From: Sanghuangporus weigelae
Taxonomy: Eukaryota > Basidiomycota > Agaricomycetes > Hymenochaetales > Hymenochaetaceae
Direction: 5' to 3'
Assembly (NCBI GenBank): GCA_033182465.1
Contig: CP137318.1
Span: 248,001 to 312,000, forward strand
Length of the DNA: 64,000 nucleotides
In this document: piece by piece, positions 1 through 64,000 of the stretch
Numbering within the stretch: position 1 is the first letter of the stretch
Layout: the number at the start of each line of letters is the position of its first letter
Program-made: the position numbers and the translations under genes
The notes under the pieces: generated by a model
What the model was told of the DNA's origin: nothing
The model's input: the letters and a program-made list of their open reading frames with translations, nothing else
Databases searched by the model: none

Positions 1-381
1 ATGGATAATTTATTGGAATTTCTTAAGCGTTAGGATTTCGTGATCCTCAACTCTATTCCAGGTAATGACTTATCTCTCCCGCACAAGACTTCTCCAATCT
101 AAGCTTCGATTTACTTTGAGTCTATGCAGGATCTTCATATCCCAACAAGAGCTCAACGCACTCACCGACCCAAACACAGTAGACTCGCACTCTATATAGA
201 GCTTAACGTCACAGACTGTCTACTACAGTTAATGATAGAAGGGCATGCTCTCAATTAATGAAGACCAAAATGATGTATTGTTTACGTGATAAGATCTTGC
301 CCACCATAACTGGCTTTGCGTGGGAAACCATAATTGAGAATTCGCAATTGATCCATTCCTCACTCTCACCCATCTCGCATC
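1..381. other. upstream region of kinase copy 1 (window edge)
   Basis: No coding exon is recognised here. From about 60 to 130 it contains a stretch (AATGACTT, then CTAATC/CTTTGAG-like words) that recurs before each of the other three kinase copies at about 3235, 6550 and 9715. The tandem duplication unit therefore includes the 5' flank and probably the promoter. The window starts inside this flank. Confidence 0.5.
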
Positions 382-2741
382 ATGTACATCAGCATCTTGC
401 CTGAAGACGGAAATTATTTGAACTTCGAATTCGATATCGAGTACTCCCGCCTAACTCCTGGGATACGACGAATTATGAAAGAAATTGTTTTCCAACAAAC
501 AGGGTAGGCAAACTATGTAGTTTTTCGGTGGCTCGTTCTTAGTACTTTTTCTAGAATACAACCCGAGCAACAAAATACGATCTTTCTCTCCGAGCCTATC
601 GGGTTGCAAAACATAAAAAAGCTACCCCTTCCTTCTGATATTGAGCAGCTTGCTTCAGCCCCAGTGAGTCAACTCCCATTCTAACCAATTCGTATATTCA
701 TGAACCAATCCTTTCGCAGTCACACCAAAGTGCAGATCTGGACTTAGAATATCCTGAAATATTCGATCAGTCGGTAATCTACGTGAGAAGAATAGGCGAT
801 TGGAAGGAAGACGACCTTCAGAAGCCTGAAAATCGTATTGAGATAAACAGAGTTATCAGGAGTGCTGGAGTATTCCTCCGGACTTTGTATCGTAGGCTGG
901 ATAAGCCCCGCACGGTAGTACGTGTCTGTATAGCTCATAGTTGTACAGTTCCGCTGACACTTCCATGGGTAGGACACCTCGTTGCTAGATCAATTCCCCG
1001 ACTTTCGCGACGCCATTAAACAAGACTTAACGTGTTTTCTGACACCTACCGCATCGGAGACACCAGATATCGATGTGACACCTGTTGAGCTGAGATGCTA
1101 TTCAGACATCTTCCGTAACATTGTGGATGGTGTCGTGAAATTCCAGTCGAGAAAGCTCGGTTCTACCCCACCGCATACGTTATTCTTCGGGTCCATGATG
1201 ATACAACCCCCTTTTTCCTGGGATCAGCACCTCTCATTGAAAAGCCTGGAAATGGCAGCGTGAGAGATCTTCTTGACTGATGACCCGGAATTGATTGTCT
1301 TTCAGAGACTGTACGTCTGGACTCCGTATGTTCGTCAAAACGAACGACCAGCCCGACATCTACAAATTCGCGCTGAGAAGTGGCCTTGCTGTCATTGACA
1401 AGTCTTCCAGTCTGCCCGCTCTGATATGTGAAGTGGATTCCCGTGTTGCGCAAAAAAGCCGCACAGGAATGATCTTGCAGGGCGCGGTTTCGTGTCGCCA
1501 ATGGCGATACATTCTTCCGGAGACTCTCAAGGAAAAGAACAGACTTCTCGGTCTGTTTATCCATAAGGATTTCTACGTTGATATGTATCTCTTTCACTCG
1601 GATAACAAGTACAACGTATGTCACGCGTATTTGAGCATCACAGTATTCACTGATATCTTGTAGGTCGAGATCTTTCAGCAAAGTTTTTTTCTTGGAGAGG
1701 AAAATAAGGCGCTTCGGCTTGCCAGGATTTTATTCAATTATCGTGACATGTTCTTTGATGTGGCGGGTCTATCCGACCGGGGAAAGATGCAATTCCTTGA
1801 GAAGCTTGCTTCCGACAGCAAGGTCCTACCGTCTTTTACAACTTCAAAGAACGTGTCATCGAGGGATAGTCGTCAATCAATCGAGCAGCCAATTCATGAA
1901 ACACTCTTAGAGACGCGTACCACCCCTTTGTTGTTATCCAGAAGCGTCGAGTCGCTTCTTTGCCCGGACGGTGCTTACATTCAAACAACAGAGGTCTGTA
2001 ATTCCGACTTATATGATATCTTTTCTGATGAAGACTTTATAGTATGAGAGTGTTGCCTCTGTCAGGACGATCGAAAGACCATCCAAGCTGCTCGGTTTTA
2101 TCAAACTCACGAACAAGCATGAGATTCATACCTTTGACGTCATCCGTAATCTGGGGTCTGAGTTCCTCTTCAGCCGTGTCGTCCTTCCAACCAAGGTTAT
2201 CGAGATCGATGAATTCTCAGTCGCATTTCTTCCGTACGGTGGGGAACCTCTCCACCATTCTTGGGGATTGAAAGATGGGCCGACTGGACACGAGACGGAG
2301 ATTGCCTGGGATTTGCTTACGATCATCTCGCGCTTGCATGACCTCCACATCGCTCATCTGGATATCAAGCCTGCCAACATCTTGTGGAATCCATCTACCC
2401 TCTCTATCCGAGTCATCGACTTTGACTCGTCAGAGATACTGGATCCGGGAGGAAATGGAAAAATTAGAGGGATCTTCGGTACCTCTGGTTATGCCGCGCC
2501 AGAAGTGGAGTCGGAAGAGGGTCTAGAGTACGATCCGTTCCTAGCCGATGCATTCAGTTGTGGACAAGTACTCTCAGATGTGGTGATGGCAGAGAAAATG
2601 ACTGAGGAAGCAAGATTCGTCCTCGAAATTTCTAGAGAACTTACAAGGGAGAATGTGAGCCGGCGATGGTCGACCAGCAAGGCTATGCAAGTATGGGCAG
2701 ATTGGCTTAAGGAACACGGACGGCCAGAGCATGAGCGGTGA
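382..2741 (+). CDS. REase-like/protein-kinase-like protein, tandem copy 1 (intact)
   Basis: Seven exons read through without a stop: 382-503, 555-663, 720-917, 973-1259, 1306-1615, 1664-1993 and 2043-2741, giving about 684 aa. The N-terminal ~250 residues are unrecognised. The middle segment has an ICEVDS motif (about 1424-1441) preceded by an Asp-containing strand and followed by ILQGAVSCRQW and RLARILFNYRD. This layout resembles the PD-(D/E)XK-like domains found next to kinases in mushrooms, but the usual ExK is ExD here. The C-terminal ~235 residues are kinase-like: GFIKL (candidate ATP-binding Lys), HLDIKPAN (about 2355), DFDSS replacing DFG (about 2418) and GTSGYAAPE. What I see is a conserved fold with altered catalytic motifs; activity is unknown. 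It is the only one of four tandem copies with every exon open and an ATG in place. Confidence 0.72.
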
Positions 2742-3534
2742 CATTGATTTGCTCGGCAACGTATTATGGTAGTGGAGAAGGGAGTAGGCAACTATTTGAG
2801 CTTTTTGCAGCTCCTGACTCGTAATAGTCATCAGGTTGACCTAATGACATCCCAACCAGTGTAGCGCCGAATTCCAGCAGACGATAATATGTAAGGCCTG
2901 GATTGCAGGTTCGTTTGAATAGAAAGTTTTCAATTATCTATGTCTATCTGTTCTATGGTCTCTCTCTTGTAGACTCGCTGTAAATCGCCAATGTCTCTTA
3001 CTTCCTCGATGCTTGCGCAACATTGCACTCTAGAAGATTTTCTTGGGATGACACTGAATGAGCGTAGCGAAGACTTGTAGTACCGACTTGTAGTACCACC
3101 AGGTCTTGAGGGAGACATGAGCAACGTTGTTCTATCTTCGTACTCTTAATTTTACATTCATATTCAGGAAACATGCCAACACTTTCTTCAACAATCGGAT
3201 GGCCGAGATGGATGATCGATAATTCTATCCAGGTAATGACTTGTCTGTTCGGCTATCAGACCTCTCTAATCTAAGTTGTGATCTACCTTGAGTTCCGAGC
3301 CACGCAGCCATCTTTGGTACTAGATCTTTGGAGCTTTTTCTCGGCTTCATATCCCAGCGAGAGGTCAAACTCCTGATCACTATGTAGCCCACAATAACAT
3401 CACAGACATTTATATTACAGCTTTGTTTTAACGGAAGAACGATTTCAATGAATTAAACAGGACTATATACGTAATAGCCTTTGCTAACATTGCGTGGGAA
3501 ACCATACTGTTTGTCTTCACCTTCGCGACTTCAT
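2742..3534. other. spacer between kinase copies 1 and 2
   Basis: No gene is seen. The second half repeats the upstream flank of copy 1: the AATGACTTGTCTG and CTAATCTAAG words near 3234-3285 match those near 64-105. It most likely holds the 3' end of copy 1 and the decayed promoter of copy 2. Confidence 0.5.
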
Positions 3535-6086
3535 TCGCATCAACATTTTGTCCAACAACGGAAGGGCTTCGAACTTTGATATACAACGCTTCCCATCCGA
3601 CATCCGAGGTACGACGAACTGCAAAAGAAATTATCCTCAAACAAATAGCCTGGGCAAACCATTTAGTGTCTTGGTGGCTCGTACTGACATTTGCTCTTAT
3701 TTTAGAATGCAGCATGAGCAACAAAATGCAATTTTTGTCCCTGAATCTATCGGATTACGAGACGTGCAAGAGTATCATCTTACCCCCGAGATACAGCGAA
3801 TCGTGAAAGAAGCGATTTGCAAAGAGACAGGGTAGGCCCTTCATAGTTTCAAAGCGAGTGCACTGACCAGTGCTTGCCTTAGCATACGGCCTGAGCAACA
3901 AAATGCGGTCTTTCTTTCCGAATCTACCGGAATGCGAGATGTAAAAAAAATTGTTCTTCCTTCTGGTATTGAGCAGCTTGCATTATCTCCGGTCAGTCAG
4001 AAGCCACGTCTATTTTGTCTGTATAACCCTGATGCTACTCTGTTCGTAGGCACACCGGAATGCAGACCTGGGCATAAAATATCCAGAAATCTTCGATCAG
4101 TCGACAGTTTACGTGAACAGAATAGGCGACTGGAAGGACGACTTTAGGAAACCTGAAAATCACACGTCGGTGAAGCGATTTATCGACGACACCGGAATAT
4201 TCCTCCGGACTCTGTATAGTGAGCTCGATCGTCCTCGAACAGTAGTACGTACGTGATCGTCTCGATCATAGCTGCACAGCTCTGACGGTGCTCCCACTCG
4301 TAGGACGCCTCGCTGCTAGATCAGTTCCCCGACTTTCGCGACGGCATCGAACGAGATCTACCGAGTTTTCTGACACCTACCGTTTCAGCGCCATTCGACA
4401 CCGATATGTCGCCCATAGAGCTGAAATGCTATGTCGACATCTTCAGTAACATTGTCGAAGGTGTTTATAAATTCGGACCTGGAGATTTTGACTCGTTCGC
4501 ACTGCATACGTTATTCTTCGGATCTATGATGATACAGCCCGCCTTTTTTTGGGACAAGCACCAATCGATGGAAATGCTAGAGATGACGGCGTGAGAGATT
4601 CTATTCCTTGATTGATGACTGGAACTGATTATCTTTCAGAGACTGTAGTTCTGGATTCCGGATGTTCATCAAAAAAAGTGATCAGTCCGAGATCTATAAG
4701 CTCACGCCTAAGAATGACCTTGCTATTACTGACAAGCTATCTAGCCTTCCCACTCTAATCTGTGAAGTGGATTCCCATGTCGCGCGAAAAAATCAATCAA
4801 TGATAATTTTGCAGGGCATGGCGGCGTGTCGTCAATGGCAGTATGTCCTTCCGGCGGCTCTCCGCAGGAAAAACAGACTTCTCGGGTTGTTTGTTCATAA
4901 CAGTTTTGATGCTGAATTGCATCTATTTCACGCGGATGATAATCACAATGTGCGTCACGCGTATTTATGCATCAGAGCACTCACTAATTCCACCTCAGGT
5001 CGAGAACTTTCAACAAGGATTTTCCCTTGGACAGCGAAATGAAGCGCTTCGGCTTGCGCGGATTTTATTTAATTATCGGGACAAGTTTCTAGATATTGCA
5101 GGTCTGTCAGAACCAGGAAAGGTCCAGCAAGTCGAGAGACTTGTCTCTGATAGCATGGCCCTACCGTCTCTTATGATGACGACTACAATAAAGACTGTCT
5201 CTTCAGGGAGTAGTCGTCAATCAAGCAAGCAGCAAACTCGTGCAAGCATCTCCGAGACGCGCACTATTCCTTTGTTGGTTGCCGAGAAAGTCCAGTCACT
5301 TCTTTGCCCAGATGGTGCCTACCTTCAAGCAACAGAGGTTCATTGTTTCTGGATCATACGATATCTTTTCTTATCAAATACTTTTAGCACGAGTATGTCG
5401 CCGTTGTTCGGATGACCGGAATCCCGCCCAAGACGCTTGGCTTTATCAAACTCACGAACAGGCATGAGCTTCGCGCCTTCGACACTATTCGCAATTCGGG
5501 ATCCGAGTTCCTCCTCAGCCGCGTGGTCCTTCCAACTAAGGTTATCGAGATCGATGAATACTCGGTCGCATTTCTTCCGTATGGTGGAGAACCTCTCCAC
5601 CATTCTTGGGGATTGCAAGATGGGCCTGTTGGCCACGAGACGGAGATTGCCTGGGATTTGCTTACGATCATCTCGAGCTTGCATGAGCTTCACATCGCCC
5701 ATCTGGACATCAAACCCTCCAACATCTTGTGGGATCTGTCTACCCTCTCTATCCGAGTTATCGATTTCGACTCGTCTCAGAAACTGGATCCAAATGGAAG
5801 TCGCAAAGTCAGAGGCATTGTCGGTACCCCCGGTTATGCCGCGCCTGAAGTAGAGTCGAAGGAGGGTCTCGAATATGATCCGTTCCTTACTGATGCGTTC
5901 AGTTGAGGTCAAGTACTTTCGGATGTGGTGATGGCAGAGAAAATATCTGAAGAGGCACGGTTCGTCTTCGAAATTTCCAAGTCTCTTAGTAAGGCAGACG
6001 TGAACGAACGGTGGTCAATCAACAAAGCAATAGAAGTGTGGGTCGATTTGCTAAAGGACCGTGGACGACCAGAGCATCGTCGATAA
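3535..6086 (+). pseudogene. REase-like/kinase copy 2, pseudogene
   Basis: Second paralogue of the array. The position of the copy 1 ATG reads CGCATCAAC-like, so the start codon is lost. The first two exons exist twice (about 3535-3770 and 3720-3990), so an internal duplication lies at the 5' end. The middle exons are open (PTLICEVDS near 4741-4770, RLARILFNYRDKF near 5050). The kinase exon carries HLDIKPSN, DFDSS and GTPGYAAPE. The codon matching TGT in the other copies is TGA at 5904-5906, which truncates about 60 residues before the normal end; homologous sequence continues to a TAA at 6084-6086. The last intron and kinase start are almost identical to copy 4, unlike the rest of the gene. 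Family identity is secure by paralogy, and loss of function is likely. Confidence 0.8.
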
Positions 6087-6801
6087 TCATCGTTTGCTCA
6101 ATAACGCATGTTCGAGGCTTATGGTGTGTGCCGTTCTGCCCCCTATATTCATGGTTAAAGGAGCAGACAATTATGTAAAGACTAATGCTGATGTATGAGC
6201 TTTGGCTATCTGAACAGGTCCTGATTTGCACTAGCAATCAGGTTGACCTGTTGAGAAACTTCGTTGCAATGGAAACTTTCAGTGGACAATAATACAGAGT
6301 TTCGAACTCGATTAATTTGCTGTGTTGCACTCTAGAATATTTTTCAGGCGTACAGAAGAGCCCGCAGAACCAATTGGTCTTGAGAAAATGGTGACGTTGC
6401 TCTGGTATCATACCGCTAGTTTACGAATGTCTCAAGAGACGGACGTGTCAAAGCTACTCTCGATAATATGATGTCCAGGTGGACGAATTACACTTTCCCT
6501 TGTTCGTCTTGTCATTTTATTCGTATGCATATGTACTCTACAACAAGTGATGGCTTATCTGTTAGGCTACAAGCCTCTCTAATCTAAGCTTTGATCTGCC
6601 TTGAGTTCACGCAGCCCAACGAGAGCCCAAACGGGGGCTCAAATCGAGTTTGAATCAGTGATAGATGAGAACGATAAATTCAATGACGAAACTGAAACAG
6701 GATCGACGCTTAAATTACGTAATATGCTTACTGTCTAAATATTGACCTTACCTAACAAACCATGCTATTTTTTGCACCTTTGCGACTCAACCATTCGTAT
6801 C
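6087..6801. other. spacer between kinase copies 2 and 3
   Basis: No gene is seen. The duplicated 5' flank of the array unit returns at about 6549-6620 (GGCTTATCTGTTAGGC, CTCTAATCTAAGC). The rest is unremarkable intergenic sequence. Confidence 0.5.
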
Positions 6802-9182
6802 ATGTACATCAACACTTCGTCCAACAGCGAAAGGACTTCGAATTTTGATATCGAAGTCTCTCCATCTGACGCCCGAGGTACAGCGAACTGTGAAAGAAAT
6901 CATTTTCAGGCAAACAGGTCGGGCAACTCACGTAGTGTCTTGGTGGCTCGTACTGAATTTAGTTCTTATTTTAGAATGCAAATTGAGCAACAGAATGCCC
7001 CTTTTGTCTCTGAATCTATCGGATTGCGAGACGTGCAAGAGTTCAATCCTCCTCCTGATACTAGGCAACCTGCTTCAGCTCCGGTCAGCTAATACTCATC
7101 TCTGTTGTTATTCAAACATGCCTGAGCCACTCCGCAGGCATACCAGAATGCACAGCTGAACGGAAAATATCCAGAGATTTTCGATCAGTCGACAGTTTAT
7201 GTGAGCAGAGTAGGCGACTGGGTGGAAGATGACTTTCGCAAGCCCGAAAATCGCATGCGGAAAAAGACTATCATTGAGAATGCTGGAGCATTCCTCCAGA
7301 CTCTGCATAGTGAGCTCAATAGGCCCAGGACGGTAGTGCGTGCCTGTCTAAACTCACAGCTGTGAGGATCGGCTGACGTTTCCATGGTTAGGACGCTTTG
7401 CTGCTAGATCAATTTTCTGACTTTCGCGAGGGCATCGAACAAGTCGTTCCGAGCTTTCTGGTACCTACCGCATCGACATCGGCCGATTCCGATGTGACGC
7501 CTATAGAGCTTCGATGTTATGTCGACATTTTCCGTAGAATTGCTCGTAGTATCGCTAAATTCGACTCCAGAAAGTCGGACTCGTCCGCGCTGCATAATTT
7601 ATACTTCGGATCTAGGATGATAGAGCCTCCTTTCTTTCTGGACGAGCACGAGCACCGATCGTTCGAAAAGCTGGAGATGATAGCGTGCGAGTTTTTTCCT
7701 TGATATACGACTGGAGCTGATTATATCTCAGAGATTGTACTTCTAAACTTCTGATGTTCATCAGGACAAGTGTTCAGCCCGAGATTCACAAATTTACGCC
7801 CAGGAGTGATCTTGCTGTCATTGATAGGCTATCTAGTCTGCCAGCTCTGATCTGTGAAGTGGATTCCCGTGCTGCGCGAAAAGGTCGTCCAGGCATGATC
7901 TTGGAGGGTGTAGTTGCGTGTCGCCAATGGCGATATGTTCTCCCGGAAACTCTAAAGGAGAAGAACAGAGTCCTCGCGCTGTTTGTTAATGATGATTTCG
8001 ACGTTGATTTGTATCTGTTTCACGCGGATGAGGATTACAACGTGGGTCATGCCTCTTTATGCATCAGAATATCTCTAATTTCTTCTAGGTTGAGGTCATT
8101 CAAGATAAATTTTTCTTTGGACGGAGAGATGACACTCTTCGGCTTGCCCGGATTCTATTCAATTATCGAGACAAGTTTCTTGATATAGCAGGTCTATCTG
8201 AACCAGGAAAGATTCAGCAGATTGAGAAGCTTGCCTCCGACAGCAGTATTCTTCCGTCTTTTACGACAATAATGACGACGGAAAGAAAGGCTCTATCATC
8301 ATGGAGTAGTCATCAATCAGCTGAGCAGCCAACTCACGCAACAGTCTCAGAGACAGGTACCGATCCTTTATTGTTGTCCGAGAAAGTCCGGTCCCTTCTT
8401 TGCAAAGATGATGCTGAGCTTCAAGCAACAGAGGTATGTGGCTTCAGGGCTCTACTAAATCTATTCTAATCAAGCTCTCATAGCACGAATACGTTGCCGC
8501 TGTCCGAAAGACCGGAATCCCATCCAACCCGCTTGGTTTTATCAAACTCACAAATAGTCGTGAGCTCTGTGCCTTTGACACCGTTCGTGACTCGGGTTCG
8601 GAGCTCCTTCGCAGCCGCGTTGTCCTTCCAACTAGGGTCGTCGAGGTATCTGGCTACTCAGTCGCATTTCTTCCTTATGGAGGAGAAGCTCTCCACAAAT
8701 CTTGGGGATTGCAAGATGGGCCTGTTGGACACGAGACTAAGATTGCCTGGGATTTGCTTGCAATCGTCTCGCGTTTGCATGCGCTTCACATCGCGCACTT
8801 AGACATCAAACCTGCCAACGTCTTGTGGGATCCGTCTACACTCTCTATCCGAGTCATTGACTTTGACTCGTCGGAGAAACTGGATCCTAATGGAAGTCGT
8901 AAAATTAGAGGAATCTTCGGCACCTCCGGCTTTGCTGCACCTGAAGTGGAGTCGGATGAGGATCTCGAGTACGATCCGTTCCTGGCTGATGCGTTCAGTT
9001 GTGGACAAGTACTCTCAGATGTGGTGATGGCAGAGAAAATGACCGAGGAGGCAAGGTTTGTCCTCGGAGTTTCTCGATTCCTTACTAAGGAAGATGTGAA
9101 CGAGCGATGGCCGATCAGCAAAGCCATGCAAGTATGGACAGATTGGCTCAAGGAACATGGAATTCCCGAGTACGACCGGTAA
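6802..9182 (+). CDS. REase-like/kinase copy 3 (first exon frameshifted)
   Basis: An ATG is present at 6802 in the same context as copy 1. Within exon 1 the expected frame shifts by one base near 6850-6880: MYINTSSN and TPEVQRTVKEIIFRQTG lie in different frames. The exon 1 donor is also weak (GTCGGG). From exon 3 (about 7140) onward everything is open: the LLDQFSDF exon, PALICEVDSR (near 7845), ILEGVVACRQW, RLARILFNYRDKF, then the kinase exon with GFIKL, HLDIKPANV, DFDSS and GTSGFAAPE, ending at TAA 9180-9182. Either translation begins downstream and skips the damaged exon, or the gene is an early-stage pseudogene. Paralogy with copy 1 covers the full length. Confidence 0.6.
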
Positions 9183-10077
9183 TCGCTACATGTGTTGCAA
9201 CGATGGTCTCATGCTGTCTTGTGTATTATTGGTGGCAAGCACAGACGGCTGTACAATTTTCGAAGCTAATGGATGAGGTCCAGTCTTGCGTTATCAGAAC
9301 AGGTCCTAGTTTGTACAAAGTATCATTATGACCCCTCTATACACTTAGCAGCGATGCATATTTCAGAAGATGATAATATCTGAGGCCATTCAATCGGAAT
9401 CTAGACTCTAGCAACAGATAGAGTAGATAGTGTTTGGTGTACCGGCTCATTAGACTGGGAAACTGCTTAATTTTCTGCGTCAACTTGTTCTTGCGGTCGC
9501 TTTAAAATTGTAGGGTCAAAGTCTGAAATTCGCTCATGATCCCGTGGCATTGCTTTGAATACTTTTACTGATCTTCAAGTATGCAGAACAACCTACAGGA
9601 CTGCTGGATCCTGATCCTGATAGATCCAGAGCAAATCGTTACACTTCTGTCTCATCTCTCTTGCGATTTTTTCAGGGGTGCTCGAGGTGCCAGTAATATA
9701 CTTCGTAATCAGATGACCGTGATTGTTGTTCAGCTACAAAACTATCTAATCTAATACCTCGAGCTCATGCAGTCGTATTTGGAGCGTCTTCTCGACTCAA
9801 CCTCATATCTCGGCGAAATTTCGGAACCTTGACTGCCCCGAATTTAGTTGAATTGTGTGAATCAGTCACACACAAATGTGTCTATCCAAAAATTATCCTC
9901 CTTCGGCAAATTCAAATTAGACAATTTCAATAGTATGAAATAAACTGAAACAGAAGTTTGATGGTATCAATTACATAACTTGATCTTACCAGCTATATCA
10001 TACTATATGTGGGTAGTTGGACTCGCGCGGGAAACTACCGAGAAGTTCCTTTCCTTTGTCGCAACTTTCATCCGTTC
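9183..10077. other. spacer between kinase copies 3 and 4
   Basis: No gene is seen. A diverged version of the array flank (CTATCTAATCTAATACC) occurs around 9740. Nothing else is recognised. Confidence 0.45.
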
Positions 10078-12456
10078 CATATCAACTACGAACTTCTTAA
10101 CTGGTGACAGAGAGGCGGTGAACTCAGAAATCGATGTCAATTACTCTCGGTTAACTCCTAACATACAACAAAGTTGCAAAAGAAATAACTATTCAACAAA
10201 CAGGGTAGGTACCGTGTAGGTTTTCGGTGGCACGTACTGACACTGGTTCTCGTATTATAATGCATCCTGTGCGAACAAAGGCGATCTCTTCCTCCGAGTC
10301 CACCGTATTGCAAGATATGAAAAAGCTCTCTCTTCCCTCTGACGTTGAGAGGTTTGCTATAACTCCGGTCAGCCAGATCCTATTTCTGCCTTTGTTCGTA
10401 TGTGGCTGAGCCACTCCATTCACAGGCATACCAGAGTGCACAGCTGGATATAAAGCACCCCGAGATTTTCAATCAGTCGATAGTCCATGTGAACAGACTA
10501 GGCGACTGGAAGGAAAACGATTTTTGGAAGCCTGAAAATCGCGTAGAAATAACAACTTCTATCGAGGATGCTGGGATATTCCTCCAGACCCTACATAGTG
10601 AGCTCAATAGACCCCGGACAGTAGTGCGTGCTTCTCTAGAACATAATTGTACTGCTCCTCTGACGCATATATTGAAAGAACGTCTCGCTATTGGATCAGT
10701 TCCCCGAATCTCGCGACAGCGTTGAACAAGGCCTACCGGGTTTTCTAACACATGCTGCATCGGCGTCACCCGAAGCGATTGTAACACCGAGAGAGCTCCG
10801 GTGCTATGTCGATATATTCCATGACATTGCGGATGGTGTTTCTAAATTCCAGCCCGGAGGGTCCGACTCTTCCCTGACGCGTTCCTTATTCTTCGGATCT
10901 ATAATGATACAACCCGCATTTTTCTGGGATCAGCACTCCTCGCTGGAAAAATTGGAAATGGCGGCGTACGAAAGCTTCTTTCCTTGACAGACGATTGGAG
11001 CTGATTCTCTTCCAGAGGTCGTACTTCTGGACTCCAAATATTCATAAAACCGAACGACCAGTCTGAAATCTACAAATTCACACCTATGAATGACATCTCT
11101 GTAATTGACAAGTCGTCCAGTCTGCCCGCTTTGATCTGTGAAGTAGATTCTCGTGCTTCGCAAAAAAGTTGCGCCGAATTGATTTCGCAGAGTGTAGTTG
11201 CATGTCGTCAATGGCGATGCGTTCTTCCGGAGGCTCTCAAGGAGAAGAACAGATTTCTCGCGTTGTTTATTCATGACAATTTCAAGGTTGATTTATATCT
11301 ATTTCACGCGGATAAGAATCACAACGTGGGTCATGCATATTTATGCATCGGAATATACACTGATTACGTCTCAGGTTGAAATCCTTCAACAAGGATTTTC
11401 CCTTGGACGGCGAAATGAGGCGCTTCGACTTGCCCGAATCCTATTCAATTATCGGGACAAGTTTCTGGATGTAGCAGGCTTACCCGAGACAGGAAATGTT
11501 CAGCAGATTAAGAGGCTTGTCTCTGACAGCAAGATCCTACCATCTTTTACAACAACTACAATAGAAAAGACTGAATCATCAGGCAATAGTCGTCAATCAA
11601 GCGAGCAGCCAACACATGTAACAAGTTCGGAGACACGTACTAATCCTTTGTTGTTGTCCGAGAAAGTCAAGTCCCTCTGCCCAGATGTTGCCTATCTCCA
11701 AGCAACAGAGGTTCGTTGTTTCAGGACCATACGATATCTTTTCTTATCAAATACTTTTAGCACGAGTATGTCGCCGTTGTTCGGATGACCGGAATCCCGC
11801 CCAAGACACTCGGCTTTGTCAAACTCACGTACAAGCATGAGATGCGCGCCTTCGACACTATTCGCAATTCGGGATCCGAGTTCCTTCTCAGCCGCGTGGT
11901 CCTTCCAATCAAGGTTGTCGAGATCGATGAATGTCCGGTCGCGTTTCTTCCGTATGGTGGGGAACCTCTTCACAAATCCTGGGGATTGCAAGATGGGCCT
12001 GTTGGCCACGAGACGGAGATTGCCTGGGATTTGCTCGCGATCATCTCGAACTTGCATGAGCTTCGCATCGCCCACCAGGACATCAAACCTGCCAACGTCT
12101 TGTGGGATCCGTCTACTCACTCTATCCGAGTCATTGACTTTGGCTCGTCAAAGATACTGGATCCGAATGGAATTCGTAAACTTAGGGGAGGCTTTGGCAC
12201 CTCCGACTTTGCTTGGCCTGAATTGGAATCGAGGGAAGCTCTCGAGTGCGACCCGTTCTTTGTTGATACGTTCCACTGTGGACAAATACTCTCGGATGTG
12301 GTGATGGCAGAGAGAATGCCCGACGAGGCAAAATTCGTCCTCGATGTTTCCCGATCCCTTATGAAGGACGTAAACGAGCGGTGGTCGATCAGCAAGGCCA
12401 TGCAAGTGTGGGCAGATTGGCTTAAGGAACGTGGACGGCCAGAGTACACCCGGTGA
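10078..12456 (+). CDS. REase-like/kinase copy 4 (5' end degraded)
   Basis: Fourth paralogue. The first exon (about 10078-10200) is frameshifted and its ATG is not conserved; the NYSRLTPNIQ match is readable, then the frame is lost. Exons from about 10430 are open: AYQSAQLD, LLDQFPESRD, PALICEVDSR (near 11130), RLARILFNYRDKF, and the kinase exon ending at TGA 12454-12456. This kinase domain differs from its siblings. It has HQDIKPAN instead of HLDIKPAN, a canonical DFG (DFGSS) where the others have DFD, and GTSDFAWPE in place of GTSGYAAPE. The last intron and following ~200 bases closely match copy 2, consistent with gene conversion. Translation would need an alternative start. Confidence 0.6.
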
Positions 12457-12782
12457 TTGTCATTTGCTCAGGAACGCGCGCGGACGGTTATAAAGCTACT
12501 AGATGTGCTCTAGACAGCTTCTGGTTCATGCTGGCCGTCGAGGTTTTTGCCCTGATCTCGATTCGATTATTGCAAGGCTCAGAGATGAAAGTAGAGTGTA
12601 ACGCCGTCGAATAGGAGCCTAGAATGATTGTAGAGTAGAGTTGTAAGTGCTTATTATAATGATTTGACTGTTGTGAAAGGACGGATCAAGTGAATTGAAA
12701 TGTAATCGTGGGAACATCCTATTTGTTACAAGTCTTCTTCCAGCTCACCGTCTACTACACTACGAAATACCACGACAACAAA
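12457..12782. other. intergenic, kinase array to DPM3
   Basis: No coding exon is recognised. The region contains the 3' flank of kinase copy 4 and presumably the DPM3 promoter. No clear TATA element was noted. Confidence 0.4.
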
Positions 12783-13241
12783 ATGACTCGCTTAACGCGC
12801 TTTGCGACGCTCGCAGGCGCTCTCTCGACGGCGTACGCGCTCGTGTGGCTCCAAATATTGCACGTACCGTTCTTAGACGCGTCCATCGAGGAGCAGCTTT
12901 TACCTGTCGTACGTGTCTGGTCCTGCTTTCATACGTGACCATGTATTCTGATACTACTATATTTTTCTGTTCCTTCGGCGAGCAGCTACCGTGGTGGTTA
13001 CTTGTGGCCTTCGGCGCGTACTCGTTGGCGTCTTTGGGCTGGGGACTGTACACGTTCAATGATGTGCCGGATGCGTATGAGGAACTTATGAAGGTGCGTT
13101 CTGGATATGTTCCTTGTACTATTACTTCTACAAATAACACCTGCTCTACTTCTGGACCTATACTGACGAACGGGCTTGATTTTGCAGGAGATCGCGGAGG
13201 CGAAGAACGATTTACGAGCCAAGGGCGTTGATGTCGACTGA
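12783..13241 (+). CDS. DPM3: dolichol-phosphate mannosyltransferase subunit 3
   Basis: Three exons, 12783-12908, 12986-13093 and 13188-13241, all phase 0, give a 95-aa protein, the usual size for DPM3. Residues about 5-30 (ATLAGALSTAYALVWLQ) and 43-65 (PWWLLVAFGAYSLASLGWG) form the two transmembrane helices. The tail (FNDVPDAYEELMKEIAEAKNDL) is the coiled, charged C-terminal segment by which DPM3 tethers the catalytic subunit DPM1 in the ER membrane. Known role of the family: dolichol-P-mannose synthesis for N-glycosylation, O-mannosylation and GPI anchors. The ATG at 12783 fits the family start; an in-frame ATG at 12708 would add 25 residues without resemblance. It converges with the CstF-64-like gene, with stop codons about 160 bp apart. 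Confidence 0.9.
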
Positions 13242-13403
13242 AGTTGACGGGCTCTTACTTCCATTGCTGCAGATTTGTTCTGTTGCCTGTCCTTGTTGTT
13301 ATTGATGCTATTTATCAAGCGTTTTGGAAGTTCCTTTCGGACGGGACGACCTCTGCGTAGGATGGCGCGCACATGCACGCTTCTCACACCGAAGTGATTG
13401 CGA

Positions 13404-14360
13404 CTACTCCTCCACCCCTCTCATTCCGCCGGCAATCCAAGTGTCGCGCGCTAATTTATCGTCAGTATCTTCTCTCTTCTCAAGGGACACATAATAGTAA
13501 TACAGGTAGAGTAAATACGCACAAGTTGTAAAGTAATCGCCCGTTCCTGCGGTGGCAGGCTACGTATCTGCTCAGGCGTCATCGCAATAACGCGCATGAT
13601 CATTTCCTGTCGTTGTCGTCATTTGAGTTGTTTATGGATGGATTTCAAAAAATAAGTAAATACGAGAGAGAAGGTCAATATAAACAAGTAAACGCACTCT
13701 CTGGTCGTCAGGTATGTTCCCAAACGCACCAAGGCCGGGAGGTGCACTCTGCTGCTGCTGGCCTCCATACTGCGTAGGATACGCCGCACTCCCGCTTCCT
13801 GCTGCTGCGGTGCCATTCTGCGTCTGCGCCTGCGCTTGTGGTGCTTGTGGAGGAGGATACCCGGGATACCCGCTCGGCGCGGAAGTACCTGACTGGTTTG
13901 GTTGTGCGGAGTAGGCATTTGGGACTGAAGGAGGCGGGGGAGTTGGCTGGTGCCCGTATGGCGGGACCTGCGTGATGTGTGCGGGGATCATTGGTACAGG
14001 CGGGGGAACTGGTGCAGGTACTTGTGCAGCGGTGTTAGGAACAGCCTGCCCTGCGTACGTCGCAAGTGTTTTCTGTACGAAATCCAGGAATGGTGCAATG
14101 TTTTCGGAAGTAGAAGTATATAAACACGAATACTATTGTAAGAACAGGACGTCGAAAAGAAAAGTAAAGAAAAGAAAACGCACCTGCAGCACCTCCAGAT
14201 TCAGAATCCCCATCTTCGCCATGAGCGGTACGAGCGCATACCCAATCGCCGGTTGAGCATTCAGAATCGCGCGTGCCTGCTCTGGAGTCGTCTTCTGTAA
14301 TTGCACAAGCAGCTCGAGGAGCTGGTCCTCTGGAAGGGACGGAGCCGGCGGGCTGGTCAT
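13404..14360 (-). CDS. CstF-64/Rna15-like protein without RRM (hinge plus C-terminal domain)
   Basis: Read on the minus strand: exon 1 14360-14184, exon 2 14072-13698, exon 3 13606-13523, then a short last exon of uncertain acceptor (stop at 13404 or about 13451). Residues 10-75 (EDQLLELLVQLQKTTPEQAR... GYALVPLMAKMGILNLEVLQ) match the CSTF2 hinge domain, which binds CstF-77/Rna14. A Pro/Gln/Gly-rich linker follows (PPYGHQPTPPPPS). The end (DDQREMIMRVIAMTPEQIR) is the CstF-64 C-terminal three-helix domain that contacts Pcf11. The expected N-terminal RRM is absent, and the 313-bp gap to the upstream gene has no room for one in an open frame. The family acts in mRNA 3'-end cleavage and polyadenylation. 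The true start could be in an undetected upstream exon, but none is seen. Confidence 0.8.
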
Positions 14361-14673
14361 TTCTACACCTACAAGTAAAGTTGACTCGAAGAGGCGAGCT
14401 TCAATATTGGTTTATGACAATGATAGTAACGGTAGTCGATGAGTTCAGTAGTCGCTATCGGGTTTTGCAGCACATCGACGCCAAAGTAAGAAAGAACCGC
14501 GTCGCGTGTCGGACGCGTCTCATGTCTGCTTGACTTGAGAAAATATTCGAATTATACAAGTCCGAATCTAACCAAACCACGATAACGATACAGGAAAACT
14601 GAATCAAAACACTGGACAAATGCACAACGCGAAAAAACCCATTCAAATGCCAATTATACACAAGAAGGCGCGA
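14361..14673. other. intergenic, SMC4 3' end to CstF-like 5' end
   Basis: 313 bp between two minus-strand genes. It must contain the SMC4 terminator and the promoter of the CstF-64-like gene. No open RRM-encoding exon is found here. Confidence 0.5.
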
Positions 14674-17600
14674 TCACGCCTTTATCGTCGACGCAGCACT
14701 TATAGGCATGACCGATACCGATGTGGACATGGTCGCAGTCAACGGCATTCCTCCCGGAGCCTGAGAGGGCGTTGGTTCTCGTCTTTGGCCAAGTGGCACG
14801 GCGTTTAACGCATGATTATTGATTGAGATACCTGCAAACATGGTGAGTTCTAGACGGCAAAAGAAGCTGGATTAGACTTACTCCTGGTCGCGTTTGACGT
14901 CTTGTAAATACCGATGAGTCGATGACTTAGCTCGAACATGTCGTTCCGAAGGGAGATGATAATGAACTGCGCGTTCTTCGTTCGGTCTTTGATGTAGTTC
15001 GCAACGATTGAGACATTTCGGAAGTCTAGAGCCGCATCAATCTCGTCCATGAAGTACAAAGGCGTAGGCTGAACAAAAAGTTAGAACAAGTCCGACAATA
15101 TGAGTCGCTGATGCCTCACCTTGAAGACGTGTAAGGCAAAGACAAGAGCCAAAGAACTCAGAGTCTAAGATCGAATCTAATTTAGTATTACAGGCATCCA
15201 AGACAGCCCGAGACGAACCTTCTCTCCGCCAGACAGATTCGAGATATTCTTCCAGCTCTTTTTCGGCGGCATGACCGAGAAGATGATACCTTCCGAGAAA
15301 GGATCCATGCTATCAACAAGCTCAAGCTCTGCATTCCCGCCGAGCGTGATCATCTTCATCCCTCCGTCAACACCTTCCTAACACCTGTATAACAATAGAC
15401 GGTGCGTACCTGATACATCTCCTTCAGCTTCGCGGAAATCGCACTGAAGCCCGTCATGAATTCGTCGAGTCGTTGCTTCCTCAGACCATCGTATTTGGCC
15501 TTCGCCGCGTCTCGTTGACTAGTCACTTCCTCAAGATCCTTCGCACGATTCAAGAATTCTTGTTCCCGTTTGCGATACTCTTTCAGTACCGCAAGGTTAG
15601 GACTTGAGTTCTTGATTTGTTCTGGAGAAGGATCAATACCAACGAACATCATGCGGAGGAACAATGAAACAACACACCATCCAAAAGCGAAACGTCGGCC
15701 AACAGTTCTTTCTTCTTGAATCGAGACAGCTCTTCGACCGAGTAGATATGTAGCTCATACGATGGTGTTCGTGCTCGCTTCCTCGGAGGAGGAATAGTCA
15801 CTTCCGTGGGCTCAGGCTTGACGACTTTCTCGCCTTCCTGGTCTTCTGACATTGGTTCTTCAGATGCCCTCGCCGAGGCTGGTTCACCTTGAGCCGGTTC
15901 AACGACTTCGTGTTCATCCTCGTCCTCGTCTTCCTCGCTACATCCGGAAAATGTTCAGTATCGGGTACTAATAGGAGTGCCATTACTTACTCGACTTCCT
16001 CAAGCTTGAGCTTATCGTGCTCAGTACGATAGTGATCGATCGCCTTCTCGTTCTCTTGTGCCTCCTTCCTCGCATCGTTGAGATGTTGCTTTATCTCCAT
16101 CTAAGAGACCGCGGTTTAGCATTGTACATACTGCTTCCGTGACACGAGATTGCCTACCTCTCTCTGCCTAAATTGTTGGATTTGTTCTGTCTTTTCGTCC
16201 AGTTCCGCTTTCAAGCTCTCGAGATCGTCCTTCGCGTTATCGGCCGCAGCCTGCGCTTTATCGACCTTTGACTGAGTCTCAGTGACGAACTCGTTAACTT
16301 CCTTGAGTTTTGCATTGAGTTCTTCAAGTTCTTGATCAACCTCTTGAAGTGCAGCTGCGTGCGTCTCGATAGTCTTCGCAAAGCGTACTGAATCCTTCTC
16401 CGCCTTAGCCTTATTCACCTCTGCCCTCGTGATCTCGTCCATAGCCAGGTTGATATGCAGCTTGATGCCATCGACCTTCGACTTCTGAGACAAAAGTTTC
16501 GAACCACCGATCTCAAGGATCTTCTTCTCTAAATCCTGGATAGCTTTTTCGACAACACCCGACTTTTTCTTCAACGCTTCGAGCTCCGCATCAGCGGAAG
16601 TGATCTCCTTGTCTAGAATTGCGATCCGCGCGAGGTCGCCTTCGTCTGGCTTATTCTTCGACCTACAGAAGATTAGCAAGACTACTATCGCGAGAGATGA
16701 ACCGGCTTACTTCAATTCACGTACACGCTTTTCAGCCTCCACGACCCTCTTTATTCCGGTCTGAATATCAAGATCGATCTTCTGCAAGGACATGTCCACC
16801 TCTGGGACCTTTCTAGTCAAAGCGTCTATGGAAGCTTCGAATTCTCTCAGTTGGGCCAGGGCCACTTCCAGCTTGCCAGCCGCATCTTCACTCTCCTGCT
16901 CGTACTTCCTTAGCGTCTCGGGTGACACAGCATCGGCAGCCAGCTTCGAACTCATCGCACCACGCGCGACATGAGTGCCACCGCCAGACATCGTGCCCGA
17001 AGTATCAATGAGCTGGCCAGTGAGAGTAACCACACGCCAACGCCTTTGACCGTATGCGATTCGGTTCGCCTGCTCAAGGTCATTTGCGACGAGAGTATTT
17101 CCGACGGCTTTAAAGAACGCCGGAGCAAAGCGAGGTTCTTTCGGCTGAATGAGGTCCATGAGCCGAGGAACATTCTCTGGCGTCGGAATCTTCTCAAGAC
17201 CATTGGTTTGCGACAACTTCTCCAGGACGATGAAGGAAGCACGCCCCAAGTTCTGCTTGCGTAGGTACTCGATGCACGCTTGACCTTGATCCACGGTATC
17301 GACAATGAGATTGTTCAAAGCTGGGCATGCAGTTGAGATAGCAACGTCATATTTCTCAGAAATGGTACCAAGAGATCCTAGACGGCCCTAAAAAGATGGT
17401 CAGTTCATGTGGAACTGAAATATATATATAAATAAACATACGTGGAAGCCTGAAATACGTCCACTGTTCTTCAATCTCATCAGGCCATCAAGGACTCGAT
17501 TTTGTGACGTGCTAGCAACTTGGGATGCCTTTGCTTCATCAGCTTTCTGACGGGCAGAGGTAGCTTTGGCGCGAAGATCGCTGATACTCTTTTGCAAATC

Positions 17601-20353
17601 CTAAAAAAACATAGAAAGTTCGGACTAATTGTCGAACTGCTTGATTATTGATGCGTACCTGTATCCTTTTCTCGTCGGCCTTCAGCTCCTTCTGGAGTTG
17701 ACTCTTTCCAATACGGAGCTCTTCCTTCTCTGTTTCCTGTCAATCCAGTATCAGCTCCATCGATCTCGTATTTCGTCTTCAAGTTGAATTGGCTTACTTT
17801 TGCAACGTGGTCGTTCTGCAGCTGCTCCAGGGCCTCCTGTGCCTCCTTACGAGCGTTCGTCACAGCTTCAGCCTTCTTCGTAAGTGTGTCGCGCTCACTG
17901 ACGGCGACATCTTTTTCCGCTTGCTTCGCATTGATCTGAGCGGTCCACGGTTGCAATTCTCTCTGCTTTACTTCAATCTGATCATGGAAGACTTGTGTCT
18001 TATCTGCATATGTATTGCGTTACCATATGCAATAATCATCGAGCACATTTTAAACCCACCTTTGAGACTATCGCGAATACGCTCAAGGACCTTCTCTTCC
18101 TGAGTAAGTGATTCTTCAAGCTCTGTGAGCTTCTCCTTTTCTTTGACCATCTTTTCTGCATTCGTATCAATGAAACGAAGCGCTTCGTCCCTCGATTTTT
18201 CATCCTTTAAAGTATTCATCATCAATAAGTGTGGCTGAAAAGGATAATAAATGAGACATACTTCTTTGAGGGATTTCTTGAGCTTGGTAGCTTTGGTATT
18301 CGCATGCTTCTTTCTCTCCTCCAGATTGACTTGTTGTTTCTCATATATGGCAAGGTTCTTCGCGGCCTCGATAGCGGCTGCTTTCACTTCCTCGTATGTC
18401 TTCACACGATCCTCGTAGTTCTCTTCTAATAACTGACAATGAGCAATGTCATCCTTGTTGCGTTCGGTCTCTTCGGCGAGCTCGACCTCCAGGCTTTCCT
18501 AGAATCATGGGCTTAGTGACTGATCCATGTTCGCATTTAGGGACTTACGATAGTCTCGGCGTACTGCTGATCAGCTTCAAGGCACTTCCAGAGGTACCAC
18601 TGGTATAAGCGCGACTGCGCACGAACATATTCATTTTGGAGGCGAAGAAATTCTTCGGCTTCACGCTTTTTCTCTTCCAGAGCACTCTTCTCGCGTTCGA
18701 CGATTCTCAGACGGTTGAGCTTCTCCGAACGAGCATCACCGAGATTGTCAAGTTCAGTTAACGCTTCTTCGATTGGCTGCTTATACCGGTCGGTTCCGAT
18801 GATGTCCTCAAGATATTCCAGCAGACCATCTTCATGTTCGTTTTGTGCCTTTGGCTTCATCTGTGCAATGCTTTCCACTTCGCCTTGGAGGATAAGGAAA
18901 CGTTTGTGGTCAAGATCTATTCCCCGACCCTTGAGAAGAGTCGTCACTTCTGTGAAGCTGCTCAAGCGTCCGTTGATAGTATACTTGCTCGCATTGCTCT
19001 TGTAAGCATGGCGAGCTACAACGATCTGAGAGTTGGGAATGACTTCAAAAGCATCCGGCCCAGGCTGTGGGATGATTTAGCGAATAATCTTTGTAGAATG
19101 CAGACAGACCAAACGCACCAAGTCGATGATCTCTCGAAAATGAACCTCAACAGAGCATTCGTCAAGATCGGGATAGTTGGCCGAGTTGTGAATAAGCTCT
19201 GACAATTTGCCTTGTCTCATCTTGGAGGCACGGTATCCAAACACGAAGAGAAGTGCATCAATTGTATTAGACTTTCCAGAGCCATTAGGCCCGACGATAG
19301 CTGAAAAAGACTGTAATCCCTGTCGGCGATGCTGTCACTATAAGAGCAGAATATGCAAACCTTATGGAATGGTCCAATGACCTGGCGGCCGGCGTAGCTC
19401 TTGAAATTGACCAGAACCATCTTATGGATGACAAGCCGCGATTTAGGTCCCTGTGGTTCCTCTGGTATAGTAGGAGGTGGCACAACAGATGCGCGAGGTT
19501 TCGGCTTAGCGGTAATGGGGTGGTCGTCAAGCAAGGACTGCTCTGGCTCGTCATCTGATTCTTCGTCGGGTTTCTTCACTGTGATGACTTCGCTCTCAGC
19601 GCCAGGCGACTTGTCTTTCACTCGAGATGGACGAGGCGTAGGCTGGTCAATAGCGTCGTAAAGTGGCAAACTATCCTCGTCCTCTTCACCAATTGTCTCT
19701 TCTCGTTTCACAGCAACCTTCTTGGGTAGTGCGGTAGATACTCGTGAAGCAGGCTTCCGCGCTCTACCTGTAGATGATGCACGCGAAGGTGGCTTCGAAG
19801 AGCGACCTTTGCGCTTCGGTTTCTCTTCCTCAAAAGACTCATCACTCGCATCCTGTTGCACTGGTGAATCGTCATCATCGTCATCGACGACAACGCGTCC
19901 AACGCGTCTGGCTTTCGTGGAACGAGCCGCGGTGTGCTTAGATGTTGCTCTTGCGTCCTTTGATGTAGATGCCTTTGCTCCATCCTCTTCCACTTCAGCA
20001 TCGCTTTCCTGCTCTGGAGAGCTTGTCTTTGTCCTCTTCGGAGGTGATGGCGCGTCCTCAGGCTCCGCCGCAATATCATCCTCATTTTCCTCGTCAACAG
20101 GCGCGGGGGCTTTACGACTCGCAGCAATGAACTTGCCGGCTGAAGTTGACGCCTGACGCGACGCTGGCTTTCGCACTCTCGAGCTACGCTTCTCTAGCGA
20201 ATCATCTTCATCCTCCTCGTATAACGGCTGTTCTGGTTCGGCGCGTTTGCGCTTAGATGCAGAGACTTTCCGCGTCGTCGTTGACGGCTCAACTGACGAC
20301 GCTCGCGACTCTGGCTGCATTGAGGCCTTTCGTGTCGCGCGCCTCGGCGGCAT
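14674..20353 (-). CDS. SMC4: condensin subunit SMC4
   Basis: A multi-exon minus-strand gene with ATG at 20353 and TGA at 14674-14676. The first ~300 residues are a charged, low-complexity extension (MPPRRATRKAS...). Then comes the SMC4 ATPase head: RLVIHKMVLVNFKSYAGRQV and, after an intron, Walker A GPNGSGKS at 19269-19292. YKSNASKYTINGR and GRGIDLDHKRFLILQGEVE follow, then long coiled coil. The hinge lies at about 17300-16950 (RKQNLGRASFIVLEK, GQLIDTSGTMSGGGTH). The second coil leads to the signature NLSGGEK (about 15220-15245) and Walker B/D-loop YFMDEIDAALD (about 15059-15020). The last exon starts after the intron near 14880-14840 and adds a short tail. Known role: the SMC2-SMC4 heterodimer drives mitotic chromosome compaction. 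All hallmark motifs are present, so the gene looks functional. Exon edges between 15 and 19 kb are not all fixed. Confidence 0.93.
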
Positions 20354-20814
20354 TTCCGTGTTTCCGTACTGTTGTGGGTTTGTTGTTTTGACTCAGTGAT
20401 AGCACAGCTGGGGTGGTTCGAACGCGACACGCGCGCGTCACGACGCGTCCCAAACCCAACTTACGCATAAGGTTATCAATTCCCACAGCCACTTACACCA
20501 TAATTATCTACTTTTCGCGCGGGAGGCAAAATGAAAAAACGTAGATTGAGCAAAGCGAAAGATAAGATACTGGGGCAGGGTATGCTACACGAGCCTGGAT
20601 GGAGTGTATGCACGATCAGAAGAAGTTACAGGCGAGAGAAAGATGGTATGGATCCCTCCAAGACAAGTTCCACTATTAAGAGAAGGTATCATGCTGAAAA
20701 ACGATATAGAGAGAAACGATTCCAATAAATTAGGATTGCAAAGACAGAAACGAGTTGCGGAAGATAAAGATGAAGGATGAAAGACAAGAAAAGTTGACTC
20801 TTTGGTATATCGAA
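20354..20814. other. intergenic, acetyltransferase 3' end to SMC4 5' end
   Basis: 461 bp containing the SMC4 promoter region. MluI-like words (ACGCGT and ACGCGC) occur at about 20428-20448. ACGCGT is the MBF cell-cycle box in fungi, which would suit an S-phase/mitotic gene, but this is only a short motif. No gene is seen. Confidence 0.35.
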
Positions 20815-21973
20815 TTACCAGTGCCCGAGATCGACCTTCGCACGATCAAAACCTAGCTCCAGCCAGTTCTCTACATGCTTGTATTGAGACTGTGTCCCGG
20901 ATTCAAGACCAACGAAGCCGACGCGATTGTAAACCTTGGCTGCTGCATTATCATGCCCGACATACAGGACAATGAAATTTTTCTGGCTATTCCTAAAGAG
21001 ACTAGAAATCAAAACGTCAGGTCCCTGTTAAACGAGTAGAGTAAATAGATTCGACTTACTGATCACAGACTTTGCGCACGAGACAAAATGCATAGCCACG
21101 CTTGCGCCATTCTGGCGGTGTATAGACCTTCGTGATTGCAGTAACCGTATCATTTGCACGGGTTAAGCAGACGATGCAAGCTATCGACGAGCCTCGGCTG
21201 TGGTGAACCTCGAGGACCCAGGCTTGACGCTCTCGTATCATCTTGCTCGCCTCCTTGAGGGATCCATCGATATCCAAAACGAAAGGAGGCTGAATATCCA
21301 AGCAACCAGTTGGTACACAGCTTCTGATTATCGGCAACGAAGAGTTACATACCGAGTCTTCAGCAAATCCATGGCATAACCGAGCGACTTGCTCAGTATC
21401 ACCGTCTTTTGCTAGTCGCATGGTGACCTTGGGATCAGTCGAGGGAGCACGAGCCAGTGTCCTTGCAGTACAGAATGAAAACTTCGCTGCATAATACGGC
21501 TCATTTACGATTCCAATACGAGTTGCTTCAGAAAAGTAACGCGCGAAGCACTGAGCGACGGGTTCCACGGCGAAGATCGAGTAAACTCGACGGGAGGATA
21601 CCGTCTTCTGGAGCTCGCGTACAATGTTCCTTATGCGAACCTCAAGGTAGTCATCGCTGAGGTCCTCTTCGAACCTGGTTCCATAAATAAAGATCGGATA
21701 TTTTCCGATGACCCCATACGTGCATGCAAGAACGAAGTCAACCGTAGTATCCTCATTTCCCCGAGAATTTGCGCGCGTTGTCGAGCATACGATCCAGAAC
21801 TCGTCGCTCTGTAGTGGATGTCCTTGAGCTTCGGTCTGCCGGTATTTCTCGATCTTTGCGAGAATGATATTTGAGCGCGGATCGCGTCTCATGAGTTCGA
21901 TAACATTAACGGGGATCCTAAGAGATGAGCGATATGTCATCGTAGTAATGCTTCCATCGGTACGAACAGGCAT
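20815..21973 (-). CDS. GNAT-like N-acetyltransferase, uncharacterised fungal family
   Basis: Minus strand, ATG 21973, TAA 20815-20817. Donor GTAAGT at 21059 and acceptor TTTCTAG before 21001 join ...RKVCD to HLFRNSQ. A second likely intron of 63 nt (about 21350-21290, GTATGT...TTCAG) is in frame and stop-free, so the ORF reads through it. The C-terminal half looks like a GNAT fold: VYTPPEWRKRGYAFCLVRKVCD resembles the acetyl-CoA-binding loop (V-T-P-x-x-R-x-x-G-x-A), and VLYVGHDNAAAKVYNRVGF the terminal N-x-A-x-x-x-Y-x-x-x-G-F motif. Length is about 340-360 aa, consistent with fungal two-domain GNAT proteins. The substrate is unknown. Confidence 0.75.
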
Positions 21974-24584
21974 ATTTCCAGATAGATAGGGGAAAGTAAA
22001 GCGCAGGCAAACGTCTGAGGCAGTTAGTGCGGAGAAGTGAGTAGCAAAAGAGTCATCCTGGAGCTCTTAAATAGGGGAAGGATTGAGAGAGCACGGCCTC
22101 CACATAAGAGCAAGTAGGTGTTTTCCATTTTGCTTCCGCCCTCCGTAGTGGCACATCATTGCTGTACCGATATTCAGTTTACAAGGAGCTGGGCCTCTTG
22201 AGAAGGGACCAGCGCAAGTGACTCAACAGCGCAGATGGTCTTGAAACAGCTTTCCGTTCATGAACACTCGCTGAGGGGCTCAGGCGCCTACTGTATGCGG
22301 TAACCTGCCTCCGGGCGTCTATTTTTCATCACCATTTCATCACTTAGCCGAATCGCCGTTGCTCTGCTGATCGGATGGTCAAAGCTGGTCCTAATGACAG
22401 CTTTCGCTTCCTAGGACACAGATCAATTAAGTTTTTTTCGGTGGTGAGATCGGAGAGGTGCATCCGAAAACGGCTAAAACAAGAGTAAATAGACAAGACA
22501 AACCGGCGGAAATGCCATAGTGGCGGTGCTGATGAACCGAGTGCCTGAAGTATCACCAGTTTAGATTTAACCTACATCTGATCTGAGCGGGAAGCGAGTG
22601 ACGACATATATGGGACAACAACGTACTTGTTATGTGCTTCTATGCGTGCGCTCATGTGTTCTTTCGGAGCACTTGAGTCAGCGTTTACTGCTCTGGACGA
22701 GTCCAGGCGGACATCTGGAGCCTCACGGCCCAGTGACTGTACTGTACTGTACTGCACTGTAGCACGAATTTTCCGATCTGATGCTTCGAAATGAGCCCGT
22801 TTCTCCATTTATGGCGAAACAAGCAACTTCGCCGGAAAACGTGCAGACGGAAAGCACTAGTACCATCTTCAACGTATAAGATCGTTGAGAACGTTTCGCG
22901 CGGCTGACGAGTCAGTGATAATAAACAAAAAGCCGATATCAAAGATAGACTCCACCTATATTGAGTCAGGTTCAAGGCCGGCCTAGTAGCGAAATGGATG
23001 GCCGTAACAGACAGGTGGTTGGTTTTCGTCCAAATGCGTCGGGTATTGATGCCTCGTGGCCGAAATCGGGCCGTAAGCTTCGGAACTGCGGAAGCAAGGT
23101 ACTGGCAAAAGCAAATGAGAACTATAGTCATATTGAGTTCTGAACTATCGGATTCGTGGACGAAGAACGAACGTGAACGTATCAATACACTCGAATCCAT
23201 AAGAATTATCAGCTACATGGACTCCCGTTTTCGACTAGCGGCGAGAACATATAAGTTTGATGATCCGTACCGATCTCTCATCCGTCGAATAGGCGAAGTC
23301 CATTTGGTCAGCAACCAGTGGCAAATAATCATTCCAAGCTGATGACATACCTGAATGCGGCAATGCCGGGACTGAACCAGCTCCATGATTCTCTGGTTCC
23401 AATGCGATGTCAGTTCAATACAAAGATAGAATAATGAGTCACCGCACTAAGACTTGTGCGAAGCATAATTGAATGGCGATACTAGCAGGGGGGGTGCACA
23501 GTTAGGAGGGAGCCCGGTAACAAGATCAGCTCTCTGCTCGACATATTACACAGCAGGCGTCATGTTCCTTTCTCTCCGGAGCACGAAATGTAATCCAAAA
23601 CCGAAGAAGGCTTTGTTCTCTTGAATGGTCTATTTGTCGACGTTCGTCACGTTTTTGGAATTGTCAAAGTCAAGTAATGATAGGTCCTTGCCCTACGCCT
23701 CACGCTTCTGACCTTGGACCAATGCTTCAGGTCATTGCAGGCATGTATTTCAGAAGACTGCAGTCGGGGATTGCGGGTTTTATGACTAGTTCCAATAATT
23801 ATGACGACTAATCCTAACAGGAAACGAAGTCAGCGATGGATTTGATAAGATGGTAGATTGTGTGCCCCACCACCAGAAGAGGTTCAATCCCATTACAAGT
23901 TAGCGTAAGTTTGCTCTCTGTAGACAATGCGATACATAATACGATGAGTACAGTCCGTCCCAGGCCGTATGTTCCATTGCCTGTTTTCCTGTACGGATAA
24001 ATCGGTCTTTAGGGTTCATTGGATACATCCGGTACTTAGGACCTGAGGTCCGCCACAGCGACGGCCCATGAGTCGGAGAACGGAGAACGCTCGATTCAGT
24101 ATCATTTCAGTAGTAAGAAAGAATCAGCAAGCTTGAATGCTTACTGTTTGCTGGTCGGTCAAGGTAATCGGGAAGCCGAATTAATATCCGTCTTGATCAG
24201 ATAGGCATTGCAATGAACTTGCCACCGCCAAGCCTGTATAGGAAGAGAATGCTATGCCACAAATGAATCCTCAGGACAGCGTTCCAAAGTCCCAAGCCAG
24301 TACAACGCCTCAAAGAGTGTACCAGCATTACAAGCATTCAAGTTCTAAGTGGAAGAGGACTTTCTGCTATTACACTCACAAAGCAGTGCGTGAAAATTTC
24401 ACTTCTTGCATTATAATCCCTAGGGCGCTGGAAAGCAAAGACGGATAATTCGCCAATTTCCTAGCTTTCAATGTTTCGCTACGTGATCATGGTGGTTCGA
24501 GGCGAAGTTGCGTCCGAATTCGACGACGCGTCTCCTCAATTCCCTTTCTTTCACACTGACCTCCATCAGTCACACTCAAAGGCA
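21974..24584. other. 2.6-kb intergenic region without recognisable gene
   Basis: Only short overlapping frames on both strands, none with family resemblance or a convincing exon chain. Near 22736-22760 there is a small TACTG microsatellite (four to five units). No tRNA is recognised; a GGTTCAATCCC B-box-like word at about 23882 lacks an A box and cloverleaf. It includes the divergent promoters of the acetyltransferase (-) and the Pop3-like gene (+). Confidence 0.45.
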
Positions 24585-25964
24585 ATGTTATCCAAAGCAA
24601 ATGCACAACAAAAAGATAAGATAGCTCGTGTACATGAAGGACGATCTAACCGAAGGACAAAGGATAGAGGTGAAAGCAAGACGGTCTTCAGGAGTGTGCT
24701 CACGAATCCGTTTGAGGTGAAATGGTCCGTCTGTTCGCTAATCTGCTCTGGCTTTGCAATATTTGTTAATTTCCTCACAACTTTAGGCCCATCGTTACTC
24801 AGAATGTCCAGGATGCTATCTTAGAGCGTGTAATCGAGCTCACTCAGGGTGTCGCAGAATACAATATCAGCCGACAAAAGCGAACCCGTGAGACGCGCGC
24901 CATCAGACGAGTGCAGAAAAGTGGAAAGAAACCTAGACAGATCCAAGTACAAAATGAAATGGAGGTAGATGCTTCACAAGAAACCGGCGATAATGGACCC
25001 AGTCCGTCAACGTCGACCGCATCAGCGTCTGCTCTTGAGATTTTGCAGCACGTTACAATCGGGATCAACGCCGTCACGAAGCTGCTTGAGCAACAATGCT
25101 GCATTCCACGACAAAACATTTTTGAAACATTATCAAAATCCAATGCTGCGAAAACCAGCACGGACAGAGACGAAGCTGCAGTCGACGAGGTGATGGGTGA
25201 CACCAGCACAGACTCGGTGGTGGACCAAAATTCACACTCAAATCTCAACGTGTCATCCGATCCAGCCGCAACTCGTGCGCCAATTCGCACTGTGCTCGTC
25301 TGTCTACCAGATATCGATCCGCCACTCCTCGTCGCTCACATTCCATATCTCGTGGCAGCTTGTAACAGCAAAGCCAATTACAACAACAACGATAGCAGTG
25401 CCACGCACGATCCGAGTGCACGGATCAAGCTCATCTCGCTGCCGAAGGGTGCAGAAGTCAAGCTCGCGCAAGCCACAGGACTCCGGCGTATTTCTGTTTT
25501 AGCTCTCGATGTACGTGAATTCTTTGTATTTCCACAGCGATTGACAGATCGCTTTTCCCACACATTGTCTTTTTCTACCCCTCTGTGCTCTGCTCTGTAT
25601 TTCTGTTTCACTAGTCGACCTCGCTTACATTTTGACGCTTTAGGAGACGGTATCAAGAGATGAAATTCTATCACAGCACTTATCATCTGTCGAAACGATC
25701 GTAGCACCGTGGCTTATGGGGCTTGGCGCTGCAGTTACACCCGCGCTGAGCGCATCAACCATCCCCAAGACTAAACCTAAAACTATTCCGCCTGAGCGTG
25801 TACGATTACTCCGTAGGCGTCTCGAGCCAACACATATCAAACAGCTGCGTACGACTGCGCCTAAGGACATGCGTACTGCGAAAGCGCTGCGCGCAAAAGG
25901 CCGAGCACTAGCCAAGGAGGAGCGTAAGGCCAAGAAAAAGAAACGAATAGAAGTTGAAAAGTAA
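24585..25964 (+). CDS. POP3: RNase P/MRP subunit Pop3/Rpp38-like
   Basis: Three exons, 24585-24724, 24787-25510 and 25644-25964, give about 394 aa. The N-terminus has KTVFRSVLTNPFEVKWP, the conserved opening of Pop3 proteins, split by the first intron within the Trp codon. A Lys/Arg-rich segment follows, then the L7Ae-like core (LLVAHIPYLVAACNSK, IKLISLPKGAEVKLAQATG, RRISVLALD) interrupted by an acidic Ser/Thr-rich insert. The end is very basic (KALRAKGRALAKEERKAKKKKR). Known role: protein subunit of RNase P and RNase MRP, processing tRNA 5' ends and pre-rRNA in the nucleus. An in-frame ATG at 24471 would add 38 residues lacking similarity, so 24585 is preferred. It converges with the hydrolase gene 210 bp away. 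Confidence 0.78.
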
Positions 25965-26174
25965 TACTAGTCTCGTTATGATGTCGTATTTGGAAGTGTG
26001 TTGTGATGAATATTAAAAGCATGCGTAATAAGGTTATCAATGTCTATCATGAAAATGCATTTCACAGCGAGGGCGTGGGTGTGAAGGCGGAAAACGAAGG
26101 TACATATCAACGGGGACGAAGATAAGCCGGAATGTAATGAAATCAACGAAGAGCGATTTGCGTCCTGGACATTT

Positions 26175-27786
26175 TCATTTTGCACAGGTTTCAATGGTCA
26201 AGCTTTCGAGGAACGCTTCGATCGCATCCCAGTATGCCGGATCATCCCACGTATCGTCTGCAACGTGCGTGCATAGAACACGAGTTAGCGCGCGCCTGCA
26301 GACTTTGTCATGTAGACCACTTACTATGTGACCCCTGAGGAATCTCAACAAACCGCCCTTGTCGTGTCGAACATGCGCCCTTATCTGTCTTCGACGAACC
26401 CTTCCTCCTCTTCCATCTGAGAACTGATGAAAGTCTTGGAGGGGGGAAAGCAGGAGGGGTAGTCGCTATTTCCCAGAGCTGGCGCATATGCTCTGGTGGG
26501 ATAATCTCATCTTTTCTTCCGCTAAGCATAAGCAGCGATACATTGTGTGGTAATCGCTTGAGTATCCGTGCCGAATTCCACTGCCTGAAGAAGGGGGCGA
26601 CGAAAGAAAAGACAGGCATGATATCCGGAATGAGTCGACGCTACGGATCCGGTATGTCAGTTTCTCTCGGAATCGAGCACTAGATGAAAGTCCCCACTAA
26701 AGAAGTGAACGTATTTTCGATGATGAGGGCCGAGATCTATGATATGGACTTTGCTCAATAATATTATATATCAATGTAGAAGTGAATGCTCGCTTTTTCA
26801 GGATGGCGACCAGCAAGGTCAATAGCCATTGCCGCGCCCATTGATTGACCGTATAATACCTAGATTGCTTATGTTAGTCAAAAGGTGATAGGACAGGAAT
26901 TGTCAAATTATCCTACAAGGGGACCTCTCGAAAGCTTCGGATGAGACGAGACAAACTTCAAGACAGCCTTGGAAATCGTATAAAATCTCTGCAAATTAGT
27001 GTACTGCTATAAGTGAGCTACCCACATCTACGTCGCGCTGAAATCCTAGGAAGAACTCAAATTTCAGATGCGTGCCGGAATATGAACGGATTGATTACCT
27101 TTTGTCGATGGTCTACCTTCAGAGTGCCCATAACTGGACGCGAATCAATCTTCTGTTCCTTTGAAGCGCTGTAAGAAAGCTTACCCCCTCGGCGACAGCA
27201 TTAGCACATTACACCTCATTCTTTTGAAGAAAATCGATGCAAGTGGCAAGGTGTAACCGATATTGTCACTATTGCCGTGGAACATCACGACTGTGGGTCT
27301 TTGGTCGTACTCCTATGTGTCTCATGAGATTGTACGAATCTCCGTGAAGATTGCCTGAAGTCAGCCAACATGCGAATGATAATAACTTGGGAAGCTGACT
27401 CACAGGTACTAAAGAACGTCAGAAAACTTGCAGAGTAGTCAATTGAGTATTTTCGATCGCCCAAGTCTTTTTCAGACTGAAGGAGAAGATATGCGCGTAT
27501 CTTTACTTTGTCTGATGTCGTGAGTGTCACATCTTCGTATTCTAGTCCCCATGCTGAGGGAAGGTGTACCTCTAAAACAACTCAGATAAGTTGTGGCGTT
27601 AAGGTCGTACTGAACCAAGCGAATACGTACCTCTCGGGTAAGGCTCAAATGCCCCCGGGTAGAGCATAATATTTGGTCCATGTCGGAGTAAAGTTAGGAC
27701 TGATTACACGTCACGAACCAAGTCTGAATTTGTATCCCAACCTAAACACGATATATACGGGACCTACCAAATTCAGCAAAAGACAT
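26175..27786 (-). CDS. ABHD13/Bem46-family alpha/beta hydrolase
   Basis: Minus-strand gene with many short introns, ATG about 27786, TGA 26175-26177. Recognised in order: MLYPGAFEPYPRE, GLEYEDVTLTTSDKVKIRAYLL, TVVMFHGNSDNIGYTL (oxyanion HG motif), MRCNVLMLSPRGYGHSEG, nucleophile elbow GQSMGAAMAIDL (about 26830-26865), IENTFTSL, SGRKDEIIPPEHM (acid) and, after the last intron, PQGSHNDTWDDPAYWDAI (catalytic His). The Ser-Asp-His triad is therefore complete. The family is membrane-anchored in fungi (Bem46, polarity-related), yet no N-terminal transmembrane helix is seen here. The splice joining LTFFST to the VMFHGN exon (about 27415-27300) needs a non-obvious acceptor, so a frameshift there is possible. 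Substrate unknown. Confidence 0.75.
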
Positions 27787-29056
27787 GGCACCTGGTGTGC
27801 GTGCTTCAATGGAGCGTAAGTAGTGAGACTACTTCAATTGATTGTCGATGTGCGCAGGTTGCTGCACGATCCTGGCGGCAATAGCAGTCGTCAAGTATGA
27901 TGGTGGTGGAACGCAAGAAACCCGCGCGAGTCCAGCGCGCGTCTTCAGACAGGCTGACAGACCGAGATGGGACCACTGGTACTGAGTCGCCTCGAGGCCT
28001 TATTCACGGCACATACACCGCATCGTATGACCCCATTTGCAGAATGGTCCGTGGTCAGAATACAAGGACGCATCAATATATCTATCATTTCCTGTCGTAG
28101 TCTGCCTGTCTATCCATCTAAAATAGCCTCTATCTCCGCGCTGATCTAATGTAAGTAGACTATTCGAATATCATCGATTCCTATAGTTCATTAATCTGAA
28201 CATTCCGAAGCAAGCTCGGGCACCGAGTACATCAGAATAAATCAAAAGTAGAATCACCGGAGACGTCGCTATAAATCAGAAGACGTGTTTCGACCAGTCG
28301 CCACCTGCTTTTAGGAAGCAAACCGTCCCAACTCCACAAATTCATTAAAACTTGTACATTTTGGAAGAATGAAATGTAGAGAAAGGCTAATGAAGAGTCC
28401 AAGTTCCAGCGAATGCTGTTCGCAGAGGAAGCCGGGGGCAAGACCCGGATAAGGACATTGAAATGCACGTTTGACGACCTTTTCAAGCCTACACCTTGTA
28501 TTCGAGATGAAATGAAGACACAGACTACCCGAACTTCCACTTTTTCTGATTGTCAACGGTGCCAGACGAAAAATGAAATTCTCTGCCAGTCACTGAATGA
28601 TTCTAAGCTTCTAGACGGAATATAATCAATGTGTCCGAGTCGGTATTGAGACCTTTCGACAGGTAGCAATCAGGAAGCAAAGCTTCTCCACCCAGAAGAT
28701 ATCCTATGTGAACCTGCCTTGCGCCAAAGGAAGCGGATGTGCGGTGGTAGTGAATAAATACTGCGGGAAGCCATGTGAAAAGAAAATCTCATTACATAAC
28801 TTATACTTACATAATGAAGAACACTTTGCGTAAACTCACCAAACGAACTCTTTTGAACGCAAACTTGAACTCAACAAGCAAACTCAGGCCCATCTGGTAG
28901 TCTTCTGGCTTGCCGGCCCTCTTTCTTAGAAATAAAGTCTCTCAATGTACTTGTGCAAGACTGCAACCTTGCCAACCTGACTTTGGAAGCTACTCGCTCT
29001 AGGTCTGAGTGTAAGATCCTGTCGCGATCGTACAGGTATCTATTTCACTAGACTAG
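27787..29056. other. 1.3-kb intergenic region between hydrolase and DCD1
   Basis: No family-matching exon on either strand; all frames are short. It holds the divergent promoters of the hydrolase (-) and the dCMP deaminase gene (+). Confidence 0.45.
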
Positions 29057-30559
29057 ATGTTCATTATCATAATTGGAACAAGAGCATCTGGGAAATCTAC
29101 GATCAAAGAGTACTTGTTGCAACACAAGAATTTCAAGCATGTTCGCTTGGTGTATAGTGGCAAGACAAAAGGGAGTCTCTCGAGTGTAGTATGTTCGCCT
29201 CCGTCTCCTCTCTGACCTTGTTGTCAAGAGCTCATGATGTGAAACAGGATGAGGACGGACAGACATTCCAGTCCATAGGAAATGGTGATGTGGCAAGTGA
29301 CACAGGTTTGAAGCTTGACAATCCAAAATCCTTCATCTCGATGACAACCAGTTCGGCATCCAATATAGCCGAAGTGTTGAAAGACGAGCCGAACACGGTC
29401 CCAGACATCGATGGTGCGCTCGGATTCACGGACCCTGCCCGACTCCTCGACCACATCACGCGAAACTGGCGCGACAACTTCGTCACAGAGGACATAACAA
29501 CGCGAGCCGTACTCGAACCGTTCCTCAAACGACCCTTCGTCCTGCTCGTCAGTGTCGACGCACCTACTTTAACGCGCTACACCAGATACCAGAAGTATTC
29601 CCGCTCTCCACCTGCGCCAAGCAAATTCAATTTCTTTAGTAACCGCACCTTATTTTCCTCTAGCCGACATGGCCCTCCCTCATCCCAAGCCGCCGCGGAG
29701 TCACTTGAGAATTTCGTCGCAGATGACGATCGCATCTCGTTTGGCCCCGATTCCGACAACGTCACAACGGCATACCTCTTTGCGAGCCAGCACCTCTGCC
29801 ACGTCAACATCATCAATGCGTTCCCTAAGCTCGAGCAGCTGTACAGTCACCTCGAAGTGATCAACCTGCTTAACATGGATAGACTACGGCCCAGTTGGGA
29901 TTCATATTTCATGGTAAGGGCTTCTAAAACTGGAACCTGTGACACGTAGGGAATTGACGCGTGTACACACTCAGAAACTGGCTTCTCTTGCTTCTCATCG
30001 CTCAAATTGCATGAAACGGCGTGTTGGTGCAATTTTGGTCCGAGACCATTCGATTATTGCGACCGGGTATTCACTGCCTCTCACTTGTATTCCTCACTGT
30101 TTCACTCACGAACAGTTTCCTGCAGATACAATGGCACTCCGTTTGGTGTACCGAATTGTAACCAGGGCGGCTGCAAGCGGTGCAACGAAGGAGTACCAAG
30201 GACAGTTGAAGGGTTTGAGGAGTGCTTATGCATTCACGCGGAGGAGAACGCTCTCCTTGAAGCTGGCCGTGAGAGGGCAAGAGGTGCAATCATTTATTGC
30301 AACACGTAAGTTTTCGCGCTATTCTGACGCGCTGAAGACACGCTCAAGTGCCACTTTCGTAGATGTCCTTGTCTCAAGTGTACAATAAAGATTGTCCAGA
30401 ACGGTGTACGAGAAGTCGTCTACAATCTAAGCTACAAAATGTAAGCAAAAGCAGCAATCATCTTGTTTCTGGCGTCTAATCTGTTGCAGGGATGCATCCT
30501 CTGCCCGAGTTTTCCAAACTGCCGGCGTTGAGATGCGACAATATTCCCCGCCAGCATAG
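29057..30559 (+). CDS. DCD1: deoxycytidylate (dCMP) deaminase with N-terminal P-loop domain
   Basis: Six exons: 29057-29188, 29248-29913, 29975-30066, 30126-30305, 30363-30440 and 30490-30559, about 405 aa. The start MFIIIIGTRASGKSTIKEYLL is a P-loop nucleotide-kinase-like segment (GTRASGKS). The middle retains kinase-like sequence (KRPFVLLVSVDAPTLTRY, HVNIINAFPKLEQL). The catalytic domain begins at RPSWDSYFMKLASLASHRSN. Zn ligands are in HAEENALL and PCLKC, and the dCMP-specific surroundings (CMKRRVGAILVRD, ATGYNGTPFGVPNC, GGCKRCNEG) are intact. Known reaction: dCMP to dUMP plus ammonia, supplying thymidylate synthesis and normally under dCTP/dTTP control. The overall layout matches the Saccharomyces Dcd1 architecture. 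It converges with TTI1, stop codons only 87 bp apart. Confidence 0.93.
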
Positions 30560-30646
30560 TCATCCACTTCAACACTTTTACTTATCTCCTACTCTGACTT
30601 CGTTGTTGTAGAATCTGCATTGTACATATATTTGGATGCGCATCTG

Positions 30647-33600
30647 TTACATATTTTCATCTTCATCGTTTGTTCTTGGTTTCCTAGCTAGATCTGCAAA
30701 GATGATATCCACATTTTGTTGTATATCCCACTTCGACTGTCCAAGATGTTTGAGATGCGGTATACCGGGTGTGCATGCTGTAGATGTCAACACAAGCCAC
30801 ACCGCATCTTCGTTGTTCTCGCCAAATGCAACGTACAGGCCGCGTGCTGCAGTTTGTAGTTCTTCGTGTGCGCCTCTTGACAAGAATCGTCGGAATGAAA
30901 GCAGAACGTCCCAAGCACGACGATCTTGTACCTGAACACCCCCGCACACGGCGGCTGTCATTGTTGCGAGCATCGCGCGATATAGGCGATGCGAATGCGT
31001 ATAAACGGATTCAGTACCCACACCTGGTATACCAGTGTATCGACGTGCGAGTGCGCTTTGTTCATCCACAGCGTCGAGACGCGCAAGCATACGCCGGAAG
31101 AGGGGCCAGACATCGTCCCAAACGCGCTGGGTCATGAACGATCCGTGCGTGCGAGTAAGCGCCGCGACGAAGGACGCTGCTGCAGCTGCCACTGACGTTT
31201 CTGAATCACTCAAGCGGTTGACAACGAAGGGCCAAGCGCGATGTACTGCAGGAAGAAGCGAAGAAGCTGGCAGAACAGGCGCGGCTGTAGTAAGGAGGAT
31301 TAATATACGCACACGAATAGCAGGTGCACCATGAGTAAGGAGTGTAATAGATCGCGAAACAATCTGTGCTGTTAATTGTTGAGTAGGCGTCGGCGGAGGG
31401 TCATCGTGAGGGCTTGCTTCGTTAAGCATCTTCCTCTCTTCCTCCTGTTCTTCCTCAGTCATCTCCCTAGATTTTCCCTTCCCGAGCGGTCCTCGTGGAG
31501 TGCCTCCGGCGTCGTCATCCTCGACATCTTCGACGCGAGGAGGCGCATCATGACGATGTTCAAGCCAGTGTATGAGAGAGTCAAAGTGCACCCCATCCGG
31601 TATACTCTCGGGTTCGTTCGCCACCCTGACCTCGGGTTTCTGAGGGGGTTCATCCGAACCTATGACTTTCACAACTTCATGAAGTGCCTCAAGAAGGCTC
31701 TCGACGACAACACTATACCCGTGGAAATCGTCCAGGCGGTCAAAACATTCCTCGACGACATCGCTCGCACGTTGGACGACATCACGTCCGACCAGTCTCA
31801 CGAGTATGACAAGCACTCGAGCCGCATCGACCTCTAACCGGCGTCGAGTCAATCGTCGTGAAACCGCGTCAAGCGCATAGTCAAAATTCGAGAGTAACAA
31901 GTTTCCTGGAGTCGCACTACCGGCTGCACGGGTTACATATTGAAGAGCAGCGAACGCACTGCTTGCAAGGTGCTCGGACGGCTGCACCAGAGAGTGCAGA
32001 ATTGGGTAAAGAGCATACAAGAGTAGTGTGGAGAATCGTGATTCCAATATCGAAGCCGACACTGCGAGAAGCTGGAAAGCTAAGGACTCTACAAGGACAG
32101 GATGAGACCGTCGTTTTGGCGTTGCACCAGGCGCTTTGGATGACATTATGTCGAGCCTCGTCTCAAGCGGGTTCAGTCCCTTGACGAACTCGATGGCCGG
32201 TAGCTCTTCTGCGTCTACATCCATTGCTTCCTGTCCCGCTTCATCGGTGTCCATCTCTTCTTCTACATCTTTGTCCCATAGCTCAGATATTGCCCTTGTC
32301 AACCATCGCGCGAATTTTTCAATTCTTCTGCTCCTCCTGTTCTGATGTTCGGACGGTCTGACGCTTCCGTCTTCGTCAAGCCATACTCCAACAACACCCT
32401 CCAGGATTCTACAAGCGCACCAAAGAGCGCCGACTGCACTCGCTTCTTCACTACGTGCTATTCCGACACGCGCAAACCACTCAATTGCAAAGAGGCAAGT
32501 CTCGCCACCAGCGGATCCGAGGGCACGAAGCATTCGCTCAAGTGCAATATGAGTTTCACGAGTTCCGATATTGTCCAGTGTAGCCATCGGGAACACAATC
32601 CGCTCGTCCGGGACACCCTCGAGGAGGCCGATTGCGCCAGCGCCTGTAATTGTCGGGGGAAGAGGGGCAAATTCGATTACAGTCAGCAACCGCCAACCCC
32701 ATTTCTCAACATGACCTGTAGGTCCTAAAAGGCGTCCTACGCCAGCGCCAGCAGGACCAAGACGGCATGCAGCTTCAATCTGACCGGCTACATGCATGAT
32801 TCTCGCATCCGCTCTCGTGGGCAGTAATCGGGGCAGGGCAGAAACATTATCTGCCGTATGTTGCAATAGCGTTTGCAGAAGTTCATGGCTGCCCTTTGCA
32901 GAAGGTGCGAGAAGAGAGTAGAGAGCGGTGCTCGCATGCTGGGAAACGGATGGAAAGCGTGAATTGGAAAGTGAGAGTAGAAAGGAAACGAGTAAAGGTC
33001 TGGATTCTGATAGGGTTAGACGTGCTTTGGAGAGAAGAGATTGGGAAAGAGATGAGAGGGCCAATAAAGCAGCAGGTGTAGGATGTGAGATCAGCGATGA
33101 CAACGAGTTCAGCGCGATCAGTAGTTGAGAGGAAGTCGCACGTAGCCAAGACGATGAGCGTGTCGTTTCATAGACCTTGTTTGATAGTGTACCTGGCCTT
33201 GTGGAGGAAGCTGCCGCTTCGCTGCTAACAAGTTCAGTAAGATCCTCTAGCCCGTTGACCTCCTTGACGATATTCGCTGAAAGACATGGTCCATCTCCAA
33301 TGGCCCGGACGATTGCTGCATCCATGACGCGCAAAGATGCTGCAACTACAGAACCATTCACCCAGCCTTTGCCCTTGGGTCCACTAGCCGTTCTGCCAAG
33401 TGCGATCCGCGTCATCGAGCTTACAACTCCGGGTAAAATGGACGGCACGACAGATTCCGGGACGTATAATGAGATGATAACCTCCACGACATTCAATGAA
33501 TGAGATTGTAGAGGAAGGTGCTGGGAAGTCGCAGTCTCTAGCAGTGCATTCAGTGTTTGACCGAGCACCGGGACGAGTTTTTCGGCCTGTGCATGCGTTT

Positions 33601-34189
33601 GCAAGGCGGACAATCGCATATTCGCGTTATACGCATTCCGAACGTCGTCTGAACTTTCCTCGATCGAATCAACGTCGGCTGAACGGTCTCTAAGTAAGCA
33701 CAAGATGAGTCGGACTGCCGCATCCTTGGTTTCATCGTCCCTTTCTCTTCCTTTCCCCTTCGACCCTAGACCTCCCACCACCGCTCCCGCTAGCATTAGC
33801 ACCTGCTCCCAAACACCTTCCTCGCACGTCCACCACCACCAACGGAACAGTAATTCCAGAACTTCAAAGATCTTCTCCAGGACCTGGTCCGGAATATTAG
33901 GGCTATCATTGCGGCTGAGAATAGTTTGCAATGGGAAAAACGTGTACGAAACCAGTGCGGGTTTGAGCCACGCATGGTCTTCGTCCAATTTCTCTAGGAG
34001 TGACGAAAGATTCGACAAAAGCGCGAGAACTTGCGATGTATTCTTGTTGCTTAAACGAGATTGCGACAACAATGGAACGCAAATGGCTTTCAGCTGCAAT
34101 CGGACTAAGTTAAGCTTGCAATAAATATGAATGATACATTTCGTGCTGACCTCTAGAAACAACTTCTGAGATTCAACATCTGGCGCCAT
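30647..34189 (-). CDS. TTI1: TELO2-interacting protein 1 (TTI1), TTT complex
   Basis: Nearly a single minus-strand ORF, stop TAA 30647-30649. The open frame extends to 34231, but a splice-like acceptor (TTTGCAG) precedes the ATG at 34189, and MAPDVESQKLFLE is followed by a 57-nt in-frame intron (34150-34094, GTCAGC...TTGCAG). The spliced product is about 1160 aa, the size expected for TTI1. The N-terminus LKAICVPLLSQ matches the conserved F-x-x-LK-x-VC-x-PLL opening. Alpha-helical HEAT-like sequence fills the middle. The C-terminus (SLLPAVHRAWPFVVNRL, GSFMTQRVWDDVWPLFRRML, VYTHSHRLYRAMLATM) resembles animal TTI1. Known role: with Tel2 and Tti2, a co-chaperone of PIKK kinases (TOR, ATM, ATR). 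A deleted copy of this gene lies at about 37.65-38.5 kb. Confidence 0.8.
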   Translation of the reverse strand: MAPDVESQKLFLEVSTKCIIHIYCKLNLVRLQLKAICVPLLSQSRLSNKNTSQVLALLSNLSSLLEKLDEDHAWLKPALVSYTFFPLQTILSRNDSPNIPDQVLEKIFEVLELLFRWWWWTCEEGVWEQVLMLAGAVVGGLGSKGKGRERDDETKDAAVRLILCLLRDRSADVDSIEESSDDVRNAYNANMRLSALQTHAQAEKLVPVLGQTLNALLETATSQHLPLQSHSLNVVEVIISLYVPESVVPSILPGVVSSMTRIALGRTASGPKGKGWVNGSVVAASLRVMDAAIVRAIGDGPCLSANIVKEVNGLEDLTELVSSEAAASSTRPGTLSNKVYETTRSSSWLRATSSQLLIALNSLSSLISHPTPAALLALSSLSQSLLSKARLTLSESRPLLVSFLLSLSNSRFPSVSQHASTALYSLLAPSAKGSHELLQTLLQHTADNVSALPRLLPTRADARIMHVAGQIEAACRLGPAGAGVGRLLGPTGHVEKWGWRLLTVIEFAPLPPTITGAGAIGLLEGVPDERIVFPMATLDNIGTRETHIALERMLRALGSAGGETCLFAIEWFARVGIARSEEASAVGALWCACRILEGVVGVWLDEDGSVRPSEHQNRRSRRIEKFARWLTRAISELWDKDVEEEMDTDEAGQEAMDVDAEELPAIEFVKGLNPLETRLDIMSSKAPGATPKRRSHPVLVESLAFQLLAVSASILESRFSTLLLYALYPILHSLVQPSEHLASSAFAALQYVTRAAGSATPGNLLLSNFDYALDAVSRRLTRRRLEVDAARVLVILVRLVGRDVVQRASDVVEECFDRLDDFHGYSVVVESLLEALHEVVKVIGSDEPPQKPEVRVANEPESIPDGVHFDSLIHWLEHRHDAPPRVEDVEDDDAGGTPRGPLGKGKSREMTEEEQEEERKMLNEASPHDDPPPTPTQQLTAQIVSRSITLLTHGAPAIRVRILILLTTAAPVLPASSLLPAVHRAWPFVVNRLSDSETSVAAAAASFVAALTRTHGSFMTQRVWDDVWPLFRRMLARLDAVDEQSALARRYTGIPGVGTESVYTHSHRLYRAMLATMTAAVCGGVQVQDRRAWDVLLSFRRFLSRGAHEELQTAARGLYVAFGENNEDAVWLVLTSTACTPGIPHLKHLGQSKWDIQQNVDIIFADLARKPRTNDEDENM

Positions 34190-34737
34190 TCCTGCAAATA
34201 GATTCACGAAATACTTTATACGTCCTTCCACACAGGCAAAATCACGAAATAGTTTGAACGGATTGGGCGGACGGATAATTCATTTTAATGGTGTACAGTA
34301 TGTAGAGGCTGAATTCAGAGTAGAAGATTATTTGATTACAAATGGGTTCCCACATTTCAAAGTCTTGCTCATGTTGACTTGGTTTGGGAACGCCGCAATC
34401 TCCGCATCATGCCTACCTCTACTTAAAATGAGGGATGAGTCCTTGACCCATCTGGCGTAAAGCTACGTATCGTAGCACTAGTAGTATTCTTGAATCTGAT
34501 GTCCAGGTCACTTTCCGATCACATCACTAGTCGCTAGAAATCAAGGCTCTGCAACCGGGAATGAGTCTGAATGAGTCGAGTAAAGATAGATAGCTATGAC
34601 TGACGCGGACTGATGATGGTCGGCGGAAATAAGGCTGTGAAGAGCATGCTGCAACTCCTGAATCTACATCACTCTTAAGCGCCGTATCGATCTACAAATA
34701 GGACCATCTTTCTTCTTATGTTTCTCCATTGCTCTTG
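34190..34737. promoter_or_regulatory. divergent intergenic region TTI1 / ABC transporter
   Basis: About 550 bp between two divergently transcribed genes, so it should contain both promoters. It may also contain a short 5' exon of TTI1 (the frame stays open to 34231). No specific operator was identified. Confidence 0.4.
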
Positions 34738-37479
34738 ATGAGTGCTAAGTCCAAGCACACCACTGTTCAGTTTGGAGTATGGACGGTCGTCCTAACGCAG
34801 GCATCGTCCTCCATCTTCTCGTGGCTATCCCGAATCTACGATTATGTATCGACGCCTGGACGATCACGGAGCGCTCCGGCAACGTCAAGCACAGAAAAAA
34901 ATAAAGGCTCTGTAGAAGGTGCTCCGTCCTACTTGGATTTCATTCGTTGTCTAACTAAAGATTATTTTGCTTCAGAAGACGTGGAAGATGAGACAGGCGG
35001 ACTTGCGTTGCTTACAGAACTCCGGACGTCAGCATATCTATACACCTTCCTAAGAGAAGTATTCTTGCTCGCGCCGATACATTTTATCATTGAGATCTCA
35101 CTGTATCTTTGGAACTTGGTGTCTGGAGTTCTGGAACTTTATTATTCGAATCGTCTTCTCAGCCTGGTGCGACATTTCGTTTCTTATTTTTCACTTCTCC
35201 TGACGGTACCATTAGATTAGCCAAGGTTTGCAAAATAGACACCTAGAGACTTCTTCCGTCGTATCGGCTCTAGCGTGCAAGATTTTAATAACTATTTTGT
35301 CAGAGTTCATTTCAAACCGTGGGTGAGGAAACTCTGATTGTATTGTGCTTTTATCACAGACTGATTGCTGATGTCTAGCCGAAAATATACGATTGTCTTG
35401 CGTGAAAGAGTCAAGTTTCATTTCCTAGAGAAAGCGATGCATTGTAAGTATCTATATAAGGCCTTTGTACATCGTCAGATTTATAACAGAGAATTCGTTA
35501 GCTATTTTGAATTTCGATCTGATGACTTTAGACGGTTGGTTTCTCATACGATGACTAGGCCTGCTGTACTGACATCAACGCGAGTAGATCCAGAAGTGGC
35601 CAGTAAAATGAGCAAGTACAGTTATGACCTCATAGGACAGCGGTCCGAAGCTTGGGATGCATTCTCCGAAATCATGGAGATAGTGACCCAGTTCTTCACT
35701 ATCACATCCGAGTTGTCTCTCATGCTCAGCCTGTCGCGGCACGGCTCATCGTTCACACTATCAATCCTGGTTGCTGTCATGCATCCTCTTATAGGTCGTC
35801 TTACGGATAGCCTGTCTGATCGATGTTCGTTTACACTTTTACTTGAACATCAGAATCTGATGGATTTTTGCAGCGTTTATCGCTTTCTGCAGCAATCGCC
35901 ACTTCTTACGCATGGCTACCTTGCACCGTCTCGCCTTCTATGATAAATTCAGACAGGATCGTATCAGCAATAATCTAGGACATTACATCGAGAAAGGTAA
36001 GCGTCTTCTTGACGGCGTAGAAGCAGGTCCTAAGTATTCTCACTTTAGAGTTCAAAAGGAGCAGAAATTTACTTTCCGACGTGAGTACTGAGGGAGCTTT
36101 TGGGCAATGGGACGACAATCAGTCTCTTTATGTCAGTGTTTTGAGTAGTCTTCGTTTTGACTGCTTTCTGGTGCGATCCTTGTACGTTCTTATGTTTTAC
36201 TTTGTCACTGACAATTTCTTCCAGATAATTTTCGCTCTCAGAGTTCTATGGGATTTCAGTAATATCACACTAGATGACCTCATACTCGTGCATCAAACCT
36301 CCCAGTCGGTGCAATCGTCGCTATTCCAATTTCTCTACTGCTTCGAGAGGATATCGGACCATCTCTCGACTATAAGAAATATTTACTGCTTGGAGGACAT
36401 CGAGAATACAATCAAGGAAGGCGATACGCCGTACCCGCTCCATTCTGAAGAGAGAAAGTATTCTGGAGCTGAAATAGAGTTTCGGTGAGTGCTAAGATCA
36501 ACCATCTTCGTCAATGAGTCTACAAAATGCCGGACTTATATATATATATAACTTAGAAACGTCTCGTTTAAATACCCAGGAGGAGATATGGATGCGCTCA
36601 GCAACGTGTCCTTCAGGATCAAGCCAGGCCAACTGGTCGTGATTGTCGGAGTCAACGGAAGTGGGAAGACCTCCACGATCAAACTCCTATCGAGATTGTA
36701 CGACCCAACAGGTGGAGAGATCCTTCTTGACGGCAATCCGCTTCCGTCATATAGACTAGAGGACATCCGTCGTTCAACAGCGATTTTGTGTCAGGACCAT
36801 CCTATTCTTCCTCTCTCACTCCGCGAGAATGTCGCACTGGGTCTCCCAGAACGTGACGCGACTGACGAGGAAATCGGGAAAGCTATTGATCAAGGTGGTG
36901 CCGTTAAGTTCGTGCATAAGCTGAAAGAAGGACTCGAGACGGTGTTGCATCCTATCAGTACCATTTTCACGTACGGAAAGGTCAGCGAAGAGATGAAAGC
37001 TGCTGTGAATGAAGAACAAGAAAGTTCAGACCTTTCGGGAGGAGAAACACAAAGGCTCTCAGCGTAAGTCTGTGGGCTATTCTGACTCACTTCGAGAAGA
37101 ATTCATCCAACTCTTTCAGCTCACGTACATTCATGAGACTCATAGGTGGAAACATCCGCCTGCTGGTCGCAGACGAACCTACGTCAGCACTCGATCCAGA
37201 AGGAGAGTATGAACTGTTCAAACGACTCCGGCAGCACGGTGGCGGAAAAACCGTCATATTCATCACCCATCGCTTTGGCCATGTAACAAAATTTGCCGAT
37301 TTGATTTTGTGGGTTCTTCGCAACTCGGTTTCGTTCGTGTCTGCAGCTGATGCACGCTTTGTAGATGCTTAAAAGATGGTCGGCTGGTGGAGCAAGGAAG
37401 TCATGAGGCGCTCATGGAATCAAACGGGGAGTATAAGAAACTGTATGATTTACAAGCAAGAGGGTTCGGGTTGGATTAG
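34738..37479 (+). CDS. ABC half-transporter-like protein (basidiomycete type)
   Basis: Multi-exon gene; ATG 34738 (MSAKSKHTTVQFG), TAG 37477-37479. The N-terminal two thirds (YLYTFLREVFLLAPIHFIIEI, DPEVASKMSKYSYD, FTITSELSLMLSLSRHG, SILVAVMHPL) is a divergent membrane region spread over several exons whose edges are only partly clear. The nucleotide-binding domain is complete: Walker A GVNGSGKTS (about 36645), LYDPTGGEILLDG, Q-loop LCQDHP, signature LSGGETQRL (about 37035), Walker B LLVADEP, D-loop SALDPEGE and H-loop FITHRFGH. The last intron (about 37307-37369) leads to LCLKDGRLVEQGSHEALM. A (TA)n tract sits in the intron near 36538. The substrate is unknown. The final exons and downstream flank are duplicated near 50.43-50.81 kb. 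Confidence 0.75.
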
Positions 37480-37649
37480 AGTATCCAATAAAAAGAAGAA
37501 AACGTGGTCTTGAGCGTATCCTGTTCTATGGTCATCTCATAATAAAATGATGACTACGACGCTCCCTGATGGTAACAACGTCACTCTCCGTGGATCATTT
37601 TCTGTTCATATTCTCAAGCTGACTCATAATATTCGTACAATAATAAATT

Positions 37650-38525
37650 TAGTCCAGAGGCACTCGCACGTAACCAAGATACTGAGCATATCGTTCCGCG
37701 GGTCTTGCCTGGTAATGTACATATATCTAGAGATGACGAGGAAGCTGCCTCCTCGCTGCCAATAAGTTCAGTAAAATCCTCTAGTCCGCTGACTGGGAGA
37801 GATGTTGTTGAAAGACATGATTCATGATTGCTACATCCATGATATGGAAAGATACCGCGACGACGGAACCATTCATTAGTCTTGCAATAATAAGTAGTGT
37901 TACATTCCGCGCTGACTTCAAAAAACAACTTCTGTGATTCCATTAGGGTTCCGACCGTATCGTATACGGATACGGCCGTATATTTGGTTGTCAAGGTCTC
38001 ATACGGATACGGAACACCCGTATACGGGAATACGGCGTATACGGAGGTTCCGTAACTCTACCACATCAGGACATACTAACAATTTTTTTTCCCAAAGTGT
38101 TCAAAGTGTATCTCGATGCAATGAAGGTTCTGTTCACTGATAATGGTGCTTAGGGATGATTTTCATAGAGTAGATCAGCGCTATGCGATCACCGGATGTA
38201 CAGTAATGTGAATAATCACTTACCTGGTTGGTTGCATTTTGCCAAAAATTTTGCTGACACCAGTCCTGCCGTGCTTGGTGGTAACACTAACACTCAAATT
38301 ATGATTAGAAAAAAAACAATCTGATCTGCTCCCCACATGGAAGGCAGGGACAAATATAGGTGGAGTTCCATATATGGCGCATATGCCGTATACGGCATTT
38401 CTTTCTCAACTCTATATATGTTTTCTTATTTTTCTCATATATGATATGGCCGTATCCCGCATACGGAAAGCCGTATACGCATTATACGCATACGGTCGGA
38501 ACACTAGATTCCATATCTGGTACCA
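37650..38525 (-). pseudogene. internally deleted TTI1 fragment, interrupted by a hAT-like element
   Basis: Bases 37650-37860 resemble the TTI1 segment at about 33110-33362 (shared words AGTTCAGTAA, ATCCTCTAG, GAACCATTCA; protein GLEDFTELIGSEEAASS versus GLEDLTELVSSEAAASS). Bases 37875-37943 resemble the TTI1 5' end at about 34110-34175, including its first intron. The ~750 bp between these segments in the real gene is missing. The remainder of the 5' match (ATATCTGG) resumes at 38515 after the hAT-like insertion. No open frame remains. It lies just downstream of the ABC gene, on the opposite side from the parental gene. Confidence 0.75.
37944..38506. mobile_element. hAT-like non-autonomous element (MITE), 563 bp
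   Basis: Ends are TAGGGTTCCGACCGTAT and the inverse of TAGTGTTCCGACCGTAT, i.e. imperfect terminal inverted repeats obeying the hAT YARNG rule. It is flanked by an exact 8-bp target duplication GATTCCAT (37936-37943 and 38507-38514), the hAT length. The interior near both ends is packed with CGTATACGG-type palindromic words, as expected for subterminal transposase sites. It has no transposase ORF. The insertion splits the TTI1 fragment. Confidence 0.85.
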
Positions 38526-39722
38526 TCTTAATATTAAAAACAGGACCGTACTTTTCTACACAGCCACTGCTGACTAAATTCGGACCTTGAATTTGAGCGC
38601 TTTTCTCATTTCCCGCGTGATGCCGAGGTAATCTTACTACATTAATGAGTTTGATCGCCAGTGATCTGTGGGTCGATCTGCCTCTACACCACTTTATCAA
38701 TACATTAATTCATTCTTTGAGGGAAAAAAATCAGAAAAAAAGCAGGGAAACTCAAAGCATGTATGTGTTACATGGAGGTGCTCATAATCCAAAGCACTAT
38801 TAAAGCCTTGCTGGAAAAAAAGAAAAAACTAGGAAATGTTCGGACATGTATGCAATGAACAAATGTGATCAGCATCCAAAAACTCTGTTCCTCCTTGCAC
38901 GATTCAATTCAGTATGTTCCACTGAACTGATTAATTTGGGTAAAGCAAAAGTTTTTGCCACATATGAACAGACCAGATAAGCTCAATGGAGTTCCTTTTA
39001 TTTTCTTATTTCTGTACATGCACAAATCAGTGCACCTGACTTCAAGTGTACAACTGATGTGTTGAATTTATATCAAGATGGATAGACAGAATAACCAGTA
39101 ACAAAGACTAGAATTTATGGCCAGCAGGGTTTTCGGCAAAGCCAAAAACACGAGTTGCTGGTCTTAATATTAAAAACAGGACCATACTTTTCTACACAGC
39201 CACTGCTGACTAAATTCGGACCTTGAATTTGAGCACTTCTTTTCTCATTTCCCACGTGATGCCAAGATGATTCTACTACATTAAGGAGTTTGATCACCGG
39301 TGATCTGATCTGCAGATCAATCTGCCCCCACACCACTTCATCTACACATTACTTCATTCCTTGAGAGAAAAAAAGCAGGGGGACTCAACACATGTATGCA
39401 TTACATAGATGTGCTCATCAGCCAAAGCACTATTCAAGCCTTGCTGGAAAAAAGGAAAAAAATAAACCAGGAAATTTTCGGACATGTATGCAATGAACAA
39501 GTGTGATCAGCATCCAAAAACTCTGTTCCTCGTTGTACAATCCAATTCAGTGTGTCCCATTAGACTGATTAATTTGGGTAAAGCTGTAAAAGTTTCTGCT
39601 GCATATGAACTGACCAGATAAGCTCAATGGAGTTTCTTTTATTTTCTTATTTATATCAAGTTGGATAGACAGAATAACCAGTGGCAGGGTTTTCGGCCAA
39701 GCCAAAAACACGAGTTGCTGGT
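38526..39722. repeat. direct tandem repeat (two units, ~638 and ~559 bp)
   Basis: Unit 1 (38526-39163) and unit 2 (39164-39722) both begin CTTAATATTAAAAACAGGAC and run in parallel through CACTGCTGACTAAATTCGG, GATCAGCATCCAAAAACTC and TTTTATTTTCTTATTT. Unit 1 has about 80 extra bases near its end. Each unit closes with the same imperfect hairpin. No coding potential; family not recognised. Confidence 0.75.
39118..39163. repeat. imperfect hairpin closing repeat unit 1
   Basis: CCAGCAGGGTTTTCGGC pairs imperfectly with GCCAAAAACACGAGTTGCTGG around a 3-base loop. The same structure recurs at about 39683-39722. It might be an element end or a processing signal; its role is unknown. Confidence 0.5.
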
Positions 39723-40765
39723 TCTTGTATAATAAATAGAATGCCAAGAATTACTTTGCATTTTGTGCTTACACATGTACAGGCAAGATCATGAAATTTG
39801 TAGAGTCCGAGTATTTGGGGTGGCAATAAATCTCATTTTGATGATGCAGTCATCGAAGGTCAAAGAAATGTATTTTATTATTTGATTCGGGAACTCTTAT
39901 GCTTATAAAGTAGTTCACGTGCCTTCAAAGGATGATTAGCGTCGGCAAGCCTTACAACACCAACAAAGAAACATGTTCCAGAATGTGATGCTGGTGCCAC
40001 GCTGTAGCGCACACCGCTATTCTGGGCGTCAGCGGTCGAGTATTGTACATACTTCACCAGTGTCCAATATACTGGTGTATCAGCTGCCCGAGTGACTCCA
40101 ACAGTCACAAAGGGTGTATACGACTCAATTCGATCCTTCTGAGTGCTCCGCCATACCTTAGGACGTGCCTGAGACTTCGTACATGTCTTGGCTCACCTCA
40201 TTTCACCTTCCATTGCACATATGTCACATTCTGAGACCCTGAAGACCTGCTAATACTGCGCGATAGGCGCCACACCATATTTCGTTGCCCATACTTTGTC
40301 ACACTACCACTCGCCGACCTCCGCCTCAGTCACCCGAGTGGATATCGGCACTCCGAAGCCTGGGCCCAGACTCTTGAAGGGACCCTAGGCCTTTTCATCA
40401 GCGTTTCACACTGCCAGGGACCGTTCCGACCTGTTTCAAGGTACCCAACGGTCGCGTACCTTCATCCTAGACGTTCCACGAGGTGCGCTCCATTGTTCGG
40501 ACTTTGCCGAAGTGGCCTCCGAGGTTCGGACTTCCGATCGGAGTTCGCCGATTGGTACATCCGTTTGATCACTCTGTCCAGTTTGTTCGCTGACTTGGGT
40601 GCGTGGTTTGGAGGACCCTTCCTGGACAGTTTTCATGTTGTTTCACAGTTCCTTGCAGTCCGTCCGACCCTTATTGCGTCAGTTTCACACTCCTTGCTAT
40701 GATTTCATCCTGTTTCACAGTTTCCTGTAGTCCACTAGACTTCTGTCTCATCGGTTTTACGCTCC
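39723..40765. other. repeat-derived region, no gene
   Basis: No convincing gene. Bases 40620-40765 hold degenerate direct repeats built on GTTTCACAGTTCCTTGCAGTC and TTTCACACTCCTTG. The sequence resumes across the LTR-like insertion at 43613 (TTTCACCTCACGTC), so this is the left part of an older LTR whose right part lies downstream. Confidence 0.45.
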
Positions 40766-40826
40766 TTGTTTGTTAGAAATTGCTTTAGTCAGCATTATAG
40801 TACGCACGTGATAGCATATAAGCAAC

Positions 40827-42901
40827 ATGTATACACGCTCATCAAGAATGCTCGAAGCCATGACAAAGAGAATAGTTAACCAAGGACGAGCCAGTGAATG
40901 GCCAGAAGTAAAAGACTGTGAGAAATGTCAACAAGCACATCAAATCGGATGGGACATTTACTGTACAATAATTACATCGATCCTGATGACCGAAGTATTA
41001 CAAATGAACTTCGACATACGAGCTACACACAGGATATTCCCAGGATACACTATACAAGATGGGGTAGAAAAGCCTAACCCGGGATACATAACATATGAGC
41101 ATATGATAGCAATATTCTCACATGACGAACGAGATTACTTAATGACACAGCGGGCAGCTGTGGAATCACCGTGGGAGATATAACTGTTTATATCCATATG
41201 GATATTTAAAGTATTATTAAGTGTTTCCATTTGGGTATGCCGAGAGGAGATATTTTAAGTATCATCACATAAGATTCCCAAAATGAAATTTTAAATATCC
41301 AAAAGAGTCTCGGTGGTGTGGATACTCACAGCTAATATGGTAATGAATACTTGAAATATCCCAAAAGGTATGGGAGGCTCGGATATGTAGTGTGGATGCC
41401 ATAATATATACTTTAATTATCCAATTGGGTATCAAAGGATTTCAGATATGCTTATGGATACTTTGAATATCCAAAATAGGGATATCAAAAGGATAATTAG
41501 CATATCAACTAACCATATCTGTAAGCATATCCATAAAGGTATCCCAAGTTCGGATATTTTTGGAAGATATTTTAAATATTTCCTTTCATATTCTTTTGAA
41601 TATCCACATCTGGGATTCCATGATAATTTAGTCACGTGATTTTTGGCTCTCAAAACACAATAATTCATATCTTTATAAATACTCAACCGTTTTGCATGAT
41701 CTAAGTTGATGAATTCATCGTTCAACCTCTGCTTTTATACTCCAAGCTGAATAAGAGAGAAAGATCAAGAAATGGTCTCAGAACATTGCAAAGGATTGAC
41801 AAGCAGGTTCAGACAACATATAAAATCAGTTGTTTGCGATGTTGTGGGACCATTTCTTGATCTTTCTCTCTTATTCAGCTTGGAGTATAAAAGCAGAGGT
41901 TGAACGATGAATTCATCAACTTAGATCATGCAAAACGGTTGAGTATTTATAAAGATATGAATTATTGTGTTTTGAGAGCCAAAAATCACGTGACTAAATT
42001 ATCATGGAATCCCAGATGTGGATATTCAAAAGAATATGAAAGGAAATATTTAAAATATCTTCCAAAAATATCCGAACTTGGGATACCTTTATGGATATGC
42101 TTACAGATATGGTTAGTTGATATGCTAATTATCCTTTTGATATCCCTATTTTGGATATTCAAAGTATCCATAAGCATATCTGAAATCCTTTGATACCCAA
42201 TTGGATAATTAAAGTATATATTATGGCATCCACACTACGTATCCGAGCCTCCCATACCTTTTGGGATATTTCAAGTATTCATTACCATATTAGCTGTGAG
42301 TATCCACACCACCGAGACTCTTTTGGATATTTAAAATTTCATTTTGGGAATCTTATGTGATGATACTTAAAATATCTCCTCTCGGCATACCCAAATGGAA
42401 ACACTTAATAATACTTTAAATATCCATATGGATATAAACAGTTATATCTCCCACGGTGATTCCACAGCTACCCGCTGTGCGAATGCGGGAGTACAGATTA
42501 AATTTCCGAAGTGTAAACATAAAGAGGAATGTCAATTTATTCATATTAACATTGACATACCATATAGGAAGAGAGCTAATGAAATAGTACGACGAGTAGC
42601 AGAGAATACATCGACTAGAGTTAAAGAATTCATTAGACTCATTGATACAGAAGGAGTATCAATTATAGACGAATGGATCACTGAACTAATAATAGAGCAT
42701 AGGATAAAGTTCATGATTGGCAAGATCAAGATCGCGATACCGCCAGAAGAAGGATTCATAAGGATGACAACATACCTACACAAGTTAAGCTTTCCGGTAG
42801 ATGATAGAATGCCGGTGGGAAAACCCACAGGACTTCCGGAGGAAGATGTCATACCGAGCAGGCACCGAAGCGCGGAATCCATGGAGATCGACGATCGCTA
42901 G
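40827..42901 (+). pseudogene. unknown ORF split by the foldback element
   Basis: The left part starts MYTRSSRMLEAMTKRIVNQG at 40827 and stays open to the foldback border near 41145 (CEKCQQAHQIGWDIYC contains a CxxC). After the foldback, an open frame resumes at about 42480 (GVQIKFPKCKHKEECQFIHI, another Cys/His cluster) and ends at TAG 42899-42901. Together about 245 codons, hydrophilic, with two Cys-rich patches. I do not recognise the family. It sits wholly within the LTR-like element, so it may be element-encoded. Frame across the junction is compatible only if the foldback left few extra bases. Confidence 0.45.
41146..42479. mobile_element. foldback element: 1.33-kb near-perfect palindrome
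   Basis: Left arm 41146-~41778 and right arm ~41847-42479 are inverted copies with no length difference: every tested pair of positions sums to 83625. About 68 bp of unpaired spacer lies in the middle. The arms differ at only a few bases; both encode the same 97-codon frame in opposite directions. The arms are built from degenerate repeats around AATATCC and GGATATTT every ~40-60 bp, like FB-type elements. Ends are CACAGCGGG...CCCGCTGTG. I see no clear target duplication. Confidence 0.8.
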
Positions 42902-43395
42902 ATATGCAAAGGTAATCTTATCAGGAAAGAGATAAGAAGCGACTGCAAGTAGTAGATGAGAATAAAGACATTCCAGCCCGCACAGACAGAGTAGCAGGAC
43001 GAGTCAATAGGAGTTAAAGCATCAGTCAGATAGTCCGAGTCGGAAGAAGCATGTAAGTCCTAACTCCAAGGAAGAAAAGCTATGGAACGAACCAGAAAGA
43101 ACTGGTAGAACTCAGTATCAAAGACTTACCAGTAAAATCGCTGAAGATAGAAAGTATGCACCAGAAGGTGCTAGTAACAATTAAACTATAGCAGTAGAAC
43201 TCAGGCATTGTAGCACACAGCATTGTGGAGCTGAGAAACTGGTAGAATGAACCAGAACATGAAGTACAATCGGAATTGACAAGGAACTCTAGGAATTGAC
43301 TCGGAATGCAAGGAATTGACAAGGAAAGGATTGTGGACAGCATAAAGACAGAGGTAGATAGTTATAGTAGTAGCCATAGCATAGCCACACCTGTA

Positions 43396-43408
43396 GAGTA
43401 TAAAAGGA
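43396..43408 (+). promoter_or_regulatory. TATA-like promoter inside the LTR-like element
   Basis: GTATAAAAGGAGG, about 205 bp before the element's right end. It is preceded at about 43270-43325 by three to four copies of a GGAATTGAC(AAGGA) word that could act as enhancer repeats. Inference from position only. Confidence 0.4.
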
Positions 43409-43612
43409 GGCCAAACGAGCCATCCAAGTGTCAGTTTAATTCATCTTCCAAACGCCCCACAAAGCGAGTTGGAATCTTCTCTCATACAAACACTAGCTTG
43501 ATAGCTACCTTTGCCTGATTCATCGACATCGCTCATCATCTCAAGCAGTGAGACACTTGCTTCAGTAGTAAGTCATATATATTACTCATCTTACTCTGAT
43601 TCTAACATTGTT

Positions 43613-44900
43613 GTGGTTTTATTATGTTTCACCTCACGTCTTGTCACGATCCTACCCCAGTCCCAGATCAGTCGTTTTGTACATGTTTTGGACCCCCATA
43701 GTCTATAAAACCCATCTAGATGTCGTAGTTTTCAGATAGTGAATACCAGAGATCTGTTCAGCGCACGCATCTTCTGTTCCGAAGCCTCTCAGACCGTCCC
43801 AACCGACTCTGTCATTCACAGAAAGCCGTAGTACCCACCTTGGGTGTCTCGTCTTCCTTGCCTAGACTAGTCCGGACGTCCTGGGGGTGACTCGGATACT
43901 CTCAGCTTGTCTTCTTTCTTCATTGACTCATCTCCGAGGTGATCAAGTCGCTGAAGTATTCACTTGGTTCACCGCAGTACATCTGGATTGGTCTCCCTAG
44001 ATGACCATTGAGTATCACATCTTGCCTACGTGTATTTGCTCCCCCTTTTCTTCCCTTTTTAGATAGGTTGCCATTGCTCGGTCACACGAGAACGGACCTA
44101 GACGCTCATTTACATCCCATCCCTCCGATAGTTCACACCGACCGTTCCAGCCGGAGGTATTCCAACTATCCACGGTTCCCACAGAGTAGGCCAGAGTCTC
44201 AGTCTGTCTCAGGGGAGTCTTCCGGATCACCCTTCTTTGTTTGGTTTCCCCGATTCGTTCTCACTCACTCCCTATAGGATCGAACGCCCTAGCCTACTAG
44301 GATCGCACCTACAGACCTAGTCCGATCATCCACCCACCCTATCAATCTTACAACGCATCTTTCAACACATCCACAATAAGTAAGCGTCAACACGGTGACG
44401 GTCGCATTCGCAGAGATGGTCATGATTGCAGTCGTGGTCGTGCATCTACGACACCTGTTACACCTAGGACATCTGTTGCTGGGATGCCTATTGCACCGCC
44501 TACTCCTGGTGGACCGTCGGGTTCTGGTAGACCTCCTTCCCCTCCTCCTCCAAGCAACAGGCGGGTGTCAAGAGCTGAATGCATCTTAGGTGTATGCGAT
44601 CCAGGCATCATCAGCATTCTGGACCCGCCCTGCTAGATCGCAATCGTCGAGATACGTATATGGCGGAGTTCGGAATTCTCCAGGGCTCACCTCACCGGTC
44701 TCTCCCTCATTACCGGATTATTCCCATCTTAGATGCATTGGCGACGTTGCTGGTCTCGCAAGCCTCTGGTGAGATCGTTGCAGTGGGCTACGTGAAAGGA
44801 TCCGCTCAAAACCTCGCATCAGGATCGATGCGATCAACAGACCTACACGATCAGCCTTCCAAACGTGACCAGTAACCAAGCCAGCTATCACAGGCCTAAG
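43613..44900 (+). mobile_element. Gypsy-like LTR remnant with gag fragment
   Basis: Continuation of the older LTR seen at 40.1-40.77 kb. It includes a TATA-like TCTATAAAACCC (about 43700) and ends in the region of 44340-44390. It is followed by a Pro-rich frame (RASTTPVTPRTSVAGMPIAPP, then PTPGGPSGSGRPPSPPPPSNR, about 44410-44580) similar in style to Ty3/Gypsy gag N-termini of mushrooms, soon stopped by TAG. The outer left edge could not be fixed and no TSD was found. Confidence 0.45.
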
Positions 44901-46302
44901 CGATCGAGTGGCCTAGGCAACAGTAACCCGTTACCACCCGAGCGCTAGAAGCAGTGAAGCGGATATGTAATCCCGCTAACAGCTAACACCGCCAATCGCC
45001 TACTACCGCGAACTACCACTCTAACGCCGCCGACCAAGCAACCAGAGCGACCTCAATCAAAAGAAGCGATCAAACTTCTTAGAAGTCCAGAAGCACAACT
45101 ACTAAAGCCTAAACGCTAAAAGGCTAAAGGCTAATAAGGTTTATAGAGACCTCACTGGCATTTCAGCACTGTCAAGTCTGTGCACGAGTTTACATGGTCC
45201 TTTATGAAGTATACTACATAGTATGCATGGCAACAGTTGGTACACGTGACTGTCACATCGAAACCGAGCGACACCTTCAAGATACAATGCATTCCAATCC
45301 ACCAAACCCAATAGTACCCAAGAAACGAGAGGAACTCACGATCACAACTCGAACCCCTTGAACTGCGAACCCAATAACTTGGAGAATGATTGGATGGTAT
45401 AGACCGGAGTTGCACACACCATGTCCAGCATCCACGATACAGGCAAACCTTTATTTACCAAGAGATGTGAACCTGGAGACCAAGCAATTACAACTCCTTA
45501 TACAATGAAGGATATGGCACTACATTTGAGATATACAATATGAAGGCAAAGCATGGCTAGTCACCAGAACCCAGCAGAACCCGCCAGCAGAACTTATGCA
45601 GTTCATGATATGCCTTGGACCATACTCTACACTGACCCGACACCTTAACACTGACATGCGAGTTATGCTTACCCTCGCTGGACCTCGAGATGAATTCCAC
45701 AGAATCACATACCAAGCAGCCTACATCGCTCCAAGAGCAAGGATGCCACTCAATGACAACAATGACATCATGATGGAGTACTGACAGTGGAGCATTCCAT
45801 ATCGAAGCACCACCTCTATTGTCTCAGTCAGCAACTCCACAGAATTCCGTCATAGTGGAAACGACCTTACAAAGATTGGAGCAAAGTGGAGCGAAGCGCA
45901 GCAGGATGACAAAGGGAAAGATGTAATGGTGGAGAAAAGTGGGGTAAAGTGGAGACAGGATGAGTAAGAAATAGGATGGAAAATGGAATATCTGGGAGCA
46001 TAAATAGCTGTAGGATTAGGCCCTCATTTCCCCATCTTTCGATCCTCTTAACACACTGGTGTAAAGCTTGCCCTACAGCGAGCTATTACTGTGTGCTTTG
46101 TACTATCACGCCTCTTGGAAATCCCAATCTGCTTTACTATCACCTCGTATCTGAAAGCATCCATACCTCGAACCGCGACTAGAAAGGCTAGTAAGGGACC
46201 ACATGGTATAGCCAGACGTGGGTAGATAAGATCACCTCTGCACAACACACTGCTGCTTAGGCAAAAGGATCAAACCGGTGTAACCCCAGGCCTACTCCCT
46301 AA
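44901..46302. other. repeat-like region, no gene recognised
   Basis: Only short frames. Bases 45880-46010 are purine-rich with repeated GTGGAG/AGTGGGG words, followed by a TATA-like CATAAATAG at about 46000. It could be another LTR remnant; ends and TSD were not found. Confidence 0.35.
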
Positions 46303-47430
46303 CACTATATTCCTACCACGGACGATGCCCTTCATCTTGTCCTCACCCAGACTGGTTCAGCTGACAAATTACAAGCCGCAGAGTTGCATTTGAAAGAAAT
46401 CTGCACTGTCCTAAAGGACATACGTGCTTCTCGTGAGCCATGGGGACCTAGCAACATGACTCTCCCACACAAAAAGGTCCCTCCAGTGCCTGCATTCCAG
46501 TTGCTGAAGAGCTGCTATGGATTCTCCGCTGCTCATGTGCAGAAGCATTTTGAGAAGGCAGGGAGGGCCCATATGCTCAAGGCACTTCATGCGGCCCAGC
46601 TGGATAAATTCATGCCATAAGGGAATCATCAGGCGCCTAAGCCACATCTGAGTGAACCTCAGTGGGATTTTATCGGCATGTTGGAGGAGATGCTGTCCAT
46701 GTACAACAAACTTGGAGATTCTACCTTGAAGGAACTCAATTTCTTCTATAAGGTTTCTGATGTGAATGCCGGCATGAGGGCGTTGAATCACCATATAGAA
46801 TTTCTGGATAATATCCATACATTCCTTGCTGCAAAACGTAGACACATGTACTTACCAGTTTGTTTCCAGTCCCCTACTATTTCGATCAGTCAAGGTTTAT
46901 TCATTATGGGAGCAAATTCCGGCGGCTTACGGACAAGCTCTTGGCGGTGGACACCTCAATCCACAACATACTCATTCTTCCATTTTCCGGTTCCATGGGC
47001 CGTGTACTAGACATGAACAAGTTGGACATTAGCCAAGTACGCACGGATGAGGAATCTTACCTGAACTATAATCTAGCGACCGATAACAAGCTGAAGGCAA
47101 TGATGGACTTCGGGATCAGCCCGTTGAACCATGACAAACTTGTCAATATTCTATGCAGGTTGCCACCTGGAAGGGGTGAAAAGAAGGCATACAAACTGTT
47201 TGTCCATGCAGAATGCAAACTTCTGACGCATTTTGTGGACGAGGAAATCAGTGCATATCCTTATATTTAGGGCTCCGCACATATCCGTACTTTACGGGTA
47301 CGGGCCGCATTGTATACAGATACAACCATGTCCATACTACTCTCTGAGAGGGGAATATATGGGCCATATATGTGCGGCCGTGTCCGTCCCACAGCTTGCC
47401 AGAAATTGACGTATACACCATATATGCCGT

Positions 47431-49396
47431 TGTAGCGCACTGGCTCCTCCTGTGCCAGTACACTCATACTATGGCTCCCTCTTACTGCAGATACCATATC
47501 CCAGCACTGCCGACACCTGAGAGTGTGAGGGCACACTCCTATTGCACTCGGGACATCATTTGAGCACGTATCCATTGATTCCAGCACACGTACTGTACTG
47601 CGGCGCCCTCCTATGACCCAAATCGATCCGCCGATGGCTCCCCGACACTCAGACAGGTCCGCCGACAGCTCCTACCCAGCACCAGGCACTATAGGACACA
47701 TCCCCCAGTGACTACATGCCGCCGATTTTATGATTTATCATACGTACAGCCGTGCGGCGACTCTGGATGCCTCCGAGTCGGCCCCCCTTGGCGCCGATCA
47801 ATGCGGCGGACACTCAGACATCCTCAGGTACCCTCGCCGACGCCTCCTACAGCTTACCAAGCAGTCCCCCATTGTCTAGGGAGCTATATATTGTCATATG
47901 TGCTTACATGCCTCATTACGATGTATCTGCCACCAGTCCGGCAGTCCCCCACAGCACTGCCGCTCCGGCCACTCATATTAGTCACTAGGGATCACCCACA
48001 CTCTGTATTGAGTGCCGCCGATGCATCGGACACCTCAGGGACATCGGCTGATGCGCCCTTTGTCTCATATACGCGATATCAGCCTCCGATCATCGGTTCC
48101 GAGGTTTCCCGACTTCCCCCTGACGCGGCGGCCCCCATTAGACCATGTATGGAAGGTAGGCATGTGGTACATCGGCGTGCCAAGCCACCGACTCGCGCCG
48201 CCAAGCCCAACTCCGCCGGCGCCTGTATTATTGCAGATACTCAATATTCCATGCTATTGGATGCCTCCCTCACGTTGCCGCTCTCAGATTTCACCTGGGC
48301 GCTCCGGCAGCGGCCCTTGGCGACCCAGATGACTCAGGAGATGTTGTCAGACAGTAGGATGTGTCGGCGACAGCAGTAGAGTATATATAGAGCTTATACT
48401 AGCTTGTAGACAAAAAGATTCCAAGCCTAGCAAGGATTCCAAGCCTAGCAAGGATTCCAAGAGCATGTACCAGACCGAGCGCCAGAGTTCGAGATATCCC
48501 TCACTCTGAGTCTCCCCTCATGTACTGAGCCTCCCCCTTGACTATATACTATCCTTGACATCTCCTCTTGTTTGACTCCACATTCTACTTGCCTTCGCCG
48601 CCTCCGGTACGCCTCTGCCGCTCTGACGTTCAGTGATCCGGCACCCCTCTATTCGACGTCGGCGACCCTTCGGCGACCCAGGCTTCTCATCAGACTCCCC
48701 TTCGGCGTCCTTTCCAGCCTTTCACTCCAGTTTATCCCATATATTGATCTTATACGGTCTTTTCCTTTCATCTATCGCGTTTACGCTACTGCGGCGGATT
48801 CCTGCGGCCTCCCCCTCAGTCCGGCACCCCTCTATTCGACGTCGGCGACCCTTCGGCGACCCAGGCTTCTCATCAGACTCCCCTTCGGCGTCCTTTCCAG
48901 CCTTTCACTCCAGTTTATCCCATATATTGATCTTATACGGTCTTTTCCTTTCATCTATCGCGTTTACGCTACTGCGGCGGATTCCTGCGGCCTCCCCCTC
49001 AGTCCGGCACCCCTCTATTCGACGTCGGCGGCCATCCGACGACCCAGGCATCCTATCAGACGACCCAGCGGCGCCTTCTCCAGCCACTCACTCCATTTTA
49101 TCCTTTATATTCATCTTATACACTTCATACCTTCCTGTGGCCGAGTTTATACCACGTCGGCAGCCCCCTGTGATCCCCCCTCTCAAGCGGCGGTCCTGTT
49201 ATCCTATTCCCTTTATCCAGCGGCATCCTTAGACCCATCCATTACGTCTCCGACGGTTCCTGGCACCTGCCGGGTAGTAGGTCTTTGAGAGTCTGATAGC
49301 GTCGGCATCCCATTTTTGGAGGTTCCTTCATACATTCAGCACCCTTAGTAGGACGGACATCTGTAGCACCTTCAGATATGACACCGCCGACCGACA
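47431..49396 (+). mobile_element. solo LTR A (1966 bp), 4-bp TSD CCGT
   Basis: Begins TGTAGCGCACTGG and ends CCGACCGACA; flanked by CCGT at 47427-47430 and 49397-49400. About 97-98% identical by eye to solo LTR B at 54260. It has a TATA-like GTATATATAGAG at about 48380 near its middle and internal 183-bp tandem repeats. No gag or pol sequence. Read as a solo LTR of a long-LTR retrotransposon; a terminal-repeat non-autonomous element is the alternative. Confidence 0.75.
48638..49186 (+). repeat. 183-bp tandem repeat inside solo LTR A
   Basis: Units start at 48638, 48821 and 49004 (each CCGGCACCCCTCTATTCGAC); the first two are almost identical, the third diverged. 183 bp is a multiple of three, which keeps a long but probably meaningless frame open. 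The same array occurs in LTR B from 55450. Confidence 0.85.
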
Positions 49397-50124
49397 CCGT
49401 ATCCGGAGACTACCTATCACTCGGTAAGTCCAACAAGGAAATCACATAAAATCACAGAGTATTTTATCCAGTGCTCATTCATTTCACCCTTATCTAGGCA
49501 AAAGGTCCAAATCAAGCATTTCTCGGACCAATTCAGGCCTTGCTAGGGTCCGACAACAGTTTTCTCATGGTATTAGGTAAATGATTTCTTATCTAATCTC
49601 TTTTCAAAATCACTAGTACTTACTAACCGGTCTCGAAGTGAACTGATTTTACACTAATCTGTGTTGATAATATAATATAGATCAATCAAAATAACTTTCT
49701 AAATGACCCTTTGGTTGAAATGATATATTATAGATGGACTTGCCGTATACGGCGTATACGGCGTATCCGGGCATCCCGTAACCGTATCAGGTCCCAGAAT
49801 CCCTTCATACAGCCCGTAAAAATACGACCGTCCCCGCATGCGGTCTTCCTTTATACGGCCGTCCCCGTATACGGTTACGCGCGGAGCCCTACTTATAATG
49901 GAATGTCGAAGCTCGCTTGCATCGCATGCTGGTTGTTCTTTGAGGCCTATAATGAGCTCATGACTCAGAGAAACCAGAAGGGCGATGGTCGACAACTTGA
50001 TGCGTTCCACGTCTGCGGTTTCCACTCGTACGTTTACCAGTGGGCCGCACCCGACTTCAGCCTCAGGGATACTGTTTTAGACAAAATGGCGCCAAGCGCC
50101 GAAAAGTTCTACCGCTCCCTCTGA

Positions 50125-50434
50125 CCAAGACGACACAATCCTACATTCTCTGAAAGCAGCATGGGTACGCTGTCATCGAATGTCTCTGTAAGCTTGCCTT
50201 GGGAGGACATGCATGATTAGCGTCATATGAAGGCTGCTGGCTACGTCTTACTTAGCTTCTTTCCCTGGAATATTTGATTGTTAGATACTGTGCCGCACAG
50301 CCTGCCTTATCCGAGGGATTTTCTTTTCTTAATTACGACATTCGTGTCAGGTGCTTTCCCTGCTGTATAGTACGTTTTCCCTGTATTATCGTATTGTGCA
50401 TTCAACTGCAGCTAGCGTAGATATTCCAAGGCTT
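50125..50434. other. flank of the deaminase pseudogene
   Basis: About 310 bp with no recognised feature, between the deaminase remnant and the duplicated ABC-gene tail. Confidence 0.4.
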
Positions 50435-50805
50435 CATCACCCATCACTTTGGCCATGTAACAAAATTCGCCGATTTGATTTTGTAGGGTCTTCGCACCTC
50501 GGTTTCGTTTGTGTCTGCAGCTGATTCACGCTTTGTAGATGCTTTAAAGATGGTCGGCTGGTGGAGCAAGGAAGTCGTGAAACGCTCATGGAAGCAAATG
50601 GGGAGTATAAGAAACTGTATGACTTACAAGCAAGAGGGTTTGGGTTGGATTGAAATAATTCAATAAAGAGAAGAAACCGTAGGCTTTCCGCGTATCCTAC
50701 GCTATGATAGCTATTTAGGGACACTTTATTTATAGTTAGGACGCCTTTGGATGGTTACAGCAGTCACTCATCTCGGATCATTTTTCGTTTATATTCTCAA
50801 GCTGA
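50435..50805 (+). pseudogene. duplicated 3' end of the ABC transporter gene
   Basis: Matches 37265-37625 closely: CATCACTTTGGCCATGTAAC, the last intron (donor changed from GTGGGT to GTAGGG), GATGGTCGGCTGGTGGAGCA, TACAAGCAAGAGGGTTTGGG, then the downstream flank TCGGATCATTTT and ATTCTCAAGCTGA. Only the final H-loop and tail exons are present, so it cannot make a transporter. Confidence 0.85.
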
Positions 50806-50988
50806 TCGCAGTCCCATACAATGGCAAATAAGACATCAACAAGTATTCCTGAGTTTCGCAAGAAGAAACAGAGGAATGTGTCCCGCAAGATCTACTTCTG
50901 CGTCGGCTGTAATTGTGAAATACGAAACTCTGCCTCCAGTTCAGTTTCCCCTATCTTCGCTTTCTGGGATGCTGCAAAGGAACAAATT

Positions 50989-51537
50989 TCAATGCTGAAT
51001 GTAGCTGAACAGACTAGGAAAGCGGGGCCTACACAGCATCACGCAGTACATGCGTGCCCATTCGGTTCCTTCATTATGCCATGCATGGATTGTGCCACGT
51101 TGAATCACAATGTCTCCTGGGCGCAAATTGACACGCTTATCATCATCAAGGATCAATGTAAGCTGTCCGTGTGTGAGGATGGCGTAATCAAATGTAACCG
51201 TTCGATGAAATGGCTAAAAAACCACGAACTATAAATAGGTCGCTTATTCGACAACGAGAAACGTCCTTACCGATTTCTGGCCAGGCGGTATGTCGCTGAC
51301 TTTGAACAAGCTTCCTTCGGGCGGACAATGCTCGTTCGGATGATCTTTTGTCAAATCTTTGAAAACAATGTCGTTTGGCGCTGGCGCCGCATCGGTCCAG
51401 AACAAGTCAGAGAAGATTGTCCTTGACCCGCGAAACGGATATTGTTCAATTGGTGCATCATCTACGACTATCGCCTTGCCTTCGGGCATGTGCCCAGTCA
51501 CAATTCGACGTACGGGTGGAAGATTTGAGCTGGACAT
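50989..51537 (-). CDS. small cupin-domain protein
   Basis: Minus strand, exon 1 51537-51271, intron with GTAAGG donor and TTTTTTAG acceptor, exon 2 51213-50989 (TGA 50989-50991); about 163 aa. N-terminus MSSSNLPPVRRIVTGHMPEGKA is typical of small fungal cupins related to bacterial XRE/cupin_2 proteins. The barrel has DYAILTHGQLTLILDD and cupin motif 2 RPGDIVIQRGTIHAWHNEG with one clear His. The first cupin motif lacks the usual HxH, so metal binding may be weak. It carries no signal peptide. Function is unknown; the family includes dioxygenase- and isomerase-like members. A decayed copy lies just downstream on the map. Confidence 0.75.
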
Positions 51538-51904
51538 CAAGGACACTTGGATAGCTGTTAACGATTGGTGTAATGTGGACCAATGTTTCTGTCTTATGAG
51601 ATCTTGGCTGGCCCAGAATTTATATAAGAGACATTCAATATAAATCTCACCCTAGCTCGCATCAACGCCGCTCATGATACTACGTCTCCGTATCGGTAAG
51701 CACTTCGCTAAGCGAAAAATTGGGCGCTGATGAAGACACAACTGGGCACAACGAACTGTAGGCCGCCTGCAGGACAAAAGATAACCACTTTACGCCCGAA
51801 ATAAACTGGTGCGCTCAGTCGGCATATTTTCACACAAAGACAAGGCTGTATCACAATCTTTTCAATCATAATATATCGTTCTGGTTGCATATCATACCCA
51901 TCCT
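51538..51904. other. intergenic between cupin copies
   Basis: No gene is recognised. It contains the promoter of the minus-strand cupin gene. Confidence 0.4.
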
Positions 51905-52215
51905 AACAACTTTTTTGTAGGATCAATGTGAAGTGAGAGTCGTCTATTTCCGCAAAGCTCGTGATTGCGGTGTGCAAAACTCTTCATCTAGTTCACTCTC
52001 CTATCTACTTTCTGGGATGCTACCAAGCAAATCTTAATACCGAGAGCGACTCAACAAATACGAAAGTACTAAGTAGAACTCACGAAGCATCACGGTATAC
52101 ATACGTGCTCATTCGGTACCTTCATTATGCCATGCATGAATCGTACCACGCTGGATGACGACGTCTTCTCGACTCAGATCGACGCGTTTATCGTCGTTGA
52201 GGAAGGGTTAAGTGC
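51905..52215 (-). pseudogene. decayed second cupin copy (3' half)
   Basis: Bases 51905-52215 parallel 50810-51170: CTTTCTGGGATGCT, CGTGCTCATTCGGTACCTTC, TTATGCCATGCATGAATCG and GACGCGTTTATCGTCGTTGA. In translation this is the second cupin motif (DVVIQRGTIHAWHNEGTE-like) and tail. The N-terminal exon is absent and no full frame exists. Confidence 0.7.
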
Positions 52216-52850
52216 AGCAGTGCGGCGGACTCCCCACAGCTCTTCACGCGGAGAAATATTCTACCTCCTTCGCATGCACACGTCATGACTACGGATACCT
52301 AGGCTTGAGCTGTTCAAACGTGACATACCAGCTTTCACATCGCGGCGAAAACATTCATACTCCCCTCTGCAAATCAGAGTCACAGCAGCAACAGGAGTCT
52401 CCTTCCAGTCATCATGCCACTAGTACTGCACTCTCCCACCTGTGTCACTTCCTTTTGCACAGTGTTGTCGCATAACTGTTCATTTACTCTAATATCTAGA
52501 GCTGATGTGCAATCTTTACTCGCTGTTCCTTGCGAATGCTTTAGTATCCTACAGGCCGATTCGTTCATCGCATGTAGTGTAGTGTACGTGGGGCCAGGTG
52601 GACCAAGTGAGGTGTGACGTGACATATTGTGACACTGAACAACCAAGGGGCCGCCGAATCCGGCCTGAAAGTTTCGCCGTGCGTGACCCTAAGTACACGT
52701 GGGATTCGCGCGCATGGATATCAATGTTGTGGATCAAGTCTCATTCTTGCTTTCCATATCATCCATAAAAACTGAATGCCTTCCCGTCTTGTTCGACATG
52801 CTCCTCGTACTCACATGCGACATCGTGTCGTCCTCTGCTGGCAAGAACTC
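52216..52850. other. intergenic upstream of the DUF6534 gene
   Basis: Only short frames on both strands. It should include the DUF6534 promoter. Nothing else recognised. Confidence 0.4.
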
Positions 52851-54237
52851 ATGTCTTCCGCGATTGAAGTCGGCCCGCAGCCGCAAACTTCAGACATTCA
52901 TTTGGATACTTCGCTTGAAGCAGAACTCATCGGACTCATATTCTCTGCCATGTGAGTGCGTCCTTTCGTAAATTGTCCAATCTACCGAAGTAAACATCCT
53001 GTCGTTCACCAGGCTCTTTGGCATAATAAATGTTCAAGTCCTCACTTATTATCAAAGCTACGAACTGAGAGATGATCCTAAATTCTTGAAGTGGATGGTG
53101 AGCTTCTCCAATATCCTCACGTCACAGCTGCTTATACATGAGAATCGGCCTAGATCTCATTCGTGTGGTAAGATAGTGCCAGAATAACTCATTATCATCT
53201 CCCCAATGATACTGTCTCTAGGTTACTCAATGCCTTCCTCTTTGCTCTGATATCATACTATAATTATTCCACCTTCGTGGCTCACTTTACCGATGCGATG
53301 TTCATTGGACATGCTCCTTGGTGTTTGGGCGTGCATCATTCTTGGAGTTATACCTCTACTCTTATTCAGTGTTGACTTATTCACATTGATCAGATTTTTT
53401 CTGCTACTTCAGTAAGGATTGCATTTGTTCCATATGCTCTCGTAGCTATTTATACAGCTTTATTTCAGGAAATCAGTCTCATCACTATACGCCTGTACGC
53501 AATTTGGGTATTGCATCGTGCTGCATATGTTTGATTAACATCGCAGATTCTATACAAGGCGGATCTGGATCAGTACGTCAAATTCTTGTATCAACATAGA
53601 ATTGCCTATGACGTTGTCTTGTAGTGAGCGACCGAAATCTAGTTTTGACAAGTATAGCGGTTCGTGATCTAGTGGAACAGTTTTACACGTTATTCAATGA
53701 CCTTGCTAACGCAGATGGCGTTAAACTTGACCACATTCAGTAAGAGTTTGATCTCGCGCTTGTGGCTGAATGATCTTCTGACCCCATGCATCAGCTTTAA
53801 ACATTATTTTCTCGGCTAAGCTGTAAGTTTTCTTCAATCCAGTGTCTCGTCCATCTTTCTAACACAATGAATGGAAATCAGATTATCTACCAACTCAGTC
53901 TTCCACGTCGCGAAGTTCTCTGTACGTGTTCCATTATGCTAATAAGGTACAACATTTACTTACAATCACAAAGTGGTTTATGCTAGCAGGCAATGGAATT
54001 TCCGCTGTTGCCGATTTATGGAATGCGCTTCCGCTCTGCTATTTCCTGAGAAGGGGGAAATCCGGACGTCATAAGTGAGTTCTGCCTATTCGTTTACAAG
54101 GTAAACTGACGCGCCGGAACAGGACTGACACTATGGTTAATAAATTGATGATTTACATAGTCGGCACCGGGCTGCTGACAAGTATGGCTGCTCTGGCGTG
54201 CTTCATCACGGTTTGGGGTTCTACAAATGTTCTGTGT

Positions 54238-56345
54238 TTTTAAGATGTTGAGCTCACGGTGTAGCGCACTGGCTCCTCCTGTGCCAGTACACTCATACTA
54301 TGGCTCCCTCTTACTGCAGATACCATATCCCAGCACTGCCGACACCTGAGAGTGTGAGGGCACACTCCTATTGCACTCGGGACATCATTTGAGCACGTAT
54401 CCATTGATTCCAGCACACGTACTGTACTGCGGCGCCCTCCTATGACCCAAATCGATCCGCCGATGGCTCCCCGACACTCAGACAGGTCCGCCGACAGCTC
54501 CTACCCAGCACCAGGCACTATAGGACACATCCCTCAGTGACTACGTGCCGCCGATCTTATGATTTACCATACGTACAGCCGTGTGGCGACTCTGGATGCC
54601 TCCGAGTCGGCCCCCCTTGGCGCCGATCAATGCGGCGGACACTCAGACATCCTCAGGTACCCTCGCCGACGCCTCCTACAGCTTACCAAGCAGTCCCCCA
54701 TTGTCTAGGGAGCTATATATTGTCATATGTGCTTACATGCCTCATTACGATGTATCTGCCACCAGTCCGGCAGTCCCCCACAGCACTGCCGCTCCGGCCA
54801 CTCATATTAGTCACTAGGGATCGCCCACACTCTGTATTGAGTGCCGCCGATGCATCGGACACCTCAGGGACATCGGCTGATGCGCCCTTTGTCTCATATA
54901 CGCGATATCAGCCTCCAATCATCGGTTCCGATGTTTTTCGACGTCCCCCCGACGCGGCGGCCCCCCATTAGACCATGTATGGAAGGTAGGCATGTGGTAC
55001 ATCGGCGTGCCAAGCCACCGACTCGCGCCGCCAAGCCCAACTCCGCCGGCACCCGTGTTATTGCAGATACTCAATATTTCATGTGATTGGATGCCCCCCT
55101 CACGTTGCCGCTCTCAGATTTCACCTGGGCGCTCCGGCAGCAGCCCTTGGCAACCCAGATGACTCAGGAGATGTTGTCAGACAGTAGGATGTGTCGGCGA
55201 CAGCAGTAGAGTATATATAGAGCTTATACTAGCTTGTAGACGAAAGGATTCCAAGCCTAGCAAGGATTCCAAGAGCATATACCAGACCGAGCACCAGAGT
55301 TCGAGATATCCCTCACTCTGAGTCTCCCCTCATGTACTGAGCCTCCCCCTTGACTATATACTATCCTTGACATCTCCTCTTGTTTGACTCCACATTCTAC
55401 TTGCCTTCGCCGCCTCCGGTACGCCTCTGCCGCTCTGACGTTCAGTGATCCGGCGCCCCTCTATTCGACGTCGGCGACCCTTCGGCGACCCAGGCTTCTC
55501 ATCAGACTCCCCTTCGGCGTCCTTTCCAGCCTTTCACTCCAGTTTATCCCATATATTGATCTTATACGGTCTTTTCCTTTCATCTATCGCGTTTACGCTA
55601 CTGCGGCGGATTCCTGCGGCCTCCCCCTCAGTCCGGCACCCCTCTATTCGACGTCGGCGACCCTTCGGCGACCCAGGCTTCTCATCAGACTCCCCTTCGG
55701 CGTCCTTTCCAGCCTTTCACTCCAGTTTATCCCATATATTGATCTTATACGGTCTTTTCCTTTCATCTATCGCGTTTACGCTACTGCGGCGGATTCCTGC
55801 GGCCTCCCCCTCAGTCCGGCACCCCTCTATTCGACGTCGGCGGCCATCCGACGACCCAGGCATCCTATCAGACGACCCAGCGGCGCCTTCTCCAGCCACT
55901 CACTCCATTTTATCCTTTATATTCATCTTATACACTTCATACCTTCCTGTGCCCGAGTTTATACCACGTCGGCAGCCTCTTGTGATCCCTCCCTTTTGAG
56001 CGGCGGCCCTGTTATTCTATTCCCTTTATCCAGCGGCATCCTTAGACCCATCCATTACGTCTCCGACGGTTCCTGGCACCTGCCGGGTAGTAGGTCTTTG
56101 AGAGTCTGATAGCGTCGGCATCCCATTTTTGGAGGTTCCTTCATACATTCAGCACCCTTAGTAGGACGGACATCTGTAGCACCTTCAGATACGACACCGC
56201 CGACCGACAACGGTGCCTTCAATATGAGGGCATACGTACGGTAACGAGAGAACGTTCGTTCTTGTTATACATTGACCTTCCAGAGGTCTTATATACTACT
56301 GATACAGCACGTGCTAATGTTACATAATACGATTACATTCTAATA
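54238..56345 (-). repeat. 3' LTR of the Copia element, split by solo LTR B
   Basis: Pieces 54238-54259 (22 bp) and 56214-56345 (132 bp) together equal the 154-bp 5' LTR base for base by eye. Solo LTR B plus its TSD copy lies between them. Confidence 0.9.
54260..56209 (+). mobile_element. solo LTR B (1950 bp), 4-bp TSD ACGG
   Basis: TGTAGCGCACTGG...CCGACCGACA as in LTR A, flanked by ACGG at 54256-54259 and 56210-56213. Same orientation and structure as A (TATA-like word near 55208, 183-bp repeats from 55450). It lacks coding sequence and interrupts the Copia 3' LTR, so it is younger than the Copia insertion. Confidence 0.82.
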
Positions 56346-56354
56346 CTCCCCTTC
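56346..56354 (-). other. polypurine tract of the Copia element
   Basis: On the minus strand GAAGGGGAG immediately precedes the 3' LTR start (TATTAG). This is the expected plus-strand primer site for reverse transcription. Confidence 0.8.
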
Positions 56355-56384
56355 AATCTAATGATTTCTGAATGATTAGATTGT

Positions 56385-59300
56385 TTAATTGTCGACGAGT
56401 CCGATTAACGAATTTAAATGATTAAATTGTTTAGTGTTGAGCGCTTTTGTTAACGTGTCTGCACGTTGATTTGTAGTTGGTACATAATTAACTCTTATCG
56501 AATGATTTTCGATATAACAATGTACGAAGGCTCTTCGCCTATCTAAATGTTTTGTTCTAATATTGTGTGAAAATTCATCGATTTGAACATCTCTTATAGC
56601 CGCTTCGTTATCCGAATAAATTGTGATTAATCTATCACTTTCTTTTATGTTTAATTCTTCTATGAAATGTTTAATCCAAATAGCTTCTTTGGTAGCATGT
56701 TGTAATGCTTGAATTTCTGCGTCATATACTGATGCAGGTACCAAATCTTGTCTTTTTGATGACCACGAAAATGATGAATTTCTTATGGTAAATATATATC
56801 CATTAATAGCTTTATAGCCTTCTGTTACCGCACCGTCTGAATCGCAATAACCATCTATTATTAGTGGATATTTGCCTCCAAGTTTTAACCATTTGTTTTT
56901 GGTTGTGTTTAAATATGATAAAGCATATCTAGCGACATTAACATGTGTTTCATCAGGATTATGTAAATGTCTTGCTAATTGTCCTGCAACATAAGCTACA
57001 TCGGGCCTAGTTGCATCCGCAGCGTATCGGAGTGATCCGACTAAACTCATATATAACGATTTAGTTTCTTGTGAACTTGTATTGTCGCTTGATTTTAATC
57101 TGCTTCCTGGCGCCATTGGAGTTTGGCGTAATCTTTCAGTTTCAATATTAAATCTAAGTGTTATGTCTTCGATATATTTCTTTTGTCTTAATAGTATTGT
57201 TCGATCGTGACGGTTTCTCTTCATTTCGATTCCCAATAACCAATGGATCTCACCATTGTCTGTTAGATTAACGAATTTTCGTATCTTCGTGACTAAATCA
57301 TTTTTTATATTGATGTTTTGACTTATTATAGTTATATCATCCACATGCATGAATGTTATTAAATTTGGTTTGAATATCGATTTATCATAGAATACGGCAT
57401 AATCTTCAGCAGATCTTGTTAATCCTGCTGCATTAAGTATATCATTTATTTTCTTATACCATCTTCTTCCTGATTGTTTTAATCCGTATAATGCCTTTTT
57501 TAATCTTAATGCTTGACCAGGTTTAATGTCTTTACAAAAATTTCCTGGTGGTGGACGCATGTAGATGACTTCATCTTGATTTAATTCTCCGTATAAATAA
57601 GCGGATTTTACATCAATTTGATGTATTTCGTAATCGTTTGCCGCTGCCCAATGTAATAATAACCTAGCTGTTGATAACTTCGCGACGGGTGCAAAAGTGT
57701 CTTGCGAGTAATAATCTATTCCATCAATTTGACTAAAACCTTGGGCTACTAATCGTGCTTTATATTTTTCGATTGTGGAATCTGCTTTGTATTTTATGTT
57801 ATAGACAAATCTGCATCCCACTATGTTTGTATTCGGTGGTGGGTATTCATATATCCATGTGTTATGTTCTACTAATGAGTCTATTTCATTTTTCATGGCT
57901 TGTCGCCATTTGTCATGATCAGGTCTTCTTAATGCGTCTAAGTATGTTATTGGTATTTTCATACTTTTATTTATTTCATTATTAAATTCTGTTAAGAATA
58001 TAGAAATATCTTCTTGTTTTTCGATCGCTAGACCTGCTTCTCTTTTCTTACGAGATGGTTCACGATGTCTTTGTAATCTTTCTTTTAATGGTGTTTGATC
58101 GTCGATATCATTATTATTATTATCAGGTTGCGTTATTTTCTCCCCTTGAGTTCGAGTTTCGTTAGAAATGATGAACTCGACATTTCTTTCTGTTGATACT
58201 TTAGAGTCGTGATAGACATATATGCCATCTTTTGTGTTTGAGTCATATCCGACAAATTTCCCTAGTGCACCTTTATTTTGTAATTTGTTTGTATTTTCTT
58301 TTCTGTATATAACGTCGTGTCCAAATTCGTGGAGACCATTTAATATATAATTTGCATTAAAGCGTGCTTTGAATGGTGTTTCAAAGTTTATGGCACTTTT
58401 TGGTGATCTATTAGTAATGAATAACGCATGCTGTGCAGCATAATACCATAATCGTTGTGGTAAATTTTTTGCTGTTAACATAGATCTAACATGATTAAAG
58501 ATAGTTTGATGCATTCTCTCGGCAACTCCGTTTTGCTGTGGCGTGTCATGAACAGTTAATTTTCTGATAGTTCCTTGTGAATCAAGGTAATCAGTAAAGT
58601 CTTTAGATAAAAATACAGCATCGTTATCCGATTGAAGGATTTTAATTATTACGCCATTTTGTAATTTTAATCGAGTTGTATATTTAATATATTCCGTGTA
58701 TGCATCACTTTTGTGTTTTAATGGTAGCATTTCTGACCACCTAGTTGAATCATCAACTAATGTAAGTAAATATGATATCGAATTTAGCGCTAGTGTTGGT
58801 GCTGGTCCCCAAATATCCATATGTATTAAATCACCAAAGTTATTTGCTAGCGGTGATTTTCTTTGATGTGGTATTATTGTTCGTGATATATTTGCTCTTG
58901 TGCAATCGATACAATTTTTATTTGTGTTGTCGTCTATAATTTTCTCAGTTATTATTTCAGGGTGGTCTTTAATCATTTTTCGTATGTAACCATAGCTGAT
59001 ATGGCCTAATTTCTTATGTAATTCATCGATTGTTAATGTCGCTATAATGTTTGGTTTCATTTCTGGATCATTATACGTGTGTACTTCGTACAATTTTTTA
59101 TATGATCGTTGTATAGTTCCGAGATGTCTATTATTTTTCATTACGATGCAAATGTCTTGTTCGGTAATAAATTTAAATCCTTGATCACACATTTCAGCTA
59201 ATGATATTAGCGTGCATTTAAATTTTGGCGAATAATAAATATTTGATAGTTTTATTATAGTGCAATTTTCGGGTGTTACAAAATTGTTATTCACTTTAAA

Positions 59301-60485
59301 TAATAAAATTTTCATGTCGCCTTTTTGAGAAACGGTGATGGCGGTGTCGTCGGCGGTTCGCACTATAATTGGTTCGCAATTAGTAATGTTCGTTAAAATT
59401 TTTTGATAAGGAGTAACATGAATGCTAGCTCCTGAATCTAATAATGCCATTGTATGACTTACTGATTGGACGTATTCCATAGGCACGTCATCAGGTATTG
59501 CTTTTTCGATAATATTGATTTCTTTTTCGCGTCTCTTTCCTTCGCGTTTGGACATTATTGCTGCGTATTCATCCATTTGTTCCTTCGTTGGGGGATTAAG
59601 GTGCATTGGATGATAACCGTGTTCTTCAATAAAATCTTGATTCGCAAGTTCATTCGCAAAAGGCGAGATTGGTGCGTCGTGATCAATAAGGTCGAAAAGG
59701 GATTTTCCTTCGAGAAGGACGCCATCGTCGTTGGGGTCCTGTTGCATTGTCATTTGTTCCCAAAAATCATCGACAAAATTTGTGCCGGATGATGATTCGG
59801 CGGCAAGTTGGGTAGCGATCGTCTGTTGACGTTTCACGGGTCGTTCGAAAGGGTTCGTTGTGTTCGTCCATTCTCGGGTTTGTTTTAATTTCGGGTTCTC
59901 GTCATCTGAAAGATCGAGAGTCGTCGGTGACGGTGTGTTGACTGTGAAGTTGGATTCTGACGGGAGAACGGGTGTCTTTGAGCGCATACTGGCCATGTTG
60001 ACTTCTTCGATACGAGTAGTGTTAGATGGTGGTAGCGCGTAAGAAGGGATTATTGCCTGAGCGGCCGCATTCGGATTTGTATAATTCGTCGACGCTTGCG
60101 TAATCAAAGAAGCAGTCGCAGTAGAATTGGGACGAGATTGACGTATCTTTAACGTTTGTGGTGTCGGCGGAGCACGGCAGTCTTTCGACATGTGTCCGAA
60201 CTTTTTGCAATTGAAGCATTGCGGTGCTCCGGTGACTGCATGCGTGTGAGGCGTAAAATGTTTATAGGTAAAGTTTGATCGGCCTCTACCACGTCCTCGA
60301 AAATAGTTTCGGTTATCCCAAGGACCTTTCCAGAATTGCGTAGTAGATCCGGGATAATTTGGGTTCGCATGCTGCAGGTAACTCGTGTTTCTATTCATTC
60401 CTTGGTTAAAATGTGATCGATAAGAAAAGATTCGTCCTCGTGATGATGTTGCTCTCCCCCGAAAGGTACTTGGGGTGGCTGACGG
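56385..60485 (-). CDS. Copia Pol (protease, integrase, reverse transcriptase, RNase H)
   Basis: A single minus-strand frame of about 1366 codons, stop TAA 56385-56387; its apparent ATG (60500) lies within solo LTR C. In order: zinc knuckle CFNCKKFGHMSKDC (residues ~95-108), aspartic protease LLDSGASIHV, integrase HHCC (HKKLGHIS...CIDC) and the D,D,E set (HMDIWGP, LQSDND, NGVAERMH), reverse transcriptase with HVDD in place of YVDD, and RNase H (DSDGA, DAEIQAL, SDNEAAI). No internal stop or frameshift is seen, so the enzyme part looks intact. It makes the element's cDNA and inserts it. Gag lies upstream in the same frame once solo LTR C is discounted, so Gag-Pol was one polyprotein. Confidence 0.93.
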   Translation of the reverse strand, partial: PSATPSTFRGRATSSRGRIFSYRSHFNQGMNRNTSYLQHANPNYPGSTTQFWKGPWDNRNYFRGRGRGRSNFTYKHFTPHTHAVTGAPQCFNCKKFGHMSKDCRAPPTPQTLKIRQSRPNSTATASLITQASTNYTNPNAAAQAIIPSYALPPSNTTRIEEVNMASMRSKTPVLPSESNFTVNTPSPTTLDLSDDENPKLKQTREWTNTTNPFERPVKRQQTIATQLAAESSSGTNFVDDFWEQMTMQQDPNDDGVLLEGKSLFDLIDHDAPISPFANELANQDFIEEHGYHPMHLNPPTKEQMDEYAAIMSKREGKRREKEINIIEKAIPDDVPMEYVQSVSHTMALLDSGASIHVTPYQKILTNITNCEPIIVRTADDTAITVSQKGDMKILLFKVNNNFVTPENCTIIKLSNIYYSPKFKCTLISLAEMCDQGFKFITEQDICIVMKNNRHLGTIQRSYKKLYEVHTYNDPEMKPNIIATLTIDELHKKLGHISYGYIRKMIKDHPEIITEKIIDDNTNKNCIDCTRANISRTIIPHQRKSPLANNFGDLIHMDIWGPAPTLALNSISYLLTLVDDSTRWSEMLPLKHKSDAYTEYIKYTTRLKLQNGVIIKILQSDNDAVFLSKDFTDYLDSQGTIRKLTVHDTPQQNGVAERMHQTIFNHVRSMLTAKNLPQRLWYYAAQHALFITNRSPKSAINFETPFKARFNANYILNGLHEFGHDVIYRKENTNKLQNKGALGKFVGYDSNTKDGIYVYHDSKVSTERNVEFIISNETRTQGEKITQPDNNNNDIDDQTPLKERLQRHREPSRKKREAGLAIEKQEDISIFLTEFNNEINKSMKIPITYLDALRRPDHDKWRQAMKNEIDSLVEHNTWIYEYPPPNTNIVGCRFVYNIKYKADSTIEKYKARLVAQGFSQIDGIDYYSQDTFAPVAKLSTARLLLHWAAANDYEIHQIDVKSAYLYGELNQDEVIYMRPPPGNFCKDIKPGQALRLKKALYGLKQSGRRWYKKINDILNAAGLTRSAEDYAVFYDKSIFKPNLITFMHVDDITIISQNINIKNDLVTKIRKFVNLTDNGEIHWLLGIEMKRNRHDRTILLRQKKYIEDITLRFNIETERLRQTPMAPGSRLKSSDNTSSQETKSLYMSLVGSLRYAADATRPDVAYVAGQLARHLHNPDETHVNVARYALSYLNTTKNKWLKLGGKYPLIIDGYCDSDGAVTEGYKAINGYIFTIRNSSFSWSSKRQDLVPASVYDAEIQALQHATKEAIWIKHFIEELNIKESDRLITIYSDNEAAIRDVQIDEFSHNIRTKHLDRRRAFVHCYIENHSIRVNYVPTTNQRADTLTKALNTKQFNHLNSLIGLVDN

Positions 60486-61850
60486 TGTAGTGCGCCGCAC
60501 TTGCCTGTACCGGTACGTCGGTACAGGCCCCTCAGTACTCTGTACAGTATACCATCGTGCGCCGACCGCTACACCTCCGCCGCTCCTTAAGACCCTCCAA
60601 ACCGCCGCTCTTTGATCCGCGGCTCAACCAATACGTCCGCCGCCTCCCGTCCTTCGAAGACTTCCCAAACCGAGTACGCTTGGCCAGCCGCACTTTCTGA
60701 TACGCGGGCGCCTGGAACGTTGCAGCGGATGTATCGGCTACTGCGGCGGAAGGATATCGAACCGTATAGCCGATGGAATATTCGTCGGCTCCTGTTGATT
60801 GGCTTATCCGACGTCGGGTAGTGGTTTTACAAGGTCCCAGGTACCACGTTTCATGTTCATACTATGCCGCCTTGTGCGCCGAGTCCGATTGTCGGACGCG
60901 GCGGCCACTCGCGTATTCCCCTTTTAGTATTATTGCCTCCCCTGACGTTTCATATTCGTGTGGTGCGACCACTTAGCGATCCGAGCGCGCCCGATGATGA
61001 TGCGCCGCGCCAATCACCGCCAGCCCGATCAGCGCGCGTCCGTGTCTTGGCAGCTTCGCGGCGCGCCCCGATCTTCGGGTCCGCACCGATTGTGCGCCTG
61101 TGACGCGCCGTCACTGTCGCCGCCTCTGTGACGCTCTTCCCCAGCATTCCCCAGTATATATAGACCTCATGTATGTAGTGTTCAGAAGCAGTAGTTCAGA
61201 ATAGATCTCAGTGCACTCCTCTCGTCTCTATTAGCCCTTTTGCTCTCTATCGCCTCCGCCGAAGGTCGTGTGCCGACACAAGACGCCGCCCCCGTTTAAG
61301 GGAATAACAGGGGCACGTGCTCACTCGCCACTGCGCAAGTGATCGGCAGAGCTATCCCCCGTCGTGGGAAACGACAGCGCCATCGCCCTCTTGACAATCG
61401 GCGACACCGTCGCTCTCCTGGTAATCGGCGACGCCGTCGCTCTCCTGGTAATCAGCGACACCGTCGCTCTCCTGGCAATCGGCGATACCGTCGCTCTACC
61501 AGTAATCGCCGCCGCTCGCAGGACTCGACAGCGCCGTCGCTCTACTGCTTATTCGCGACGCCGACATCTTGACTCGTCGGCGGCTCTGTCCCGTACATTA
61601 TCGGCGGCGTCCCCTTTATACGCGGATCATACCATAGCCCTTACGATTGAGCCCCCCCACGACTGAGCGCGCATCCCGATCGGCAGCAGTGCTTCCGGGT
61701 CAAATTGTCCGCCACGGCACCAAGCTGTCCAGGAGGTCTAGCCACGAGTTGGATCCCTTCTTACCTCTCCGATCTTTGACACCGCCGACGCCTCTCTGTG
61801 GTCGAACGCCGTCGCCTTCGCCGCTGCTTAAGAGGGTCTGATAGTCTACA
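60486..61850 (+). mobile_element. solo LTR C (1365 bp), 4-bp TSD ACGG
   Basis: Begins TGTAGTGCGCCGC and ends GATAGTCTACA; flanked by ACGG at 60482-60485 and 61851-61854. It has a TATA-like GTATATATAGACC near 61154. It shares the TGTAG...ACA ends, GC-rich CGCCG-rich style, TATA word and TSD length with A and B but is otherwise diverged, so a related subfamily. It splits Copia gag from pol. Confidence 0.78.
61396..61503 (+). repeat. 27-bp minisatellite inside solo LTR C
   Basis: Four units starting AATCGGCGACACCGTCGC at 61396, 61423, 61450 and 61477, with a few substitutions; a fragment follows at 61504. Confidence 0.8.
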
Positions 61851-61854
61851 ACGG

Positions 61855-63135
61855 TTGCTTCTGCGCCTGGTAATTTGCAAAAGCCGCACGCAGTTTGGCG
61901 ATTAAGCCGTCAGGGGTTACGGTTCTGCGTGGTTGATTGGCGGTAAGGGTTGAGTTATAAAAATCGATCCTCGCTTGTAATTGTTGGAACACGTAGCCAT
62001 ACTGCGGTGGCGTAGAAGTTTGTATCGCAGATAAGTACGTATCGTCTGTCGGCTTCTTATTGTGTTGTGTGAGTAAACCATAGATATTTTGTAACTTATC
62101 TAAGGTTTTATCAAATTCGGAAACGTGTACGCGTATATTGAAAAGCTTCGATACTTCGACTGCGGAAGTAACCGTGGTTCGAACGTCGAACCTCGTTTTC
62201 AGGTGGTTTATAAATAGAATAACGCGGTTGATACCGATCATATTTGAAAGAATTGAATCAGGTACTTTCGATTGGAACACGGAGATGAGTTGGTTGTTCG
62301 TGGTCTGGCCATCGGTGTCATTAGCTGGCGGGCTCGAAACGAGATGATCTTCAAGTCCTAGTGCGAGCATGGTTGCTTCGACGCGAATAAGCCACATTTT
62401 GAAATTCAATCCGTTGTGCTGAAGTTTCTCGATGCCATCAAAGGCCTTAAACAGGTCCCTGAGGTCTAAGCCAGCGATGTGAAAAACTCGAGTAGCCATT
62501 GATGAAGATGATGAGCTAGATGGATTTGAAGGGCTTGGAGGTGGTGTATGTGGACTTTGGGATGAAGTTCGAGGTGCACTTATATGCATTGGGTGTGAAC
62601 TAGCTCTAGTTTGCTCACTATTATTTGAATTGTTATCATTTTCATTTTCTTCATCTTCTTGTTCCGTTCGGGGTTCCCGAGTTTGCGTTGATTCCGTGTC
62701 CTGAGGTATTATCTCCATTTCTTGTGGCGAATTTGTTAATGTAGTACCCGAAGGTCCGCTCACAGGTTGTCTAGGTAATTCATCTCTTATTACTTCGCGA
62801 TAAGTTTCCTCATCGTCTGAATGTGGTATATGTTCATAAAGGTATCTATTTCTTAATTCTGTAACGGCGATTGTATTCATTTTTATATTTCTCACGATCC
62901 GTAATGGCCGTTGTTCATAGAAACGCGGAGGGGCATAATGGTAAAATTTTGAGCATGACATTGAATATTCTATTCGTCGTCTCTGTGTGCTATACCTCGT
63001 TGTAACCTGTGTCGCCGCATCTCTCTTTCCTTCCACCTGTGTCCAGTCTGGTCGGTTGTGAGGATATTGAGCAGCCGGACTTTTGCCAATCGTTCGGTAT
63101 GTAGGACGCGCGGGTCGAGTTTGAATTTCGTCCAT
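61855..63135 (-). CDS. Copia Gag
   Basis: Minus-strand frame from ATG 63135 (MDEIQTRPARPTYR) to the solo LTR C border; the stop used now (61846) lies in the LTR sequence. Residues ~210-420 (FDGIEKLQHNGLNFKMWLIR, RVILFINHLKTRFDVRTTV, YLSAIQTSTPPQYGYVF) have the helical UBN2/retrotran-gag character of Copia capsids. A Ser/Asn-rich acidic linker precedes. The zinc knuckle lies beyond the insertion in the pol frame. A second frame (63305-62970) overlaps the start and begins at an ATG inside the primer-binding site. Confidence 0.82.
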
Positions 63136-63305
63136 GTTGTTACGATTTCGACGCGCGTTGGACTATGTTTAATAACGTCGGTGTCGAAGATGTTGTAGTC
63201 GTATTTCCAAAAATCGACGAACTTGTATGTTCTGGTGTATACGTGCGTCGTATCGACGAACGTCAAATCCGAATATCTTTTGTTCGCAGGGTTATCAAGG
63301 CTCAT
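62970..63305 (-). other. overlapping upstream frame at Copia gag start
   Basis: Open frame MSLDNPANKRYSDLTF... of 111 codons in a different frame from Gag, starting at the first ATG after the LTR (within the PBS). It could be the true Gag N-terminus joined by frameshift, an upstream ORF, or chance. No family recognised. Confidence 0.3.
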
Positions 63306-63309
63306 AACC
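63299..63309 (-). other. primer-binding site, tRNA-iMet half-molecule type
   Basis: GGTTATGAGCC starts immediately after the 5' LTR. It is complementary to the anticodon stem-loop of fungal initiator tRNA-Met (GGCTCATAACC), the internal priming mode known for Drosophila copia. Confidence 0.7.
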
Positions 63310-63463
63310 TTTTAAGATGTTGAGCTCACGGTGCCTTCAATATGAGGGCATACGTACGGTAACGAGAGAACGTTCGTTCTTGTTATACATTGACCTTCCA
63401 GAGGTCTTATATACTACTGATACAGCACGTGCTAATGTTACATAATACGATTACATTCTAATA
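63310..63463 (-). repeat. 5' LTR of the Copia element (154 bp)
   Basis: On the minus strand TATTAGAATG...CATCTTAAAA. It includes a TATA-like GTATATAAGA (63405-63414). The right flank TGTGT is the target duplication. Confidence 0.9.
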
Positions 63464-64000
63464 TGTGTGATAAAGCATACTAATAAGTTCCGAAATGAAG
63501 TACGCCACTATGCCAGACAATATGATCTACGTTGCGATTTATTCCTGCGTTTCACCACGTACGTTTCCATACATTTCTTGAGCATACGATCGAATGACCT
63601 GAGTTGACATCCTTTTAGTTTATTTCAATGCTATGCTCGCTTCAGTCAACTCTCGAGAATGGTTGCGTAAGAAATGGGCTGACAAAGGTACAAGCCTGAA
63701 TATCGAAACATGGCACGTCGCTACACCACGACCTCGACCTGATTCGGGCAGCACAATCTGTTCTGAGACAACGGAACTTGAGGATGAGCTGGCGACGAAA
63801 AGAAATCGGTGCGAAGACTTGAGGGTAAGCTCAGTCTCGCCACTATTTAGCGCAGTTGTCCCTTACTTGCTTGAGTGAACAGTTATCGCCTGTGACGACC
63901 AAAACAGAAACGAAAGATATCACTGAAGAATTTGAGGCCAGACTGAATCGATCCGTCTATGATTTACCAGTCTGACAAACCTGGAAAATCATAACTTGCT

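Follow-up and report, generated by a model that had tools for sequence, protein, structure and literature searches.

The DUF6534 host gene and its interrupted intron

The analyzed window, a single stretch of 64,000 nt (C1:248001-312000), comes from a genome of 33.87 Mb in 13 contigs; short introns and at least 66 DUF6534 matches would suit a mushroom-forming basidiomycete. The window contains on its forward strand a DUF6534 gene (52851-63975). We modeled this gene manually, using the neighboring paralogue as a guide, and obtained 16 exons and 350 codons with an unbroken frame (Table 1). A mobile element splits this gene into 13 upstream exons, encoding 232 codons (52851-54210), and three downstream ones. 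Some exons span only 14, 18, 25, 26, 26 or 28 nt, which explains why the first-pass annotation had found the frame of an upstream exon unclear; modeled by hand against the paralogue, they rule out a broken upstream frame. The introns other than intron 13 measure 48-63 nt, and introns make up 44% of the empty gene.

Intron 13 today spans 54211-63500 (9,290 nt). Removal of the element and one TGTGT copy leaves a 59-nt GT-AG intron of the form GTTTGG...TACTAAT...AAG, so that its length has grown about 157-fold, and exons 13 and 14 then join in frame as LACFIT-YATMPDN. The first-pass annotation had likewise placed the element in a 59-nt intron of a DUF6534 gene, with the same joined peptide and an untouched host coding sequence. 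All three points were borne out by the joined flanks and the gene model shared with the paralogue, but the junctions lie at 54210/54211 and 63500/63501 rather than at 54222/63496.

The spliced host protein matches the PF20152 profile with 75.9 bits (cut-off 28.2) over positions 1-79 of 80, whereas the unspliced genomic frame running into intron 13 reaches only 38.3 bits and stops at position 56 (positions 1-56). As the spliced 350-aa product fills the profile, we counted this result for the spliced model. By the same match the gene resembles other DUF6534 (PF20152) members, which are predicted fungal seven-helix receptors, and it differs from them in that this allele holds a 9.2-kb element inside an intron. 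Many DUF6534 proteins have been proposed, from machine predictions, as a new class of fungal GPCRs in one report (PMC12842992). A genome search with the host stretch 53700-54215 returned no second copy except the neighboring paralogue (70% identity).

Table 1. Features of the interrupted DUF6534 gene and of the elements within intron 13 (window positions)
Feature	Position	Strand	Remarks
Host gene, exons 1-4	52851-52951, 53013-53097, 53154-53167 (14 nt), 53222-53330	+	paralogue has matching layout
Host gene, exons 5-9	53394-53411, 53469-53494, 53547-53572, 53625-53659, 53715-53739	+	paralogue has matching layout
Host gene, exons 10-13	53795-53822, 53882-53921, 53974-54074, 54123-54210	+	paralogue has matching layout
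Intron 13, 5' piece	54211-54237	+	27 nt; donor GTTTGG; ends in target site duplication (TSD) TGTGT, 54233-54237
Ty1/copia element	54238-63463	-	9,226 bp in its present form; orientation opposite to host gene; flanked by the two TGTGT copies
Copia 3' LTR, split	54238-54259 + 56210-56345 (within 54238-56345)	-	repeat families D4 + D7
Nested insert 1	54260-56209	+	1,950 bp, TGTAG...CGACA; 183-bp tandem repeats inside; TSD ACGG 54256-54259 / 56210-56213
Polypurine tract	56346-56354	-	GAAGGGGAG on minus strand, beside 3' LTR; same tract beside LTR in other copies
pol ORF	56385-60500	-	1371 aa as it stands
Nested insert 2	60486-61850	+	1,365 bp, TGTAG...CTACA; TSD ACGG 60482-60485 / 61851-61854
gag ORF	61846-63135	-	429 aa as it stands; severed from pol by nested insert 2
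Putative primer-binding site	63296-63309	-	GGTTATGAGCCTTG on minus strand, beside 5' LTR; possibly an initiator-tRNA-fragment primer site
Copia 5' LTR	63310-63463	-	154 bp, TATTAG...TTAAAA (element strand)
Second TSD and intron 13, 3' piece	63464-63468 (TGTGT); 63469-63500	+	TACTAAT from 63478; acceptor AAG
Host gene, exons 14-16	63501-63558, 63619-63824, 63883-63975	+	hand model; stop included

A Ty1/copia element broken by two nested inserts

The pol ORF encodes a zinc knuckle, Pol_BBD, integrase core, SH3-like and RVT_2 domains in that order. RVT_2 (PF07727) was recognized at residues 880-1130 with an E value of 5.2e-52, and the integrase core (rve) at residues 557-646, upstream of RVT_2, with 25.3 bits, below the cut-off of 32.6; the gag ORF gave no Pfam match. 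An integrase ahead of the reverse transcriptase is the Ty1/copia domain order, and the element further resembles this group in RVT_2 itself, the zinc knuckle, the polypurine tract and the 5-bp TSD. It differs in its LTR ends, TA...AA instead of the TG...CA usual for Ty1/copia, which we did not treat as defining, and in that the window copy is broken by two later insertions.

The two LTRs of the window copy, with families D4 and D7 combined, are identical over all 154 bases. Across the genome, this LTR gave 34 matches, fragments among them; the ends read TATTAG...TTAAAA in 27 of 29 LTRs and TATTAG...TTGAAA in the other two, with the TSDs lying outside these ends. All ten other LTR pairs compared share these ends and carry matching 5-bp TSDs, in agreement with the first-pass annotation of a TGTGT-flanked element, for which both TGTGT copies were located. 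Nine pairs consist of LTRs of the same length, with 0-2 mismatches between them; in the tenth, one LTR is a base longer than the other. The window copy is an outlier: 27 of 28 other LTRs equal it in length and differ from it at 4-9 of 154 positions.

The element had also been called complete, yet it is not intact, because the inserts lie in its left LTR and in gag-pol. An uninterrupted relative (C7:1352724-1358626) measures 5,903 bp, exactly what remains of the 9,226 bp when both inserts and their 4-bp duplications are subtracted. Insert 1 splits the left LTR within a stretch that is unbroken in the three LTRs examined, including the right LTR of the same element, while insert 2 separates the gag and pol ORFs at a place where a natural copy (L040) is open. 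The structure and the order of insertion are clear. No modeled coding exon has been lost, and the intron still has its original donor, branch-point-like motif and acceptor.

Both inserts belong to high-copy families, with at least 55 genome matches for insert 1 and at least 78 for insert 2 (40 candidates scored for each). Their ends match in inverted orientation exactly over 3 bases in insert 1 and 5 in insert 2; when the first 60 bases were compared inverted and ungapped, 23 were identical in each insert, and terminal inverted repeats of 40-270 bp are missing. We also considered the inserts as LTRs of an abundant Gypsy family (1534-aa ORF) and rejected this assignment, since the LTR-like repeat beside the ORF in one array is a different sequence. 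The TSDs of that family itself were unreadable, all ten pairs inspected sharing an extension past one end.

Conservation of intron 13 among DUF6534 genes

The paralogue is the next gene downstream (C1:312545-314479, 367 codons) and starts 570 bases past the host gene stop. Both genes have the same 16-exon layout, with all 15 introns matching one to one, and 223 of 345 aligned residues of their proteins are identical. Their divergence (dN 0.228, dS 0.936) gives a dN/dS of 0.244 (bootstrap 0.17-0.33), a value that reflects the long history of both genes and not the period after the insertion. At the place equivalent to the insertion, the paralogue has a 52-nt intron with a GTATGA donor, TATGCTAAT and an AAAG acceptor, and its DNA alignment with the joined host flanks runs through the insertion point.

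To survey the family, which has at least 66 PF20152 matches in the genome, 45 DUF6534 genes were read: the 30 best-scoring loci, 12 hand-picked from lower on the list, the host gene, the paralogue and a third gene (C1:319 kb). Intron presence or absence was judged by eye from three-frame translations. A phase-0 intron occupies the equivalent place in 16 of the 45 genes and is absent from 26; three (L067, L073 and L075) could not be classified. The acceptor stands 1-3 codons ahead of the marker peptide in five of the 16 carriers (L018, L019, L024, L027 and L029) and in L066. The intron is therefore a feature of a sub-group and not of the whole family, and in these relatives, the neighboring paralogue among them, the GT-AG intron is conserved in position, phase and signals.

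Splice signals of the enlarged intron

The host gene and the paralogue together have 30 donors; when GTTTGG was scored against the remaining 29, it received -3.07, the lowest value (next: -0.93), in line with its earlier description as a weak donor. The same hexamer stands at the intron 13 equivalent of L066 (C1:371 kb) and may thus be functional; T at donor position 3 of this intron also occurs in L065, L070 and the third gene (C1:319 kb). Run on the joined gene, an automatic gene finder picked GTATGG in exon 13 instead of GTTTGG and chose other junctions too, so that for the empty gene, too, the case for use of GTTTGG comes from the paralogues.

Inside the insert, four AG dinucleotides lie at a distance of 35-110 nt from the donor, none of them preceded by a branch-like motif, and an easy cryptic acceptor is therefore not evident. 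Over 35-400 nt there are 19, one of which has a branch-like motif and would define a 203-nt intron. Reading through the donor adds VWGSTNVLCF and then meets a stop.

The poor donor, passed over by the gene finder, could also mean that the gene model is wrong here and that TGTGT lies within an exon. We consider this highly improbable: read-through ends after ten codons, an intron occupies this place in the paralogue and in another 14 members of the family, and the Pfam profile is filled once the exons are joined. The stop and the intron of the paralogue were our reasons for rejecting an exonic TGTGT.

Predicted consequences for the host gene

A Ty1/copia element, 5.9 kb long in an uninterrupted relative, inserted antisense into intron 13 and duplicated TGTGT, and two further mobile elements then inserted into it, bringing the intron to 9,290 nt. 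Full-length protein would be made only if this intron is removed through the weak donor. That dependence, already suggested in the first-pass annotation, follows from the gene model and the family intron present in 16 of 45 genes. Splicing over such a distance is probably inefficient, and transcripts retaining the intron would extend the protein by ten residues beyond residue 232 before the stop, losing the last 118 residues, i.e., the final hydrophobic stretch (about 240-261 in a simple hydropathy scan) and the tail. Given a weak donor and a 9,290-nt intron in a setting of 48-69-nt introns, reduced output is the likelier outcome, and the enlarged intron is predicted probably to lower the amount of full-length product. 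As a whole, an antisense Ty1/copia insertion into a 59-nt intron with duplication of TGTGT, followed by two nested insertions and leaving an allele most likely strongly reduced for full-length product, is the account we hold with high confidence.

An alternative is that the 9.29-kb intron is accurately spliced and the insertion nearly silent. The splice signals of intron 13 are still in place, the element and the gene have opposite orientations, no near cryptic acceptor has a branch-like motif, and the coding exons show no frame break; the identical LTRs indicate, however, that there may have been too little time for exon decay to show. Moreover, GTTTGG is the lowest-scoring of 30 donors, and every other intron of the two genes (29 in all) measures only 48-69 nt. 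The prevailing view for fungi with short introns is that splice sites pair over the intron, a pairing that long introns disturb, and this general expectation also counts against efficient removal. On balance we regard a nearly silent insertion as unlikely. Loss of use before the insertion, with the landing in an intron not selected, appears unlikely to a similar degree. It would agree with the size of the family, in which the neighboring paralogue could take over the role, and with the 44% of the gene that is intron, but 16 in-frame exons and a dN/dS of 0.24 favor long-lasting function.

The preferred reading, reduced output from an otherwise preserved gene, involves an event that is ordinary in kind and a reconstruction that is clean. 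Mobile elements in eukaryotic introns are common. With introns forming 44% of the empty gene, landing in one is close to a coin flip, is unremarkable and needs no selection; antisense is one of two orientations. The case is useful in that a neighboring paralogue reveals the structure of the empty site, and in that a marginal donor is combined with so strong a lengthening of the intron. A bolder proposal, which we put forward very tentatively, is that the 9.29-kb intron, with three nested mobile elements and a weak donor, is spliced accurately enough to keep a receptor-like protein and, separately, that the two nested families may be elements whose integrase demands a CpG-centered 4-bp target. 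If such splicing does occur, the locus would be a natural test of the range of splice-site pairing in a short-intron fungus.

CpG-centered target duplications of the nested families

A separate observation concerns the families of the nested inserts, whose 4-bp TSDs have the form NCGN in 30 of the 32 copies checked at both ends. Thirty-one of these copies comprised 29 fetched ones, taken from high-scoring matches reaching both query ends or nearly so, and the two in the Copia element, with three in family 1 and 28 in family 2. Identical 4-bp flanks were found in 29 of the 31 (26 of family 2, counted by script, and three of family 1, read by eye), all with a central CG, while two had unequal flanks (ACGG/GCGC and GCGC/GTGC). 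Family 1 has one more copy within the window, at 47431-49396; CCGT flanks it on both sides, and it completes the total. Among nine more family 1 copies read at the left flank only, eight showed NCGN and one ATGC.

CG occupies 5.6% of window positions. Ten of 27 rebuilt family 2 empty sites lie inside family 1, family 2 or a Gypsy repeat (window 44792-46077); with part of the targets in GC-rich repeats, the chance level must exceed 5.6%, though in our judgement it is not near 100% even when such repeats are allowed for.

In one account covering four animal species, Ginger1 elements have a 4-bp TSD of CCGG or CCGT/ACGG, TGTNR ends and terminal inverted repeats of 40-270 bp (PMC2836005). The nested inserts resemble Ginger1, as described there, in their TGTNR ends and a CpG-containing 4-bp TSD; they differ in having no long terminal inverted repeats, in a wider NCGN range of targets (GCGC, ACGC and CCGA, for example) and in having no transposase assigned. 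Among the papers listed in our literature searches we met no fungal element with a CpG-centered 4-bp target, and we claim no novelty. Solo LTRs of an as yet unrecognized Gypsy element would fit the nested inserts as well as a Ginger1-like origin. The CpG-centered target is the more unusual observation compared with the intron insertion and merits a study of its own.

Termini and divergence of the Copia LTR

On the element strand, the Copia LTR begins with TA and ends with AA in all 29 LTRs read from the window and from loci L035-L064, whereas LTRs usually end in TG...CA; the 5-bp target duplications (TSDs) sit outside these TA...AA ends. Each of the 27 other LTRs of equal length shows 4-9 mismatches to the window LTR over its 154 positions, yet the two LTRs of this copy are identical to each other, which may reflect either a separate sub-lineage or LTR conversion. 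Elsewhere in the genome, two Copia LTR pairs with matching TSDs are spaced by ~30 kb (contig C6) and ~20 kb (contig C2), and from this spacing they likewise seem to hold large nested insertions.

Coordinates of the features discussed (window positions, or contig positions in genome G000; C1 is CP137318.1)
Feature	Location	TSD
Copia 5′ LTR, 154 bp	63310-63463	
Copia LTR pair, C6	G000:C6:1782248-1812720	GATAT
Copia LTR pair, C2	G000:C2:3098651-3118276	CAAAG
TGTAG...ACA copy, family 1	54260-56209	
TGTAG...ACA copy, family 2	60486-61850	
TGTAG...ACA copy	47431-49396	
Nested family 2 copy, C7	G000:C7:2434267-2435608	CCGC
LTR-like repeat	44792-46077	
14-nt exon, DUF6534 gene	53154-53167	
14-nt exon, paralogue	C1:312900-312913	

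Repeat families inserted at CpG-centred sites

The inserts nested in Copia belong to two families, high in copy number genome-wide, with TGTAG...ACA ends and a 4-bp TSD centred on CpG. Identical NCGN flanked both sides in 30 of the 32 copies checked at both ends, the remaining 2 having unequal flanks; among additional copies read on the left side alone, NCGN was present in 8 of 9. At least 10 of 27 family 2 insertion sites lie within other repeats. No full-length partner was found for either family. A nested family 2 copy on contig C7 is flanked by the reverse transcriptase and integrase matches of a Gypsy element of the 1798-aa type.

The window also carries an LTR-like repeat (related loci L135 and L136-L155), 95-96% alike to copies adjoining a Gypsy ORF of 1534 aa, itself abundant with dozens of match rows. 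The left ends of this repeat type vary, and all 10 pairs examined share an extension (gcgagctatt...) that runs on past the right end; the ends of the repeat are therefore not those of a simple LTR.

Short exons of the DUF6534 genes

In the DUF6534 gene and its neighbouring paralogue, some of the coding exons are very short, the smallest measuring 14 nt, and they occupy matching places in both genes; the 14-nt exon was missed by a simple gene finder.
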